The translations under genes and the position numbers were made by a program. A stretch of 64,000 nucleotides of DNA, from the NCBI RefSeq assembly GCF_000174435.1, contig NZ_ACJN02000004.1:62001-126000 (forward strand), read 5' to 3'. This DNA comes from Desulfonatronospira thiodismutans ASO3-1 (GTDB taxonomy: Bacteria; Desulfobacterota; Desulfovibrionia; Desulfovibrionales; Desulfonatronovibrionaceae). The notes under the pieces were generated by a model that was not told the origin of the DNA, searched no databases, and saw only the letters and a program-made list of their open reading frames with translations. This document shows, one piece after another, positions 1 through 64,000 of the stretch (positions are counted from its first letter, which is position 1; each line of letters starts with the position of its first letter).

Positions 1-1
1 G

Positions 2-454
2 CTTAGCTCCATCGGCAGGTTAAGCATTTTGCACAACAGGTTTCCGCAAGGAATAATTGTTCCTTGGGCAGTCTGGGAGGAAGTGGTTGAAACCGGCCAT
101 GGTTTGCCTGGTGCTCAAGAGGTCGCCCGTGCAGAGTGGATTACCACCCAGCAGGTACAAAATAAGGTTTTCAGTCTTTCACTTCAGGTATCTCTTGACC
201 GCGGAGAAGCTGAAGTTATTGCTCTGAATCAGGAAATCAACGCTGATATTTTACTGCTGGATGAAAAAAGTGCTCGAAGTATCGCTGTAAGACTGCAGTA
301 CACAGTTTTAGGCACAGTTGGTGTTTTGATCTGGGCCAAAAGAAACTCCCTGTTATCAAATCTATCCCAGGAACTGGATTTATTGCAACAAAAAGGTGGC
401 TTTCGTCTCAGCAAGGATGTCTATGAACTTGCAATCCAAAAGGCAGGTGAGTAG
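2..454 (+). CDS. DUF3368-type PIN-domain protein (5' end outside window)
   Basis: The frame stays open upstream of the first TTG (position 29) to the window edge, reading LSSIGRLSILHNR before it, which is the usual early part of DUF3368 proteins. The gene is therefore cut by the window and its first catalytic aspartate (the D-S-S/P-L start) lies outside. Inside the window are the conserved IIVP-AVWEEVV segment, the acidic DRGEAEVIAL motif and DILLLDEKSAR, which supply the other PIN-domain acidic residues. DUF3368 proteins are predicted RNases, often the toxin half of a toxin-antitoxin pair; the partner would lie just upstream and cannot be seen. The stop overlaps the GTG of the next frame by one base. 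Confidence 0.8.
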   Translation, partial: LSSIGRLSILHNRFPQGIIVPWAVWEEVVETGHGLPGAQEVARAEWITTQQVQNKVFSLSLQVSLDRGEAEVIALNQEINADILLLDEKSARSIAVRLQYTVLGTVGVLIWAKRNSLLSNLSQELDLLQQKGGFRLSKDVYELAIQKAGE

Positions 455-1038
455 TGATCAAAGATAGCCCGATGCTTATTGCTGGCATATCCGGTGCCAT
501 TATGGGGAATCATTTCCACTTAGTGGCCCGGATGCACCCTGATGATGAGATTTCCAATTCAGATGTCATCAAGAGGTGGCAGGACTATTACGGTGACAAG
601 GTCGAGATACCTGCTGACCGGATGGCTGAGGTCAAGAAGAGGCTTTGCAGCCTTGGTGCCTATGCGAAGGACATCAAGCAGAACTTTACCCGGTTAAATG
701 CCGCGTTAAATGCCGCGTAGCGGCCCCCGCACACCATCCTCCCTACCCCTTCATAGTACCTCATCATATATTTCCTCTCTCTATTTTTTTTGCTAAACCC
801 ATTGTCTGTGCGGGGATTTAACCGGGTGAACCCGGTTAAATGCTGCGGTAGCAGCACCCCGCACATCACCCTCCTTACACTTCATGTAATTCCTCATCAT
901 ATGTAACCTCCTTCTATTTTTAGCTATCTCATTTTTGGTGCGGGGGATTTAACCGGGTGAACCAGGTATTACAACAAAAAGCACAGACGTCAGGGATTCT
1001 TCTGGGGTGGGCGTTTTAAAAGCATGATTGTACGGGCA
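454..1038 (+). pseudogene. REP-associated tyrosine transposase (RAYT, IS200-like) fossil, interrupted by repeats
   Basis: Residues from 454 to about 689 carry the HUH signature (MGNHFHLVARMHP) followed by KRWQDYYGD and SLGAYAKDIKQNFTR, the typical middle of a COG1943/RAYT transposase. The frame then runs into two copies of a palindromic repeat (688-960) and stops at 720. After the repeats, 964-1035 reads YYNKKHRRQGFFWGGRFKS, exactly the segment that should follow, so the repeats were inserted into the gene. The N-terminal third and the C-terminal part after about 1038 are missing. The gene is dead; the fit on both sides of the insertion makes the assignment firm. RAYTs are known to mobilise REP palindromes, which makes the nature of the insertion notable. 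Confidence 0.85.
688..960 (+). repeat. Two tandem copies of a ~135 bp palindromic repeat
   Basis: Copy 1 (688-829) and copy 2 (830-960) each begin with ACCCGGTTAAATG and end with ATTTAACCGGGTGA, which are inverted relative to one another. Each also has an inner CCCCGCAC / GTGCGGGG inverted pair, and the middles align (cctcatcatat...cctc...ctattttt). The copies differ at many positions, so the duplication is not recent. They split the RAYT fossil. Confidence 0.85.
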
Positions 1039-1244
1039 TATCTAGGCAATATTTTGGCTGAAAACCTGTATGCCCATGCTCTCCCCATATTTTTCTCTGG
1101 AAGCCATTTCAGCTTCCAAACCCCCCTCTGGCGTAAGGGGTTATTTCCTCCCAGGTTAGGGGGCAATCCAAAAATTGGTTTAATCATCAGACTTTTCCAC
1201 CCGTTTTTGAGAGCCATAAAGATAGGCCAATTTGAGAGCCAAAA
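1039..1244. other. Non-coding stretch between RAYT fossil and transposase
   Basis: No supported gene. It holds a C-rich/G-rich imperfect hairpin (about 1125-1170) and two direct copies of TTTGAGAGCC (about 1204-1243) just beyond the transposase stop, which could belong to the left end of the insertion element, but no matching sequence was found on the other side. Confidence 0.4.
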
Positions 1245-3641
1245 TCATATGGCATACTGATCTTTGACCTGAATCTGAACGCCTCGATTTCCCCACCAGG
1301 AAACGCGGTTGAGGCCTGTTTCTTTTCTGCTGGTAAGAAGTTCGGCAAGTCTCTTTTTAATCCCCTGACGATCTCCGTCCAGATATGTAATGAGGAGGTC
1401 GCCGGAGTCATCAAGGCTCAGTTCGCAGTTTTGATTGCTGAATATGCTGGTTCGGATGGTGGACAAGACACATTTCCAGTCTTCAGGGCTTTGCCACTGA
1501 GGTATACATAGCTGGGACCGAAAATAATCAACAGCGAGCCGAGCAAGCATGATGCAATAGTAATGAGCCTCCACTTTTTCTGGAGACGTGCCTGTGGGTT
1601 TGTTCAGGAAGTAGTTCTCGATAAGATCTTTGATGCCAGTTTCCACCGGCCAGCGGATGTGGTAGGCATCCAGGATCTTGGTCGGGCTGTAGTCTGTATG
1701 TGTACTTCCAAAGCAGCGGATCTCACTGGTTTCTTTGTTTTGCTTGACCACAAAACGAAAGGGCTTTTTTGTTTCTGGGAGAATGAAGTCCTTACTGGCA
1801 ATGCGATATTGCTCCCGGTAATCCTGCCAGACCCCTTGCTGGATGGTTGCCTCTTTCCAACGCTTGATCTTGGGGTTTTGTTTGAGGCACATGGTAATGT
1901 CCGATTCCGAACGAACAGTCAAATATATCAGCTGTTTTTCTCCGGTATACTCGGAATCTGCATAAATTTCCTTGATAACGTCAGGGTCAATGATCATAAA
2001 CAGGTTTCGTTCACAGAAGCGGTACAGGGCTGACGGAGCCCTGGACTTGCCTTCACAGTAGGCGATATTAATGATGGTGTTGGTCATGCTGTCCCAGAGG
2101 ATCTGCGGCCTGTGAGCGTACGTCATATCACCGTTTTTATCAGGAGCCTTGCTCAATGCTTTGTCTTCAGGAAACCGGCTATCCGAGGGATCACAGTGAT
2201 AATCTATGGCAATCTCTTTGCCCTCAATGATCCCCAGTTCCCTGGCCCGGCAAGAGGCATCGTTTCGCAGGAACTGCAAATGGCTGAAGCGAATCTCATC
2301 GAATGCATCGTAGAATCTGGTTTTTCCTGGGTTGAGAACCAGTCCTGAAGCCACGGCTACAGAGCGGTCAGCATTGAGTGTAAAGTCATGGATGCTGGGA
2401 AAACCAGCGATAATGCGCATGACATTCACGATAATATTGTTGGTGATCTCAGAAGTGCGCAGGCTGTTTGGGCCGTAGGTGTGCCATGCTTCAATGACCC
2501 CTAATTGATCCAGGAAAGGAGCCACGATCAAAGTTCCTGGGTTGCTGATAACCACCTTGCGGTAGGCCAGGTGCTTGATGAATTGAAGGAAAGAACGGTT
2601 CACTTTGAGCCCGGAGGTATCAACGAGATCAGGAAATCGGGATTTGGCCGAGGCTTCTACCGGTGACTGTTTCTCAGTCACCTGAGCCGGAACCGGGCTG
2701 GAGATAACACCTCGGATGGCAACGGGTTTTTTGAATCGTGAGAGTTTCCATCGAGCATAGATCTTTTGGACATTGGCCCGGGAACATTTCAAATTGAGCT
2801 TTTTTATCATCTTGGCTGTGGACAGGGACGGATCCATCAGTCTTTCTTCTATGATTTGAAGCTCCAGCTGGGGGGAAATCTTCTCACCGGTTTGCCCCTT
2901 TTGGACAAGATCAGCCAGGCCCCAGACCCCATAGAGCATATACCGGTTTTTCAACACATAGAACCGATTGGGGGCCATGCCGAATTCTTGAAGCACTGGG
3001 CGAATCTGGCGTTTTTTTTCAAGCTTGGATAAGGCCTTGAATAGCTCAACTCGATGTTGAAGGTGGTCGCGCTGATAATTGAAAAAAGTACCAGGCCGGT
3101 CGTGCAGGTTATGAACTGGCCTGGCAGGCGGTTTTTCTTTTTGCTTGATTACGGATTCCAGGATATGTTGCAGGCCGGACCAAAAACAAATGTCTGCTTC
3201 ATCCATTCGCTGGCCATAGCCATAAGAACGCTGAATCTGGCGGATATGTTCCAAGGAGGCGTCTTCAATCCCCAGGGCCTTGGCGAGTCGTAAGGCATGG
3301 TTGGCACGTTCATGTGGTCTTGAAAGTTTGACCAGGATAACCAGTCGCTCCAGAGCCGGGTCAACCTGCTCATGAGATATCTCCGGTAAAAGAGCCACGG
3401 TCCCATAAAGAGCAAATGAGTGATCCCAGTCTTTCAAGGTGTTTCGACTGATGTTGAAAGATTCAGCCACAACCCTTTGTGGTTTTCGATTTTTCCATAC
3501 ATCGGTGATGGCCTGATAGGCAGAGAAGAATGGTTCGTCTTCATAAGTAAAAGGCACTGATGCAGGTGACCTGACAGCAGCCTGTCGTATCCTGAACTGA
3601 ATGGACAAAAAGTATTGGCGAGCAGTGTCTGTGAGTACCAT
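1245..3641 (-). CDS. Large DDE transposase, IS4-superfamily-like
   Basis: A transposase of about 798 residues. The N-terminal part has two helix-turn-helix regions (QRVVAESFNISRNTLKDW and the KLNLKCSRANVQKIYARWK region), followed after a proline-rich linker by a catalytic domain. Likely DDE residues are D in EIAIDYHCDPSD, D in EIYADSEYTG and E in YHIRWPVETGIKDL, the last resembling the Y-x2-R-x3-E signature of IS4-type enzymes. The frame opens further upstream (to 3800), but those residues look non-native and the ATG at 3641 begins a better protein (MVLTDTARQ). No strong Shine-Dalgarno is visible. Element ends and target duplication could not be defined, and the frame appears intact, so activity is possible. 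Confidence 0.85.
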   Translation of the reverse strand: MVLTDTARQYFLSIQFRIRQAAVRSPASVPFTYEDEPFFSAYQAITDVWKNRKPQRVVAESFNISRNTLKDWDHSFALYGTVALLPEISHEQVDPALERLVILVKLSRPHERANHALRLAKALGIEDASLEHIRQIQRSYGYGQRMDEADICFWSGLQHILESVIKQKEKPPARPVHNLHDRPGTFFNYQRDHLQHRVELFKALSKLEKKRQIRPVLQEFGMAPNRFYVLKNRYMLYGVWGLADLVQKGQTGEKISPQLELQIIEERLMDPSLSTAKMIKKLNLKCSRANVQKIYARWKLSRFKKPVAIRGVISSPVPAQVTEKQSPVEASAKSRFPDLVDTSGLKVNRSFLQFIKHLAYRKVVISNPGTLIVAPFLDQLGVIEAWHTYGPNSLRTSEITNNIIVNVMRIIAGFPSIHDFTLNADRSVAVASGLVLNPGKTRFYDAFDEIRFSHLQFLRNDASCRARELGIIEGKEIAIDYHCDPSDSRFPEDKALSKAPDKNGDMTYAHRPQILWDSMTNTIINIAYCEGKSRAPSALYRFCERNLFMIIDPDVIKEIYADSEYTGEKQLIYLTVRSESDITMCLKQNPKIKRWKEATIQQGVWQDYREQYRIASKDFILPETKKPFRFVVKQNKETSEIRCFGSTHTDYSPTKILDAYHIRWPVETGIKDLIENYFLNKPTGTSPEKVEAHYYCIMLARLAVDYFRSQLCIPQWQSPEDWKCVLSTIRTSIFSNQNCELSLDDSGDLLITYLDGDRQGIKKRLAELLTSRKETGLNRVSWWGNRGVQIQVKDQYAI

Positions 3642-3655
3642 ATCTATATACCCAA

Positions 3656-3959
3656 AGTAGTACGCAATTGTGGTCCAAAATCGCCTTGACAGTATATAAG
3701 ATATAGTACGCAAAAATTCCCCGCAATGCAAGCATTTTTTGGATGGAATTATGCGATTTCCCAGGGGGTAACAGGTAAAACTTTCTACAGGCCTGCTCAT
3801 GTAATCGGTTTTTATCTCGGCTAAATTATGAAATTATCGTTCTATTACAAGTAGTTAAGCATAAAAGAAAGCAATAGCATCATCGCTATCCGAGCTTGAG
3901 TGAGAGTTAAGAAATACTGTAACAAAGATTATCATTACTGAAAAAAATTGCGTACTACT
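3656..3959. repeat. Inverted AGTAGTACGCAATT motif flanking the transposase upstream region
   Basis: AGTAGTACGCAATT at 3656-3669 has an exact inverted copy at 3946-3959, and a shorter direct copy TAGTACGCAA lies at 3704-3713. The set lies immediately upstream of the transposase. It may be a terminal or regulatory repeat of the insertion element, but no copy was found on the far (left) side. Confidence 0.5.
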
Positions 3960-4390
3960 TCATGGGGACGGATAACCAAGACTTGCTACAGCTTTGAGGT
4001 ACTCATGAGGATTACGTTTGAAAATGTCGGCTAACAGATAACATGCTGACATTTATAGATAAAAAGGCATACATTGCGCATTCAACTTGGCGGAGAGAAT
4101 CATTTTGCCCTTGTTTTTGACTTACAAAATGGCTCTGAAAACTGCCTGGAAATGTCTGATCATAGATGGGGGTTGTTAGAACTTGGCCCCCCGCCCTTGA
4201 ATTCAAAGCGGATATGGGGGAGGGGGTAGTAATGGGTATTGAGGGTATTGGACAGGGAAGGCTCAAAGCACTATCGTGAAACACGATGGTGGGAGTAATG
4301 GGCATGGTGGATATTAGACAGGGGACAGAGTGAGTACATTGGGCAGATTTTTTCTGATGAGTACATAGTGAGTACATGGCTTGAAAAGAG
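3960..4390. other. Gene-free stretch downstream of tRNA-Phe
   Basis: No credible coding frame. It contains a purine-rich G tract (about 4205-4265) and, close to the tRNA-Phe 3' side, three copies of GAGTACAT (about 4330-4378). Short repeats next to a tRNA 3' end can be remains of an integration site, but no integrase or duplicated tRNA end is visible. Confidence 0.4.
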
Positions 4391-4391
4391 T

Positions 4392-4422
4392 AAGGGCTTA
4401 CACCAAGATCGATGTAAGCCCT
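4392..4422 (-). terminator. Hairpin downstream of tRNA-Phe
   Basis: AAGGGCTTAC (4392-4401) pairs perfectly with GTAAGCCCTT (4413-4422) across an 11-base loop, ten bases past the tRNA CCA end on the minus strand, followed by ACTCTTTT. It is placed as the transcription terminator of tRNA-Phe. A similar AAATTTCAAGGG-led hairpin follows tRNA-Arg. Confidence 0.7.
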
Positions 4423-4431
4423 TGAAATTTA

Positions 4432-4507
4432 TGGTGCCGAGGGACGGAATCGAACCGCCCACACGGGGATTTTCAGTCCCCTGCTCTACCGACTGAGCTA
4501 CCTCGGC
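4432..4507 (-). tRNA. tRNA-Phe (GAA)
   Basis: The minus strand folds as a complete 76-nt cloverleaf starting GCCGAGGTAGCTCAG, with anticodon loop CTGAAAA (anticodon GAA), T-loop GGTTCGATTCC and acceptor GCCGAGG/CCTCGGC. The 3' CCA is encoded (TGG at 4432-4434). Confidence 0.97.
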
Positions 4508-4528
4508 TTGTCCCCTTAAAGAAATAAT

Positions 4529-4557
4529 TATTTATCTGAGACTGTTATTTTTTGCAA
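4529..4557 (-). promoter_or_regulatory. Candidate sigma-70 promoter of tRNA-Phe
   Basis: On the minus strand TTGCAA (4552-4557) and TAAATA (4529-4534) are separated by 17 bases, with the tRNA start about 21 bases downstream. The spacing is ideal and both boxes are close to consensus. Confidence 0.55.
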
Positions 4558-4714
4558 GTCTTTTTTTCCAAAATTTCAAATTTACTTTTATCCCGGCTCA
4601 GGTTATATAGCCTCATTAAGTTGTTCAAGCGTTCGAATTCAAGTCCTATCAGTTCAAGGTACGGGCTTGCAGGTCACCTTTTATCCGGAAAACACAATTG
4701 AGAAGGAGTGTGCA

Positions 4715-5320
4715 ATGGTTTCCATAATCTGGCTTGGGTTATGTTATCTTCTGGGTTCGTTACCCTTTGGCGTCCTTGTGGCTACTAATTTCTGCCGGAT
4801 TGACCCCCGGTATCAGGGCAGCAAAAACGTTGGGGCAACCAATGTGGCCAGGCTCTGCGGTTTCAGGTACGGAATCACGGTCCTTGTGCTTGACCTGCTC
4901 AAGGGCTTTATTCCGGTGTGGGTCGCCATGCAGTTTTCCACGTCTGTTATCTTTATCTCTCTGACCGCCCTGGCAGTAATAATCGGGCATATGTATTCGG
5001 TTTTTCTCTACGGCAAGGGAGGAAAAGGTGTGGCTACGACTGTGGGCGTGTTCCTGGCCCTTTCAACCACGGTTACTGCCTGGGCGTTGGGCATCTGCCT
5101 GGCCATCGTCTACCTGACCGGTTACGTCGCCCTGGGCTCACTGGCCCTGGTAACCGCAGCTCCGGTTCTGTTTCTGCTCACCGGCAACTTCGGCTATATC
5201 CTGGTATCGCTTATAATCATGGCCCTTGTTTTCTGGAGACATGAGGAAAATATCCACAGGGTGCTTACCGGACAGGAAAACAGCTGGCGTTGCAGCTCCT
5301 CCGAAGCAACAGTAAACTGA
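4715..5320 (+). CDS. plsY: Glycerol-3-phosphate acyltransferase PlsY
   Basis: A 201-residue membrane enzyme that transfers the acyl group from acyl-phosphate to glycerol-3-phosphate, the first step of phospholipid synthesis. It shows the three conserved PlsY loops: GSLPFGVLVA, GSKNVGATNVAR and the glycine-rich GKGGKGVATTVGV, between about five hydrophobic helices. The start at 4715 is chosen because AGAAGGAGTG lies 7-12 bases upstream; the frame itself opens 16 codons earlier without a ribosome site. The gene appears to stand alone, with a strong hairpin 20 bases after the stop. Length and motifs match the family, so the call is firm. Confidence 0.95.
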   Translation: MVSIIWLGLCYLLGSLPFGVLVATNFCRIDPRYQGSKNVGATNVARLCGFRYGITVLVLDLLKGFIPVWVAMQFSTSVIFISLTALAVIIGHMYSVFLYGKGGKGVATTVGVFLALSTTVTAWALGICLAIVYLTGYVALGSLALVTAAPVLFLLTGNFGYILVSLIIMALVFWRHEENIHRVLTGQENSWRCSSSEATVN

Positions 5321-5340
5321 TATTCTTTTTTTGATTACTA

Positions 5341-5383
5341 CCTGTCAGGGGTCTGCCCGGAATCTAAGCAGACCCCTGACAGG
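5341..5383 (+). terminator. Perfect 16-bp hairpin after plsY
   Basis: CCTGTCAGGGGTCTGC (5341-5356) pairs without mismatch with 5368-5383 across an 11-base loop. There is no T-run after it, so it may be a terminator that needs help, or a remnant of a palindromic mobile repeat (TCAGGGG also occurs at the ends of the family II elements). Confidence 0.5.
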
Positions 5384-5618
5384 CAGCTGTTTCCAAAATC
5401 CTGGTAGTCCATAGCCGTTCAGGGGTCCCATCACAGCAGGTTCTGGAAATCATCCTCCGCCCGGACGCCTGCCAGCCCCGGCAAAACCATTCAGATTGAG
5501 ATTGACCCGCCGAAAACTTTTAATAGCAGCCAGAAAAGGTCTCCTGGATTGTATGTCGTAAAAATGGTAACGCTGGAAAAATTACCGGGAACAGGAGAAA
5601 TTTGGGGGAATTATTGAG

Positions 5619-8117
5619 ATGTCGGGGGTGGATGGCATGTCCTTTGAGTGGAGTACGAATGAGGCACTGGAACTGGCTGAAGGCTATGTGGAAAAGACCG
5701 GGCATCATGTCTTTTTGACCGGCAAGGCGGGTACCGGCAAGACTACTTTTTTGAAAAAGCTGCAGGAGACTTCCAGCAAAAGGATGATCACCACTGCCCC
5801 CACCGGGGTGGCGGCCCTGAATGCCGGTGGAGTTACTCTGCACTCCTTCTTTCAGTTGCCATTCGGGCCTTTTGTGCCTGGAAGCGAGGCCTTTGAGCGG
5901 GACCAGCAGCGCCGGTTCAGAATAAGCAGGGAGAAAAAGAATATCATCCAGAGCCTGGATCTCCTGGTAATTGATGAAATCAGCATGGTCCGGGCAGACC
6001 TGTTAGATGCCGTGGATGCGGCCCTTAGACGTCACCGCCGCAGTGATAAGCCCTTTGGCGGAGTGCAGCTGCTTATGATCGGCGATCTGCACCAGCTTTC
6101 CCCTGTGGCCAGGTCCCATGAATGGGAGCTTCTGCAGGGCTGTTACAATTCAGTCTATTTTTTCGACAGTCACGCCCTGTCCAGAACCAGGTTCATCAGT
6201 ATTGAGCTTGAGCACATTTACCGGCAGTCTGATGACAGCTTTATCCGGATCTTAAACCAGGTAAGGGACAACAGGCTGGAACCGGAATCCATCCAGGCGC
6301 TTAATACCCGCTATGATCCGGACTTTGTCCCGGACACGGAGCAGGGCTACATTACCCTTACCTCCCACAACAAAAAGGCCGAAAATATCAATAAGTGCAG
6401 GCTGGAGGAACTTCCGGGACAGGAGTACCTGTTTTCCGCTAAAATATCGGGCGATTTTCCGGAACAGATATATCCAACAGCTGCTTCTCTTGTGCTCAAA
6501 AAAGGGGCCCAGGTCATGTTTGTGCGCAATGATCCAGGCCCGGAAAAACTCTACTACAATGGCAAGATCGGCAGGATCACCTCCATTTCCCGGGATGAAA
6601 TTCAGGTTCTTTGTCCAGGGGAACCGGAACCGGTCAAAGTGGAACCGCTGACCTGGGAAAACATCAAGTATACCATAAATGAGGATACCAGGGAAATCCA
6701 GGAAGAGGTGGCAGGTTCATTTACTCAGCACCCCCTGAAGCTGGCCTGGGCCATAACCATCCATAAGAGCCAGGGATTGACCTTTGAGCGGGCCATCATA
6801 GATGTGCAGAATGTCTTCACCCACGGCCAGGTCTATGTGGCCCTGAGCCGCTGCAAAACCATGGAGGGAATGGTCCTTGGCTCGCCGCTTGCCGCCCGGG
6901 GGGTGGGCATGGATGAGGCTATCCTCGGCTTTGACCGCGAGATCAGACAGAATCCCCCCGGCAAAGAGCATCTGGATCAGGCCAGGGTCGCTTACCAGCA
7001 GCAGTTGCTGCTTGAATGTTTCGATATGGGTCGGCTTGAGAGCCGGCTGCAGTATCTGTTGAGTCTGTTCAAGGACAACAGCCGCCTGGTCCGGATTACA
7101 GGTGGTTGTGATATCAAGGAACTGGAAGGCCTTGCAGGTGAGGTCATTGAGGTAAGCCGGGTCTTTTTGCGGGAGCTTGGCGGTATTTTCAGCCCGGAGC
7201 GGCTGCCGGAATCTGACAGTTATATTCAGGAAAGGGTTCGCAAGGGATCCCGGTGGTTTCAGGGCAGGCTGGAAAACCTGGCCGGGCCCCTGGGGGATAC
7301 CGGGGTGGAAACTGATAATGCTGAAGTAAAAAAGAGGATCGTCAATGCCCTGAACAACCTGCAAAAGGATCTGGCCGTCAAGCTGGCCGGGATTAAAAGC
7401 TGTGAGCAGGGCTTTTCTTCAGCCGGGTACCTGCAGGCAGTGGCCAGGGCGGAAGTGGAGTTTACACCCCGGAGCAGGAAAAAGCCTGAGGCTTCGGAGT
7501 GGACTGAATCGGACATCGCCCACCCAGAGCTTTTCCAGGCCTTGAAAAAATGGCGTCAGGCCAAAGCCAGGGAGCAAAATCTTGCCCCGTATCAGATACT
7601 GCATCAACGGGTGGCTGTCCAGATTGCAGTCACTCTGCCAGCGACCCGGGCCGAGCTGAAGAAGATACGCGGGGTGGGGGAAAAGACCATTGCCAGGTTT
7701 GGACAGGAACTTTTGGATATGGTCGCAGATTATCGCCGCAAACACGGCATAGAGAAGGTGGTCCTGCCGGAGAAGCCCGGTTCGCAGTCAAAAGAGCAGC
7801 CCAGCAAAAAGATTCAGGCAGGGGATACCAGGCAGGTGACCCTGGACCTGTTCAGACAGGGCCAGAGCCCGGACAGTATTGCCGAAAACAGGGGCCTGAC
7901 CCGGTCCACCATAGACACCCATCTGGCCTACCTGATCCATCAGCAAGAACTGCGCATTGACGAGCTTCTTTCTTTTGAACTGCAAAAAAGTATTGAACAG
8001 GCCATTTCAGAGGTTCAGGGAAACTCCCTCAAGGACATAAAAGAAAAACTGGGTGATGAGGTCAACTACGGACAGATAAAAATGGTTCTGGCCCACCAGG
8101 GAACATTTATCCGTTGA
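5619..8117 (+). CDS. PIF1/RecD2-like SF1 helicase with HRDC and C-terminal HTH domains
   Basis: An 832-residue ATPase. Walker A GKAGTGKT is at 35-42, Walker B LLVIDEISMV near 120, motif III-like GVQLLMIGDLHQLSP, and late motifs HKSQGLTFERA and QVYVALSRC near 385-410: a PIF1/RecD-type 5'-3' helicase core. Residues about 640-710 (LFQALKKWRQAKA...IRGVGEKTIARFG) form an HRDC domain, and about 735-800 (GQSPDSIAENRGLTRSTIDTHL) a RecQ-type C-terminal helix-turn-helix. Both tail domains are nucleic-acid-binding and normally seen in RecQ helicases. An alternative start is the ATG at 5637; both have G-rich ribosome sites. Likely role in replication-fork or G-quadruplex handling; the exact task is inferred. 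Confidence 0.85.
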   Translation: MSGVDGMSFEWSTNEALELAEGYVEKTGHHVFLTGKAGTGKTTFLKKLQETSSKRMITTAPTGVAALNAGGVTLHSFFQLPFGPFVPGSEAFERDQQRRFRISREKKNIIQSLDLLVIDEISMVRADLLDAVDAALRRHRRSDKPFGGVQLLMIGDLHQLSPVARSHEWELLQGCYNSVYFFDSHALSRTRFISIELEHIYRQSDDSFIRILNQVRDNRLEPESIQALNTRYDPDFVPDTEQGYITLTSHNKKAENINKCRLEELPGQEYLFSAKISGDFPEQIYPTAASLVLKKGAQVMFVRNDPGPEKLYYNGKIGRITSISRDEIQVLCPGEPEPVKVEPLTWENIKYTINEDTREIQEEVAGSFTQHPLKLAWAITIHKSQGLTFERAIIDVQNVFTHGQVYVALSRCKTMEGMVLGSPLAARGVGMDEAILGFDREIRQNPPGKEHLDQARVAYQQQLLLECFDMGRLESRLQYLLSLFKDNSRLVRITGGCDIKELEGLAGEVIEVSRVFLRELGGIFSPERLPESDSYIQERVRKGSRWFQGRLENLAGPLGDTGVETDNAEVKKRIVNALNNLQKDLAVKLAGIKSCEQGFSSAGYLQAVARAEVEFTPRSRKKPEASEWTESDIAHPELFQALKKWRQAKAREQNLAPYQILHQRVAVQIAVTLPATRAELKKIRGVGEKTIARFGQELLDMVADYRRKHGIEKVVLPEKPGSQSKEQPSKKIQAGDTRQVTLDLFRQGQSPDSIAENRGLTRSTIDTHLAYLIHQQELRIDELLSFELQKSIEQAISEVQGNSLKDIKEKLGDEVNYGQIKMVLAHQGTFIR

Positions 8118-8179
8118 TGGCGGAAAACAGCCCAATATTAACCCTTGCAGTCTAAGCAGGTTTGCCATAGGTTCGATAC

Positions 8180-8905
8180 ATGCAAAAATCACCTCTCCCC
8201 AACGCAAAGCCCCTTCATGACGCAGCCCGGTACTGGGGAGCCGATCTGGTGGCTGTGGCGGACACATCACGTCTGGAAGGCATCGAAACGGATCCTTCGG
8301 ATCTCCTGCAGGGTTACCCCCGGGCAGTCTCCATAGCAGTGCACCTGGCAGACGGGATCATGGACCACATCACCAGCAGGCCCACGCCGCTCTATGCCAG
8401 GCATTACCAGAACGTCAACGCCCTTCTTGATCATATTGCCATCCGCATCTCAGGCCTGCTGCAGTCCTGGGGTGGAAAGGCCCTGCCTGTCCCGGCCAGC
8501 CATATCCTGAGTGAAGAACGCTTTACAGCTGCCATATCGCACAAGGCCGTGGCCATTCAGGCGGGACTGGGCTGGCAGGGCAAACCTACGATTCTGGTTA
8601 CTCCTCAGTTCGGCCCCAGGGTGCGCCTGACAACCGTGCTCACAGACCTGGTCCTGCCTGCGGGTAAGCCCATCAAGAATAAATGCGCCAAGTGCACTTA
8701 CTGTGTGGAGGCCTGCCCTGCCGGGGCGATTAAAAATGCTTCTACGGCTTTGCACTATGACTTGCGTTCAGAGGCCCTTGATCTTGATGCCTGCGTTGGA
8801 CAGCTCCGCAGCAATGAGCAGGAAAAGCACATCCCTCCATATCTCTGCGGCGTATGTGTCTCGGCCTGCCCGTGGGGCAGACCCAAAGGATCTGAAAAGC
8901 GCTGA
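8180..8905 (+). CDS. QueG-like double [4Fe-4S] protein (COG1600-type), short form
   Basis: A 241-residue protein with the epoxyqueuosine-reductase-like core HKAVAIQAGLGWQGKPTILV (121-140) and two cluster motifs: C169-x2-C-x2-C-x3-CP and C205 with C223-x2-C-x3-CPWG. This follows the QueG layout. True QueG enzymes are normally 310-380 residues and complete queuosine synthesis in tRNA; this one is clearly shorter, with a clipped N-terminus and no HEAT-repeat tail. It may be a relative with a different substrate. It converges with the hydrolase gene, the stops being 20 bases apart. Confidence 0.75.
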   Translation: MQKSPLPNAKPLHDAARYWGADLVAVADTSRLEGIETDPSDLLQGYPRAVSIAVHLADGIMDHITSRPTPLYARHYQNVNALLDHIAIRISGLLQSWGGKALPVPASHILSEERFTAAISHKAVAIQAGLGWQGKPTILVTPQFGPRVRLTTVLTDLVLPAGKPIKNKCAKCTYCVEACPAGAIKNASTALHYDLRSEALDLDACVGQLRSNEQEKHIPPYLCGVCVSACPWGRPKGSEKR

Positions 8906-8925
8906 GGGAAGAACCTATCAGGGGT

Positions 8926-9906
8926 TCAGGGTTGCTTCTTCTCAAGCAGAAACTCTCCTGCCCTGTACTCCGACCAGTAGATGTTCTCTCTGTTTGGAAG
9001 GTGAAAGCCCACATGCCCGCCGTACTCAGGGATTTCCAGAAAAAGATGATCATTTTTCGAGGCCTGTTCCAGGGGAAAACAGGAAGGAGTCAGAAAGGGA
9101 TCGTCCCCGGCCTGGACCAAAAGGCTTGGAACACGGATGTTTTTCAAAAACTGCAGGCAGGACGCCCTGGCATAGTAGTCTTCCGCGTCCCGGAACCCGT
9201 TCAGGGGCGCTGTGTAACGGTTGTCGAAATCGTGAAAACTCCATGTAATATTCAGGCCCTTTGCATCAAAAATCCCGGGGAACATCTTTGCCTTCAGACG
9301 TATCTTCGCCCTGAGACTGCGCATGAAATGCATGACATAAATGCGGCTTACGGTTGAGTCCAGCCTGGCAGATGATGCGGATAAATCGCATGGCACGGAA
9401 AAGGAGCAGGCTGCCCGGACCTGGCAAGGGACCTGCCCGGGATCTTCGCCCAGATACTTGAGCAGTTGATTGCCTCCCATGCTGAAACCCACAAGGAAAA
9501 CATTTTCATATCCCTGCCTGATTACATGGTGGATTACCGTGTCCAGGTCATCAGTCACGCCACTGTGATACAGGCGGGGCAGACGGTTGGGAGTGCCCGA
9601 ACAGCCCCGGAAATTCATGCACACCGCGTCCATTCCCAGCCGGGTAAGATGTCTGGCCATGCCCAGAGGATATTTTTTGCGCGAATTTCCTTCCAGGCCA
9701 TGACTTATGACCACGGCCGTCCTTTTATCTGAGCGCCGGCTCATATGCCAGTCAATATCCAGGAAATCCCCATCCGGAGTGTCTATTCTTTCCCGGTCAG
9801 GATCAGTGTGCGGTACAGGGCGAAACAGGGCGGGATATACAGTGTGGACATGGCCGTTTCTAAACAGGTGAACAGGTGTGTATCCGGGGCTTGGCAAAAC
9901 TGGCAT
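8926..9906 (-). CDS. YheT-type alpha/beta hydrolase (COG0429)
   Basis: A 326-residue cytosolic hydrolase. HGLEGNSRKKYPLGMARHL and NFRGCSGTPNRLPRLYHSG are the family signatures of the UPF0017/YheT group; the nucleophile elbow GFSMGGN puts the catalytic serine at 142, with D in QAGDDPF and H in EYGGHVGF as the rest of the triad. Substrate unknown; relatives are putative short-chain esterases or lipases. The start at the ATG 9906 gives the family's usual N-terminus (FRNGHVHTVYPALF). Confidence 0.88.
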   Translation of the reverse strand: MPVLPSPGYTPVHLFRNGHVHTVYPALFRPVPHTDPDRERIDTPDGDFLDIDWHMSRRSDKRTAVVISHGLEGNSRKKYPLGMARHLTRLGMDAVCMNFRGCSGTPNRLPRLYHSGVTDDLDTVIHHVIRQGYENVFLVGFSMGGNQLLKYLGEDPGQVPCQVRAACSFSVPCDLSASSARLDSTVSRIYVMHFMRSLRAKIRLKAKMFPGIFDAKGLNITWSFHDFDNRYTAPLNGFRDAEDYYARASCLQFLKNIRVPSLLVQAGDDPFLTPSCFPLEQASKNDHLFLEIPEYGGHVGFHLPNRENIYWSEYRAGEFLLEKKQP

Positions 9907-9963
9907 TATTTTATGGATAAGCTGTTAAACAGCTACAGCGTCTCTGATAATTGTAAAATCCAG

Positions 9964-10195
9964 CGTAACTATTCAGGGGGTGCCAGCAATCGCCACCGGG
10001 AATAGACTTGAAGCGTACTCCCCAGCCGTGAGCGGCAGAGCCGCCCGCCTGTCCCGTGAAACAAACGTAGTTTCAGCGTAGCTGGTTTCACTGGGATGTG
10101 CAACGAAGTTGCCCGTGCCAAAAAAATCTTCTTAGGCACGGGAAGCCTTCAGGCTTCTCACGGGTGCTCCGCACACACGGTTTTGAAGAATAAAA
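9964..10195. repeat. Mosaic dispersed repeat (half family II end plus GCCGTGAGCGGC module)
   Basis: It starts with GTAACTATTCAGGGGG and GGTGCCAGCAAT, as in the family II element at 48726-48902, then continues with a module (CGTACTCCCCAGCCGTGAG, GCGGCAGAGCCGCC, CAACGAAGTTGCCCGTGCC) that recurs at 16640-16735 and, degenerate, at 13790-13850. It underlies the foreign tail of the DUF2283 frame. Confidence 0.7.
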
Positions 10196-10450
10196 GATCC
10201 CCAGCAAGGCATTACCCGCCTGGAAGACAGGCAAATTGGCATATCTCCCCCCTGAAGAGTTACAATCCAGCTTTCCCAGCGGTCCTTTTTGAGTCCTCTC
10301 AGAGGCATCAATTATCTCTATGGATACAATTTTGCCATCTTTGCCGTAATCAATAACAACTCCGTTAATCTCTAAAGAATCCACAATGGGCTCCCCAGGG
10401 AGGAATTCTATATTCATCAGATCGTACTTTGAATCATAATCAATCTTCAT
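10088..10450 (-). CDS. DUF2283 protein with repeat-derived C-terminal tail
   Basis: Residues 1-66 (MKIDYDSKYDLMNIEF, DSLEINGVVIDYGKDGKI, SIEIIDASER) are a typical DUF2283 domain, a small protein found as the partner of DUF4258 and suspected to be an antitoxin. Family members end at about 60-75 residues. Here the frame runs on to 120 residues, and the tail beyond about position 10195 is encoded by the mosaic repeat, so the native end has been lost. The start follows GAGAGG by 7 bases, and the partner pseudogene stops 13 bases upstream. Probably a decaying gene. Confidence 0.7.
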   Translation of the reverse strand: MKIDYDSKYDLMNIEFLPGEPIVDSLEINGVVIDYGKDGKIVSIEIIDASERTQKGPLGKLDCNSSGGRYANLPVFQAGNALLGIFYSSKPCVRSTREKPEGFPCLRRFFWHGQLRCTSQ

Positions 10451-10463
10451 ACTGTTGTTCCTC

Positions 10464-10703
10464 TCAATATCTGGAGACCTGGGACGTAAAACAGCCTGTA
10501 ATCACTGAAAGTTGATTGTCCTCTTCCTCGTATAGCAACCTGAGTAGATAACTACTGTCATCAAAAAAATATTTGCGTTGAGCTACAGCTCAACCCTTTG
10601 TCCTCTCAACCATTTGATCAGGTTTTTGTATAGTTTAAAAAACCATACTCTCTTCAACACCACGTTGGGCAAGCTTTTTTCGGGCAACAGGGATAATGGT
10701 AAT
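10464..10703 (-). pseudogene. DUF4258 (RelE-like) remnant with two in-frame stops
   Basis: Reading the minus strand in one frame gives VARKKLAQRGVEESMVF, stop, TIQKPDQMVERTKG, stop, AVAQRKYFFDDSSYLLR, then LLYEEEDNQLSVITGCFTSQ and SRY before the terminal TGA (10464-10466). That is a complete DUF4258 domain in order, broken by TAA at 10635-10637 and TGA at 10590-10592. DUF4258 proteins pair with DUF2283, and the DUF2283 gene follows 13 bases downstream, as in intact pairs. The pair is thus a dead toxin-antitoxin-like module; the toxin role is inferred from the family. Confidence 0.8.
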
Positions 10704-10974
10704 GAGTAAAAGGCTCGCTGGACATGGACATCTCCTTCTCTCATATTTTATAAGCCAGACTCAAGCAGCATGCAAGGCCTTTCTTTCCCTGCGTCCAAAG
10801 CAGCGAAACAGGGAACCGAAAACAGTTCCTGATCCTTTATTCCGTAATGACCAAGCCACCCTTAATTTTGGCCTCAAGGAATGGAACGAGCTGGACCCCC
10901 AGGAGATTGTCCGCAAATACCAATTCCTGCATCCCTCAATTCCATCCAACTCTTGTACCCCTTAATCAAACTCC
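10704..10974. other. Gene-free stretch before the glycosyltransferase fusion gene
   Basis: An 89-codon frame (10696-10965, plus) crosses this stretch, but it has no ribosome site, no recognisable domain and starts inside the DUF4258 remnant. I see no supported gene. Confidence 0.4.
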
Positions 10975-10990
10975 CGGCACACCCCTTGCA
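10975..10990 (+). promoter_or_regulatory. Candidate sigma-54 (-24/-12) promoter for the glycosyltransferase fusion
   Basis: CGGCACACCCCTTGCA has GG (10976-10977), ten bases, then GC (10988-10989), matching the RpoN pattern TGGCAC-N5-TTGCA except for the first base. It lies 55 bp upstream of the ATG at 11045, in the correct direction. Confidence 0.5.
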
Positions 10991-11044
10991 TAAAAACCCC
11001 ACAAAAAGTTCAAAGCCAAATAGCAACAACGCAAGGAGAAGCCC

Positions 11045-13771
11045 ATGTTCAACGAATCCCCTTCAGCCGGACGCGGCCACGATCCTGAAGAACTCCTGGC
11101 CCAGGCCAGGCAGGCCTTGGACAACGAAGACTGGTCCACCGCCGTCAAGGTTTTGAACAGCATCCTATTACGCCACAAAAAAAACACTCCGCACGAGGCA
11201 TATATACTGCTGTCCAGGGCCCTGCGCGGCCAGGACAAGCTGGACAGGGCGGAAAAAATTATCCAGCAGGGCCTTACAGGCTACCCGGACAGCATCAGCA
11301 TGCTCACCGAGTATGCTGACATCGCCAGGATCAGGGAGGACTGGGCCGAGACCAAGGCCCGCCTGGACGTACTCAAGCAAAAAATTGACGCCCTCAAGGC
11401 CGCCTCGGCCCGGGCCTCTACCCCGCAACCTTCTCCTTCCAGTGAGCCTGAAGCTCAGCATCAGGAACAGCATCAGCCACAGACAGAACCGGAAATTTCT
11501 GCCCGGACCCGGACCAAGAAAATCATGTGGCTCTCCCCCATGTGCGCCCTGGACCGCCGCAGCGGAGCCGCCTGCCAGATGCGCTCCGTGCTCTGCACCC
11601 TGGCCGGAGCCGGATGGGACGCCTACGCCGTGAACATGACCCTGTGCGACGGCCAGGAGGAATACCCAGTGGGCAGCATCATCGGAGACAAACGCGCTGT
11701 TCCGGAAAATTACGGCAAGGTGTTCAAGATCAAGCGTGACGGGGTCAAGCACAACATCTTCTATACCAGAAGCAGCTACGGCAAGAACCTGACCAAAGAG
11801 GAAGCCAGGGATTTTTTCCAGCACGCCAAAAGGGCCCTGGAGCAGATAAAGCCGGACGTGGTTTTGACCTACGGCAGTTCCAGCCTGTGCAAAGAACTCA
11901 TCAAGGTGGCCCGGAAAAACTGCACAACCCTTATCTTTTACCTGGCCAACCCCAGCTACGATGACCCCGAACTTTTCCGTCCCTTTGACCAGGTTTTGGT
12001 GCCTTCGCAGTTTCAAAGCGATTATTACCAGCAAAAGATCGGCATCAAAAGCTCTGTCCTGCGCACCATGATCCCCGAGGGCAGCCAGATAAGCCCCCAG
12101 GAAGTTTTGTCCACCCAGGCCCCGCAGATGCGCAGGAAAGGATTTATCACCATGATCAACCCCTCCATGGCCAAGGGGGCCACCCTGTTCGCCAGGCTGG
12201 TGAGCACGGCCCTGCGCGAGCGTCCGGACCTGCTTTTCCTGGCCGTGGAAAGCCGCATGAGCAGTGATCAGTGGGCCGAAGCAGGTATCGACCTGGCCGG
12301 CATGAAAAATATCTGGTGGATCCCCAACCAGGAGGACGTGCGCACCATCTATGCCCGCACATCCATTCTGCTTTTTCCCTCCTTCTGGAACGAGGCCTCG
12401 GGCCGCAGCATCGCCGAGGCCCAGCTGGGCGGTATCCCTGTCCTGGCCTCCAACCACGCCGGCATGCCCGAGCAGCTGAACGGCGGAGGTTTTCTTTTTG
12501 ATATCCCGGAAAAGTACCGCCAGAAATACAGCCGGGTGCCCTCCGAGGCCGAAGTCCGGCCCTGGCTGGACACCATATACCGGCTCATGGACGATGATGA
12601 GTTCTACCGGGACTCCACCAGGCGCGCCCTGGAATGCGGGGCCATGTTCCACCGCGATGTAATGCAAAAGGACATAATCCAGCGCTTCGAGTCCTTTGCC
12701 GACGGCGAAAACCTGCTCCCGCCCCTGGAGCCGGGACAGAAAACCCCGGCCCACACCCCTGTGCAAAGAGGGGAAAAACTCTCCCGCAACGCACCCTGCC
12801 CCTGCGGCTCCGGCAAAAAAGCCAAGAAGTGCTGCGGAGTGGAGACGGATCACCAGGGTAAGGCAACCGGTGCAGAACAAAAAGCTCCCCGGCAGCAGCT
12901 GGACCCACCGACCCCGGATCAGATCGTAAACAGCTCAGCCAACCGCCGACCTGAGCCAGAAGAAATAAGCCGGGAAATGCAGGAAATAAAAGAAGCCCTG
13001 GGATACAACCCGGATTTAACCGCCCCGGTCACTTTCAATGAAAAGATGGCCCGGCGCAGGCTCCTGGGCGAGGTCACGGACGCCGAAACTTTGCAGGACA
13101 GGTGGCAGGTGCGCCGGTGGGTGCAGGACCGCGCAGACGAAAGCGTCCTGCCTGAGGTTTACCAGGCTGTTTCCAGTGCAGACCAGATCAGCTGGGATGA
13201 ACTGCCTGAAAGCTTTGCCATAAAGACCAGCTTCAACAACCAGGTACGCCTTATCCCGGACAAAAGCCGCATAAACCCCCGGGATGTAGAAAAGCTCTGC
13301 AGGCAGTGGTTAAACGGCCACGCAAAGACTGACGGAGAAACTCCTGGCAGGGCTGTGCAGCCGGTGGTCATGTTCACCGGGCTTTACCTGGACAGCCACG
13401 CCATGCTGCCCAGGTCATACGGATTTTTCGTATTCCACGGACAGTGCCGCTTCATCCAGGTGGATCACCCCTTTCCAGAGCCAAAGCGCACCCTTTACTC
13501 TCCGGACTGGGAGATTCTGCCCCTGTGCCTGGACCTGCCCCAGGGACCGGTTCAGGACAAACCGGAAAATCTACAGGAAATGATAGACCTGGCCCAGAAG
13601 CTTGGCCAGGGTTATGACTTCATGCGCGTGGACCTGTATTCTGTGCAGGGCAGGGTCTTTTTCGAGGCCGTGGACCTCTTCCCCGGGGAAGCCAGACAGC
13701 GCTTTTTCCGCCCCCGCGACCCGGACAGCACCTACGAACCTGACCAGTGGGCAGGAGCATTCTGGGAATAA
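11045..13771 (+). CDS. Glycosyltransferase / SEC-C / TupA-like ATP-grasp fusion protein
   Basis: A 908-residue multidomain protein. Residues 10-115 are TPR-like helices (LLAQARQALDNEDWSTAVK). After a Q/P-rich linker, about 158-560 is a GT-B, GT4-like glycosyltransferase, with the donor-site pattern LLFPSFWNEASGRSIAEAQ and GIPVLASNHAGMPEQL. A zinc-binding SEC-C motif follows (CPCGSGKKAKKCC, Cys 585, 587, 596, 597). Residues about 640-908 resemble TupA-like ATP-grasp (PVTFNEKMARRRL, FAIKTSFNN, YDFMRVDLYSVQGRVFFEA), but the usual acidic site near the end of the domain is altered. The start follows AAGGAG by 7 bases, 55 bp after a sigma-54-like promoter. Probably builds a surface polysaccharide or modifies a protein; substrate unknown. 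Confidence 0.75.
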   Translation: MFNESPSAGRGHDPEELLAQARQALDNEDWSTAVKVLNSILLRHKKNTPHEAYILLSRALRGQDKLDRAEKIIQQGLTGYPDSISMLTEYADIARIREDWAETKARLDVLKQKIDALKAASARASTPQPSPSSEPEAQHQEQHQPQTEPEISARTRTKKIMWLSPMCALDRRSGAACQMRSVLCTLAGAGWDAYAVNMTLCDGQEEYPVGSIIGDKRAVPENYGKVFKIKRDGVKHNIFYTRSSYGKNLTKEEARDFFQHAKRALEQIKPDVVLTYGSSSLCKELIKVARKNCTTLIFYLANPSYDDPELFRPFDQVLVPSQFQSDYYQQKIGIKSSVLRTMIPEGSQISPQEVLSTQAPQMRRKGFITMINPSMAKGATLFARLVSTALRERPDLLFLAVESRMSSDQWAEAGIDLAGMKNIWWIPNQEDVRTIYARTSILLFPSFWNEASGRSIAEAQLGGIPVLASNHAGMPEQLNGGGFLFDIPEKYRQKYSRVPSEAEVRPWLDTIYRLMDDDEFYRDSTRRALECGAMFHRDVMQKDIIQRFESFADGENLLPPLEPGQKTPAHTPVQRGEKLSRNAPCPCGSGKKAKKCCGVETDHQGKATGAEQKAPRQQLDPPTPDQIVNSSANRRPEPEEISREMQEIKEALGYNPDLTAPVTFNEKMARRRLLGEVTDAETLQDRWQVRRWVQDRADESVLPEVYQAVSSADQISWDELPESFAIKTSFNNQVRLIPDKSRINPRDVEKLCRQWLNGHAKTDGETPGRAVQPVVMFTGLYLDSHAMLPRSYGFFVFHGQCRFIQVDHPFPEPKRTLYSPDWEILPLCLDLPQGPVQDKPENLQEMIDLAQKLGQGYDFMRVDLYSVQGRVFFEAVDLFPGEARQRFFRPRDPDSTYEPDQWAGAFWE

Positions 13772-13789
13772 GATTTGTTGGCACTCGAA

Positions 13790-13850
13790 GCCTTCAGGCA
13801 CCCCTCTTCATCCGTGAGCGTCAAAGCCGCCCGACTGAATGGTTACGTGA
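13790..13850. repeat. Degenerate copy of the GAAGCCTTCAGGC / GTGAGCG repeat
   Basis: CGAAGCCTTCAGGCAC, CCGTGAGCGTCAAAGCCGCC and ACTGAATGGTTACGTGATG occur in order, matching parts of the mosaic repeats at 9964-10195 and 16640-16735 and ending with a family II terminal sequence. The rest of 13851-14020 shows no gene. Confidence 0.55.
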
Positions 13851-14020
13851 TGATCTACTAAGACGTTAGCAGGAGTCCCGTCAGAGGCCACAGACCACTC
13901 CACTTCACACATCAATATACAGGCCCGGAGTCCCGCACAAAGAGACAGGGGGTTAAGGGTTGTCCTGCTCCTGTTTCGGACGTCTGGATACTTAGTGTCC
14001 TCTGGGACCCCAGAAAGAAA

Positions 14021-14050
14021 AAGGGGTTAAGATTTTTACCTTAACCCCTT
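14021..14050 (-). terminator. Hairpin downstream of tRNA-Arg
   Basis: AAGGGGTTAAG (14021-14031) pairs with CTTAACCCCTT (14040-14050), nine bases beyond the tRNA CCA on the minus strand, followed by TTTTTCTTTC. A good rho-independent terminator. Confidence 0.8.
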
Positions 14051-14058
14051 GAAATTTG

Positions 14059-14135
14059 TGGTGCGCCCGGCAGGATTCGAACCTGCGACCTACTGATTCG
14101 TAGTCAGGCACTCTATCCAGCTGAGCTACGGGCGC
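14059..14135 (-). tRNA. tRNA-Arg (ACG)
   Basis: A complete 77-nt cloverleaf on the minus strand starts GCGCCCGTAGCTCAG, has anticodon loop CTACGAA (ACG, presumably deaminated to ICG), T-loop GGTTCGAATCC and an encoded CCA (TGG at 14059-14061). Confidence 0.97.
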
Positions 14136-14146
14136 GCAAAGAAGAA

Positions 14147-14176
14147 AATATAAGTACTTTCAGGTAAACAAGTCAA
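14147..14176 (-). promoter_or_regulatory. Candidate sigma-70 promoter of tRNA-Arg
   Basis: On the minus strand TTGACT (14171-14176) and TATATT (14147-14152) are 18 bases apart, ending 11 bases before the tRNA. It fills the short gap after the zinc-ribbon gene. Confidence 0.65.
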
Positions 14177-14179
14177 GTT

Positions 14180-14608
14180 TTATTTTTTATTGTTCTCAGG
14201 AAAACCAAGATCCAGGTCAGGAAACTCTATCTCCTCTTCCACTCTCGCTCTCTGGCCGGTCCTGTTGTGGCCAGACGTTTCCGGATCATCCGCTTCCAGC
14301 TCCTTGCCCAGATCAAGGCTGAACTCTGTATCATCCCCTTTTGTCTCCCGGCTTTCAAAATCCATGGAAGAATGTTCCTCTTCATCTGACCGGCCGGATA
14401 TTTCCATCCTGGAACCATCCAGAGCACCATCCCCGTAAAATTCTGCTTCTTGGGATTCATCTTCCTGACTGGAAAAATTCCAGGAATCACCCGGGGCCTG
14501 CACCCACTCTACATTGAAAATCCTGCGCTCTGCGGCCCAGTCGTAACCGCACTTGGGGCAGTGGTCCAAGTGATCAAAAGAGGTATAACTGCATTTGGTG
14601 CAAAACAT
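14180..14608 (-). CDS. Small zinc-ribbon protein with acidic tail
   Basis: A 142-residue protein whose first 25 residues form a zinc ribbon (C3-x2-C6, C17-x2-C20, in MFCTKCSYTSFDHLDHCPKC). The remainder is strongly acidic and low in complexity, probably disordered, ending PDLDLGFPENNKK. The start follows AAGGAGGTACCC, a perfect Shine-Dalgarno. It sits 37 bases downstream of fadD on the same strand and may be co-transcribed. No specific function is recognised; zinc-ribbon heads of this kind bind nucleic acid or protein partners. Confidence 0.8.
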   Translation of the reverse strand: MFCTKCSYTSFDHLDHCPKCGYDWAAERRIFNVEWVQAPGDSWNFSSQEDESQEAEFYGDGALDGSRMEISGRSDEEEHSSMDFESRETKGDDTEFSLDLGKELEADDPETSGHNRTGQRARVEEEIEFPDLDLGFPENNKK

Positions 14609-14645
14609 TGGGTACCTCCTTTACCTGACTGAAGCACTGAATATA

Positions 14646-16355
14646 TCAGCTGTTGTTTCCATCACCGCCCTTTCTTTTGGCCATTTCCTCTTCCCGTAAG
14701 GCCCGGCGAAGAACTTTGCCCACTATGGTCTTGGGCAGTTCCTCCCGGAATTCTATCTGCTTGGGCACCTTGAAACTGGCCAGCTTCTGCTTGCAGAAGG
14801 AGACAATATCCGCCCTGGTTAGCTCTTGGCCCTCTTTTGGCACCACGAACGCCTTGACCACCTCACCCCTGGTGGAATTGGGAATGCCCACAGTCACAGC
14901 TTCCTTAACACCTGGATGTTCGTAAAGAACTTCATCTATCTCCCTTGGATACACATTGTAACCTCCGGTGATGATCAGGTCTTTCTTGCGGTCTACTATA
15001 TAAAAATAACCCTCTTCATCCATATAGGCAATATCCCCGGTATAAAGCCAGCCGTCCCGCAGGGTCTGGGCGGTTTCCTCCTGCTGATTCCAGTATCCCT
15101 TCATTACCTGAGGGCCTTTTACAATGAGCTCTCCGGTTTCATTGGAGGAAAGAGGTCCTTCTCCGCTGTCCATGTCTACAATGGCTGCATCGGTATCCGG
15201 AAAAGGCAGCCCTATGGAACCGATTTTGCGCTTGCCCCGCAGTGGATTGAAATGAGTGATGGGTGAAGCTTCGGTCAGGCCGTAGCCCTCGATGATCTCG
15301 GCCCCGGTGGTCTTGTTGAACTTCTCGATTGACTCTCTCGGTATGGGCGCGGACCCGGAAATGCAGTAGTCAATGGAGGACAGGTCATAACTGTCAATGT
15401 CCTTTTGCTGCAAAAGCGCCTGGAAAACAGCCGGAGCAGAGGGAAAAATGGTGGGTTTGATTTTGTGGATGGCCTTCAGGACATCCCTGGGGACAAACCT
15501 GGGGTACGGGGCCAGGGTGGCACCGATGGCCGTGGCGAAATTGACGCATACTGTCAGGCCGTAAATATGAAAATAGGGAAGCAGACCCAGTACAGTGTGC
15601 TCCCCCAGCTGTATATTGTGCAGCATGGACATGGCCTGGCGTACATTGGCGGCCAGGTTGTAATGGGTCAGCATGACCCCCTTGGACATCCCTGTGGTAC
15701 CCCCTGTATACTGCAGTACAGCCAGGTCCTGCCTGGGCTCCGGAGTATATTTCAAAAAAACTTCACCCTTCTGGATAAGTGATGTCCAGGGAAGAATCTT
15801 TTCTTCATCATAAGGGATGTCGACTGCTTTTTTCTCCCGGTGCATCTTGAAACGATAAAGCCAGGTCAGCGGAAAACGCAGACAATCCGGGATGCTGGTC
15901 ACAAAAACGCGCTCCAGGCCGAGCCTTGGCAGAAGCTCTGAAAGCTTGGGCCAGAGCATATCCAGGGTAATCAGAAACTTGGACTCAGAATCGCCGAAGT
16001 GGTGCAGGATCTCCTTTTCCATATACAAAGGATTGGTCATGACCACCGTGCCACCAGCCTTGAGCACTCCCCAGTAGGTGATGACTGTCTGGGGCAGATT
16101 GGGCAGCATAATGGCCACTCTGTCACCGGGACTCAAACCGTAGCTTCGAAGATTGGCTGCTACATTCTCTGTCAGTTCCTGGAGCTTTTTGTAATTTATC
16201 TTCCAGTTGTTGAAAATTATGGCCCTGCGCCGGGGATGCTTAGATGCTACCCGGTCCAGGTATTCATATACGGGTATATCTTCGTAATCCAGAGAAGAAC
16301 TTACTTCACTGTCGTAGTATTCCAGCCAGGGTCTTGGTATATCCGTTTTAATCAT
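14646..16355 (-). CDS. fadD: Long-chain acyl-CoA synthetase (AMP-forming)
   Basis: A 569-residue ANL-superfamily ligase that activates fatty acids through an acyl-adenylate to acyl-CoA. The P-loop-like YTGGTTGMSKGVMLTHYN lies near 215-233, the GYGLTEASP motif near 335, and the C-terminal hinge GWLYTGDIAYMDEEGYFYIV, DRKKDLIITGGYNVYP and catalytic lysine motif PKTIVGKVLRR near the end. Length matches the family. It is transcribed toward the zinc-ribbon gene and tRNA-Arg. The upstream 690 bp shared with htrA is filled with repeats, so the promoter is not clear. Chain-length preference cannot be read from sequence. Confidence 0.92.
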   Translation of the reverse strand: MIKTDIPRPWLEYYDSEVSSSLDYEDIPVYEYLDRVASKHPRRRAIIFNNWKINYKKLQELTENVAANLRSYGLSPGDRVAIMLPNLPQTVITYWGVLKAGGTVVMTNPLYMEKEILHHFGDSESKFLITLDMLWPKLSELLPRLGLERVFVTSIPDCLRFPLTWLYRFKMHREKKAVDIPYDEEKILPWTSLIQKGEVFLKYTPEPRQDLAVLQYTGGTTGMSKGVMLTHYNLAANVRQAMSMLHNIQLGEHTVLGLLPYFHIYGLTVCVNFATAIGATLAPYPRFVPRDVLKAIHKIKPTIFPSAPAVFQALLQQKDIDSYDLSSIDYCISGSAPIPRESIEKFNKTTGAEIIEGYGLTEASPITHFNPLRGKRKIGSIGLPFPDTDAAIVDMDSGEGPLSSNETGELIVKGPQVMKGYWNQQEETAQTLRDGWLYTGDIAYMDEEGYFYIVDRKKDLIITGGYNVYPREIDEVLYEHPGVKEAVTVGIPNSTRGEVVKAFVVPKEGQELTRADIVSFCKQKLASFKVPKQIEFREELPKTIVGKVLRRALREEEMAKRKGGDGNNS

Positions 16356-16450
16356 GTATCCAGCCTTTTGTTTTTCAACAAAATTGACAGCAATTATTTA
16401 TGAAGACAATACAGTAGACACCAAAAATTTGTAACCGATTGTATCTGTTT

Positions 16451-16569
16451 AGCGCTTTTAAGGAAAGCAGGGGACAGGGACCCCCGCACTTATTTTTCTG
16501 AAGGATGTTTGACGGAATTTTAAAAATAAGTGCGGGGAGAGCCAGTCCCCATGCCACATGCAAAGCGCT
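16451..16569. repeat. Family I palindromic element, copy 1 (119 bp)
   Basis: Bounded by AGCGCTTTTAAGGAAAGCAG and the inverted AAAGCGCT; inside, CCCCCGCACTTATTTTTCTG faces TTTTAAAAATAAGTGCGGGG. It is almost identical over its 119 bp to the copy at 26666-26784. No coding capacity. Confidence 0.9.
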
Positions 16570-16639
16570 AAAAGATACTAACCGATAAAGAGATCCAATA
16601 TAAGCAAGGGGATAACACAATTTCAGCCATGCAGGGGAC

Positions 16640-16735
16640 GTCGGTCACCACCAACCGGAACAGCCTTCAGGCGTACTCTCCAGCCGTGAGCGGCAAAGCC
16701 GCCAGTGGGCAACGAAATTGTTAGTGCCAAAAAAT
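16640..16735. repeat. Mosaic repeat copy (GCCGTGAGCGGC module)
   Basis: Matches 10000-10127 in order: CGTACTCTCCAGCCGTGAG, GCGGCAAAGCCGCC, GGGCAACGAAATTG and AGTGCCAAAAAATT. Between here and htrA (16736-17046) I see only AT-rich DNA with TTGACA at about 16854; no gene. Confidence 0.65.
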
Positions 16736-17046
16736 TATGTTTATCCCGGGCAAACGGAGTCAGTCTAAAAAAAACAGCTTTTTAAATCAACTTAAACTTT
16801 CGTCCCTGAAAATTTCCTTTTTTCCCTGATGCCTGAATACTTTCATTGACAGGCACCAGGATCATCTGCAGAGTTCTGGCTTTAAAAAACAAAAAAGTTT
16901 GGATGGACAGGTCTTTTTAACCTTTACAATCAAGCAGCAGGTGTTATTTTGCTTTTTATTCCAGCAGGCTTTTTCGCCTCAAAACAAGGACCTCTCCTCG
17001 TGAACACACTTTATAAAAACCGGCAAACCTATTTTTTGGAGGAACA

Positions 17047-18465
17047 ATGCGATTATATATCAAAACCTTTTTATTGCTGACTTTATTTTTTATTTGGTCC
17101 GGCAGCATTGCAGGGGCTTCCCTGCCGGAATTTTCAGATCTGGCTGAAAAGGCAGGCCCGGCGGTAGTCAACATAAGCACTGTGAAAAAAGTAGAAAGGC
17201 CTGAGATGGGGGATTTTTTCCGCGGTTTCCAGGATCGCGGGCACCCTTTTGAGGAGTTTTTTGACCAGTTCGAAAGATTTTTCGGTGAAAGGGAGCGTCA
17301 GCCCAGAGAGCAGCGTTCCCTTGGCTCTGGCTTTATCATTTCCCAGGACGGATACGTAGTGACCAACAATCACGTGGTTGAAGGGGCGGAGGAAATCAAG
17401 GCCACCTTCAGACTGGAAGACGAAGAAAAAACATTTGAAGCAGAGATAATCGGTACTGACCCTGAGACCGACCTGGCCCTTATAAAGATCAATACTGATA
17501 TGGAACTGCCCACCCTGGAGTTCGGCAACTCCGAAGACATGAAGGTGGGGCAGTGGGTTGTGGCCATAGGCAACCCCTTTGGACTCAATCACACTGTTAC
17601 CGCAGGAATAATCAGCGCCAAGGGGCGGGTAATAGGTGCCGGCCCTTATGACAACTTCATCCAGACCGATGCTTCCATCAATCCCGGCAACAGCGGCGGA
17701 CCTCTTTTAAATATGCAGGGCGAGGTAATAGGGATCAATACGGCTATAGTAGCCGCAGGACAGGGAATCGGATTCGCCATACCCAGCACCATGGCTGAAG
17801 ACATCATCAGCCAGCTTAAGACGGATCAGAAAGTCAGCCGCGGCTGGCTGGGCGTAACCATCCAGAATGTCGACCAGGATATCGCTGACGCCCTGGGCCT
17901 GGAGGAAGCCAGAGGTGCCCTGGTTGCCGGCGTAACTCCCGGCGATCCCGCTGAAGAAGCCGGCATGGAAGCCGGTGACGTTATTGTCTCCCTGAACGGC
18001 GACTCTGTTGAAGACTCTTCCGACCTTACCAGGAAAATTGGACAACTGGCCCCCGGTTCTGAAGCCACTGTTGGATTCTACAGAGACGGTGAGAAAAAAG
18101 ATGTCACCGTAACCCTGGGGGAAAGAGACCTGGAAGGCCTGGCTGAACGTCCCGAACCGGAACCGGAGAGCGAAAAGGCTGACCTGGGGATGTCTTTTCG
18201 TTCCCCTTCACAGGAAGAGGCTGAGCAGCTGGGCTTAAGCGAGCCCCAGGGCCTGCTTGTAACCGAAGTTGAGCCAAGGTCCCCGGCCCACCGCGCAGAC
18301 ATCGCCCCGGGAGATCTGATCCTGCAGGCCAACGGTCAGAGGGTGGACAGTACCAATGATTTCTTCACCATCCTGGAAGAAGATGCCAAGCCCAAGCAGG
18401 TGCTCATGCTGCTGGTAAACAGGCAGGGGCAGAATATCTTCAGGACCATACCGCTCAGGGATTAA
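17047..18465 (+). CDS. degP: Periplasmic serine protease HtrA/DegP
   Basis: A 472-residue Do-like protease that degrades or refolds damaged envelope proteins. A signal peptide (residues 1-24, ending SIAGA) directs export. The trypsin-like domain has H109 (TNNHVVEG), D142 (TDLALIKI) and S216 (NPGNSGGPL). A loop rich in F, E and R (50-90) corresponds to the LA loop. Two PDZ domains follow (about 258-355 and 375-470), each with GxxxGD-like binding loops (MEAGDVIVSLNG, IAPGDLILQANG). The start follows TTTGGAGGAACA. It is followed by a hairpin and ispE, and is likely the first gene of the plus-strand block. Confidence 0.95.
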   Translation: MRLYIKTFLLLTLFFIWSGSIAGASLPEFSDLAEKAGPAVVNISTVKKVERPEMGDFFRGFQDRGHPFEEFFDQFERFFGERERQPREQRSLGSGFIISQDGYVVTNNHVVEGAEEIKATFRLEDEEKTFEAEIIGTDPETDLALIKINTDMELPTLEFGNSEDMKVGQWVVAIGNPFGLNHTVTAGIISAKGRVIGAGPYDNFIQTDASINPGNSGGPLLNMQGEVIGINTAIVAAGQGIGFAIPSTMAEDIISQLKTDQKVSRGWLGVTIQNVDQDIADALGLEEARGALVAGVTPGDPAEEAGMEAGDVIVSLNGDSVEDSSDLTRKIGQLAPGSEATVGFYRDGEKKDVTVTLGERDLEGLAERPEPEPESEKADLGMSFRSPSQEEAEQLGLSEPQGLLVTEVEPRSPAHRADIAPGDLILQANGQRVDSTNDFFTILEEDAKPKQVLMLLVNRQGQNIFRTIPLRD

Positions 18466-18484
18466 CACCTGAAAACATATGACA

Positions 18485-18512
18485 GGCGGCATGTTCATCC
18501 GGACATGCCGCC
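18485..18512 (+). terminator. Hairpin between htrA and ispE
   Basis: GGCGGCATGT (18485-18494) pairs perfectly with ACATGCCGCC (18503-18512). There is no T-run, so it may be a weak terminator or mRNA-stability hairpin. It would bury the ATG at 18505, which argues for the ispE start at 18529. Confidence 0.5.
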
Positions 18513-18528
18513 GGCAAAGATAAAGCCC

Positions 18529-19398
18529 ATGAGCAAAACCTACAGCATAAAGTCCGGCTGCAAGATAAATCTTTACCTGAAAATACTGGACAAACGCCGG
18601 GATGGATACCATAATCTGGATTCCATTTTTTATCCCCTGTCCAGGCCGGGGGATTATATCGATGTCATTCTTGTACCCGGCTCCGGGATCTCCCTGCGCG
18701 CCTGCCCCAAGAGCCTGGAAAAAAGCAGCAATATCCTTTTGAACACCTATAAGCTTTTTGCCGCAGCAACCGGATTTCGCCCCGGACTCAAGGTCTACCT
18801 GAGCAAAAACATTCCCGTGGGGGCCGGACTCGGCGGGGGCAGCTCCAACGCGGCTTCTTTTCTGCTTTTTCTCAACAGCTTAAACAGGGCCACCGCCCTT
18901 ACCAGGGAAAAACTTTTTGAACTGGCTTCAGAGCTGGGGGCGGACGTGCCCTTTTTCATTTACAACAGGCCAGCCCGGGTCACGGGCAAGGGAGAAATCG
19001 TATCGCCGGTGCATATAGGCCTGCATGGACTGCACTTGCTTGTCATCTGCCCGGAAGTAAGCATAGATACGGCCAGGGCCTATCAGGCCCATGACCAGAA
19101 AACCAGGGACTCCCGCCCACCTGGTGACTCAGTATTGACAACCGGACCCTTAACAGATAATAGATCGCCTTTTGAACGGATAATTCTCAGCAACTGTTTT
19201 GAAAAAACAGTATTTGCTGAGTATCCAGGGCTTGGAAGCATTAAGACACAAATGCTTCAGGCCGGTGCAAGCGGCTGTGTTCTGAGCGGCTCGGGGTCAA
19301 GCCTGTGCGCCTTTTTCCGCGAAAGAAAGTATCTTTCGCAGGCCTGCCACACCCTTGACCGTCAGAATGTTTCCTTTTACTATTCCAGAATCAACTGA
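18529..19398 (+). CDS. ispE: 4-diphosphocytidyl-2-C-methyl-D-erythritol kinase IspE
   Basis: A GHMP kinase (289 residues from this start) that phosphorylates CDP-methylerythritol in the MEP isoprenoid pathway. It shows GCKINLYLKIL near the N-terminus, the ATP loop PVGAGLGGGSSNAASFLL and the C-terminal GHMP motif GCVLSGSGSSLCAFF. The frame opens at 18505, but that ATG lies inside a hairpin; MSKTYSIKSG at 18529 matches the family N-terminus. The TGA ends at 19398 and the tRNA-Gln begins at the very next base, so the mRNA must be processed to release the tRNA. Confidence 0.93.
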   Translation: MSKTYSIKSGCKINLYLKILDKRRDGYHNLDSIFYPLSRPGDYIDVILVPGSGISLRACPKSLEKSSNILLNTYKLFAAATGFRPGLKVYLSKNIPVGAGLGGGSSNAASFLLFLNSLNRATALTREKLFELASELGADVPFFIYNRPARVTGKGEIVSPVHIGLHGLHLLVICPEVSIDTARAYQAHDQKTRDSRPPGDSVLTTGPLTDNRSPFERIILSNCFEKTVFAEYPGLGSIKTQMLQAGASGCVLSGSGSSLCAFFRERKYLSQACHTLDRQNVSFYYSRIN

Positions 19399-19473
19399 TG
19401 GGGCGTCGCCAAGCGGTAAGGCAACGGGTTTTGGTCCCGTCATTCGGAGGTTCGAATCCTTCCGCCCCAGCCA
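19399..19473 (+). tRNA. tRNA-Gln (TTG)
   Basis: A 75-nt cloverleaf: TGGGGCGTCGCCAAGCGGT, anticodon loop TTTTGGT (anticodon TTG), T-loop GGTTCGAATCC and encoded GCCA end. It abuts the ispE stop with no gap and lies 12 bases before prs, with no promoter or terminator of its own visible, so it is cut from the ispE-prs transcript. Confidence 0.97.
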
Positions 19474-19485
19474 ACAAAAAGGACC

Positions 19486-20439
19486 ATGTCCATGCCTGGA
19501 CACAGGGAACTGAAAATAATAACCGGCAACGCCAACCCTGAACTCGCCAGAGGAATATGTGACCACCTGGGAATGACGCTTAGTCCTACCCTGGTCTGCA
19601 CTTTCAGCGACGGAGAAAGCAGGGTCGAAATCGGAGACAATGTCAGGGGTGATGACGTTTTCGTGGTTCAACCCACATGTGCCCCTGTCAATCACAATAT
19701 TCTTGAGCTCTGTCTCATGCTGGACGCCCTCAAAAGGGCCAGTGTTGGCCGGGTTACTGCAGTGATACCCTATTACGGATATGCCCGTCAGGACCGCAAG
19801 GTCGTCCCCAGGGTTCCCATAAGCGCCAAACTGGTTGCCGACTTCATCTCCGTTTCCGGCGTAAACCGCATTTTGACTATAGACCTGCACGCAGGGCAGA
19901 TTCAGGCTTTTTTCAATATCCCGGTGGACAATCTTTTTGCTGCTGAAGTACTTTTGACCTACCTGAAGCAGTTCGGGGATCAGGCTGTTGTGGTCTCCCC
20001 CGACGCAGGAGGTACAGAGAGAGCCAGGGCTTACGCCAAGAGAATCGGTGCGGAACTGGCTATAATCGACAAGCGCCGCGACACTCCCAATACGGCCCAG
20101 GCCATGCGGGTCATAGGCGATGTCAAAGACAAAGTGGCCATAGTCCTGGACGACATGATCGACACCGGGGGCACCATGATGGAGGCCTCCAAGGTGCTGT
20201 CTGAAAAAGGAGCCAGCAAAGTGCTTGCCTGTGCCACCCATCCGGTACTGTCCGGACCGGCCATCGAGAGGATGGAACAGTCCCACTTTTCCGAAATAGT
20301 GGTCACTGACACAATACCCCTGAGCGAAAAAGCCAGGGCCAGCGGGAAGTTCCAGGTGATTTCCGTGGCCAGCCTTTTAGCCAAGGCCATCCACAACATT
20401 CACACAGAGTCTTCTGTCAGCGTTCTTTTTTCGCATTAA
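19486..20439 (+). CDS. prs: Ribose-phosphate pyrophosphokinase
   Basis: A 317-residue cytosolic enzyme making PRPP from ribose-5-phosphate and ATP, feeding nucleotide, histidine and tryptophan synthesis. The N-terminus [13 protein letters not shown], the ATP flag region [25 protein letters not shown] and the PRPP loop [12 protein letters not shown] are all present. AAAGGA lies too close to the ATG at 19486 and sits better for the ATG at 19492, so the protein may start two codons later. It is transcribed with ispE, tRNA-Gln and rplY. Confidence 0.96.
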
Positions 20440-20521
20440 TAACCGGACGTTAAACACTTACAAATTAAAAATTTACCGGCAGGCAAAAACGGCCGGATCT
20501 GCATCAAGGAGCAAAATAAAA

Positions 20522-21172
20522 ATGTCCGAACTTTACAATCTTAAAGTCGAAGTACGTAACGAAAAAGGCAAATCTGCAGCCCGGAAACTGCGCAAAAACG
20601 ACTATGTACCCGGAGTCTATTATGACTCTTCCGGCGAGACTCTGCCTTTGAAGGTTAGAAACGGCCCCTTCTACAAGGCCTGGAACCAGGTGGGCACCAC
20701 TAATGTTGTGGAACTGGAATATACCCACAGCGGAGAGACTCACAGGAAGCCATGCCTCATCTGGTCCATAGACCGCCATCCCTACAAGAAAGTATACATG
20801 CATGTTGATTTCTACGGTGTGGACCTGACCAAGGAAGTCACTATTGCCGTACCGGTGGAGGTCAAAGGCACTCCCAAGGGGGCGGAAGACGGCGGAATCA
20901 TGCGCATATTCCGGCAGACACTGGACCTGACCTGTCTTCCGGCCAACATCCCCTCCCAGGTGACCATTGATGTCTCAAAGCTGGACATCGGGGACAATAT
21001 TTACATTGAAGACCTGAAAATGCCCGCCGGAGCCAAGGTCACCTTTGAGGAAAACTTTGCCGTTGTCGGTCTGGTTCCGCCCATGCAGGAAGAACCCGAG
21101 GCTGAGGCTGAAGAAGGTTCGGAAGAAGAAGGTGCCCGGGAGGCTTCTGAAGAAGAGGCTGCAGAAGAATAG
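20522..21172 (+). CDS. rplY: 50S ribosomal protein bL25, TL5/CTC form
   Basis: A 216-residue 5S-rRNA-binding ribosomal protein of the long TL5/CTC type: an L25 barrel (residues 1-95, with GKSAARKLRKNDYVPGV and IDRHPYKKVYMHVDFYG) and a second beta domain (100-185). The last 30 residues are almost all E, A and S, a common acidic tail. The start follows CAAGGAGCAAAAT. It lies 82 bases after prs, and the prs-rplY-pth order is typical of bacteria. Confidence 0.95.
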   Translation: MSELYNLKVEVRNEKGKSAARKLRKNDYVPGVYYDSSGETLPLKVRNGPFYKAWNQVGTTNVVELEYTHSGETHRKPCLIWSIDRHPYKKVYMHVDFYGVDLTKEVTIAVPVEVKGTPKGAEDGGIMRIFRQTLDLTCLPANIPSQVTIDVSKLDIGDNIYIEDLKMPAGAKVTFEENFAVVGLVPPMQEEPEAEAEEGSEEEGAREASEEEAAEE

Positions 21173-21481
21173 AGCCGGCCAGCTGACGAGCCTGTCCCTG
21201 GGAGCCCTGCTGATATTTTCCCGGCCATTTTTGCAGGGCAAGCCAAAAAAACACCAGCATATACCATTTCAAGACCTGCATATTCATGTACGTTCTGCAG
21301 CACCTGCAGGGCTAGGCTTTGACTTGACCGGGGGCTTCCATTCTGAAGTGTTTCTAACAAAGCTTCAAAGCAAAAGTGCTCTCCCTGGACCGCCCTTCAA
21401 AGGGGTACAGTCCAGGGAGTAAAAAACCTGTTTGCTGCAGATCGAACCCTGGGGAAAGGTCTAAGAGATTTTAAAACCGCA
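21173..21481 (+). other. rplY-pth spacer with hairpin 21381-21419
   Basis: No gene. CTCCCTGGAC (21381-21390) pairs with GTCCAGGGAG (21410-21419), and CCCTT / AGGGG lies inside. The hairpin lacks a T-run; it could attenuate or protect the message between rplY and pth. Confidence 0.45.
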
Positions 21482-22132
21482 ATGCCCAACCTGAACAATC
21501 CAGCAGGCCGGATAACCGGGCCAAGGCTGATAGCCGGGCTTGGCAACCCTGGCAACCGCTACAGAAATACCAGGCACAACATGGGCTTTCTGGTCCTGGA
21601 TCACGCTATGGATTCTGCCCGGTGGGAGCCAGGGGAGCATGTCCGCTGTCTTGATGAAAAAAATGAGTTCACCCTTTGGGAGTGGACCATGCCTGAGGAC
21701 CCGGCTGCAAGGTATCTGCTCAAGCCCATGACCTACATGAACCGAAGCGGAAAAGCCGTGGCCCGTGTGGCGGACCGGCTGAACATCCTGGCGGAGAGTA
21801 TTCTGGTTGTGCATGATGAAGTGGATCTCCCTCTGGGCAGGGTCAAGCTCAAATTCGGCGGCGGTCTTGCAGGACACAATGGCCTGCGTTCCATAGCAGA
21901 TCATCTTGGATCCAGGGATTTTGCCAGGCTGAGGATAGGCGTTGGTCGCCCTGAAGACCAGATTTCTCTTTCTGAATATGTGCTGCAGAAGTTTACTCCG
22001 GAAGAGCAGAATGACCTGAAAGACTCTCTGGACAGATCCGTAGCCGCCTTACGCCTTTTATTCACACACGGGAAACAGCCTGCCCTTCAGCACATAAATT
22101 CTCCTGGAGGCGACCAGGCACACAATATTTAA
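21482..22132 (+). CDS. pth: Peptidyl-tRNA hydrolase
   Basis: A 216-residue cytosolic enzyme that frees tRNA from prematurely released peptidyl-tRNA. GLGNPGNRYRNTRHNMGF carries the catalytic histidine (H32), and VVHDEVDLPLGRVKLKFGGG and LAGHNGLRSIADHLG follow as in Pth. About 13 residues precede the usual start; no strong ribosome site marks a later start, so the long form is kept. Confidence 0.94.
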   Translation: MPNLNNPAGRITGPRLIAGLGNPGNRYRNTRHNMGFLVLDHAMDSARWEPGEHVRCLDEKNEFTLWEWTMPEDPAARYLLKPMTYMNRSGKAVARVADRLNILAESILVVHDEVDLPLGRVKLKFGGGLAGHNGLRSIADHLGSRDFARLRIGVGRPEDQISLSEYVLQKFTPEEQNDLKDSLDRSVAALRLLFTHGKQPALQHINSPGGDQAHNI

Positions 22133-22148
22133 AAATTTGAAATCACTC

Positions 22149-22349
22149 ATGGACTATTTAAACCCTTTGAGCTACAATTACTCCAACAGGCGAAGAAGAG
22201 GCTTTTACAGCCGTGAACCTCTGGGTTCCACTTCCAATCCCCTGTTCATTCCAAAATATGGACCTGCCGGCTGCGACCTGTTTTACCGCCCGGATCATTA
22301 TCCGGCTACGGGAGATACAAGGCATCGCATGGAACCGAATCAGGTTTAG
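22149..22349 (+). CDS. Possible small protein between pth and carD
   Basis: A 66-codon frame (MDYLNPLSYNYSNRRRRGFY...) fills the gap between pth and carD and its TAG overlaps the carD Shine-Dalgarno, as in tight operons. The composition is tyrosine-, proline- and arginine-rich. There is no ribosome site and no family I recognise, so it may simply be spacer DNA. Confidence 0.25.
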   Translation: MDYLNPLSYNYSNRRRRGFYSREPLGSTSNPLFIPKYGPAGCDLFYRPDHYPATGDTRHRMEPNQV

Positions 22350-22359
22350 GAGGCCTAAA

Positions 22360-22893
22360 GTGTTTTCAGTTGGCGAACTGGTTGTCTATCCCGCGCAGGG
22401 CGTGGGAAGGGTTGAAAAGATTGAAGAACAGGACCTGGGCGGAGCCAAGGCGGTACTGTACATAGTACGCATTCTCAGCAACAACGTCACCTTGATGGTC
22501 CCGGTAAACAATGCTGACAACGTGGGTCTAAGACCTGTCAGCGGCAAGGGCCAGGGACAGGAAATTCTATCCTTCCTGGAGGATCGCTCGGATTTCACCG
22601 GCTACTCCGGGCAGAACTGGAACAGGCGTTACCGGGAATATTCAGACAAACTCAAGAGCAAAGACCTGCAGGATGTCGCCTATGTTCTTAAGGAGCTGTT
22701 TCTCATCAGCAGGGACAAAGAGTTGTCTTTTGGAGAGCGCAGATTGATGGAGCAGGCCATGGGGCTCATATCCATGGAGCTGTCTTATGCCCTGAGCATA
22801 GACCAGGAAGAGGCCAAGTCCAGGGTGGAGGCTCTTTTTGCAGACATCCTGAGTCCGGAAGTCCAAGAACATGATGACCAGGAAGATATTTAG
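22360..22893 (+). CDS. carD: CarD-family transcription regulator
   Basis: A 177-residue RNA-polymerase-binding protein. The N-terminal CarD/TRCF RID domain (FSVGELVVYPAQGVGRVEKI, VTLMVPVNNADNVGLRPV) contacts the polymerase beta subunit; the helical C-terminal part (about 80-165) contains RRYREYSDKLKSKD and the conserved LFLISRDKELSFGERRLMEQ. The frame opens 49 codons upstream, but TAGGAGG at 22347-22353 clearly places initiation at the GTG 22360. CarD proteins stabilise open promoter complexes, often of rRNA and growth genes. Confidence 0.92.
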   Translation: MFSVGELVVYPAQGVGRVEKIEEQDLGGAKAVLYIVRILSNNVTLMVPVNNADNVGLRPVSGKGQGQEILSFLEDRSDFTGYSGQNWNRRYREYSDKLKSKDLQDVAYVLKELFLISRDKELSFGERRLMEQAMGLISMELSYALSIDQEEAKSRVEALFADILSPEVQEHDDQEDI

Positions 22894-22954
22894 GCTCTTT
22901 GCACAAATTTCAAACCAACGTGTTGTTTCATTTTCAAAGAAAGCCAGGAGGTTT

Positions 22955-23077
22955 TGCCCACGGAACACCCCAGTGTATTAAAGAAGAATACACGGGGCAG
23001 GCACGGAAAGGCAAGGAAGTTTTTAAAGAGTTTCGAAGCAACGCATCTTCCGTGAAATTCCGTGTATTCCGTGGGCA
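22955..23077. repeat. Palindromic repeat with TGCCCACGGAACAC ends
   Basis: TGCCCACGGAACAC (22955-22968) is mirrored by GTGTATTCCGTGGGCA (ending 23077), with TTCCGTGAAATTCCGTG inside. This type of CCACGGAA/TTCCGTGG repeat is widespread in deltaproteobacterial intergenic DNA. It lies between carD and rho. Confidence 0.7.
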
Positions 23078-23570
23078 GTCTCTTTTGCCCCGAAGAGGCC
23101 GCTTTTTCAGCCTTCAGGACAGGCACACCACAATTATTTTTTATAAACAAGTACTTAATTTTATTGAAAACAATAAATGCACGGAACCAGGTCACTGCCA
23201 GCCATTTCCAGTTGTATTTTTGTGTTGATAATCGTTGAATAACGTTGTATCAAGCATTTTACCGGCCGGCATCCAGCAAGTAGAATCCTGTCACAACCTG
23301 CTGCAGGATGTATACATCTCTTTTTTACATTTGTTACGTGTTAAGTGCAGCTGCCGCCCAATATACCCTTTTTCAGGCCATGCATGCGCACCATTGATCT
23401 TTATTATTCTGCCCTTTTTATCCATCCAGACCAGGATGTCCTGATACCCTTACTATAAATTTTATAAGCGTGTCAGAATTATCAACAAACATATTCGGCA
23501 AAACATGCATCCGCAGCGCTAGATTTCACTGCAATGCGAGTTCATGCCGGACTATAAAGTTCATTGTTTC
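23078..23570 (+). other. Gene-free rho upstream region
   Basis: About 490 bp of AT-rich sequence with no supported coding frame. Together with the repeat that follows it makes an unusually long leader for rho, a gene known to regulate itself by attenuation in other bacteria; no specific structure could be established. Confidence 0.35.
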
Positions 23571-23707
23571 GTAACAGTTTATCCTTTTTTAATGAAAGCA
23601 GGGGACTTTTCCGCACTTATTTTTCTGATGAACAATTTTACTTGTTGGATATGGAAAAATAAGTTCTGGACAGCACCCATGCTACATGAAAATGGCTAAC
23701 CTGTTAC
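23571..23707. repeat. Family I palindromic element, degenerate copy
   Basis: GTAACAG ... CTGTTAC ends (23571-23577 and 23701-23707) enclose GAAAGCAGGGGAC, CCGCACTTATTTTTCTGATG and GGAAAAATAAG, followed by CCATGCTACATG, in the same order as copies at 16451 and 26666. Confidence 0.75.
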
Positions 23708-23766
23708 ATTGATTCATTTATTTTATCTTTTTTACTTATTAATTATCTTTTCAGGAGAAGATGTTC

Positions 23767-25014
23767 ATGAACCTATCGGACCTTAAAACCAAATCCATGA
23801 AAGAACTGATGCAGCTGTCCAAGGAGTACGAAATTGAAAATCCCAGCGGAATGCGCAAACAGGAACTTATTTTTGCCATTCTGCAGTCCTGCGCCTCTCA
23901 AAACGGTACAGTTTCGGGCGAAGGCGTTCTGGAAATTCTGCCTGACGGCTTCGGCTTTCTGCGCTCACCCATGTACAGCTATATGCCCGGGCCTGATGAT
24001 ATCTATGTATCACCATCCCAGATACGCAAATTCGGGCTGCGCACCGGAGACGTTGTTTCCGGACAGATCCGTCCCCCAAAAGAAGGCGAGCGCTACTTCG
24101 CCCTTCTTCGGGTCAACCAGGTCGGCTTTGGAGAACCTTCCGAATCCAAGAGCCTGGTGCTGTTTGACAACCTCACCCCTATTTACCCCGACAAGCGCTT
24201 TGTCCTGGAAAACGGTGCGGAAAACCTTTCTTCCCGGGTCCTGGACCTTTTAAGCCCTGTGGGCACTGGTCAAAGAGGACTGATTGTTGCTCCGCCGCGT
24301 ACCGGAAAGACAGTGCTTCTGCAGTCCATTGCCAACTCAATCAATGCCAACGACCCGGACGTTTTCATGATTGTCCTGCTCATAGACGAGCGCCCCGAAG
24401 AAGTAACGGATATGGAAAGGACTGTCGATGCGGAGGTGGTCAGCTCCACTTTTGACGAACCTCCGCAGAGGCACGTGCAGGTGGCGGAAATGGTCCTGGA
24501 AAAAGCCAAAAGACTGGTGGAGAGGAAAAAAGACGTGGTAATTCTCCTGGACAGCATAACCAGGCTCGGCCGGGCCTACAACACCATCACCCCTTCCTCG
24601 GGCCGGGTTCTTTCAGGCGGACTGGACTCCAACGCCCTTCAAAGACCCAAGAGGTTTTTCGGAGCCGCCAGAAACATCGAAGAAGGAGGCAGCCTGACCA
24701 TTATCGCCACCGCCCTCATCGACACCGGTTCACGCATGGACGAGGTCATTTTCGAAGAATTCAAGGGCACCGGCAACATGGAGATATACCTGGACCGCCA
24801 TCTGGCCGACAAGAGGGTATTCCCGGCCATAGACATCAACCGCTCAGGCACTCGCAAGGAGGACCTGCTTCTGTCCGAGGACGTACTCAACAAGGTCTGG
24901 ATCCTGAGAAAAGTGCTCGCCCCCATGAACAGTGTTGACAGCATGGAATTTCTGCTTGATAAGATGAAAGGAACCAAAAGCAACAGGGAGTTTTTGGACA
25001 TGATGAACAAGTAG
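23767..25014 (+). CDS. rho: Transcription termination factor Rho
   Basis: A hexameric RNA helicase (415 residues) that ends transcription. The N-terminal SAP-like fold ([16 protein letters not shown]) and RNA-binding cold-shock fold ([35 protein letters not shown]) are followed by the ATPase: P-loop [13 protein letters not shown], Walker [17 protein letters not shown], and the Q/R loops. AGGAG at 23753-23757 is only 3 bases from the ATG at 23761 but 9 from the ATG at 23767, so the latter is preferred. Length matches the family. Confidence 0.96.
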
Positions 25015-25084
25015 GCATCACTCAGGGCCGTGTGCCCTGAAAAAACCGCGGTCCTGCCCTGGGGACCGGGCAGAAGAACAATCC

Positions 25085-26497
25085 ATGCAGACCCTAAAAC
25101 GCCTGAAGACCTTTGTTTGTTTTTTTCTGATCCTGGCTTTGATGGTACCTGCTACGCAGGCCAAAGCCTTTATTTTCAGCGAGTTCACCATCACTGATGA
25201 GGCTGAACTGGGGACAAAGGTACACAGTCTTATCCGCAGCAACTACCATGTGGTCCAGGATCCGGAAATAACCAGCTACATTCAGGACATTGCCTCCCGC
25301 CTGGAAAAAGCAGCGCCTCCCCAGCCTTTTCCGTTGCAGGTGGACGTGGTTGAAGACAGATCTCTCAATGCCATGGCCACTGTAGCCGGATATATGGTAC
25401 TTTTTTCAGGCATGATCACCAGAATGGAGACCGAATCCGAACTGGCCTCCATCATGAGCCACGAACTGGGCCATATTACCCAGAGGCATGTGGCCCGGAA
25501 TATTGAACGTTCCCAGAAAATAAGCGCCGGCGCCCTGCTGGGCATACTGGCCGGGGCACTTGTGGGCGCTGAAGCCGGTGAAACCATGGCGGTGGGCTCC
25601 ATGGCCGGGGCGCAAAGCGCCTTTCTAAGTTATTCCCGGGAAGACGAGCGCGAGGCTGACCATGTAGGTATGAACTACCTTATCGAGGCCGGCTACAATC
25701 CCAAGGGCATGGTTTCCGCCATGCAGAAAATCAGGCGTCTGCAGTTCTTCTCCGGGGGAGACATCCCCTCCTACATGAGCACCCATCCCGGCGTTGATGA
25801 GCGCATCAGCTATCTCAGGAACCGAATTGAGCGCCTTGATGACGAACTTCTAAAACGCGAGGACGACAACACCAGGCTCTACAGGGTCCAGACCCTGCTG
25901 CGGGCCAGGCACGATGACCCATCCAAGGCCCTGGAACACTTCCGCAAGCAATCAGAGCATGAATGCCTGGCCAACCTGGGCATGGGCATAGCCAACAGCC
26001 GTATGAACCGGGTGCGGGATGCCGAGCAGAATTTTGAAAAACTTCTGTCCATAAGCGACCAGGATCCCCTTTTTCTCAGGGAAGCCGGCCGGTTTTACTT
26101 TCAGTACGACCGCCTGGACAAGGCGGGAGAGCTTTTGCAGAAAGCGGCAATGCTCAATCCCGACGACAGCCTTGCCTTGCTTTTTTATGCCAGGGTCCTG
26201 GCGGAGAAAGGCGACACTGACACAGCCATAAGCTACTTCCGGGAAACTCTGAAAAAAATGCCGGAAAACTCCAGGGTCCATGAATTCATGGCCCGCACTT
26301 ACGGGGAGCAGGGTGACAATTTTATGGCCCACACCCACATGGCCTATGCTCATATTTACAACAACCAGAGGAGCCGTGCAGACTTTCATATGGACAGGGT
26401 CAGGGCGGCGGCCCAAACCGCGGAACAGGAGAAAAAGGTCAAGGAACTGGAAAAAGCTTATGAACAGAGGGTGCAGTTCTGGAAAAAAACCTCATGA
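25085..26497 (+). CDS. bepA: BepA-like M48 metalloprotease with TPR repeats
   Basis: A 470-residue periplasmic zinc protease/chaperone of the BepA/YfgC group, acting in outer-membrane protein (LptD/BAM) quality control. Signal peptide 1-28 (ends ATQAKA); HELGH at 126-130 with the second ligand region EDEREADHVGMNYL; C-terminal TPRs (about 270-450, e.g. ECLANLGMGIANSRMNRVRD and FYFQYDRLDKAGELLQKA). Its last codons form AAAAAACCTCATGAGGTTTTTT-like dyad symmetry, which may serve as a compact terminator over the stop. Confidence 0.92.
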   Translation: MQTLKRLKTFVCFFLILALMVPATQAKAFIFSEFTITDEAELGTKVHSLIRSNYHVVQDPEITSYIQDIASRLEKAAPPQPFPLQVDVVEDRSLNAMATVAGYMVLFSGMITRMETESELASIMSHELGHITQRHVARNIERSQKISAGALLGILAGALVGAEAGETMAVGSMAGAQSAFLSYSREDEREADHVGMNYLIEAGYNPKGMVSAMQKIRRLQFFSGGDIPSYMSTHPGVDERISYLRNRIERLDDELLKREDDNTRLYRVQTLLRARHDDPSKALEHFRKQSEHECLANLGMGIANSRMNRVRDAEQNFEKLLSISDQDPLFLREAGRFYFQYDRLDKAGELLQKAAMLNPDDSLALLFYARVLAEKGDTDTAISYFRETLKKMPENSRVHEFMARTYGEQGDNFMAHTHMAYAHIYNNQRSRADFHMDRVRAAAQTAEQEKKVKELEKAYEQRVQFWKKTS

Positions 26498-26665
26498 GGT
26501 TTTTTGAATACAAAGTACAGAATAATTAAGCAGTTGACTGACCAGCAAACAGGGCTTATTTTTTATATAATTCTGTGATTTCTTGCAGTTACACCCTCTT
26601 GATCCTGAAAGCTTACTGCAGAATAATAGTTCTCTTTGCCGTCGGTTTACCAGCTCAATCATGTC

Positions 26666-26784
26666 AGCGCTTTTAAGGAAAGCAGCGGACAGGCACCCCC
26701 GCACTTATTTTTCTGAAGGATGTTTGACGGAATTTTAAAAATAAGTGCGGGGAGAGCCAGTTTCCATGCCACATGCAAAGCGTT
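26666..26784. repeat. Family I palindromic element, copy 2 (119 bp)
   Basis: Nearly base-for-base the same as 16451-16569, with AGCGCTTTTAAGGAAAGCAG at one end and AAAGCGTT at the other. It sits between bepA and yajC. The rest of 26498-26995 shows no gene; yajC's own promoter was not identified. Confidence 0.9.
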
Positions 26785-26995
26785 AAACAGATACTATTTT
26801 GCCAAAACCGGCTTACAGTCTGCTTCCAACTGTCTGCCTGTAAACTCATCGACCGCAGTACCTTCGTTTACAACCATAGACAATTACGGCTTTTTAGGCT
26901 ACGTTCGCCAACTTTAAGCTGCTGCACCGGTTGCATAGTCAGGCTGTGAGAATTTTTCCCTTAAACAACAGTAACTCATACTCAGGAGGAGACAC

Positions 26996-27334
26996 ATGTT
27001 ATTGGAAACCATGATCTTTGCCATGGGGGCCGACCCGGAAGGCGGGGCAGGCAACCCCCTGGCAGCCTTTGTACCACTTATACTAATGTTTGCCATTTTC
27101 TATTTTCTGCTGATCCGTCCTCAGCAGAAAAAGGCCAAGGAACACCGCAATGTCTTGGCCAACCTCAAAAGGGGGGACAACGTTCTCACCAATGGGGGAG
27201 TGTATGCGCGCATCTCGGACATTCAAAACGATGTGCTCACCCTGGAGGTTGGCGACAAAACCACAATAAAGGCCAACCGCAATTATATTGCCGGACTGGC
27301 AGATCCGAACCAGGACGCAGTCAAAAGAGAGTAG
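26996..27334 (+). CDS. yajC: Sec translocon accessory protein YajC
   Basis: A 112-residue inner-membrane protein with one transmembrane segment (about 22-41, AFVPLILMFAIFYFLLIRPQ), followed by the conserved QQKKAKEHRNVLANLKRGD and a small cytosolic domain. It joins SecDF at the translocon. AGGAGG lies 7 bases before the ATG. It heads the yajC-secD-secF operon, which is interrupted by a family III element. Confidence 0.95.
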   Translation: MLLETMIFAMGADPEGGAGNPLAAFVPLILMFAIFYFLLIRPQQKKAKEHRNVLANLKRGDNVLTNGGVYARISDIQNDVLTLEVGDKTTIKANRNYIAGLADPNQDAVKRE

Positions 27335-27374
27335 ACCGGGACCGTTGGAGGGCCTGGTCTGCTGAGAACAAAAA

Positions 27375-27583
27375 GCAACTATTCAGCATACCCTGCGTCT
27401 ACTCTTATTCTAAAAATTGGGAGTCGGGTTCGGCATCGGCTTCCGGCTCGGAGAGCCTGCAGTTCGGAAGAGGGTTGAAATGGAAAACGAATGGCCAGGT
27501 CATGCGGGAAGTGCCCCTTAGACGTTTCGTTTCCCATCCCGATCCCGGACCTGACAAAAGCATTGCCATGGTGAATAGTTACA
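27375..27583. repeat. Family III element inside the yajC-secD spacer (~209 bp)
   Basis: Ends GCAACTATTCAGCAT and (inverted) GTAACTATTCACCAT; inside are TCGGCATCGGCTTCCGGCTC and GGAGAGCCTGCAGTTCGG, shared in order with 38309-38523. The right end is 31 bases before secD, so the element carries or precedes the secD ribosome site. Confidence 0.8.
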
Positions 27584-27613
27584 ACAAAAAAACTAACTTC
27601 AGGACATTTACTA

Positions 27614-29218
27614 ATGAAGGCCAACCTGCGTTGGAAAATCCCCATCATACTACTGGTGCTGCTCGTCAGCCTGGCTTTTTTTCTGCCCACTTTTTCTAAG
27701 GTTAAGGATTCCAGGATCGGTGAGTACCTTCCGGACAGGCAGCTGAACCTGGGCCTGGACCTGCAGGGCGGAATCCATCTCCTGCTCAACGTTGAGGTCG
27801 AAAAAGCCATGGAAAGATCTCTTTCCCAGGCCGGACTCGATATCCGTGACGATGCCAGAGAAAATCAGATCCATGTTCTAAGGCCCTCGGTGAACGAGGA
27901 TACAAAGCTGGAGTTCACCCTGCTTCGCAGTGAGCAGCAGGGAGAGCTGGAGCAACTGCTCTCGGACAGGCATCCCAACCTGCAGATAGTGGATACAGAG
28001 GCCCTTGAGGACGACAGGATACGCTACATCATGGATTATGTCCCGGAACTCAAAGACGAGATGCATGAAATGACCATGGACCAGGCGGTGAAAACCATCC
28101 GCAACCGCATCGACCAGTTCGGCCTGGCCGAACCGGATATCCGGAAGCAGGAGGAAAACCGTGTTCAGGTCCAGCTTCCCGGCATGGATGATCCCGACAG
28201 GGCCATAGAAATCGTCGGCCAGACCGCCCACCTGGAGTTCAAGCTGGTTGACGAGGATGCTGATGTGCGCAGGGCAGAGGAAGACGGTGTTGTTCCGCCT
28301 GGAAGCAGGCTTTACTACCAGGTGACAGAAGGCCCCGACGACACTGAGAGCAAGCAGCCCATTGTGCTCAAGGACGACACCCTCATGAGCGGGGAACATA
28401 TCACCAACGCCCACACAGCCTTTGACGAGCGCAACAACCCTTACGTCTCTTTGACCTTCGACTCCCGGGGGGCCAGCATATTTGAAAGGATCACCGGGGA
28501 GAACATCCAGGAAAGGCTGGCCATAGTCCTGGACGGAGAAGTATATTCCACTCCGGTTATCCAGGAGAGAATTTCAGGCGGCAGAGCAAGCATCACCGGC
28601 CAGTTCACCGTGCAGGAGGCCCATGACCTCTCTGTCGTCTTGAGGGCAGGGGCGCTGCCTGCTCCGGTGCATATCATGGAAGAAAGAACAGTGGGGCCTT
28701 CTCTGGGCCAGGAATCCATTGAGCGCGGGGTCAACTCAGCCCTCATCGGAGGCGCCTTAGTGGTGGCCTTTATAATCTTTTACTACGGCTTCGCCGGTGT
28801 TGTGGCCAATACAGTCCTGGCTTTGAATATAATCCTCATACTTGCCGGTCTTGCCGGATTCGGGGCCACCCTGACCCTGCCGGGAATAGCCGGCATAATC
28901 CTGACCATAGGCATTGCTGTAGACGCCAATGTGCTCATATTTGAGCGCATAAGGGAGGAGCTAAGGCGGGGGCTGTCTCCCAGGGCAGCTGTGCAGGAGG
29001 GTTACAACCGGGCCACTCTGACCATTCTGGACGCCAATGTGACCACAGTCATCGCCGCCATGATCCTTTACCAGTTCGGCACCGGGCCGGTCCGTGGATT
29101 TGCCGTGACCCTGACCCTGGGGATACTGGCCTCAATGTTTACGGCCATATTTGTATCCAGGGTGATCTTCGATATCTGGATCGCCAGCCGCAAACCACAG
29201 ACAGCACTTAACATCTAA
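27614..29218 (+). CDS. secD: Protein translocase subunit SecD
   Basis: A 534-residue RND-family membrane protein that uses the proton gradient to help complete protein export. TM1 is at about 9-26; the large periplasmic domain begins with GLDLQGGIHLLLNVEVEKAM and includes IRNRIDQFGLAEPDI and RVQVQLPG; five further helices follow after residue 370 with VGPSLGQESIERG, IAVDANVLIFERIREELRRG and TVIAAMILYQFGTGPVRGFA. Length fits the family. The ATG lies just past a family III repeat, with no strong Shine-Dalgarno. Confidence 0.96.
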   Translation: MKANLRWKIPIILLVLLVSLAFFLPTFSKVKDSRIGEYLPDRQLNLGLDLQGGIHLLLNVEVEKAMERSLSQAGLDIRDDARENQIHVLRPSVNEDTKLEFTLLRSEQQGELEQLLSDRHPNLQIVDTEALEDDRIRYIMDYVPELKDEMHEMTMDQAVKTIRNRIDQFGLAEPDIRKQEENRVQVQLPGMDDPDRAIEIVGQTAHLEFKLVDEDADVRRAEEDGVVPPGSRLYYQVTEGPDDTESKQPIVLKDDTLMSGEHITNAHTAFDERNNPYVSLTFDSRGASIFERITGENIQERLAIVLDGEVYSTPVIQERISGGRASITGQFTVQEAHDLSVVLRAGALPAPVHIMEERTVGPSLGQESIERGVNSALIGGALVVAFIIFYYGFAGVVANTVLALNIILILAGLAGFGATLTLPGIAGIILTIGIAVDANVLIFERIREELRRGLSPRAAVQEGYNRATLTILDANVTTVIAAMILYQFGTGPVRGFAVTLTLGILASMFTAIFVSRVIFDIWIASRKPQTALNI

Positions 29219-29238
29219 CCCTTCAAGGCAGAACCATA

Positions 29239-30354
29239 ATGGGTTTTCAGATAATCAGACCGGATACCAGCTTTGACTTCATGGGCAAAAGAAAGATTGC
29301 CCTGACAATATCTTTGGTCCTTTTGTTTCTGGGACTTGCTTCGCTTCTGGTCAAAGGGGGGCCGAGATACGGCATAGACTTTGCAGGCGGGGTGATTCTC
29401 CAGATCCAGTTTGAATCAGAAGTGGAAATGGGCAAGCTCGAATCCCTGTTGCAGGAGGCCCAGCTCCCGGGCATGTCCCTGCAGACATTCGGGGACCGCG
29501 GAGACAATGAATACCTGGTGCGCAGTTCAGCCGAGGGCTTGACCACCAGTGATGTACGGGAGCAGACACGCCAGGCCCTGCAGGCAGAATTTCAGGAGGA
29601 CGAGTTCACTTTTCAGAGGCTGGAAATGGTCGGTCCCAGGGTGGGCGAGGAGCTCCGGGAAAATGCGCTGCAGGCTCTTTTCTTTGCCGTACTGCTCATA
29701 TCCATTTATATATCCGGTCGCTTTGAGCACAAGTGGTTTATTGCCGGGTTCATGGCTGCAGGCCTGGGACTTGGGGTGTATCTGCTGAAAATCCTGGGGG
29801 CCCCCCTGGTCTTTCTCATCCTGGCCGCCCTTTTGATATCAATCATGTTCACATGGTATTTAAAGCTGAGCTTTGCCCTGGGGGCGGTACTGGCCCTGAT
29901 ACATGACGTACTCATTACTGTGGGAATTTTCTCGCTTCTAAACAAGGAATTCGACCTGAGCATAGTGGCCGCCCTGCTGACCATTATCGGCTATTCCCTG
30001 AACGATACCATTGTCATTTATGACCGCATCCGGGAAAACATGCGCAAGAAAATAAGCGAGTCTTTGACTCAGACCATCAATACAAGCCTGAACCAGACCC
30101 TGAGCCGGACCATTGTCACCTCCGGAACTACACTTATGGTAATTCTGTCCCTGCTCATCCTGGGCGGGGGCATAATCCACGATTTTGCCTTTGCCCTGCT
30201 GGTAGGTGTTCTGGTGGGAACATTCTCTTCTGTATTCGTGGCCAGTTCCATTCTCCTGAAACTGAGACCGGAAATCCCGGGAGAGGACGAAAAGGAAGAA
30301 GTAATTGACGTCAAGGCCAGGATGGATATGCGGGCTCAGAAAAAAGGCAGATGA
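29239..30354 (+). CDS. secF: Protein translocase subunit SecF
   Basis: A 371-residue partner of SecD. GIDFAGGVILQIQFE opens the periplasmic part after TM1, and helices 2-6 carry VGPRVGEELRENALQALFFA, IGYSLNDTIVIYDRIRENMR and TLSRTIVTSGTTLMVILSL, all SecF signatures. It starts 20 bases after secD and is the last gene of the operon, ending ahead of a bidirectional terminator shared with sufB. Confidence 0.96.
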   Translation: MGFQIIRPDTSFDFMGKRKIALTISLVLLFLGLASLLVKGGPRYGIDFAGGVILQIQFESEVEMGKLESLLQEAQLPGMSLQTFGDRGDNEYLVRSSAEGLTTSDVREQTRQALQAEFQEDEFTFQRLEMVGPRVGEELRENALQALFFAVLLISIYISGRFEHKWFIAGFMAAGLGLGVYLLKILGAPLVFLILAALLISIMFTWYLKLSFALGAVLALIHDVLITVGIFSLLNKEFDLSIVAALLTIIGYSLNDTIVIYDRIRENMRKKISESLTQTINTSLNQTLSRTIVTSGTTLMVILSLLILGGGIIHDFAFALLVGVLVGTFSSVFVASSILLKLRPEIPGEDEKEEVIDVKARMDMRAQKKGR

Positions 30355-30612
30355 TTCAAGAATTATGGATTGGGATTCTGGGATTCAGGAATTGAGGGAT
30401 TGAGGAATTCAAAGATTGTGAATTATGGATTAAAGGGTTAGATAAGGCCCAGGTTCACACGCTCTAATCCAAAAGGCTCCGGAATTTTTTAGTTCCCGGA
30501 GCCTTTTTTTAAGAAAGTATTTGCTGCTCTTTCCTGCCTCTGCAGTGCTGAGCCGTCAATTCTTTAATCCCTGAATCCCTCAATATCAAATCCCTCAATC
30601 TATCAATCAATA
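30355..30612. repeat. GGGATT-rich simple repeats flanking a terminator
   Basis: 30355-30440 consists of GGGATT/GGAATT-type units (GATTGGGATTCTGGGATTCA, GGAATTGAGGGATTGAGG) and 30560-30612 holds the opposite-strand version (AATCCCTGAATCCCTCAA), so the two tracts are loosely inverted around the terminator at 30474. Related to the tandem tract at 62646-62744. Confidence 0.7.
30474..30510 (+). terminator. Bidirectional rho-independent terminator (secF / sufB)
   Basis: GGCTCCGG (30475-30482) pairs with CCGGAGCC (30496-30503, one bulge) and is followed by seven T; on the minus strand it is followed by TTTT. It separates the convergent secF and sufB. Confidence 0.88.
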
Positions 30613-30613
30613 T

Positions 30614-31795
30614 TTAAAACATATCCTTTTCTGTCTCGTCGATTATTTCCTCTATGCTGGCCTGCAGCTCCGCCGGCAGACCCATGATATCCACATTCAT
30701 GAAACCGCGTACAATGGTTGAAGTCGCCTGCTCCTCGTCCAGCCCCCGGGCCATGAGATACTCGATTTCTTCCTGGGCAATCTTGCCCACGGCTGCCTCA
30801 TGGGAGAGCTCTACACCTGGAACCGTGGCCTTTAATTCTGGAATGGCGTGAATAATACCCTCAGACAAAACAAGGCCCTTGCATTCCAGGTGACCCTTGG
30901 CAGGGGCGGTATTGCCCTCTATGATCCCGGGAGCGATTATGGTCCCTCCGGTGGTGATGGTTCTGGATATTATCTCTCCCCTGGTATCGGGGGCATTGAG
31001 CACTATCTTGTTGCCGGAATCAATATAGGATCCTTTTGGGGCTACGAGAATGGAGTTAAAGCTGGCCACGGCCCTTTCTCCGTTTAGAAACACCGCTGGA
31101 AAGGACTGTACAGACCTCACCGGGCGCAGCAGTATATAATTGCTGGCGAAAACCCCGTCTTCCTGGACTATGGCCACGGTGCGGGGCCGGACCATGACCT
31201 CGCTGCCCCAGTTGTGCACCATGGTAAAGGTGAGCTTGCCGCCCTTCTTGATATAGATCTCGGAGATGCCCAGGTGCAGGGCCGAGGTCACATCTGCCGA
31301 AGTGGTGCAGCCTGTTATGACATGCAGTTCCGAGTCTTCTTCCACAATAATTATATTGTGTACATTCTGGCCCACATTCTCACCCTTAATGAAAAGGCAG
31401 GACTGGACCGGATCTGTTATTTTGGCCCCCTTTTCAGTCCTGATGAAGTAACCTCCGTGCACCTTTTCCGCGGCGGCCCGGGTAAACTCGTCCTTATCCT
31501 TGTCCACGGCCTGCCAGTAATACTCAGGCAGGCCGTCATACTTGTCCAGAGCCTCCTTTATATCCAGGATCTCAACACCTTTCTGGCATGAACTGCAATG
31601 CACCTTGGAATGGTTGACATGCAGATATGAGCCGCTTCTCTGGGCCTCTGAAGTATCCACGCCGGCCATGAGCAGCTGTTTACGGTCTGCTTCGCTCAGC
31701 TGCCGCAGATCTTTGAGGGCCGGCTGTTCCTGCTGGTCAAAACTGTACCTGCCCAGATCCACCCGGGGTGTTTCACTTTCGTTTAGTTGAGACAT
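30614..31795 (-). CDS. sufB: SufB/SufD-type Fe-S cluster scaffold (SmsB-like)
   Basis: A 393-residue scaffold with the SufBD beta-helix core (VITGCTTSADVTSALHLG, IYIKKGGKLTFTMVHNWGSE, GNTAPAKGHLECKGLVLSEG, HEAAVGKIAQEEIEYLMARG). It forms a complex with SufC for Fe-S assembly. It is shorter than SufB of full SUF operons (about 480). AAGGAG lies 8 bases before the ATG at 31795, preferred over the GTG at 31804. It overlaps the sufC end by 13 bases. No sufA, sufD, sufS or sufE is beside it, so this is a two-gene C-B system as in archaea and anaerobes. Confidence 0.9.
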   Translation of the reverse strand: MSQLNESETPRVDLGRYSFDQQEQPALKDLRQLSEADRKQLLMAGVDTSEAQRSGSYLHVNHSKVHCSSCQKGVEILDIKEALDKYDGLPEYYWQAVDKDKDEFTRAAAEKVHGGYFIRTEKGAKITDPVQSCLFIKGENVGQNVHNIIIVEEDSELHVITGCTTSADVTSALHLGISEIYIKKGGKLTFTMVHNWGSEVMVRPRTVAIVQEDGVFASNYILLRPVRSVQSFPAVFLNGERAVASFNSILVAPKGSYIDSGNKIVLNAPDTRGEIISRTITTGGTIIAPGIIEGNTAPAKGHLECKGLVLSEGIIHAIPELKATVPGVELSHEAAVGKIAQEEIEYLMARGLDEEQATSTIVRGFMNVDIMGLPAELQASIEEIIDETEKDMF

Positions 31796-32541
31796 CTTAC
31801 ACACTCCTTATATCCGTATTTGCTGATATGATCCAGAATATCTCTGGGCCTTGCAGTGCAGCACAGCTTTCCTTCGTAAAGCACCTGCCCCCTGTCCGCA
31901 TTGATGTAATCCAGTATGTATCCGGTATGGGTTATAATCAGCCCGGATGTCTGATGTCTGGATTTGAGCTCTTTCATGGAAATACCGTTTCTGGGCTCAA
32001 GAGGACCGTCCAGAATCCCTCTTATGACCTTGCCGATAAGGTTCATGTTTTCCAGATCAACACCTGACTCCGGCTCGTCAAAAAGGACCAGCCCGGGATC
32101 CTGAGCCATGAGCTGCAAGAGCTCCGACCTTTTTATCTCCCCCCCTGAAAATCCTGCATTGATATCCCTGTCAAGAAGCTCTGTAAAATTGACCTCCTTG
32201 GCCATTTCGTCCACGTCAACCTCCCTGCCCCCGGCACACAGCTTGACCATATCCCTGGTCTTGAGTCCGTGAATCGTGGGAGGACGCTGAAAGGACATGC
32301 CGATACCCAGTCTTGCACGATCATAAGCAGGCATGTGGGTGATATCCTGGTCATTGTAGTAAATTCTGCCTTTCACGATTTCATAGCCGTCAAAACCCAT
32401 GAGAGTCATAAGCAGGGAGGTCTTGCCGGACCCGTTGGGACCGAAAAGTATAAAGTTCTCTCCATCGCTTATCTGCAGGTTTATCCCCTTGAGGATCTCC
32501 CTGCCCCCGACCTTGACGAACAGATCTTCAATGGTAAGCAT
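31783..32541 (-). CDS. sufC: SufC ATPase of the Fe-S assembly complex (SmsC-like)
   Basis: A 252-residue ABC-type cytosolic ATPase that drives the SufB scaffold. Walker A GPNGSGKT at 34-41, signature FSGGEIKRSELLQLMAQDPG, Walker B VLFDEPESGVDLENM, and the SufC-type H loop LIITHTGYIL. The ATG at 32541 follows AAGGAGTGGTC; the frame also has a GTG two codons earlier. It is the first gene of the sufC-sufB operon. Confidence 0.94.
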   Translation of the reverse strand: MLTIEDLFVKVGGREILKGINLQISDGENFILFGPNGSGKTSLLMTLMGFDGYEIVKGRIYYNDQDITHMPAYDRARLGIGMSFQRPPTIHGLKTRDMVKLCAGGREVDVDEMAKEVNFTELLDRDINAGFSGGEIKRSELLQLMAQDPGLVLFDEPESGVDLENMNLIGKVIRGILDGPLEPRNGISMKELKSRHQTSGLIITHTGYILDYINADRGQVLYEGKLCCTARPRDILDHISKYGYKECVRCLN

Positions 32542-32621
32542 GACCACTCCTTAGTGTATAATTACATTGTTCAATGATGTTAAGTCAGCCTGGATATGGA
32601 AAAATTCTGCGCAGGCTACAG

Positions 32622-33338
32622 CTACTCCAGAAAAAATTCATCCTTTTTCTGAGCCTGATAACAATAATAACACCTTTTATTATCTTTGAAAAGAGGCAGC
32701 AAAATCATTCCGGCCAGAAAGCCTCCTGCATGGGCCCACCAGGCCACTCCTGACCCGGAGGAAAAAATACCCGCCCCGATGGCGGACATTATCTGGATAA
32801 TAAACCATATCCCCAGAAAAATCACCGCCGGAATCCGGAACACAAAAACAGGGGGTATAAAGGTGAGCACCCAGGAGTGGGGATAAAGCAGAAAATATGC
32901 CCCCATCACCCCTGCCACTGCGCCGGATGCTCCCACTACAGGTATTGGCGAGGTCAGGTTGAAGATGATGTGTGTACCCAGGGCCGCCACCCCGCACACC
33001 AGGTAAAAGAGCAGAAACCTCAAGGAGCCCATGACATCCTCGATGTTTACAGCAAATATCCAAAGCATCCAGCTGTTTATGAGAAAATGCCAGAATCCCC
33101 CGTGCAGGAACATATAGGTTATCGCCGTGTAGAATCCTGCCTCTGGATAACCCATCCAGGCGGCCCATTCTGGCTGGGTGAATCTGGCCGGAACCAGGCC
33201 GTAGAGATGAAAAATCCTGTTCATCCCTTCCGGGCCAAGGCTTACTGTGTACAAAAAAACCAGGGCGTTTATCCCGATAAGGCCCATGACCATGTAAGGC
33301 CTGTACACATTGGGAATACTGTCTTTTAACGGTATCAA
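32622..33338 (-). CDS. Rhomboid-family intramembrane serine protease
   Basis: A 238-residue protease with six to seven predicted helices. The catalytic serine is S138 in VVGASGAVAG and the histidine H203 in WWAHAGGFLAG; the HGGFWHFLINSWML segment (79-93) supplies the oxyanion-side histidine and asparagine. The C-terminus has a short CYYC cysteine pair that could bind metal. Its start overlaps the stop of rluD-coaE by four bases (ATGA), so they are co-translated. Substrate unknown. Confidence 0.92.
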   Translation of the reverse strand: MIPLKDSIPNVYRPYMVMGLIGINALVFLYTVSLGPEGMNRIFHLYGLVPARFTQPEWAAWMGYPEAGFYTAITYMFLHGGFWHFLINSWMLWIFAVNIEDVMGSLRFLLFYLVCGVAALGTHIIFNLTSPIPVVGASGAVAGVMGAYFLLYPHSWVLTFIPPVFVFRIPAVIFLGIWFIIQIMSAIGAGIFSSGSGVAWWAHAGGFLAGMILLPLFKDNKRCYYCYQAQKKDEFFLE

Positions 33339-34942
33339 GGATTGCAGGCCATATTTTTAAAATGGTTATAATCCACGCCGGCTTTTTTTCTTCGAAGCCC
33401 CGTTAAAAGCCTTTGCAGTGCCGTCACCTGATCCATCAGCCCTTGAAAATCCCGGCTGTTGTCCACCACCATCTGGCAGCGCTTAATTTTTTCCGGTTGT
33501 GAAAACTGCATGGCATCCAGGCTCTCAAAAACATCCGGGCTCCACCCCCTGCTGGAACAGACCCTGTTTCTGCGCAGAAAATCCGGGCAGAACACCCCTA
33601 CACTCAGGCAGTCACGGTCTCCGGCCATGCCGGATTCGAACCACAGGGGAATTTCAGCCAGGGCCAGACGCTTATCCGCGTGTTTCTCCCAGAACTCTTC
33701 AAGCCTGTGTCCCACCAGTGGGTGAATCAGGTGTGCAATCTCATCCATGAGCCCAGAGTCCTGCATAACTGCTGCAAGCAGCTTTTTTTTGTCCACCGGC
33801 TGGTCATCCTGTGGAGTAAAACGGTAACCGAAACGTTTCCTGAGTATAAGCCATCCGTCGCTGCCTGGCTGATACAGATCATCAACGCATTTGTCCGCGC
33901 TGAAGACAGGAAAACCCAGACTTCTGAAATATTCCAGCACACTGCTTTTACCGCATCCCGCAGACCCTGTAACGACTACTTTCTGACACTTCCTGACAAG
34001 CCACAGCAGGGTGCGTATGAAATCCCGGGGAGGCCTGCTGATAAATTCCAGCCATTGTCGGCTTACAGGATGCATGATCCCCAGGCACGATGAATGCAGC
34101 AACTGCCTTTTAGCCAGCCTGGAAAGAAACCTTTTTTTCCAGCCAAACCTGTCCCAATCTGTGCCGCCGTAAATCCTGTCCCCAAGCACGGGATGGTTCA
34201 AATGGGAAAAATGAACCCGGATCTGGTGCGTGCGTCCCGTAAATATCTGCACTTGCACAAGACTCCAAAGCCCACTGGGATCACGCTTCAGCACTTTATA
34301 GGCTGTTCTTGCGCTGCGTCCTTCTCTGCTTGGTGCCACCCTGGCCCTGCTCTGCTGGTCTCTGGCCAGGGGAACATTGATTATGCCTTCATCCTGTTTC
34401 AAGGCCCCGCAGACCAGGGCCAGATAAGTTTTATGCACGCGGCGTCCGGCAAACTGCCCGGCAAGGTCTTCTTTGGCCTCCTGGTTCAGGGCCGCCACCA
34501 TGAGTCCGGTTGTATCCTTGTCCAGCCTGTGCACTATACCGGGCCTTTGTCTGTCCGTCATGAGCCGCAGTCCTGGGCAGGCATAAAGCAGGTAATGCAC
34601 CAGAGTGGGAGCGGGGTCCGAGGAGGAAGGGTGTACGCTCAGGCCTGCAGGTTTATTTAAAACTACCATCTCCCGGTCCATGTATACAATGTCCAGCTTT
34701 CCGGCTACAGGCTCAAGATCTTCATTTTCCTCCCGGGCAAGAACCTGGACTGTTTGGCCTGCACTAAGCTTATGCGCCGGCTTCAGGCAGACAGTACCGT
34801 CAAGAAGGATATTACCCTTTCTGATCCAGTCCTGCACCCTGGACCTGGAAGGAGCGGGTCGGGGAATATTCTGCATCACCAGCCGGTCCAGCCTGGACCC
34901 GGCCTGGGACTCCTGAACCGTAAACAAAAGCTCTTCACCCAA
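33335..34942 (-). CDS. RluD-type pseudouridine synthase fused to dephospho-CoA kinase
   Basis: A 535-residue bifunctional protein. Residues 15-75 are an S4 RNA-binding domain; 85-300 is an RluA/RluD-type synthase with catalytic HRLDKDTTG (D141) and the late motif GRTHQIRVHF. From about 318, CoaE begins: P-loop VTGSAGCGKSS (326-333), FSADKCVDDLY, and LALAEIPLWFE. CoaE makes the last step of CoA synthesis. This fusion is known from Desulfovibrio-type genomes. Downstream rhomboid overlaps by four bases. Confidence 0.92.
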   Translation of the reverse strand: MGEELLFTVQESQAGSRLDRLVMQNIPRPAPSRSRVQDWIRKGNILLDGTVCLKPAHKLSAGQTVQVLAREENEDLEPVAGKLDIVYMDREMVVLNKPAGLSVHPSSSDPAPTLVHYLLYACPGLRLMTDRQRPGIVHRLDKDTTGLMVAALNQEAKEDLAGQFAGRRVHKTYLALVCGALKQDEGIINVPLARDQQSRARVAPSREGRSARTAYKVLKRDPSGLWSLVQVQIFTGRTHQIRVHFSHLNHPVLGDRIYGGTDWDRFGWKKRFLSRLAKRQLLHSSCLGIMHPVSRQWLEFISRPPRDFIRTLLWLVRKCQKVVVTGSAGCGKSSVLEYFRSLGFPVFSADKCVDDLYQPGSDGWLILRKRFGYRFTPQDDQPVDKKKLLAAVMQDSGLMDEIAHLIHPLVGHRLEEFWEKHADKRLALAEIPLWFESGMAGDRDCLSVGVFCPDFLRRNRVCSSRGWSPDVFESLDAMQFSQPEKIKRCQMVVDNSRDFQGLMDQVTALQRLLTGLRRKKAGVDYNHFKNMACNP

Positions 34943-35004
34943 CTAACGGCTCCTGACAGAAAATATCGCCCTTTGCTGAAATATTCCCGGGTCTATTTTT
35001 CAAA

Positions 35005-35883
35005 CTAAAGCACAACCTCTGTGCCGATACCGCCCCTGGTAAAAATCTCCAGGATGATGGAATTCTCCACCCGGCCGTCTATTATATGCGCCTTCTGCAC
35101 TCCTTCTTCCACGCATTCCATGCAGCACTTGAGCTTGGGGATCATGCCCCCGGCCACCACTCCCGACTCCATCACCTGGGCCGCCTGCCTGCGGGTAAGG
35201 CTGGAGATAATCTCCCCGGAAGGATCCTGCACACCGGCTACATCGGTCAGAAGTATGAGCTTTTTGGCCTTCAGGGCCGAGGCCATGGCCCCTGCCACCG
35301 AATCGGCATTTATATTGTACGTCTCCCCTTCTTCATCCACTCCCACGGGAGCAATGATGGGAATAAAACCCCTGGCCTGCACCGCTTGAATAAGACCGGT
35401 GTTTATATTTACCACTTCCCCCACCTTGCCCAGATCGATGATCTCCGGTGGAGCGTCCTTGCGGTTTATGACCATCTCCATTTTGCGGGCCATTATGGTA
35501 GGGCCATCCTTGCCGGACAGGCCCACCGACCTGCCACCGCACTGATTGATCAGGCTGACGATCTCCTTGTTCACTTTTCCCACCAGGACCATTTCCACCA
35601 CGTCCATGGTGGCCTGGTCGGTTATCCTCAGGCCTTCCCGGAACTGGCAGTCTATTTTGAGCTGTTCCAGCATACTGCCTATCTGGGGTCCGCCGCCATG
35701 GACAATGATTGGATTCAAGCCGATATACTTGAGCAGGATAATGTTCAGGGCGAAACTTTTTTTGAGGTTGGCATCGATCATGGCGTGACCGCCATACTTG
35801 ACCACAACGGTTTCACTGTAGAACTCCCTGATGTATGGTAGGGCCTCAAGCAGAATTTTGGCCTTATTGGCTTCGCTTTCCAT
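35005..35883 (-). CDS. argB: Acetylglutamate kinase
   Basis: A 292-residue amino-acid kinase, the second step of arginine synthesis. [12 protein letters not shown] and [16 protein letters not shown] are the phosphate- and substrate-binding loops; [27 protein letters not shown] and the C-terminal [11 protein letters not shown] complete the ArgB pattern. The ATG at 35883 ([15 protein letters not shown]) follows AGGAG by four bases and matches the family; an ATG eight codons earlier has no ribosome site. It lies 62 bases upstream of rluD-coaE. Confidence 0.95.
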
Positions 35884-35980
35884 GCTGCTCCTGTATCCGG
35901 TATGCACGCCGGGCCATATTTTTGTAACTACTCAGCACCTGCGGACGAAAAGCCAGGGTCCGGGGGTTCGGCAAACTGGG

Positions 35981-36047
35981 TCCCGCACTTACTTTTCTAT
36001 GTCCAACCAATTTTCAGAGCAAGATTTGCCAGAAAGTAAGTGCGGGA
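35981..36047. repeat. Short palindromic element with TCCCGCACTTACTTTTCT ends
   Basis: TCCCGCACTTACTTTTCT and AGAAAGTAAGTGCGGGA face each other over a 30-base centre: the same core as families I and II but without their outer ends. It lies between hslU and argB; 36048-36270 beyond it has no gene. Confidence 0.75.
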
Positions 36048-36270
36048 TCTGAACGACGTAGGAAGCGTTAATCAAAACCGTTCAACGCCGAATTTGATTC
36101 AAAGCATCTTATAGGATATATCCTGACTATTAAACCCGTGTATAGGTTTTGATTTACGCTTCCTTGGAGTGAGTTTTTACGTCCTGTTTGCCGAATTTCC
36201 GGATCACTGGAACTCATTATCATTATGGCGAACAGTTAACATATTTTTATCTCTGGGATACCGCCCAGGA

Positions 36271-37680
36271 CTAGAGTATATACCTGGTCAGGTCCCGGTC
36301 TTCCTGCACATCTTTTAGCTGCTCCCGGACATATTCCTTGTCCACGGTAATCTTTTGACCGGCCAGTTCCGGGGCCTTAAAGGACAGATCCTGCAGAAGC
36401 TTTTCCATGATGGTGTACAGACGTCTGGCCCCGATATTCTCAGTTTCATCGTTGACTTTCTGGGCGAAGGAGGACAGCTCTTCAAGAGCCTGGTTATCGA
36501 ATTCCAGACTAATGCCTTCGGTCTCCAGGAGGGCCCTGTACTGCCTGGTGAGGGCGTTCTGGGGCTCAGTGAGAATACGGTAAAAGTCTTCGCCGGTAAG
36601 GGCGGAAAGCTCTACGCGCAGGGGAAATCTGCCCTGCAGTTCCGGAACCAGGTCCGAGGGCTTGGCGTAATGAAATGCCCCGGCGGCGATAAAGAGTATA
36701 TGATCGCTTCTGACCATGCCGTACTTGGTGTTGACCACGCATCCTTCCACCACCGGCAAAAGGTCTCTCTGGACTCCCTCCCTGGACACGTCCGCTTTGG
36801 AGGATTTGTCGCTGGCGCATACCTTGTCTATTTCGTCGATAAATATGATCCCGCTTTGCTCCACGCGATCCTTGGCTATCTCGGTCACCTTGTCCATATC
36901 CACCAGTCGCTCGGTCTCCTCCTGAAGCAGGATCTCGTAAGCATTTTTTACTTTTACCTTCTTTGTCTTCTTTTTCTTGGGAAAAACACGGCTGAACATG
37001 TCCCGGAACTGCATCTCCATGTCCTCCATACCCGGCATGGACATGATCTCCACGTTGGAACCGGCCTGCACCTCCACCTCCACGGTGCGGTCGTTGAGCC
37101 GGCCGTCACGCCAGAGCTTGCGCAGCTTTTCCCGGGTCCTGTTTTCGTCGGCCTGAGACTGCTGGTCCTGCGAATAGCCATCGCCGGCCTGTCCTGTGGA
37201 CTCCAGTTGAAAAGCGACCTGCTGCTGGCCCTGCCCCCCCTGCTGGCCTTCCGGGGCCTTTTTGGGCGGCAGAAGCAGATCCAGAAGTCTTTCCTCGGCA
37301 TTGGCCTCGGCCTTGGCCTGGACCTTTTCGCGCTCCTCGGAACGAACCAGGTTGACCCCGATCTCCATAAGGTCCCGGATCATGGATTCAACATCGCGGC
37401 CTACGTAGCCCACTTCTGTAAACTTTGAAGCCTCCACCTTGAAAAACGGAGACCCGGCCAGCTTGGCCAGCCGCCTGGCCACCTCGGTCTTGCCCACCCC
37501 GGTGGGGCCGATCATGATTATATTCTTGGGGGCTATTTCCTCGCGCAGTTCCGGGTCCAGCTGCTGCCTGCGCCACCTGTTGCGCAGGGCGATGGCCACC
37601 ATGTTCTTGGCATCCTGCTGGCCGATTATATACCTGTCCAGTTCGTGTACTATCTCTCTCGGCGTGAGTGTTGTGCTCAT
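36271..37680 (-). CDS. hslU: ATP-dependent protease ATPase subunit HslU
   Basis: A 469-residue AAA+ unfoldase. N-terminal [20 protein letters not shown], Walker A GPTGVGKT (58-65), the [20 protein letters not shown] block, a glutamine-rich I domain (about 130-230), Walker [12 protein letters not shown] and the C-terminal tail DLTRYIL, which docks into HslV. It starts 15 bases after hslV. Together they form a cytosolic two-component protease. Confidence 0.97.
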
Positions 37681-37695
37681 TAACTTAATTCCTTT

Positions 37696-38247
37696 CTAAT
37701 CGATTTTTTCCGTGACGATATTATTATTTGTATAAACACATATCCGGGCTGCTATCTGCATGCCCTGATTGACTATGTCTTCAGCACTCAGCTCGGTATT
37801 GTCCACAAGGGCCCTGGAAGCAGCCAGGGCATACGGACCTCCGGAACCAATGGCTGCTATGCCGTCGTCCGGCTCTATCACATCACCTGTGCCGCTGATG
37901 ATAAGGACATTCTCCTTGTCCGCCACCACAAGCAGGGCTTCCAGACGCCGCAGATACTTATCCATGCGCCATTCCTTGGCCAGCTCCACACTGGCCCGGA
38001 GAAGATTACCGCGATATTCCTCCAGTTTGGCCTCGAACCGCTCAAACAGGGTGAAAGCATCTGCAGTGGCTCCGGCAAAACCGGCCAGGACACTGTCCTT
38101 ATACATGCGACGCACTTTTCTGGCCGTATGCTTCATGACTATGGACTGGCCCATGGTCACCTGACCGTCTCCAGCCATGGCGATCCGGCCGTTTTTTTTA
38201 ACAGCCAGAATCGTAGTTCCTTCGAATGTCATATGTATGTTCTCCAT
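37696..38247 (-). CDS. hslV: ATP-dependent protease subunit HslV
   Basis: A 183-residue threonine protease forming the double-hexamer core. The mature N-terminal threonine is expected at T11 ([16 protein letters not shown]), giving a ten-residue propeptide, somewhat longer than in most bacteria; an internal Met at 6 is an alternative start. [37 protein letters not shown] and [14 protein letters not shown] are family blocks. Confidence 0.96.
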
Positions 38248-38308
38248 GAAAACCTTTTATGATATTTAAAGCTGCACCTGCAAAAAGTCGAAAAATGAAT
38301 AATTCAGG

Positions 38309-38523
38309 GTAACTGTTCAGCACATTTTGTGTGTACTCTTGTTCTGGCCATCGGTGTCGGGGTCGGGATCGGTATCGGCTTCCGGCTCGGAGAGTCTACA
38401 GCTCGGAGAGGTTCGACAGAAAACCGAAAAACAAAGTTGCGTGGGTCGTTCCCCAACAGCTTCGATACCGACACCGATTTCGATACCGACCCCGATAAAA
38501 CCAATTATCATGGTGAATCTTAC
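38309..38523. repeat. Family III element, copy 2 (~215 bp)
   Basis: GTAACTGTTCAGCAC at the left, GGTGAATCTTAC at the right. Inside, a GTCGG/ATCGG tract (about 38345-38385) faces its inverse CGATACCGACACCGAT (about 38462-38500), and TCGGCTTCCGGCTCGGAGAG is shared with 27375-27583. Confidence 0.8.
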
Positions 38524-38660
38524 AATTCAGGAATCAATAAGCTACATAACTCTTTGTCTTTACTGCCTGCCCCGTGAAATAACTCCTTGGAGTTCCCGAA
38601 GGGATTTCACTGGGGACCTCTGACTTCTGATCTCTGATCTCTGACTACTGACCTCTTTAA
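38524..38660. repeat. CCTGCAAAAAGTC-family repeat segment
   Basis: ATAACTCTTTGTCTTTACTG, GTGAAATAACTCCTTGGAG, TTCCCGAAGGGATTTCAC and a run of CTGACCTCTGAT units are shared with 48903-49085; the matching head CACCTGCAAAAAGTC lies at 38276-38290, split off by the family III insertion. Confidence 0.65.
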
Positions 38661-38671
38661 ACCCGGCAGGC

Positions 38672-39766
38672 TCAAACCTGCCCGGGATCCCCCGGAGGTT
38701 CAATGGCCTGTTTTTTCACATCCTCTGCCCTGGGCCAGGCCCGGATGACAGCCTGGACCAGGGTTGCCAGAGGAATGGCGAAAAAAACGCCCCAGAAACC
38801 CCAGAGACCTCCAAAAACAAATATGGCCGCAACAATCCCCACTGGATGGATGTTTACCACCTCGCCAAGAAGAAGTGGTGCAAGGACATTGCCGTCAAGG
38901 GCCTGTATGATGGCATAAGCTACTAGAATCCATACAAATTCTGAACCAAATCCCCATTGGAAATAAGCCACCAGGGCAATGGGAACCGTGACCACCGCAG
39001 CCCCGATATAAGGAATAAGCACGGACAGTCCTACTGCAAGGCTCAGCAGAACAGAATATTGCAGCCCGAAAAAAGAAAACACTGCAAAGGTTGCCCCCCA
39101 GACAATAATGATCTCCCAGGTCTTGCCGCGGATATAGTTGGAAATCTGGCGGTTAACGTCTTCCCAGACTTGAACAGCCAGGGAGCGTTCCCGGGGCAGG
39201 AACCTCGTAAACCAGGCCAGAAGCATCTCCTTGTCTTTTAGAAAGAAAAAAACCAGCAGGGGGACAATGATCAGATACACAAGTATGGTGATAAGCCCCA
39301 CCACCGATGCCACGGAAATACTCAGTATCTGCTGGCCCAGCTGGGCCACTTCCGTACGCAGGGCAGAAATGACCTCCTGAATCTGTTCCTGGGAAACCAG
39401 GTGCGGATATCTTTCAGGCAGCTGCAGAAGGTGCATCTGGGCCTCGGAGATCATTGAGGGCAGCTGTTGCACCAGCTGGGTCACCTGCTTGATGAGCATA
39501 GGCACCAGCCAGAAAAAGCTGAAAAACATAATGAGCATGAACCCGAGAAAAACCAGGATAACCGCCAGCAGCCTGGGGATCCCGTATTTGGTCATCATCT
39601 TGACCATACCGTCCAGAAGGTACGCAATAACTAAGCCGGCGAAGAAAGGCAGAAGCATCTGGCCGAAAAAATAAACGACTCCGAAAAAAAACAGGAGCAG
39701 ACCAACCAGGATCACAACCTGCTGGTTTCCAAAATGTCGTTTAAACCACTCTGCTATAAGGTGCAT
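38672..39766 (-). CDS. AI-2E-family (PerM/YdiK) membrane transporter
   Basis: A 364-residue inner-membrane protein of the AI-2 exporter-like family. About eight hydrophobic helices are arranged as two N-terminal pairs, a cytosolic-periplasmic loop (about 100-150, MISEAQMHLLQLPERYP) and a C-terminal block with GLSVLIPYIGAAVVTVPIAL and GEVVNIHPVGIVAAIFVFGG, both family signatures. Members export AI-2, Na+/H+ or unknown substrates; which applies here is not readable. It stands alone downstream of hslV on the same strand. Confidence 0.9.
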   Translation of the reverse strand: MHLIAEWFKRHFGNQQVVILVGLLLFFFGVVYFFGQMLLPFFAGLVIAYLLDGMVKMMTKYGIPRLLAVILVFLGFMLIMFFSFFWLVPMLIKQVTQLVQQLPSMISEAQMHLLQLPERYPHLVSQEQIQEVISALRTEVAQLGQQILSISVASVVGLITILVYLIIVPLLVFFFLKDKEMLLAWFTRFLPRERSLAVQVWEDVNRQISNYIRGKTWEIIIVWGATFAVFSFFGLQYSVLLSLAVGLSVLIPYIGAAVVTVPIALVAYFQWGFGSEFVWILVAYAIIQALDGNVLAPLLLGEVVNIHPVGIVAAIFVFGGLWGFWGVFFAIPLATLVQAVIRAWPRAEDVKKQAIEPPGDPGQV

Positions 39767-39885
39767 TCTTTTCCGGCCTTAAAAACGGGGATCAAACCCG
39801 GACAAATATCGCATGCAACACGTCCAATTCGCACCATTAACCTGTTCGCGCCCTGAATGCAACCAGCTGCATCAAACGATGCGTG

Positions 39886-40461
39886 CTAATCTTTTATTCT
39901 GCCCAGCAGCCAGGCCATGTTTTTACCCAGGTTGTACATGGTCTGCCTGCCTTCATCGTCTTTCTCCACTTCCCCGGGGTGCAGCCCAAGGCCATTATTC
40001 CAGTAACTGGACCCGGGAATAATCATCTGGTTTATCAGAAAAAAATGATTGATGGAGTTGAAAACGTGTATGGCCCCGGACCTGCGTACCGCCACCACAG
40101 CTGCCCCCACCTTGCGGGCCAGCATATCGCCGTTGGCTTTGGACACCAGGCCTGCGCGGTCTATAAGGGACTTGATATTGGTACTTACATTGGCGAAATA
40201 TGTAGGAGAACCAAGTATTATCCCGTCTGCATCCAGCATTTTGTCGATGTACTGATTGAGCATGTCGTCTTTGACGGAACAATGCCTGTCCTGGTTCTTG
40301 AAACATTTGGAACAGGCGATACAGCCCTGGATATGGCTGCCGCCCAGTTGAATGTGCTCGGTGGTGATGTTTTCCTGCTCCAGGGTATTTAAGACCATCC
40401 GGACAAGTCCGGCTGTGTTGCCGTCTTTGCGGGCACTGCCGTTAAACGCCACTACATGCAT
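39886..40461 (-). CDS. Iron-sulfur flavoprotein / NADPH-dependent FMN reductase family
   Basis: A 191-residue flavodoxin-like protein. FNGSARKDGNTAGLVR is the FMN phosphate loop, GSPTYFANVSTNIKSLIDR the flavin-ring loop. C47-x2-C50-x2-C53 and C61 (CIACSKCFKN, HC) match the compact [4Fe-4S] motif of archaeal and anaerobe ISF proteins. Likely an electron carrier for oxygen or radical stress defence; the role is inferred. It stands alone. Confidence 0.88.
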   Translation of the reverse strand: MHVVAFNGSARKDGNTAGLVRMVLNTLEQENITTEHIQLGGSHIQGCIACSKCFKNQDRHCSVKDDMLNQYIDKMLDADGIILGSPTYFANVSTNIKSLIDRAGLVSKANGDMLARKVGAAVVAVRRSGAIHVFNSINHFFLINQMIIPGSSYWNNGLGLHPGEVEKDDEGRQTMYNLGKNMAWLLGRIKD

Positions 40462-40682
40462 AACATTCTCCTCTAACTCTTGTTTTTTTATGAATAACCA
40501 CTATCCAGCTGCTCGCAGGTTCCATCCCGGAACGAGCCCGGGTGAGGCCCTGGCAGCCGGCAAAAAACTTTTTACTCACGTACCCTGAAAAGGTAAGGAT
40601 ACTGGCAACAATCAAAGAAAATATCAAGGCTGGGGTAAGCACCAGAGCATCTCCTGCCCGGACCGTAAAGCATACCTTTTCC

Positions 40683-40837
40683 GTAACCATTCAGTGCCGG
40701 AATCGGCCTGGGGACAGTCCCGCACTTATTTTTCCAGCGCCAAAAGCTGAAAATGGTTCATCAGGAAAAAAATAAGTGCGGGACAGTCCCCAGGCCTTTT
40801 GCCAGTTATCAACATCGAGGACCCCCTGAATGGTTAC
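40683..40837. repeat. Family II element A (155 bp)
   Basis: Ends GTAACCATTCAG and CCCCCTGAATGGTTAC; inner arms GGGGACAGTCCCGCACTTAT and AATAAGTGCGGGACAGTCCC. It lies seven bases past the ycjX stop codon. 40462-40682 beyond it has no gene. Confidence 0.92.
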
Positions 40838-40844
40838 CCTTTTT

Positions 40845-42188
40845 CTACCCGGAGATAAATTCAAACACCTGGTCCAGACCTGTATGTCTGGGAGGAATAA
40901 GATAGTTTTCCGGGGCATCTGGATAGACACGGAAAAAGGGATAGTCCCCTGGAGACCAGTTTTCCGGCCAGGACCGGGGAAGCTCAGGCACGCTGTATTC
41001 CTTGAATTCCCTGTCCGGGTTGTCCCTGGCGATTTTTCCCTTGAGCCTGCGTACACCCTCTACCGGGAATGTCGAATGGCAGGCGCTGCACACAAACCAC
41101 TGGCTTTCTACATGAGGAAGCATCCTCCTGGCCCTTTCGGTCATCATCTTCAAAAGACCAATAAGACGTCTGTTTTCAATGTCCATGGGGTGCACCAGAT
41201 CGGCCTTGGCTGCAACAAAAGCAACACGGTTCAAGCTTTTTTGCCAGAATTTCAGATACCGCAAAAGCATTGTCCCCAGATCAGAGCTGGGTCTCATTAC
41301 CTCGAAGAGATCCAGCAGGATCTGGCGGTTGTCATTGTAGCGCCCCACCCCTCCGGCAAGCAGAGACGGTATATCCACAAGCACCACCAGTGAACCGGCC
41401 CTGGAAATCTTGTCAAAAACCGGCAGGGCTACCTGCTTTCTGTATATTTTATATTCCACTGCCAATTGTCTGGCCAGCTCCGGATTGTCCCGGCGGGCCT
41501 TTTCAGGCAGTGGTGCAAACTGGCGGTTTTCAGCCAGGCCTGCAATCCTGCGGGAAGCAATCTCTTCCACGCTGCCGGGTTCAGCAGTACTGCCATGCTG
41601 GTCCAGTAAAAAGACCGAGGGAGTGACAAGGGGCTTGTAGTCCAGGATAAGCCGGGCCAGGGTCTCCCGGTATAGAGACAGAAGTATGTCCAGATCCAGC
41701 TGTTCCCTGCGGATATACTCAAGATATGGACCGGCCGCCCTGGCGTAGTCATGATGACGGGAAAAGTGGGACAAAATGTGATCCGACCACTGCCCGTAGT
41801 CGTTAAAAGCCGCAACAGCCGCATCAGATATACGTTCACCGGGGAAGTCAAAAAAAGACATCTTCTGGGCATGCAGCATCCAGTCCGAACGTTTGAACTG
41901 ACATACAAACTCGGAACAGTCGGTGGTCTTTTCCGGCCAGTCGCCCCGGGCCAAGTCCTCGCGAAAGGTGGAATGAGGAAAATAAGGGGGCCATTTCTCC
42001 CTGCCGGAAAGCTCCCTGAAATCGGAGATGTCCACTCCCCTGCCCACATGGAACTGCCCCTGGCCGAACTCCATGAGATGAGAAATGAGCGAGGTCAGAA
42101 AAACAGTCTTGCCGCCCCCGGCTATGCCCGTAACCACAACCCTGTTGTGCTGTCTCAAGTTAAGCACGTTGCGCATCAAGCTTTTCAT
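40845..42188 (-). CDS. ycjX: YcjX-family (DUF463) P-loop protein
   Basis: A 447-residue GTPase-like protein. P-loop VTGIAGGGKTVFLTSLI (GIAGGGKT at 21-28), the FDFPGER segment that acts as the Walker B/switch region, and KADLVHPMDIENR match YcjX, a stress-associated protein of the phage-shock neighbourhood in E. coli. The frame is open to 42293, but the extra 35 residues look non-native; the ATG at 42188 (MKSLMRNVLNLRQHNR) aligns with family N-termini, though its ribosome site (AGAGG) is 13 bases away. No psp genes are adjacent. Confidence 0.85.
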   Translation of the reverse strand: MKSLMRNVLNLRQHNRVVVTGIAGGGKTVFLTSLISHLMEFGQGQFHVGRGVDISDFRELSGREKWPPYFPHSTFREDLARGDWPEKTTDCSEFVCQFKRSDWMLHAQKMSFFDFPGERISDAAVAAFNDYGQWSDHILSHFSRHHDYARAAGPYLEYIRREQLDLDILLSLYRETLARLILDYKPLVTPSVFLLDQHGSTAEPGSVEEIASRRIAGLAENRQFAPLPEKARRDNPELARQLAVEYKIYRKQVALPVFDKISRAGSLVVLVDIPSLLAGGVGRYNDNRQILLDLFEVMRPSSDLGTMLLRYLKFWQKSLNRVAFVAAKADLVHPMDIENRRLIGLLKMMTERARRMLPHVESQWFVCSACHSTFPVEGVRRLKGKIARDNPDREFKEYSVPELPRSWPENWSPGDYPFFRVYPDAPENYLIPPRHTGLDQVFEFISG

Positions 42189-42327
42189 TTTGTCTGGACA
42201 TCCTCTGAAAAAAATATTATCCCCCCGGGTACAGCACCTTTTGGCAGATATAGCCCCGATAGGCAAGGGTTCATATACAGGTAACAGTGCCATGCCTGCA
42301 AAAAAGAGTTAACCTCTCAACTTCACG

Positions 42328-42450
42328 ATGCACCTGCAAAAAGTCAGGCAATTAAGAATTCAGCAGCCAACAATCTACATAACGCTTTGTTTTTACTGAT
42401 CTCTGACTTTTCTGACTGCAAAAATAACTTTTTGCAGTCACATCTCACCT
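42328..42450. repeat. CCTGCAAAAAGTC-family repeat with 11-bp hairpin
   Basis: CACCTGCAAAAAGTCAGGCA opens the copy and a hairpin GACTGCAAAAA-TAAC-TTTTTGCAGTC (42414-42439) closes it, with CATAACGCTTTGTTTTTACT between. Related copies: 38276/38524, 48903, 52596, 56941. The downstream 42451-42873 is AT-rich with no gene; a family I tail (CCATGCCACATGCAAATGTC) lies at about 42768-42787. Confidence 0.7.
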
Positions 42451-42497
42451 GTCTCCTGACCACTTTTGTCCCGGACATCCTCCTCATTAAAAAATAT

Positions 42498-42526
42498 TTG
42501 ACAGTTATCCAACCGTCGGATAAAAA
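42498..42526 (+). promoter_or_regulatory. Possible promoter with TTATCC/GGATAA operator-like dyad
   Basis: TTGACA (42498-42503) and TAAAAA (42521-42526) are 17 bases apart, and TTATCC / GGATAA (42505-42510, 42518-42523) form a dyad between them. It faces the amino-acid ABC operon but is about 350 bp from its start, so the link is uncertain. Confidence 0.3.
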
Positions 42527-42873
42527 ACAGTATCATTTTTTCACACAACCATTCCATTACTGTATCTTTTTAAATACCTGATGCTCCAGGTATATAATAA
42601 AAATATATAATTTAATGAACATGCCGGCATTCAATTTTAGCACACCCTCACTTGTCAGCATTTTGCAACAATCTAACCACTTACAATTAAAGAAGATGGC
42701 AGTTACCGCAGCCGCTTTGTTATATTTTTGCGAAATAATAATCAAAAAAATGCTGTGAGAGTCAGTCCCATGCCACATGCAAATGTCTAAACAGTTAAAT
42801 CATTTTTGTTTATAGATTTTGTTCTTAGTCTGCTTTAGGTTGTGTGTTTATCTTTTACTTTATGGAGGTATCG

Positions 42874-43635
42874 ATGAAAAGGAGTGGATTTTTTTTATGC
42901 CTGCTGTTAGGTGTTTTTATGTTCATGAGTATGTTTGCATCTTCGCTGCATGCTAAAAAACTTACTGTTGCAGTGGACACAGCATTTGTACCATTTGAAT
43001 TCAGAGACTCTGACACAGGTGAATATGTAGGTTTTGATATTGATCTCTGGGATGCTATTGCTGATAGACTTGGCGTAGAATATGAACTGCAGCCCATGGA
43101 CTTTTCCGGCATTGTTCCGGCATTGCAGACAGGCAGTGTAGATGCCGCTCTGGCAGGAATTACCATTACTGCAGAACGTGAAAAGGTTGTAGATTTTTCA
43201 CATCCTTACTACGACAGTGGCTTAAGCATTATGGTCATGAAGGACAATGACGAAATTCAGGGACCTGAAGACATAGAGGGCAGGACAATTGCTGTGCGTA
43301 CCGGGACCACCAGCGCAGACCATGCTCCCAGGCTCAACCCGGCAGACATTGTCCAGTTCCCCAATATCGAAGCTGCATACATGGAAGTACGCGCCGGCAG
43401 GGTGGACGCAGCCATGCATGACACCCCCAATGTTTTGTACTATATCCAGACTGCTGGTGACGACCAGGTCAAGGCTGTGGGACCCCGCATGCAGTCCCAG
43501 TCCTACGGCATCGGATTTCCATTGGGCAGCGAACTGCGAAACGATGTTAATGTCGCCTTTCTGGAGCTGGTAGACTCTGGTGAATACGCCGAGATATACA
43601 AAAAATGGTTCGGTGAAGCCCCCAACCCCAGATAA
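42874..43635 (+). CDS. Polar amino-acid ABC transporter, substrate-binding protein
   Basis: A 253-residue periplasmic binding protein of the GlnH/HisJ type. Signal peptide 1-27 (cleaved after SSLHA), then KLTVAVDTAFVPFEFRD, the family start, with YVGFDIDLWDAIADRLG, AGITITAEREKVVDFSHPYY and IAVRTGTTSADHA lining the ligand cleft. TGGAGGTATCG places the start at ATG 42874, not at the TTG ten codons earlier. The permease and ATPase genes follow; a family II element separates it from the permease. Specific ligand not readable (glutamine-like by similarity). Confidence 0.93.
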   Translation: MKRSGFFLCLLLGVFMFMSMFASSLHAKKLTVAVDTAFVPFEFRDSDTGEYVGFDIDLWDAIADRLGVEYELQPMDFSGIVPALQTGSVDAALAGITITAEREKVVDFSHPYYDSGLSIMVMKDNDEIQGPEDIEGRTIAVRTGTTSADHAPRLNPADIVQFPNIEAAYMEVRAGRVDAAMHDTPNVLYYIQTAGDDQVKAVGPRMQSQSYGIGFPLGSELRNDVNVAFLELVDSGEYAEIYKKWFGEAPNPR

Positions 43636-43694
43636 CATAGAGCCCCGCAGGTTAAATCGTAAGCATTCAGGAGGTAGTCAATTGTAGTCCCCGC

Positions 43695-43854
43695 GTAACC
43701 ATTCAGGGGGTTCCTCGGTGGTGATTACTTGCACAAGGCCTTGGGGACTGTCCCGCACTTATTTTTCTAACGCTCACATCTGTAAATTGTTCATCAGAAA
43801 AAAATAAGTGCGGGACTGTCCCCGGGCCGTTTGAGGCATCCCCTGAATGGTTAC
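43695..43854. repeat. Family II element B (160 bp), inside the ABC operon
   Basis: Ends GTAACCATTCAGGGGG and TCCCCTGAATGGTTAC; inner arms GGGGACTGTCCCGCACTTAT and AATAAGTGCGGGACTGTCCC. It fills most of the binding-protein/permease gap. Confidence 0.93.
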
Positions 43855-43942
43855 GTTAAATCTCCTGCGGGGCTTTCCCCTCACCGGTTTCTTATAGAGT
43901 TTCCCTTTCATTTTAATACCACTTTTACCTTATGGTTGACTT

Positions 43943-44599
43943 ATGGATTTTCAATACGAATTCGTCCTTTCCACTCTCCCGCAATTGATGCAGGGAGTCA
44001 AGCTGACCATCCACATAACCGTTTACGGTCTTCTGGGTGGTATGGCGCTTGGAGTTCTTACCGGCCTTATCCTGGCTTACAGGATACCTGTTATCAATTA
44101 TGCCGGTGCCATTTATGTATGGATTGTCAGGGGTACGCCCATTGTTGTCCAGGCCATGTTCGTCTATTTCGCCCTGCCCCTGGCCATGGGCATACGAATG
44201 ACCGGGGTATATGCAGCCATTCTGGTTCTGGCCATCAACGCCGGGGCCTATATTGCGGAAATCGTCAGGGGAGCGGTTCTGTCCATAAATAAAGGTTATG
44301 TTGATGCCGGTCTGGCCCTGGGACTGTCCAGGTTTCAGGTAACCCGGTACATTGTAGGCCCGCTGGCCTTTCGCAGGATGATTCCTCCTCTGGGCAACCA
44401 GTTTATTATCGGACTCAAGGATACTTCCCTGTTTATAGTTATAGGAGTCGGAGAACTGACCCGCCAGGGGCAGGAAATTATGGCTTCATCTTTCAGGGCC
44501 CTGGAAGTCTGGACCGCAGTGGCCATTATTTATCTCGTGTTGACAACTGTTCTGGCGCTTTCACTTCGCTGGCTCGAACGGAGAATGAAGATCATATGA
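43943..44599 (+). CDS. Polar amino-acid ABC transporter, permease
   Basis: A 218-residue His/Glu/Gln/Arg-type permease with about five helices. LPQLMQGVKLTIHITVYGLL is the usual first segment, and AGAYIAEIVRGAVLSINKGY followed by VDAGLALGLSRFQ is the EAA loop that contacts the ATPase. Its stop overlaps the ATPase start by four bases (ATGA). Confidence 0.94.
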   Translation: MDFQYEFVLSTLPQLMQGVKLTIHITVYGLLGGMALGVLTGLILAYRIPVINYAGAIYVWIVRGTPIVVQAMFVYFALPLAMGIRMTGVYAAILVLAINAGAYIAEIVRGAVLSINKGYVDAGLALGLSRFQVTRYIVGPLAFRRMIPPLGNQFIIGLKDTSLFIVIGVGELTRQGQEIMASSFRALEVWTAVAIIYLVLTTVLALSLRWLERRMKII

Positions 44600-45324
44600 A
44601 AATCGTAGAATGCAGAAAGGTGTGCAAGAGCTTTGGAGACTCCCAGGTCCTGCACGATATCGACCTGTCCATAAATTCCGGGGAAGTAGTGGTCGTTTTG
44701 GGCCCCTCAGGCTCCGGCAAATCCACCCTGCTTCGATGCATCAACGTCCTGGAGACCATTACATCCGGCGATCTGCTGGTGGATGGTAAAAGCGTGGTGG
44801 ATCCCGGGACCGATCTTCGACACATACGCCAGGAAGCAGGCATGGTCTTTCAGCAGTTCAACCTTTTTCCCCAGATGACCGCCCTGGAAAATGTGGCCTT
44901 TGGTCCAAGAAAAGTCAGGGGTACTGATAAAAAGGAGGCCAATGACCAGGCCATGGAACTGTTGACCAAGGTGGGCCTGGCAGAAAGAGCCCATTATCAT
45001 CCCTCGCAGCTTTCCGGCGGTCAACAGCAGCGGGTGGCCATTGCCAGGGCACTGGCAGTAAAACCCAAGCTCATGCTCTTTGACGAGCCAACCTCCGCTT
45101 TGGACCCGGAACTCAAAGGTGAAGTTCTATCGGTGATGCGCTCCCTTGCTGAAGAAGGCATGACCATGATAGTAGTATCCCACGAGATTCGTTTTGCCCT
45201 GAATGTAGGCAACCGGCTTATATTTATGGACAACGGAAGTGTCGTACATGACGGGGATCCCAAAGAACTGTATGAAAATCCCCCCACAGAACGCTTGCGG
45301 GATTTTCTGCATGCTATCCAGTAA
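44596..45324 (+). CDS. Polar amino-acid ABC transporter, ATP-binding protein
   Basis: A 242-residue ABC ATPase of the GlnQ type: Walker A GPSGSGKS (36-43), Q-loop MVFQQFNLFPQMTALEN, signature LSGGQQQRVAIARAL, Walker B LMLFDEPTSALDPEL and switch histidine VVSHE. It energises import of the amino acid captured by the binding protein encoded upstream. Last gene of the operon; no clear terminator follows. Confidence 0.95.
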   Translation: MKIVECRKVCKSFGDSQVLHDIDLSINSGEVVVVLGPSGSGKSTLLRCINVLETITSGDLLVDGKSVVDPGTDLRHIRQEAGMVFQQFNLFPQMTALENVAFGPRKVRGTDKKEANDQAMELLTKVGLAERAHYHPSQLSGGQQQRVAIARALAVKPKLMLFDEPTSALDPELKGEVLSVMRSLAEEGMTMIVVSHEIRFALNVGNRLIFMDNGSVVHDGDPKELYENPPTERLRDFLHAIQ

Positions 45325-45477
45325 AAACAGCTTTTACACTGGCTGAGCTTTTTAATTCAGGTTTACATTTTAACAGCATGGGCAGCTGCATGCTCATCCG
45401 TATTAAACTTGAGTTTGCGCAATGAGGCCGACATTGTAAAGGGTGCTTATTTACACTATCAAATCCAGGGAGATATC

Positions 45478-45768
45478 ATGAGTGAACAAAGAGATGCTTT
45501 TGTACAAAAACTAAAAGCCAAAATCGACGAGTGGAACGCTGAAATTGATCGTCTGAACGCCAAGGCTGAACAGGTTGGGGCAGAAGCGAAAATGGAATAC
45601 CTGCAGCAGGTGGAGGAAATAAAAAAACACCGCGATGATGCTCTGCAGAAAATGGAACAACTCCAGGAAGCTGGGGAAGGTGCCTGGGAGGACATGAAGT
45701 CAGGGGTGGAAATGGCTGTTGACTCCATGGTCCAGGCCGCAAAATCCGCCAGGGAACGCTTCAAGTAA
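45478..45768 (+). CDS. Small coiled-coil protein, sll1863 stress-response-like
   Basis: A 96-residue all-helical protein (KLKAKIDEWNAEIDRLNAKA, then EGAWEDMKSGVEMAVDSM). The pattern of an N-terminal heptad region followed by a WEDxKxGxE segment matches the sll1863-type stress protein family. AGGGAG six bases upstream fixes the start at 45478; the frame opens 23 codons earlier. A paralogue lies convergently at 46067-46387 with the same order of motifs. Molecular function unknown. Confidence 0.8.
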   Translation: MSEQRDAFVQKLKAKIDEWNAEIDRLNAKAEQVGAEAKMEYLQQVEEIKKHRDDALQKMEQLQEAGEGAWEDMKSGVEMAVDSMVQAAKSARERFK

Positions 45769-45822
45769 ATCAGGCGGTCAGCAAATATTAAGGTGAGAAG
45801 CTGATTAACGAACCACCCCCGA

Positions 45823-46042
45823 CCCCTCCTTAGCCAAGGAGGGGAGCAGATCGAGGCATGGCTGCACTCTGTAGCAGGCAGTTAACTGTATGCGAAATCA
45901 AAACCTCCAGATAAAGATGCAAAGCACAAAAAAACTGTCCATACTGATGCAGACCGCAAAGAGACTTTCCTCAGCAAATATCGAACTTATCCCCCTGTGT
46001 AAATCCAAGCCGCGGTGCAGCTCCCCTCCTTAGCCAAGGAGG
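45823..46042. repeat. Two CCCCTCCTTAGCCAAGGAGG palindromes between the paralogues
   Basis: The identical palindrome (9-bp arms around AGCC at 45823-45844; about 7-8 bp at 46023-46042) occurs twice in the spacer, with GACC/GAGCC and GGGGGT flanks placed in mirror fashion. Either could end transcription of the adjacent gene, or the pair could bound a small insertion. Confidence 0.7.
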
Positions 46043-46066
46043 AGCCGGGGGTGCTTGTATGGCAGA

Positions 46067-46387
46067 CTACTTTTTCCCGGGTCCTTCCCTGTAAGCTTTT
46101 TCAAACTCCTCCTTGGCTCTGGAGAAACTTTTTTTCCAGGTGGCCCAGGATTTTTCCATGCCCTGCTTCAGGTCCTCCCAGCCGGATTCGCCCGAGTCCT
46201 GCACAGCAGCAAGCTTGCCTTCGAGTTCTTTCAGTTTTTTGCGCAAGTCCAGCATCTGCTGCTGATACTCTTCCTTGAGTCCACCTTCGGCCTGGGCGGC
46301 TTCATCGGTCAATTTGTCCAGGTCCTTGTTCAATTCGTCCATCTTGGCCTTGAGCCTGCTGATATATTCTTCCTTATTTTCGTCCAT
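46067..46387 (-). CDS. Small coiled-coil protein, sll1863 stress-response-like (paralogue)
   Basis: A 106-residue paralogue of the 45478-45768 product: SRLKAKMDELNKDLDKLTDE, YQQQMLDLRKKLKELEGKL and SGWEDLKQGMEKSWATWKKS line up in order with the other protein. Predicted wholly helical, lysine- and glutamate-rich. AGGAGG precedes the ATG by 8 bases. Transcribed toward its paralogue. Function unknown beyond the stress-associated family. Confidence 0.8.
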   Translation of the reverse strand: MDENKEEYISRLKAKMDELNKDLDKLTDEAAQAEGGLKEEYQQQMLDLRKKLKELEGKLAAVQDSGESGWEDLKQGMEKSWATWKKSFSRAKEEFEKAYREGPGKK

Positions 46388-46694
46388 CCAACTTCCTCCT
46401 TATTTCCTGTCCGAATAGTCATTACATATCAGGTCACCTCTTGGCCTGGCAAGCATGGTGCACCTGCAAAGCCGACTCTTTGCTGGAGCATCCACCATGG
46501 CCGGCGCTGCTTTATGGATTGCAATCTATTTTAATTTTATCATTTTACAACCATGAGTACATGGTATTCTGCTTGACAAACAAAGGTATGCGCTTAAAAT
46601 AAGAAACGCATTTACTTAAGTAATGGTAAAGTTTTATAATATCCGAATTTATTAAACTCTGCCAAAAAAGCCGGCAATACTTGGGTGTACCTGA
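46388..46694. other. Divergent upstream region of coiled-coil gene and CocE-like gene
   Basis: No gene. GTGCACCTGCAAAG (about 46458) is a remnant of the CCTGCAAAAAGTC repeat. A good promoter toward the CocE-like gene is listed separately. Confidence 0.4.
46573..46600 (+). promoter_or_regulatory. Candidate sigma-70 promoter for the CocE-like hydrolase
   Basis: TTGACA (46573-46578) and TAAAAT (46595-46600) with a 16-base spacer, about 95 bp before the gene. Confidence 0.6.
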
Positions 46695-48701
46695 TTGAAC
46701 AAGACAAGTAAATTTCATGTAATTGAAAACCAGTGGATTTCCATGAGCGACGGCTGCAGGATAGCAGCCAAGATATGGCTGCCTGAATCAGCCGGAAAAA
46801 ACCCCGTACCAGCCATCCTGGAGTACATCCCTTACAGAAAAAGAGATATCAAGGCCAGGCGTGATTCCCAGATACACGGTTTTTTTGCCGGACACGGCTA
46901 CGCCTGTATCCGGGCCGACCTGCGTGGAAGTGGCGATTCGGAAGGAGTTCTCAGGGATGAATACCTGAAACAGGAACTCGACGACGGGCTGGAAATTCTC
47001 AGCTGGATTGCTTCTCAGCCCTGGTGCAATGGCCGCATTGGCATGATGGGTATTTCCTGGGGCGGCTTCAATGCCCTGCAGATCGCCGCAATGCAGCCTC
47101 CTCAGCTCAAAGCCGTGATCTCGGTCTGTTCCTCGGACGACAGGTATGCCGACGACATCCACTACATGGGCGGCTGCCTGCTTACGGACCAGCTCTCCTG
47201 GGCCTCCACCATGTTCGCCTACAACTCCTGTCCTCCTGACCCGCAGATAGCCGGAGAAAACTGGAAAGACAGGTGGATGGAAAGGCTGGAGGGTAGCGGA
47301 CTGTGGCTTAAAAACTGGCTGGGCCACCAGAAGAAGGACTCCTACTGGAAACACGCATCCATATGTCAAGATTACAGTTCTATCAAGATACCTGTATTCG
47401 CAGTCAGCGGCTGGGCTGACGGCTATTCCAACCCTGTCTTCAGGCTGCTTGAGAACCTTTCATCTCCGGTCAAGGGCCTTGTGGGACCATGGGGACACAA
47501 ATACCCGCACATGGTCGAACTGGGTCCGGAAATCGATTTTCCCGGGGAATGCCTCAGGTGGTGGGACAAATGGCTGAAAGGCGTTGAAACCAGCATCATG
47601 GACGAACCACCACTGCGGGTCTGGATGCAGGATACAGTTTCTCCCCTGGTTTCCGAAAGGCCCGGGAGATGGGTGGCTGAAGAAAAATGGCCCTCACCAG
47701 ACATCGAAAACCTTGAACTGTGCATCACCTCTTACGGGCTGGAAACTCAGCCCGGCATGAATAACCGCGACCGCTGCATGGAGATACAAAGCCCTTTGAG
47801 TGTGGGTCTCTTCGGTGGCAAATGGTGCTCTTACTCTGAATCCACCGACCTGCCCTGGGACCAGCGCGAAGAAGACGGCGGAGCCCTGGTCTTCGAGACA
47901 CCCCCTCTCGAAAAAAGGACCGAGATCCTGGGCAGACCCGTAGCCCTGCTGGAGCTGTCCTCAAATAAGCCCCAGGCCATGGTGGCTGTCAGGCTCTCGG
48001 ACATTGGCAACGACGGCAGAGGAACCAGGGTAACCTTCGGCCTGCTGAACCTGACCCACAGAAAAAGCCATGAAAACCCGGAAGAGCTTGTGCCGGATCA
48101 GCGATACCAGGTTCAAGTCCCCATGAATTTTATAGCCCAGAGCTTTCCCGCCGGACACAGGATCAGGCTGTCGGTCTCCACTTCCTACTGGCCTGTGGCC
48201 TGGCCCTCTCCGGAACCGGTGAAAATAGCCCTTTATCCGGGCAGCTCCAGACTGGTCCTGCCTGCAAGAAAGCCCTCAAAACTGGATCAGACCCTTGTCC
48301 CTTTTGATCCTCCGCCTGCCCTGGAGGGCATAAAGACAACCCTGCTGGTGCCGGCAAAAAGGGAATGGACCGTGACGCACAACCTGGCCGACAATACAGT
48401 CAAGGTAAACGTAATCAACAACGACCCCAAAATACTACTGGAACCCATCAACCTCGCCATACAGAAGGATGTCCACGAAGCTTTCTCCTACTCCAGCAAC
48501 AACTACGATACAGTGCGGGGAGAGGTGGTTTCCAGGAGAAGCTTTCAAAGAGACGGTCTGGAAATGTCAACCATAACCAGGACGGTACTGACCTCCACCA
48601 GAACACATTTTAAAATCACAGCCACTCTGGACGCTTTTGAGGGAGACGCCAGGATCTTCAGCAAAAGCTGGGATGAAGACATACCCAGGGAACTGGTTTA
48701 G
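46695..48701 (+). CDS. CocE/NonD-family serine hydrolase
   Basis: A 668-residue X-Pro-dipeptidyl-peptidase-like hydrolase. FHVIENQWISMSDGCRIAAK is the family N-terminus; the nucleophile is S121 in GMMGISWGGFN, the aspartate lies in VSGWADGYSNP and the histidine in VGPWGHKYPH. The C-terminal jelly-roll (about 340-560) contains IRLSVSTSYWPVAWPSPEP. Only a TTG (46695) can include the conserved N-terminus, because an in-frame TGA lies directly before it; no Shine-Dalgarno is visible. Acts on acyl or peptide bonds; substrate unknown. Confidence 0.88.
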   Translation: MNKTSKFHVIENQWISMSDGCRIAAKIWLPESAGKNPVPAILEYIPYRKRDIKARRDSQIHGFFAGHGYACIRADLRGSGDSEGVLRDEYLKQELDDGLEILSWIASQPWCNGRIGMMGISWGGFNALQIAAMQPPQLKAVISVCSSDDRYADDIHYMGGCLLTDQLSWASTMFAYNSCPPDPQIAGENWKDRWMERLEGSGLWLKNWLGHQKKDSYWKHASICQDYSSIKIPVFAVSGWADGYSNPVFRLLENLSSPVKGLVGPWGHKYPHMVELGPEIDFPGECLRWWDKWLKGVETSIMDEPPLRVWMQDTVSPLVSERPGRWVAEEKWPSPDIENLELCITSYGLETQPGMNNRDRCMEIQSPLSVGLFGGKWCSYSESTDLPWDQREEDGGALVFETPPLEKRTEILGRPVALLELSSNKPQAMVAVRLSDIGNDGRGTRVTFGLLNLTHRKSHENPEELVPDQRYQVQVPMNFIAQSFPAGHRIRLSVSTSYWPVAWPSPEPVKIALYPGSSRLVLPARKPSKLDQTLVPFDPPPALEGIKTTLLVPAKREWTVTHNLADNTVKVNVINNDPKILLEPINLAIQKDVHEAFSYSSNNYDTVRGEVVSRRSFQRDGLEMSTITRTVLTSTRTHFKITATLDAFEGDARIFSKSWDEDIPRELV

Positions 48702-48725
48702 ACTCTCAGAGCACTTGGCCTGATA

Positions 48726-48902
48726 GTAACCATTCAGGGGATGCCTCAATCGGCCTGGGGACAGTCCCCGCGACACCTTTTCTGCACAAATGCAAAAATT
48801 ACAGACGCGAAGTTTTGTGAACGTGCACAGTTAGTACTTAGCGGGGGACAGTCCCCAAGCCTGGTGCCAGCAATCAATACCAAGGACCCCCTGAATGGTT
48901 AC
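48726..48902. repeat. Family II element C (177 bp)
   Basis: Ends GTAACCATTCAGGGGATGCC and CCCCCTGAATGGTTAC; GGCCTGGGGACAGTCCCCGC and GCGGGGGACAGTCCCCAAGC are the inner arms, but the centre lacks the CACTTATTTTT core. Confidence 0.9.
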
Positions 48903-49085
48903 GCCTGATACGCCTGCAAAAAGTCAGGCACTTAAAATCCAGAAAAAAACAATTCTATAACTCTTTGTTTTAACTGCCTGTCACGTCTGTGGCGTGATGA
49001 AATAACTCCTTGGAGTTCCCGAAAAGATTTCACCAGGGATTCCTGTCACCTGTTTCCTGACTCGATGCACCTGCAAAAAGTCGGG
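48903..49085. repeat. CCTGCAAAAAGTC-family repeat, directly abutting element C
   Basis: GCCTGCAAAAAGTCAGGCAC opens and CACCTGCAAAAAGTCGGG closes it in direct orientation; between them TATAACTCTTTGTTTTAACT and GTGATGAAATAACTCCTTGG match the copy at 38524-38660. Confidence 0.75.
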
Positions 49086-49097
49086 TATCGCGACCTG

Positions 49098-51011
49098 TCA
49101 ATGCGGCAACAGCAAAGTAGCAAGGGGCTGGTAGTAATATACGGCCAGCTTTTTGCCGGCCCTGGTCAGGGCCACGTAAAGCAGGTTGCGCCCGGCTGGT
49201 GTATCCGGGTAGGCTTTTTGATGCGGGTTCCAGATGATTACCCCTGAAAATTCCAGCCCCTTGACCTGATGGACGTTGGTAACCAGGATGCCCGGCTTGA
49301 AACTGGGCTCCTGGGTCTGCAGCCTGGCCCCGGGTATGCCCTGCAAGGCCTTGATTACGGTCAGGGCTTCCTTTTTGTAGCGACAGATCACTGCAAAAAG
49401 ACCTCCGGGTTCAGAGCGGACAATATTTTCCATGCCCCGCCTGAGAGATTGCAGTGCGGATTGTTCGTCAGGGAAGGAGTGAAATTTGGGCTCCGGACCC
49501 TCGTGGGCGATACGGCCGGGGTTGTACCCGGACACCTGAGAGGCCAGCTTCATGATCTGGGCGGTGGAGCGGTAGCTGACGCTGAGTTCCCCGGACAGGA
49601 GGTTATTTTTCTTGAGATCAAGCTGAAAGGCATCGAAGCCGCCGGAATCCACGAAATCCAGGATCTTTTGCTTCCTGTCGGCGCATACGGTCATGCTCCG
49701 GGAACTGGACGAAGCCATGGACAAGGCCTTAAGTTCAGTCAGGGAAAGGTCCTGGGCCTCGTCCACCAGGACATGGTCATACCATCCAAGCACACCGGGA
49801 ATGCAGCTTTCTTTATTTCTCTGGCCGGCCAGATAAAGAAGAATCCCGGCATCATCAAAGGAAAGAGCCTTTCTCGTGCCTGTAAGGATATTTTCTCCCT
49901 CCCGGACAAGCTCATCCAGCCGCCTGGACTTCTTTAGGTGCTGCTGCAACAGGCTCCTGTTCTTTAGAAACATTCCCAGGTCCTGCAGATAGTCTCCGGG
50001 GAAAGGCTGTTGTTCAATGTGCGCGCAGAGCGCCTGGAAAAAAGAGGCTGATTTTTTGATGTAGCTCAGTCCCTGGCCTTCCCTGGATGAAAAATTGACC
50101 TTGATTCCCATGGCCTTGAGCGCCTTGTCCGCCCATGAGTGAAAAGTCTCCACCGGCATCCTGTCCGTAAGCAGGTCTTTTGATGTCTGGGCGATATAGT
50201 CCCGCAGGCTGCGGTTGAACATGACCACTAAGCAGCGCTGTGGCCTGAACCTGTCCGGGTAATTGTACAGAAGATAGGACAGCCGGTGCAGGGCCACGGT
50301 TGTCTTGCCTGAACCAGCCCCGCCGGTAAGGTAAAAGCAGCCCTCATGTTCCCTGGTGATCAGGGAAAACTGTTCCGGAGAGATAAGCGAGATTATATCC
50401 GTGAGCCGGTGATCCCCGGATTCCTCCTTCCTGGTAATGGAGATGTTTTCACCGTCTTCCGGTTTCCAGGAGCCGTTTCTTTTTTCTATGAATTCCCGGC
50501 CGGTCCTGATGGACAAAAGCTCTCTCTGCCTGATGCCGTAGGAGATCTTTTTCTGGATCACCCCGGTGCGCTCTTTGCCGTTTATATCTTCCTCGTATTC
50601 TTCTCCTTCTTCCCATTCGTAGTACAGGCGGGATATCCTGGCATCGCGCCAGTCAATCACCACCTGGGCCTGGGTGCGCACGTCGGCAAGGCCCTGTTTA
50701 CCGAAGAGGTAATGTCTACGCCCGATTTTGGCATCGTCGTCTTTTATGACCAGTCCGGCCAGGTAGGGTGCATCCGGGTACTCGAATGCAGGATTGAATC
50801 TGGATGGATCAAGGGGTGCTCGCTGCCTGATCTCTCTGGTCAGACGGTCTTTTTCCAGGGAGGATTGAGACTTGAGTCTTTCTTCCTCCAGCTGTTTTAC
50901 TTCTTCAGCAAACTCAGATGCTTTTTCCAGCCGGCTCCGGGCATATATGTCAGCTATGCGGCAGACATCCTGCAATCGATCTTCTTCTGCCTTGATGAAA
51001 TTATCGTCCAT
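49098..51011 (-). CDS. HelD/UvrD-like SF1 helicase
   Basis: A 637-residue protein. The N-terminal coiled coil (10-65) and KIGRRHYLFGKQGLADVRTQ with AQVVIDWRDARISRLYYE (96-132) resemble HelD proteins, which recycle stalled RNA polymerase. The helicase core has Q-motif SPEQFSLI (211-218), Walker A GGAGSGKT (230-237), VLVDEAQDLS, and late motifs TNVHQVKGLEFSGVIIWNP and LLYVALTRAGKKL. HelD and DNA-repair UvrD types cannot be fully told apart by eye, but the N-terminal region favours HelD. No ribosome site seen. Confidence 0.82.
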   Translation of the reverse strand: MDDNFIKAEEDRLQDVCRIADIYARSRLEKASEFAEEVKQLEEERLKSQSSLEKDRLTREIRQRAPLDPSRFNPAFEYPDAPYLAGLVIKDDDAKIGRRHYLFGKQGLADVRTQAQVVIDWRDARISRLYYEWEEGEEYEEDINGKERTGVIQKKISYGIRQRELLSIRTGREFIEKRNGSWKPEDGENISITRKEESGDHRLTDIISLISPEQFSLITREHEGCFYLTGGAGSGKTTVALHRLSYLLYNYPDRFRPQRCLVVMFNRSLRDYIAQTSKDLLTDRMPVETFHSWADKALKAMGIKVNFSSREGQGLSYIKKSASFFQALCAHIEQQPFPGDYLQDLGMFLKNRSLLQQHLKKSRRLDELVREGENILTGTRKALSFDDAGILLYLAGQRNKESCIPGVLGWYDHVLVDEAQDLSLTELKALSMASSSSRSMTVCADRKQKILDFVDSGGFDAFQLDLKKNNLLSGELSVSYRSTAQIMKLASQVSGYNPGRIAHEGPEPKFHSFPDEQSALQSLRRGMENIVRSEPGGLFAVICRYKKEALTVIKALQGIPGARLQTQEPSFKPGILVTNVHQVKGLEFSGVIIWNPHQKAYPDTPAGRNLLYVALTRAGKKLAVYYYQPLATLLLPH

Positions 51012-51364
51012 GTATCCATGATAATAATGTAATGATTATTTTGCAAACCGCAGGCAGGGCCTTATTTGGGTGTGCCAGCAAGAAATCGTTTTGCGGGAGA
51101 AGACTGTGGATGTGTTTAAACAGTCGTTTAAATAATTGGGGGTTTGCAGATAAACACCATTGATTCTGCATACCTTGGATCTGCCTGCATGGATGCGGCA
51201 ATGCCCATAAGCAGGTGGCACAGGCGTTGCTGTCTGAAACAGTCAGCAGGCATTGTCAGCATTTTTGGGGTCCATGGCCTGCAAGAAATATATTTACTGT
51301 TACTTTTGGGTAGAAACTGTCAATTTTAAGCCCTTCAGACTATTGCTGCAAGAAAGGAGCAGAT
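51012..51364 (+). other. yeeE upstream region
   Basis: No gene. AT-rich DNA with GTTTAAACAGTCGTTTAAAT (about 51114-51133) and GCTGTCTGAAACAGTCAGC (51229-51247), the latter a dyad just past the sigma-54 promoter. Such dyads could bind an enhancer-binding activator, but this is a guess. Confidence 0.4.
51216..51231 (+). promoter_or_regulatory. Sigma-54 (-24/-12) promoter for the YeeE-family transporter
   Basis: TGGCACAGGCGTTGCT matches the RpoN consensus TGGCAC-N5-TTGCW at every fixed position (GG 51217-51218, GC 51229-51230). It is 134 bp upstream of the ATG, in the right direction, with no other gene between. Confidence 0.65.
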
Positions 51365-52564
51365 ATGAGCAAACTCAAAGGTTCTTTCCTTCCTGAAGGA
51401 TTTTTTATCCGGGACTGGTCTGTATGGACCGGAGGAGTTCTTCTGGCTTTGCTGGCCCTGGGCGTTTTCGTCTGGCATGACATGTGGGGGATAACAGCCG
51501 GATTCCGCAACTGGGGGGACTGGTTTTTCTACGGTGTCGGGCTTTACCCGGAACGCCCCGAGAAAGTCTGGCTGCATCCAGGGTCCATAACCAATGCCGG
51601 TCTGCTGGCAGGGGCCGTGGCGGCTGCGTTTTTATCCGGCCGGATCAGGTTGAGGCGCTCTTCATGGTACGGGTATGTCAAAAGCCTCACAGGAGGGACT
51701 TTGATGGGGATCGGCGCTGCTCTGGCTGCAGGGTGCAATGTCGGCGGCTTTTACAATGCAACCGCCATGTTTTCCCTGGGTGGATACGCCATGCTGCCGG
51801 GACTGATCCTTGGCGGTTACCTGGGGGTACGATTTCTGCGCTGGGAGCTTTATAATATTGCAACAAGGCTCAGGGCACAGTGCCCGTGCAAGACAGAGGG
51901 CAAGTCGGACAATGCGCCGGAGCAGGTTTCATCTCTGGGCGTCCTGGCGGGATGGTGTTTTGTCTTTTTTCTGGCAGGGCTATTTCTATACTATCTTTTC
52001 CAGGGACATGCCCGGGAAGCAGGTCTTCTGCTCCTGGGAGCACTGATAGGCATAACTTTGCAGCGTTCAAGGCTCTGCTTTGCCCAGGCCTTCAGGGAGC
52101 CATTCATAAACGGCGATTATGCCATGGTCAAAGTCATCGCGTTTAGCCTGGTGATTTACGGTCTGGGTGCCGGCCTGCTCAAACTGGCGCTTATTCAGCC
52201 GGAGTCCGCAGGAGTGCAGCATCCTTTCTGGCTGGGCAGCTTCTCAGGGGGAGTAATTTTCGGCTTTGGCATGCTGCAGGCCGGAACCTGCGCAACAGGC
52301 ACTCTGTGGCGTGCAGGCGAGGGGCATGTGCGGGTGATGCTCAGCATGCTTGCCTTTGCCGTGTTCAGCTCTCTTGGTTTTTTCCTGGTACAGAAGTTTG
52401 AGCCTGCCGGGTTCCTGGGAGAGGCTTTTTTTCTGCCTGAACTCATGGGCTGGCCCCTGTCATTTCTGTTTTTTCTGGCTGTGCCTTTGCTCTGGCTGGC
52501 CCTGGCCGCATGGAATGCAAAAACTGGCAGGATGGCCGTGTTCGGTTCACCAAGAGATGGTTAG
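51365..52564 (+). CDS. YeeE/YedE-family sulfur-compound transporter
   Basis: A 399-residue membrane protein with about ten helices, of the TsuA/YeeE family that imports thiosulfate. The two family cysteine motifs are GAALAAGCNVGGFYNATAMF and LQAGTCATGTLWRAGEGHV, the relay residues of the pore. GITLQRSRLCFAQAFREPF is also typical. AAAGGAGCAGAT precedes the ATG. In a sulfur-metabolising host this would supply or move thiosulfate-like or selenium compounds; substrate is inferred. No TusA-like gene is adjacent. Confidence 0.9.
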   Translation: MSKLKGSFLPEGFFIRDWSVWTGGVLLALLALGVFVWHDMWGITAGFRNWGDWFFYGVGLYPERPEKVWLHPGSITNAGLLAGAVAAAFLSGRIRLRRSSWYGYVKSLTGGTLMGIGAALAAGCNVGGFYNATAMFSLGGYAMLPGLILGGYLGVRFLRWELYNIATRLRAQCPCKTEGKSDNAPEQVSSLGVLAGWCFVFFLAGLFLYYLFQGHAREAGLLLLGALIGITLQRSRLCFAQAFREPFINGDYAMVKVIAFSLVIYGLGAGLLKLALIQPESAGVQHPFWLGSFSGGVIFGFGMLQAGTCATGTLWRAGEGHVRVMLSMLAFAVFSSLGFFLVQKFEPAGFLGEAFFLPELMGWPLSFLFFLAVPLLWLALAAWNAKTGRMAVFGSPRDG

Positions 52565-52595
52565 GTGAACGCTTCTGCAAAGATTGCCTGCCATG

Positions 52596-52740
52596 ATACG
52601 CCTGCAAACAGTCAGGCAATCAGGAATTCAGGAACGAACCAATTATATCACTCTTTGTTTTTACTGATTCCTGTCACGCGAAGACGCGTGGCAAAAAAGA
52701 CTTTCTGCAGTCGCGTCTCAAAAGCGAACCTGCATAAGCT
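52596..52740. repeat. CCTGCAAACAGTC-family repeat copy
   Basis: GCCTGCAAACAGTCAGGCAA at the start, TATCACTCTTTGTTTTTACTG in the middle, TCTGCAGTCGCGTCTC toward the end, in the same order as 42328-42450. The following 52741-52959 has no supported gene. Confidence 0.65.
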
Positions 52741-52959
52741 GCTTTTCATGTGAGGCCCTTAGCAAAAATTTCAAAACAACATTGGGCAGCTGATTTCTGA
52801 TGCCCTGTCTGCTACTTGGTATGGGATTACGGGCACGGTATTAATTCCCCTCCATACTTCTTAAGGCCGGGGGTGGTTGCATGAAATCCCATCCTTTTTC
52901 GGAATTTGCCCCCAGGGGACCTCTTTTTTCGCGCAGGGCCGTGTAAAAAGCCTGGTGGC

Positions 52960-53775
52960 TTACCACTGGGCATTTCCCAGCACCCCGTGTGCCATGCGGA
53001 TATGTCCCACATCCTGCCATGAAAGCCCGAGCAGCTTTGCCCCGGCCGCATCCACGGCCACGGGATCAAAACCGGCCAGTATTCTGTTTACCGGCGGGGA
53101 ACACTCTGCACCGCCCAGATGATACTGAGCCAGGCCCACCCTGGCATCCACAATGGACAGGTCCGGTTTGCGGTAACAGTTGAGATCAAATATGCTGCGC
53201 TGCATCCGGCTGTGAAAATAAGATTTTTTCCAGCTGCCACCCTGCTGATAGTGCTTTGGCGGAGCCAGCCCCATGAGGTTTTTCATGGCCAGGGTAACCC
53301 CGGCCAGGGAATGGCGCTTTAAAACCGGCACGGATATGAGCATCCCGGAAAAAATCCTTTTGGGCAGATATATTTCCGGCAGAAACTCCAACCCGGGATT
53401 ACTAAGCCTTTTCAGGGGTTCATGATTCAGGTCCAGAAGCTCCACTCCAAGCTCTGCTGCAAGCCTGTCGTACCCCAGGGATTCAAAAACTTCACGGGTT
53501 TCCATTCCAGAGTCCCCGCAGCCTTCGGCAATAATTATCCTGGCCCTGGAATTTTCCCGGACATACTCAACCACCGCCCGGATCATTTCCGGATCACTGG
53601 TCACCGGAAAAGGCGAGTCATTGACCAGGTTGGGCTTTATCCAGATGAGCCTGCGCCGCCGCATGGCACTGCCGGCCCCGATACGGTCCAGACATGCCCT
53701 GACAGTGTCCTCATAGCCCCTGTATGTCTCTACTGCGACCATACTGTGTGCTTCCAACCCATCTTTTATTTGCAT
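52960..53775 (-). CDS. DUF362-domain protein
   Basis: A 271-residue protein: IKPNLVNDSPFPVTSDPEMI, RARIIIAEGCGDSGMETREV, VPVLKRHSLAGVTLAMKNLM, and DFNCYRKPDLSIVDARVG-like and GFDPVAVDAAGAKLLGL segments define DUF362. No extra ferredoxin domain is attached, unlike many relatives that carry [4Fe-4S] motifs. Function unknown. AGAGAGTG precedes the ATG at 53775; a second Met at residue 12 is an alternative. Confidence 0.87.
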   Translation of the reverse strand: MQIKDGLEAHSMVAVETYRGYEDTVRACLDRIGAGSAMRRRRLIWIKPNLVNDSPFPVTSDPEMIRAVVEYVRENSRARIIIAEGCGDSGMETREVFESLGYDRLAAELGVELLDLNHEPLKRLSNPGLEFLPEIYLPKRIFSGMLISVPVLKRHSLAGVTLAMKNLMGLAPPKHYQQGGSWKKSYFHSRMQRSIFDLNCYRKPDLSIVDARVGLAQYHLGGAECSPPVNRILAGFDPVAVDAAGAKLLGLSWQDVGHIRMAHGVLGNAQW

Positions 53776-54149
53776 TATATTTTCACTCTCTGGTTACGTC
53801 TCTTTTTATTCCCGGGCTGGACAATTCCTTATTAAACCAGCCGGCAAAAAACAAGCTTCAAGAATTTTTATATAACCATCCTGTGCTTTGTGTCAGAATT
53901 TATAAAAAAAATTAAGCTGCTGGCTACTCCCGCAACCCAAAAACATTTTCTCACGCAAAGGCGCGAAGATCGCAAAGGAAGAAATTTAATCACGCCGGAG
54001 GCATGACAGGCAAAATTTCAGCATTAAGCCTAAAGTTTTCTCACGAACAGCCGATAGAGTTATCAGCATTAGTTTGTTCTGCTGTCAGGCAGATGAGTTC
54101 CGACGATTCTGACCAGATATAACCAGACCTTTTCAGGGAGGGGTATGGA
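53776..54149. other. Gene-free stretch with a CGCAAAGGCGCGAAG repeat
   Basis: TCTCACGCAAAGGCGCGAAG followed by ATCGCAAAGGAAG (about 53950-53982) is a common dispersed deltaproteobacterial repeat. Otherwise no gene or clear signal. Confidence 0.4.
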
Positions 54150-55124
54150 ATGCAGGTTTCAACGGAAAATTCCCCGACATTCGACCATGCGGGCATAAGC
54201 GGCTTTCAGTCAGCTGAACAGGGACAGTCGCATACCTGCTGCGAATCTCCATGTTCTACCTGCGGCTCCGAGACTGCATCACAAACAGATATGCAAGCCG
54301 GCAAAAGCTCCTTTGGCGCTGATATGACAGCCGGTCACATACTGCAGGGAGACAGGGCTGTTTTTTCCCATGCTCCGGAAAATCAGCAGACCCGCAAGTC
54401 AGCCTCCGGGATAAATATCTCTGCCGGGCCGGAACAAGGCGCTGGATATGGCCCTGACGCCCGGCCATTACCTGAAACTGATCACCGGGACAGGCATTCC
54501 CGGGGAAACCAGGAACATGGCCTGGAAGACAAACCCCAAAAAGATTCACCCGGCACCCAGGAAGAAGTGCAGTCCTCTCCCCGGGGCGACATTGACCATC
54601 ACAGTGAAGACTATAAGCAGGGTGAAGAAGAATACAGTCTGCGAGGTGAAACAGAACTTTCGGCTGAAGAACGACAGGAACTGCAGGAACTAAGACAGCG
54701 TGACGCCGAAGTGCGCGCCCATGAACAGGCCCACATCGCAGCCGGGGGCCAGTATGTAACCGGCGGGGCCAGCTATTCCTATGAGACAGGGCCGGATGGC
54801 AGGCAGTACGCGGTTGAAGGAGAGGTCTCCATAGACTCCTCACCTGTACCCGGAGACGCTGAAAAGACCGAGGAAAAGGCCCGTACCGTGCGCCGGGCGG
54901 CCCTGGCCCCGGCAAACCCCTCCCCCCAGGATCAAAGAGTAGCTGCAGACGCCGCCAGAATGGAGGCTGAAGCCCGGACCGAGCAGCGCCAGGAAGAACG
55001 TGAAGAACAGCAGGACGCATCAGAATCCCGGCAGCCTGAAGCAGACAATTCATCTGCACCTCCCCCGCCCCCCACAATGAAGGCCGCCATCCAGGCCTAC
55101 CAGTCCATGATGAACAGCTTCTAA
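54150..55124 (+). CDS. SprA-related putative metalloprotease (HEQAH type)
   Basis: A 324-residue protein. The first 170 residues are low-complexity, polar and probably disordered. The conserved domain (172-270) has RDAEVRAHEQAHIAAGG, a zinc HExxH motif (H191, E192, H195), followed by SYSYETGPDGRQYAVEGEVS, typical of the SprA-related (PF12118-type) family. The tail is Q/E-rich and ends ATQAYQSMMNSF-like. GGGAGGGG lies 9 bases before the ATG. A hairpin follows the stop. Substrate unknown; no signal peptide is evident. Confidence 0.85.
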   Translation: MQVSTENSPTFDHAGISGFQSAEQGQSHTCCESPCSTCGSETASQTDMQAGKSSFGADMTAGHILQGDRAVFSHAPENQQTRKSASGINISAGPEQGAGYGPDARPLPETDHRDRHSRGNQEHGLEDKPQKDSPGTQEEVQSSPRGDIDHHSEDYKQGEEEYSLRGETELSAEERQELQELRQRDAEVRAHEQAHIAAGGQYVTGGASYSYETGPDGRQYAVEGEVSIDSSPVPGDAEKTEEKARTVRRAALAPANPSPQDQRVAADAARMEAEARTEQRQEEREEQQDASESRQPEADNSSAPPPPPTMKAAIQAYQSMMNSF

Positions 55125-55130
55125 TCCCAC

Positions 55131-55160
55131 ATTGCCGGCTCCCCGGCCGGCAATGATTTT
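55131..55160 (+). terminator. Hairpin after the SprA-related gene
   Basis: ATTGCCGGC (55131-55139) pairs with GCCGGCAAT (55146-55154), followed by GATTTTACG. A plausible rho-independent terminator. Confidence 0.65.
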
Positions 55161-55278
55161 ACGTTGAAATCATGTTATGCGCTCTCCACCCGGCCTTGCA
55201 AAGTCATGGCTTTAGACTTAAGTTAAAAACTCAGATATGGTAGAGTTCTTGACCATAAATATTTAGGAGACTTTTACC

Positions 55279-56877
55279 ATGGAGCGTTTTTTCAACAATG
55301 CCGGGCCCACTGTTCCCAAGGATCATTATCATATTGATCCCTTGCATCGCTTGGACTGGGCAGAAGTTCAGCACCTCATTGACAACAAGCGCTATTTTGT
55401 TCTGCATGCACCGCGTCAGACCGGCAAGACCACAACCCTTCTGGCCATGATGAAGGCCATCAACGAAAAGGGCCGCTATCACTGCGCCTATGCCAATATT
55501 GAAGGAGCCCAGGCAGCGAGAGGTGATGAGACCCAGGGTATTCCTGCGGCCTGCAATGCTGTAGCACGCTCCATCGATTACTACCTGAAAAACAGCAAAA
55601 TGCGGGAATGGCTTTATCAAAATATCAACCTCATACCCTCCCAGGACATCCTGAGCGAAATGCTTGCCCACTGGTCCCAGTCCAGCCGTAGACCTGTAAT
55701 TCTTTTTCTGGACGAAGTAGATGCCCTGGTAGGGGATACGCTCATATCGCTTTTGCGTCAGATTCGCTCCGGCTATGCTCAGCGTCCTGAGGCTTTCCCC
55801 CAGAGTATTGTTCTGTGTGGAGTCAGGGATGTGCGCGATTACCGCATTCACCAGACGGACGGCGAAATCATCACCGGGGGCAGTGCTTTTCATATTAAGG
55901 CCGAGTCTTTGCGCATGGGCAATTTCAGCCGGGAAGAGGTCAAGATCCTGTGGCTGCAGCACACAGAGGAAACTGGCCAGGAATTTGAAGATGCTATTTT
56001 CCCAGAGCTATGGGAGGATACCAGAGGTCAGCCCTGGTTGGTAAACGCTCTTGGCTATGAGGTAACCTGGAAAGCCAGGGCCTCCAGGGACAGAAGCAGA
56101 AAGATCAGCTTGACAGATTATCTGCAGGCCCGGGAAAATCTGATCTTATCCAGAGCCACCCATCTGGATCAACTGGCGGACAAGCTGCGTGAGCCTCGAG
56201 TGCACAGAGTAATATCCGCCTTGCTGGCCGGTGAGGAGTCGGTTCTCCAGGTACCTGAAGATGACCTGCAGTACGTGACTGATCTTGGTCTGATAGAAAG
56301 AAAGCGCGAAATCAGGATCAGCAACAGAATATATAAAGAGGTCATTCCAAGAGAGCTGACATCAGTTGCGCAGGACAGCATCAGCAATCAGGAAACCGCC
56401 TGGTATGTAAAAGATGACCACAGTCTGGATATCCCCAGGCTCTTAGAGGCTTTCCAGCAGTTTTTCCGGGAGCACAGCGAGATATGGGAAGATGGATTTG
56501 ATTACAAGGAAGCTGCCCCCCAGCTTCTGCTGCAGGCCTTTCTGCAAAGAATCCTCAACGGCGGGGGAAGACTTTTGTGTGAATACGGCCTTGGCCGCAA
56601 GCGGACTGACCTGATCATTGAGTGGCCCTTGGACCCACAAATGGGCATGTATGGACCGCTGCAGCGAGCGGTGATTGAGCTCAAGATCCTGCGAGGAAAC
56701 CTTGAAAAGACCATCCAGACCGGCCTGGAGCAGACTGCTGACTATGCTGAACGATCAGGAGCAGATGAAGCATATCTTTTTATCTTTAACCGGGACAGAA
56801 GAGTCTCCTGGGATGAAAAAATATTTCGACGGGAAGAAACCTTCAACAACAGAGAGATCATTGTCTGGGGAGCATGA
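55279..56877 (+). CDS. AAA-like ATPase with C-terminal PD-(D/E)XK-like domain
   Basis: A 532-residue protein. Walker A APRQTGKT at 44-51 and Walker B PVILFLDEVDAL near 140-150 mark a STAND/AAA-type ATPase, with a winged-helix-like region (about 300-360). The C-terminal part has GGGRLLCEYGLGRKRTDLII, then AVIELKILRG, the spacing D...(E)xK of PD-(D/E)XK nucleases. Proteins of this plan are common and often multicopy in deltaproteobacteria, without a proven role. TAGGAG precedes the ATG. Mobile-element or defence roles are possible, but nothing nearby supports either. Confidence 0.75.
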   Translation: MERFFNNAGPTVPKDHYHIDPLHRLDWAEVQHLIDNKRYFVLHAPRQTGKTTTLLAMMKAINEKGRYHCAYANIEGAQAARGDETQGIPAACNAVARSIDYYLKNSKMREWLYQNINLIPSQDILSEMLAHWSQSSRRPVILFLDEVDALVGDTLISLLRQIRSGYAQRPEAFPQSIVLCGVRDVRDYRIHQTDGEIITGGSAFHIKAESLRMGNFSREEVKILWLQHTEETGQEFEDAIFPELWEDTRGQPWLVNALGYEVTWKARASRDRSRKISLTDYLQARENLILSRATHLDQLADKLREPRVHRVISALLAGEESVLQVPEDDLQYVTDLGLIERKREIRISNRIYKEVIPRELTSVAQDSISNQETAWYVKDDHSLDIPRLLEAFQQFFREHSEIWEDGFDYKEAAPQLLLQAFLQRILNGGGRLLCEYGLGRKRTDLIIEWPLDPQMGMYGPLQRAVIELKILRGNLEKTIQTGLEQTADYAERSGADEAYLFIFNRDRRVSWDEKIFRREETFNNREIIVWGA

Positions 56878-56940
56878 CCTTCTAAGATTTTAACTCATAT
56901 CTCAAATTTTTTCTTGTTTTTTGACAGGGTTGAATGCAGC

Positions 56941-56995
56941 TGTGTCCCGTGGTTCGCGTGACAAAAGTGACTTTTTGCAGTCACATCTTTTCAGG
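56941..56995. repeat. Remnant of the CCTGCAAAAAGTC family (TTTTTGCAGTCACATC end)
   Basis: GTGACTTTTTGCAGTCACAT corresponds to the right end of the 42328-42450 copy. No head sequence is visible. Confidence 0.55.
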
Positions 56996-57006
56996 CTTCA
57001 GGCCAC

Positions 57007-57041
57007 AAAAAAGGGGAAGGTCTTTGGACCTTCCCCTTTTT
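57007..57041. terminator. Bidirectional terminator between the AAA gene and the chemoreceptor gene
   Basis: AAGGGGAAGGTC (57011-57022) pairs perfectly with GACCTTCCCCTT (57027-57038) around TTTG, with A-run before and T-run after. It ends the chemoreceptor gene (minus) and the AAA gene (plus). Confidence 0.9.
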
Positions 57042-57062
57042 GCTTTCAAGCTCTCCCGGCAG

Positions 57063-59111
57063 TTAGATCTTGAACCTGGAAACCAGTTCCTTGAGCTTTT
57101 CCGCCAGCTGGGAAAGCTCATCCGAGCTCTGCCTTACCTGGGCGCTGGAATTGCTCATCTCACCGGCGTCTGTGTTCACCTCTGTAATGTCCTTGGCCAC
57201 GTCCCCGGCCACTGTCGAGGTCTGGGCCACATTCTCATTGACCTCCTGGATGCCCTGGGAGGCCTGTCCCACGTTTTCGGCTATATCGCGGGTGGCTGCG
57301 TTCTGCTCTTCCACTGAAGCGGCAATGGTGCCGATTATGGAGTCGATGTCATCGATGATGCGGCTGATCTCCTGAATCTCGCTTACAGTCAGTCCTGTGG
57401 CGTTCTGGATGCCGTCGATCTTCTCCTTGATTTCGTCCGTGGCCTTGGCAGTCTGCTGGGCCAGTTCCTTGATCTCGTTGGCCACAACGGCGAATCCCTT
57501 GCCTGCCTCACCGGCCCGGGCCGCCTCGATGGTGGCATTGAGGGCCAGCAGGTTGGTCTGGGAAGAGATGGCCATGATGGTCTCGGTGACCTTGCTGATC
57601 TCCTGAGCCGCGCTGCCCAGCTCGTCCACCCGCTGGGAGCTGGTCTTGGACTTGTCTACGGCGTTGCCGGTGATCTCCTTGGCCTTCTCGGTGTTCTGGG
57701 CGATTTCCGAGATGGTGGCGCTCATTTCCTCAGAAGACGTGGCCACTGTGTTTACGTTGGTGGCCGCCTGCTCCATGGCTGCAGCCACGGAGCTCATGTT
57801 GGAGCTCATCTCTTCAGCTGCAGTGGCCACTCCGCTGGCCTTGGAAGCCGTGGTTTCAGAGCGTTTGGCCATGTCATCGGAGATGGAGTTGAGCTCTGTG
57901 GACGAGGAGGCCAGGGTCTCCACCCCGCTGCTTATGTCTCCGAACATCTTGCGCAGGCTTTCTGCCATATCGTTCAAAGCCTTGGCCAGTATTCCCACTT
58001 CGTCCTTCTGATTTATATCCAGCGTCTGGGAAAGATCTCCCTGGGCCATTGACTTGGCAAATTCAACACCCTTGAAGATGGGCCTGGTAATGCTGATGGT
58101 CAGGAACAAGCCCAGACCTACCGCAATAATAGTGCCCAGACCCATACCAAGTATGATGAGCCACTGGGCCTGACCGACATCAGCATCGGCATCCTGCACC
58201 GCCGCATCGGAAAGTCCGACATTCATCTCTACAAGTTCTTCCAGAACATCCAGAGCCTCCTGGGATTCCACATCAATGGGACCCAGAACCAGGTCATTCA
58301 TATCTTCTCTGAGTTGGTCGGCATCTGCGGCAAACTCGAGAATATCATCGAAATGCCCGAACACCTGCTCTGCGTAGTACTGCATTTCCTCCTGGTACAG
58401 CCTTTCAGCCTCATCCGTATCCCCCTGTTCCAGGGCATCCTGAATGCTTATGACAGTAGCATGAAACTCATTGTGGGGATTGGTCATGGCCCGGAGCATC
58501 TCCAGCAGTTCAGGATTGTCATAATCCATGTCCTGCAGCCACTGCCCGAAATTGCAGGCCTCCGGGTCATCCCGGCCTTCGAATGTCTCCCCGGCTGCTA
58601 TATAATTGTTTACATCCACCATGGCATTGTAATGGTCCCCACGGAACAGCCGGAAATCAGAAACAAGCTGGGTAGGATTGAGTATCTCAATGGATTCGAA
58701 TTCCTGGGTCATGTCCAGCCATTCATCATTGAGCTCAGCCCAGTCAGCTACTTCCTGCTCAAACTCGTCAGAGAGCCTTTCCTCCTCGGCAGTGGCCGGC
58801 AGGGTAAGGAAAAACTCCCACCTCTCATAAAAATTCTCTCTGGCCCTGTCAAAGTTGTTCATCCTGTCCTGGCGTTCATTCATGTCCAGATCCGGGGACA
58901 TGAGAGTGCGCTGGGCAACCACCAGATCCTTCAAGGCACTTTCCGCCTGCAGAAGACTCTGCACACTGGGCAGGCGCACCTCGCCCACCTCTTCAATGTG
59001 TCCTCCCAGATTGGTGGCCCCTCTCCATCCGATGAGGCCGACAACCAGTGTGATCAGGGCTACAATGAGAAACCCTCCGATAAGTTTTACGCTGAGCTTG
59101 ATGTTCTTCAT
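57063..59111 (-). CDS. Methyl-accepting chemotaxis protein with periplasmic CZB-like zinc domain
   Basis: A 682-residue chemoreceptor. TM1 about 9-28, periplasmic helical domain 29-315, TM2 317-340, HAMP about 340-395, then a long signalling coiled coil with hairpin tip near 560-600 and [19 protein letters not shown]. Inside the periplasmic domain H160, C186 (ACNFGQW), H213 and H217 (NPHNEFH) have the spacing of the chemoreceptor zinc-binding (CZB) domain. CZB is normally cytosolic at the end of receptors, so this placement is unusual. GGAGG precedes the ATG. It starts 15 bases after cheA and is the last gene of the STAS-cheA-mcp unit. Confidence 0.9.
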
Positions 59112-59126
59112 TCCATCCTCCAGAAA

Positions 59127-62100
59127 TTAGGCTGCTTTTTTATTTAAAAAATCGAATATGCTCTGCAGAAGCTTTTCCTTGTCCAGCTTGATCTGGTAGT
59201 CGTCTATGCCTACCTTCTTGCCCCGGGCCACGTCCTCTTCCCCGGCCAGGGAGGTCAGGGCCAGGACCGGCAGGTGATTAAAGCGGTCATCACTTTTTAT
59301 ATGTTCAGTAAGTTCAAAGCCGTCCATGTTGGGCATCTCCAGGTCCGTGACCACAAGCTGTACCTCGCCCGGGTTGTCCTGCATGTACTGCCAGGCCACA
59401 GCCCCGTCCTCGGCAGCGACTACTTCATAGCCTTCATCCTGGATAAACTTTTTGACCTGATTGCGGAAAAAGTCCGAGTCCTCCACCAGGAGTATCTGGG
59501 TGCCACCTTCCTGTTCCAGGGACTGGACCTTTTCGCGGCTTTCAAACCACTGCGGGTTCAGGGTCTCCATGAATTCGTAGATATCAACGATCAGAGTGGT
59601 ATAGCCCTCCAGCACTGCAGAACCGGAGATACCGTTTTGCTTCAGGGTGAAATCGTCTATCTCCACGCGCACTTCCCTGGCATCCACAGGCGGAGAGGCC
59701 AGAAGACCCACCTCGTGCCCGGCCATATAAAAGACAATCACCACCAGTTCGCCTTCCAGTTCCAGGTGTTCCACGCTGGCGGCCTCGTGCAGGGCAAAGA
59801 CCGGTAAAACCCCGCCGCGGTACTGGATGACCTTTTTGCCCCCGGTGATTTCTATGTCCTCGGCCTTGATAAGCTCCACCCGGGCCACCAGGTCCAGGGG
59901 TACGGCGCAGTGTTCTCTGGGTCCGTTATTGAACAGAAACAGGCTGTGCAGATCCTTCTCCTTTTCGGTCTCCTGCTCCCGGGCCATTTCCTGGGCCTTT
60001 TCCGTGCCGGCCATGGAGGAAAGCTCGGCCAGCCTGGCCATGCCCACCACATCCAGGATCAGGGCCACATGACCGTCGCCCATGATGGTGGCCCCGGCAT
60101 ATCCGTCGCAGGCCTTGAGATGGCGGCCCAGGGGCTTGACCACGATTTCCACGGAGTCGTGCAGCTCATCCACCACCAGGCCGTACTTGAAGGTCCCGGA
60201 ATAGACCACAACAATATTTATATCTTCCTCGCCGGAAATGGACCATTTACTGGCTTCGATGACCTCTTTTTCCAGGCCGGCGTCCTCTGACCGGCTCTTC
60301 TCAGATGTCTGAGCGCTGGTTTCGGCCTTTTTATCCTGCCTGTCCTTTCTGGACCTGGCCTCTTCTATTGAGGTCACCCTGGCTTTGGACCGGGTGTTTT
60401 TCTGGTCCAGCCTGAGAATTTCATTGAGTCCCACCAGGGGGATAAGCTCTCCCCTTAATATGAGCACCTGGGCATCCCCCACCACCTCGATCTTTTCCTG
60501 CACCTGCTGGGCCGGGATCTGGATAAGCTCGTCCACGTTGATCTGGGGGATGGCAAAACGCTCCTGGCTCACGGAAATAAGCAGGCTGGGAATAATGGCC
60601 AGGGTCAGGGGCAGCTTGATCCGGATGGATGTCCCCTTGCCCTCCTCAGTGTCGATGTCCACCTGGCCGCCCAGGCGGTCCAGGTTGCTCTTGACCACGT
60701 CCATGCCCACACCGCGGCCGGAGACATCGGTGATCTGATCCGCGGTGGACAGGCCGGGCAAAAATATGAGCTGGGCCTTGTCCTTGTCGGACATGGTCCG
60801 GACCTGCTCTTCGGTAATGAGCCCCTTGTCCAGGGCCTTTTCCACGATCCTCTCCACCGGTATGCCCTTGCCGTCGTCGATAATCTCAATATTGACCTGG
60901 CCTGCAGCGTGAAAGGCCTTGAGTACTATCTTGCCCTGGGGCTTCTTGCCCTTGGCCACCCGCTCGTCGGGCTTTTCTATGGCGTGGTCCGCGGAATTGC
61001 GCACTAAGTGGGTCAGGGGGTCGGACAGACCCTCGATAATGGTCTTGTCCAGCTCCACCTCCTTGCCTTCCAGGTAGAGCTCAATGTCCTTGCCCAGGCT
61101 CTGGGACATGTCCCGCACCACCCTGGGAAACTTGTTGAAGACGTTGCTCACCGGCTGCATGCGGGTGAGCATGATGGCCTCCTGCAGCTCCGAGGTCACC
61201 AGGTCGATGCGCTGCCCGGCCAGGTTTATAGTCTGATCATCCTGGGTGGAAATGGCCTGCATGAGCTGATTGCGGCTTAAAACCAGCTCTCCAGCCAGGT
61301 TCATGAGGTTTTCCAGAAGGCCTACGTTGACCCGCAGGGAATCAGGCATGGACGAGGTCTGAGCCTGAGCAGCCTGCTTGTCCTGTGGCTTTTTATCCTT
61401 GTCCGGCTGGGTCTTTTGCGGCCTGGCCTGGCTTTTTTCTTTTTGTTCAGCTTGGGGTGGTGCTGGCTTTTCCCCCTGAGGATCTGGAGGTGGCGGAGCC
61501 TCTGGCTCCGGCTCAACTTCCGTCTCCCGGGCCTTGTCTTCCTCCTTATCTTCCTCCTGTTGATCCTCATCCTGTCCGGGTTCTGCTTCCAGGCCTTCCA
61601 GGTTCAGATCATAGGAGGAGTCCGGCTCCTCTTCTACGGTTTCCTCGGGGATCTGCTCCTGATCTTGAGGCTGTTCAGCAGCCGGGGGTTTTTCCTGGAT
61701 TTCCTGGGCCTGGACCTGGATTATCCGCTCTGAAGGCACCTCAAAAAGGCTGTTGATGATGTCCGGTTCGATTATGGAGGAAAAAAGTATAAAAAGCGGG
61801 ATCTTGTTGCTGAAGCTGTCATCGTCCAGGCTGCCTACAGCTTCCAGGTCCACCTTGAGGTCCAGGATAGCTCCTGTGGACTGCATATCCTTGACCAGAT
61901 CCAGAGGCTTTTTGTCTTTCTGATGCACATCGTGAATCAGGTCGAACTCCAGAAGATAGACGAACTTGCCCCCTTTGCGGGCCTGGTTGAAATCGTACTC
62001 CGGTATTCTGAATATCTCGCGGCCGGAATGATCATTGATGGATACTTCCCTGATAACTGTATCCTTCTCGTCGTCGTCCAGGGCGGAAGTAGTTATGCCG

Positions 62101-62459
62101 GTGAGAGCGGTTACATGTTCGGCAATATCCATATCTTCACTTTCATGGATATTTTCCACCATCTCCCGCAGACGATCAAAGGCCAGCAGAATTATGTTGA
62201 CAATTTCCGGGTTGGGGGTGAGCTCCATGTTGCGGATCATGTCCAGGACATTTTCTATCTTGTGGGCCAGTTCCTTAAGGTTGATCAGGCCCAGAAAACC
62301 CGCTCCGCCCTTCATGGAGTGCGCCGCCCGGAAAACCTTGTTCACCAGGTCCAGGTCGACATCTTCTCCGGCCTCCTCGATCTTTAAAAGATCGCTTTCA
62401 ATGTCCTCCAGGTGTTCCCTGGATTCCTCCACATACATTTGCAGGGTTTCATCATCCAT
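59127..62459 (-). CDS. cheA: Hybrid CheA kinase (Hpt-HATPase-CheW-CheW-REC)
   Basis: An 1110-residue histidine kinase. Hpt domain 1-110 with phospho-acceptor H47 (FRAAHSMKGGAGF); a P2-like region 130-260; a Q/P/E-rich linker 270-375; dimerisation and HATPase core with N-box THLVRNSADHAIE, DDGKGIP, FLPGLST and GRGVGMDVVK; a CheW domain split by a charged insert; a second CheW-like domain; and a receiver with D1039 (VVTDLEMPNMDG). No separate cheW, cheY, cheB or cheR lies nearby; the fused CheW and REC parts may supply coupling and a phosphate sink. AGAGGTG precedes the ATG. Confidence 0.92.
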   Translation of the reverse strand: MDDETLQMYVEESREHLEDIESDLLKIEEAGEDVDLDLVNKVFRAAHSMKGGAGFLGLINLKELAHKIENVLDMIRNMELTPNPEIVNIILLAFDRLREMVENIHESEDMDIAEHVTALTGITTSALDDDEKDTVIREVSINDHSGREIFRIPEYDFNQARKGGKFVYLLEFDLIHDVHQKDKKPLDLVKDMQSTGAILDLKVDLEAVGSLDDDSFSNKIPLFILFSSIIEPDIINSLFEVPSERIIQVQAQEIQEKPPAAEQPQDQEQIPEETVEEEPDSSYDLNLEGLEAEPGQDEDQQEEDKEEDKARETEVEPEPEAPPPPDPQGEKPAPPQAEQKEKSQARPQKTQPDKDKKPQDKQAAQAQTSSMPDSLRVNVGLLENLMNLAGELVLSRNQLMQAISTQDDQTINLAGQRIDLVTSELQEAIMLTRMQPVSNVFNKFPRVVRDMSQSLGKDIELYLEGKEVELDKTIIEGLSDPLTHLVRNSADHAIEKPDERVAKGKKPQGKIVLKAFHAAGQVNIEIIDDGKGIPVERIVEKALDKGLITEEQVRTMSDKDKAQLIFLPGLSTADQITDVSGRGVGMDVVKSNLDRLGGQVDIDTEEGKGTSIRIKLPLTLAIIPSLLISVSQERFAIPQINVDELIQIPAQQVQEKIEVVGDAQVLILRGELIPLVGLNEILRLDQKNTRSKARVTSIEEARSRKDRQDKKAETSAQTSEKSRSEDAGLEKEVIEASKWSISGEEDINIVVVYSGTFKYGLVVDELHDSVEIVVKPLGRHLKACDGYAGATIMGDGHVALILDVVGMARLAELSSMAGTEKAQEMAREQETEKEKDLHSLFLFNNGPREHCAVPLDLVARVELIKAEDIEITGGKKVIQYRGGVLPVFALHEAASVEHLELEGELVVIVFYMAGHEVGLLASPPVDAREVRVEIDDFTLKQNGISGSAVLEGYTTLIVDIYEFMETLNPQWFESREKVQSLEQEGGTQILLVEDSDFFRNQVKKFIQDEGYEVVAAEDGAVAWQYMQDNPGEVQLVVTDLEMPNMDGFELTEHIKSDDRFNHLPVLALTSLAGEEDVARGKKVGIDDYQIKLDKEKLLQSIFDFLNKKAA

Positions 62460-62645
62460 TGATCTTCACCTCTTGCGGCATTCTGCTGCCTGATATTCTG
62501 CCGGAATGTGCTTTCGGCAGTTGTTCTGATTTTACCGTTGACGTATACGGATTATCAGTGAAATATTTTCCCCGGCCTGTGCAATTGTCCGCCATTGATA
62601 TTTCTGTCCGGGCCGGCCTATTTTTTAATGATCCGAAATCCCTTC

Positions 62646-62744
62646 CAATCCCCAATCCCTAAATTCCCCAATCCCTAAATTCCCAATCCCTAAATCCCCC
62701 AATCCCTGAATTCCTAAATCCCTAAATCCCTAAATCCCCAAATC
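62646..62744. repeat. Telomere-like TTTAGGGATT tandem tract
   Basis: On the plus strand it reads CCCCAATCCCTAAATT twice, then shorter AATCCCTAAAT and CCCTAAAT units, ending at the STAS stop. On the transcribed strand it is runs of GGG/GGGG separated by ATTTA, i.e. G-quadruplex-capable RNA between the STAS gene and cheA. Confidence 0.85.
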
Positions 62745-63042
62745 AATTTTTACCCTCAATCTCGAAATGTTTATTCAGACGCATGACCTGAAAAAGGTTG
62801 TAGAGGTTGTCGTCGACGTTCACCAGCTTAAACCCCTTGCCTTCCTTCTTGAGAGAATTAAATGTGGCGATAAGTACGCCAACGCCGATGGAATCCACCT
62901 GGTCCACCTGCCCCAGGTCAACCACCAGGGTCCCGGACTCCTGCGGGATGGACTCCTTTAGCTTTTCCTTGATCTCCTTGGCGTTGGCTGAAACAATATT
63001 TTGGTCAATCTTGAGAACCAACTGGTTTTCTTCCCCCTGCAT
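62743..63042 (-). CDS. STAS-domain protein (anti-sigma-factor-antagonist type)
   Basis: A 99-residue STAS protein: LVLKIDQNIVSANAKEIKEK, VVDLGQVDQVDSIGVGVLIA (the phosphorylatable serine is S in the DSIGVG motif) and FKLVNVDDNLYNLFQVMRL. GGGAGG eight bases upstream fixes the start at 63042, although the frame opens at 63207. In this place it probably scaffolds or regulates the chemosensory proteins encoded downstream. Confidence 0.9.
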   Translation of the reverse strand: MQGEENQLVLKIDQNIVSANAKEIKEKLKESIPQESGTLVVDLGQVDQVDSIGVGVLIATFNSLKKEGKGFKLVNVDDNLYNLFQVMRLNKHFEIEGKN

Positions 63043-63404
63043 ATAAAGCACCTCCCGGCAATAAGCGTGTTTCCGCAGTCTCTGCCTGACCAGACGAGCA
63101 GTGCTGAGCTGACATCGCCTGCATAGTCGACCTGCTTGAAAAACGCTATACTCCAATATTGATTTTTCATCAATACTTAACTTATCGACCAGAACCAGCA
63201 AAAACAATAGCCCCCCTTATAAACAGAACATTTTTTTTGTATAACAACATAATTCCCGATAAAATATTATTTGCATATTGCCCATCTTCCTGTCAGAGAG
63301 GAATTTCTACCATTCACCGGAACCTGTATGCTTGTTTCTGGAAAAAGATCTAGTTTTAGCTAAAATTAAAACAAACATCTCCAACTCTCATCAGGGAGAA
63401 AAAA
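63043..63404. other. Divergent promoter region between the STAS gene and the haem receptor gene
   Basis: AT-rich with no supported coding frame (the frame open across 63043-63207 belongs to the N-terminal extension rejected for STAS). Promoters for both directions are expected here, but no strong match was found. Confidence 0.4.
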
Positions 63405-64000
63405 ATGTCCTGGAAAAACCTGAGCATCAAGTGGAAAATACTGGCAATTTCCCTGTCCGCGCCCATAGTGGTGGCGCTGATATTCGCCTATATGCAGATT
63501 TCACAGGTGCGGCAGAATGCCCATGAATCCATCGTGGACACCAGCCGGGCCATCACTGTCATGGCCGAAGCCACCCGCCAAGACATGGCCAACAAGCTGA
63601 CCATGGGCATAATCAGGCCCTTTGACGAACTGGAAACCAGAGAAGAAATCCTGGAGGCTGTGCCCATTGTCACCGCCATGAACGTGGCCAGGGAAAACGC
63701 TGATGAAGCAGGGTACAATTTCCGGGTGCCCAAGATCAACCCGCGCAATCCGGACAACGAGCCCAATGAGATTGAGCGCGAAGTTCTTGAAGGTTTCCAG
63801 GAAGAATACCAGGAAGAAAAAGTGCTCATAACCCGGGATGAAATTCGCTATTTCCGGGCCATCCAGCTGACCCAGGACTGTATGGCCTGTCACGGGGACC
63901 CTGCGGGCGAAGAAGACCCTGTGGGCGGCACCAAGGAAGGCTGGCAGGTTGGCGAGGTTCACGGTGCCTTTGTCATAACCACCTCCCTGGACGAAACCAA
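63405..64000 (+). CDS. Chemoreceptor-type protein with haem-binding periplasmic domain (3' end outside window)
   Basis: The frame from ATG 63405 is open to the window end (198 codons and two bases). AGGGAG lies 6 bases upstream. TM1 is at about 9-30 (IKWKILAISLSAPIVVALIF). The following domain resembles the Tll0287-like (DUF3365) sensor family: VLITRDEIRYFRAIQLTQDC, then MACHGDP, a c-type haem attachment site (C-M-A-C-H). The missing part probably holds a second TM, HAMP and signalling domain, but that is inferred from relatives. It is divergent from STAS and close to cheA, so it may feed that kinase. Confidence 0.8.
   Translation, partial: MSWKNLSIKWKILAISLSAPIVVALIFAYMQISQVRQNAHESIVDTSRAITVMAEATRQDMANKLTMGIIRPFDELETREEILEAVPIVTAMNVARENADEAGYNFRVPKINPRNPDNEPNEIEREVLEGFQEEYQEEKVLITRDEIRYFRAIQLTQDCMACHGDPAGEEDPVGGTKEGWQVGEVHGAFVITTSLDET

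Follow-up and report, generated by a model that had tools for sequence, protein, structure and literature searches.

In Escherichia coli, the gene for the binding protein is the stabilised gene in all five ABC operons named in a decay study, and 26 of the 34 gene pairs with a stabilised 5' gene have a 3' end just past a stable hairpin that is without a U tract (PMC5927463). Among MITEs, Chunjie of Geobacter uraniireducens is, in the account of a review, 178-235 bp long, with numerous copies in intergenic DNA, including one inside an operon for phosphate uptake; the review calls this operon disrupted, whereas the title of the paper that it cites (Chen et al., 2008) calls the operon structure undisturbed (PMC10969869). 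According to the same review, the palindromic Correia MITEs of Neisseria become part of transcripts and can then be cut by RNase III (PMC10969869).

Here we describe a 196-bp MITE between glnH and glnP in a stretch of 64,000 nucleotides from Desulfonatronospira thiodismutans ASO3-1, referred to below as the window. The MITE resembles Chunjie in its size, its many intergenic copies and the position of one copy inside an uptake operon; Chunjie is compared by the description in the review, which gives no native-hairpin context for it. The likeness to Correia, also palindromic, is one of description, and the cutting by RNase III is described for Correia. The explanation that we regard as probable is that a MITE with the hallmarks of IS66 entered a native hairpin at its loop and is tolerated there as a self-complementary passenger, the native hairpin being the functional-looking part.

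An older hairpin between glnH and glnP

The operon consists of three genes, whose names follow from NCBIfam matches that all exceed the curated cut-offs:

42874 to 43635, + strand: glnH, glutamine-type substrate-binding protein (NF007029, 338.8 bits, cut-off 303; the ATG after GGAGG was chosen by us as the start)
43943 to 44599, + strand: glnP, permease (NF007028, 310 bits, cut-off 303)
44596 to 45324, + strand: glnQ, ATPase (NF007027, 420.5 bits, cut-off 379)

The nearest named relatives of the permease come from MAGs of Desulfonatronospira and Desulfonatronovibrio, and the genome was labelled "Desulfonatronospira-like" for this reason. Elsewhere in the window, the small products of the convergent open reading frames 45409-45768 and 46067-46387 resemble each other on visual inspection, and a pair of 37-nt inverted repeats (45811-45847 and 46020-46056) lies between the two frames; an array of AATCCCTA-like units, mostly spaced by 8 bases, occupies 62647-62748.

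The spacer between glnH and glnP extends from 43636 to 43942 (307 nt) and contains the two arms of a native hairpin, on either side of the MITE:

43641 to 43651, + strand: left arm of the native intercistronic hairpin, AGCCCCGCAGG, complementary to 43864-43874; the hairpin is intact in L107 and L111
43864 to 43874, + strand: right arm of the same hairpin, CCTGCGGGGCT, complementary to 43641-43651 and predicted to pair with it in the filled site (mean probability 0.995)

When the flanks of the MITE are joined, they read AGCCCCGCAGG-TTAAATCT-CCTGCGGGGCT, a perfect 11-bp hairpin directly past the glnH stop codon, in whose loop the MITE is found. The empty site with the hairpin intact is present in the congeneric loci L107 (AGCCCCGCAGGTGAAATCGCCTGCGGGGCT) and L111 (GCCCCGCAGGTTAAACCTCCTGCGGGGC), where the permeases are 97% and 90% identical, respectively. 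In L111, a MITE right end of 20 bp is also present separately, 18 nt past the hairpin, and so members of the family have entered the glnH-glnP spacer on more than one occasion. That 535-nt spacer (L111:2519-3000, with the same sequence in G004) holds, besides the right-end remnant, a different hairpin repeat, GGGGACTGGCTCTCCCC..., in two directly oriented copies.

A strong hairpin in the gap between the binding-protein and permease genes, as at malE-malF, begins no more than 20 nt past the glnH stop in all ten close orthologues scanned, whose permeases are 76-97% identical. Over the first 60 nt after the stop, these hairpins have predicted energies of -16.0 to -44.2 kcal/mol, the latter in L356, and they begin 4 to 17 nt past the stop. 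In shuffle controls, which covered these ten orthologues (nine plus L356), nine of the hairpins were better than all 20 shuffles, and that of L358 was equalled by two of the 20. Two other close orthologues, L110 and L352, were left uncounted as no glnH end was found in the locus, and so were L349, L350, L351, L354 and L357, which repeat the spacers of L107, L108, L111, L109 and L112, respectively. A wider scan, which took in distant orthologues and left out L356, covered 88 loci and yielded 44 spacers of at least 25 nt; in 31 of these, the first 60 nt contain a hairpin at least as stable as -12 kcal/mol, and in the other 13 they contain none of that stability. The sequences of the native-type hairpins vary between genera, and it is therefore the structure, not the sequence, that is common to the orthologues.

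Because the congeneric sites are empty with the hairpin intact and all ten close orthologues have a hairpin, the native hairpin is older than the MITE, and so is the malE/malF-type device at the glnH-glnP junction. The first-pass annotation had proposed to compare this spacer in relatives without the element; they already have the hairpin. It is the native hairpin, not the MITE, that the relatives have in common and that is the candidate separator of expression. Like the malE-malF hairpin of E. coli, it lies between a binding-protein and a permease gene and is followed by no good U tract (TTTCCCCTC); decay was measured in E. coli, whereas its role here is deduced, and the loop here holds a MITE (PMC5927463). 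By its likeness to the hairpins of the E. coli ABC operons, the native hairpin would act in mRNA decay, most likely by shielding the glnH mRNA from 3' exonucleases after cleavage downstream.

Boundaries and history of the insertion

The inserted sequence and its parts are as follows:

43651 to 43658, + strand: left target-site duplication, GTTAAATC, identical to 43855-43862
43659 to 43854, + strand: whole MITE, 196 bp, with left end GTAAGCATTCAGGAGG and right end CCCCTGAATGGTTAC, delimited by the 8-bp duplication on both sides, the family of copies and the empty sites in relatives
43659 to 43694, + strand: left extension, 36 bp, with a GTAAGC-type left end, probably the remnant of an older element (88% identity over 33 bp to copy ends in L046 and L277)
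43695 to 43854, + strand: inner type-C copy, 160 bp, otherwise complete, with GTAACC ends (90% identity to the L032 copy over 135 bp, and alignment of the types)
43743 to 43823, + strand: type-C hairpin core between GGGGACTGTCCC and GGGACTGTCCCC, with arms GCACTTATTTTT and AAAAATAAGTGC (from sequence, fold and comparison of types)
43855 to 43862, + strand: right target-site duplication, GTTAAATC, identical to 43651-43658

On the left, GTTAAATC directly precedes GTAAGCATTCAGGAGG at 43659, and on the right it directly follows ...GAATGGTTAC, which ends the element at 43854; the two octamers form a perfect 8-bp target duplication. GTAAGCATTCAGGAGG and the complement of CCCCTGAATGGTTAC constitute terminal inverted repeats. 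The octamer that precedes 43695, GTCCCCGC, has no match in the right flank. In alignments with two congeners, the gap measures 204 nt (43651-43854), which is exactly the element plus one duplication. A fold of 43680-43870 gives a hairpin of -94.1 kcal/mol (z -9.8), which none of 200 shuffles equalled.

These results bear out the earlier view of an amino-acid ABC operon in which a repeat-family element with a strong hairpin separates the binding-protein gene, ending at 43635, from the permease gene, starting at 43943. They also bear out that the element is an inserted mobile one, since its target is duplicated and the relatives' sites are empty. Its extent, given as 43695-43854, was right at the right edge but not at the left, where the octamer match puts the true start 36 bases further left, at 43659. 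The element does lie in the gap between the two genes; rather than filling it, it takes up about two thirds of the 307-nt spacer, and its location within an older hairpin had escaped the first-pass annotation.

A search of 42400-45200 against Rfam returned three matches up to an E-value of 1, all to microRNA families and below gathering thresholds (the best at 31.4 bits against 95), which we take as chance likeness of long hairpins, and a search of a plasmid collection returned no match.

From the arrangement of the ends, the site was probably hit twice, with the copies nested and the intervening stretch then lost. A GTAAGC-type copy would have been inserted first, and a GTAACC type-C copy would then have entered this first element; afterward, the DNA separating the two right ends, which are direct repeats, would have been deleted, with the outer duplication kept. 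We infer nested insertion followed by loss as the simplest account of the window copy; alternatively, the composite may have transposed as one unit.

Predicted consequences for the native stem and for expression

Folding was assessed by thermodynamic pair probabilities, in which the 11 native pairs of the filled site are predicted to close below the stem that the element itself forms. In 150 shuffles of the element, the probability of the native stem had a median of 0.990 and was below 0.5 in 15% of the cases and at least 0.9 in 68%; with 150 pieces of unrelated window DNA as inserts, the corresponding figures were 21% and 67%. Each of the 49 family members used as inserts, the window copy included, left the native stem at 0.9 or above, and none brought it below 0.5. 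Since many random inserts also keep the native stem, the palindrome is predicted to protect it to a modest degree beyond what random inserts do. The delay of about 200 nt between the native arms could slow co-transcriptional folding.

The first-pass annotation had put forward the element's long hairpin as a possible separator of high GlnH from lower GlnPQ expression, a task usually left to native hairpins. That a hairpin at this junction has such a role is plausible in view of the ten close orthologues and of what the E. coli study describes (PMC5927463); the element as that device is not supported, given that the native hairpin is older and predicted to be intact. A reading in which the element is nevertheless an active separator would have its long stem block 3'-to-5' decay or be cut by RNase III, raising GlnH over GlnPQ beyond the level set by the native hairpin. 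Its very stable stem is placed directly between glnH and glnP, the review reports that RNase III cuts neisserial Correia MITEs and that ERIC insertions alter transcript decay (PMC10969869), and in the ABC operons covered by the E. coli study it is the gene for the binding protein that is stabilised (PMC5927463). Yet relatives free of the element have a hairpin at the same place, the congeners L107 and L111 have no element in the loop, and the element sits within the native hairpin and leaves its stem predicted intact. We therefore consider active separation unlikely, although the element may have an effect on the GlnH:GlnPQ ratio.

Another way in which the element might uncouple glnPQ from glnH is by terminating transcription. 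Two terminator-like sites, one per strand, were predicted in its core, where shuffles give 0.5. However, their stems have merely 5 pairs, and in the full-length fold their bases and T tract fall in a longer helix, so that the sites appear weak. No promoter-like site from which glnPQ could be restarted was found in 43560-43960, which says little because 0.4 is expected by chance. Termination by the element is in our judgement very unlikely.

What we propose instead is that a MITE with GTAA termini and an 8-bp target duplication entered the loop of the existing glnH-glnP hairpin as a tolerated passenger. Being a long inverted repeat, it would fold on itself, and the native arms would close beneath it, so that the insertion would probably change the stoichiometry of the operon little and the element would be kept as a passenger. 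Neutrality of the insertion is thus what the folding model suggests.

The MITE family in the genome and the genus

The family was defined solely by its ends, the label "Family II" being that of the first-pass annotation. The 15-bp end GTAACCATTCAGGGG, with up to one mismatch, occurs at 366 places in the genome from which the window comes, against one for the reversed pattern, an abundance that is not due to chance; exact ends number 196 in 4.1 Mb (tallied as 67 + 85 + 44 and as 99 + 97). In a search at family rank across 18 genomes, the exact end was present in five, all of one genus, with 196 occurrences in the window's genome, 171 in G004, 8 in G003 and 1 each in G001 and G002; none was found in two further congeners or in 11 genomes of three other genera.

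Pairs of ends with up to three mismatches and 35-700 bp apart were surveyed in the window and in 247 loci of its genome. Among the 120 pairs found, the 8-bp duplication is exact in 59 and has one mismatch in 20, giving 79 copies, whereas about 0.05 pairs matching at 7 or 8 of the 8 bases are expected by chance. The other 41 pairs (two to seven mismatches), which include some nested or mispaired ends, were excluded from the counts below. The copies are 60-457 bp long, a length that leaves no room for a transposase gene. Classified by length and core motif, they fall into types A (no core, 11 copies), B (3), C (10, the window copy among them), D (45) and E (10). The family thus combines terminal inverted repeats, a duplication of fixed length, short size with many copies and, for the window copy, empty sites (L107 and L111), as is characteristic of MITEs. 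We found no description of it in the literature on MITEs, IS66, sulfate reducers and Desulfonatronospira genomes, a body that consisted mostly of papers available without subscription.

The family is also modular, in that copies with the same ends may lack a core, contain a GGGGACTGTCCCC palindrome or contain varied hairpin cores between two copies of GGGACTGTCCC (e.g., L204:1501-1563, L078:1501-1590, L047:1501-1655, L302:1329-1505 and window 43695-43854), and the cores look as if inserted into the central palindrome. At L004:1501-1692, a degenerate family end and a GGGGACTGTCCC palindrome, which may be a decayed copy, adjoin a 68-aa fragment of a Y1 transposase.

The outer arms of eight type-C copies are predicted to pair no better within copies (-61.3 kcal/mol) than between copies (-63.0 kcal/mol), and those of 41 type-D copies pair slightly better within (-68.6 vs. 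-66.0 kcal/mol). As the arms hardly pair better within than between copies, there is little evidence in these predicted energies of selection on the hairpins of individual copies; co-evolution of arms within copies was accordingly rejected as little or none.

With a crude caller (open reading frames of at least 100 aa), 31 of the 79 copies lie between co-directional open reading frames, 19 between divergent and 7 between convergent ones, 18 are inside an open reading frame and 4 were unplaced. By the same crude calling, 11 of the 79, including the window copy, are in co-directional spacers of at most 120 nt.

If the family were site-specific for hairpin loops or terminators, the position at glnH-glnP would reflect a choice of target. 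At the insertion point, five of the 79 rebuilt empty sites reach an inverted-repeat score of 12 or more, where a control set of 1205 nearby positions predicts 1.2. With intergenic controls only, this excess shrinks to 4 of 58 copies against 2.1 expected (2115 positions), with equal medians, and the threshold of 12 was set after the data had been seen. Loop targeting as a rule of the family is not supported and, as an explanation of the position, is extremely unlikely; the loop position is one of a few, with no rule.

IS66-type hallmarks and the parent element

A palindromic element of high copy number that lies mostly outside open reading frames could also be of the REP/BIME kind, mobilised by a RAYT (Y1) transposase, and the genome has 31 matches to Y1_Tnp. 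This reading is contradicted by the 8-bp duplications at the element and in its family; to our knowledge, Y1 transposases are not expected to give such duplications. Furthermore, when 30 of the Y1 loci, partly overlapping and each about 3 kb long, were scanned for family-like ends at a tolerance of two mismatches, L004 alone had one and the other 29 had none. We ruled out a RAYT/REP origin as scarcely credible on these two grounds.

GTAA ends together with 8-bp duplications are the signature of IS66 elements, and the MITE has both, which fits mobilisation of the IS66 type. Two IS66 elements are listed with 8-bp duplications in PMC3281130. The window's genome contains 16 matches to PF03050, and its own IS66 copies likewise have GTAA termini and 8-bp duplications. 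The comparison of ends covers group 1, as the five copies of group 2 ran beyond the loci examined. Group 1 comprises nine copies of 2483-2484 bp with ends GTAAGCGTCC; the 8-bp duplication is exact in five and differs at 4 to 8 bases in the other four. The left end of the MITE, GTAAGCATTCA, agrees with GTAAGCGTCCA of these copies at 9 of 11 bases, a likeness that is not exact. A 2622-bp IS66-like element of G004 (L369:315-2936) has ends GTAACTTCTCAATAG and an exact 8-bp duplication CAAAAACA, with no exact match to the ends of the MITE. The second gene of this element matches DruA of the Druantia defence system (PF14236).

The MITE differs from the IS66 family in having no transposase, and no insertion sequence with its exact ends (those expected of a parent being GTAA, then C or G, then CATTCAGGGG) was found in IS66 searches of its own genome and six congeners or in end scans of the loci. 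A scan for an autonomous parent, with matching ends 460-6000 bp apart and a duplication, returned one 469-bp candidate (L309) from loci of mostly about 3 kb. Because no insertion sequence with the MITE's own ends was found, the parent is putatively assigned at the level of the family, IS66, on the evidence of the termini and the duplications.

Implications

The insertion is ordinary in kind: a new member of the MITE class at a well-documented type of site, in which the older hairpin, not the newcomer, is common to the relatives. A bolder proposal, to which we give little credence, is that self-complementary MITEs enter the loops of regulatory hairpins without breaking them, making intercistronic hairpins safe landing sites, and that the landed element extends the native hairpin with a double-stranded arm that, as a target of RNase III or exonucleases, tunes GlnH:GlnPQ here and not in the relatives with the empty site. 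For this operon, the attribution is corrected, in that the candidate for separating expression is the older hairpin common to the relatives. Because congeneric species have this glnH-glnP hairpin either bare or with a MITE in its loop, the locus is a natural before-and-after pair on which one can cleanly test whether mobile palindromes rewire the hairpins inside operons or just decorate them.
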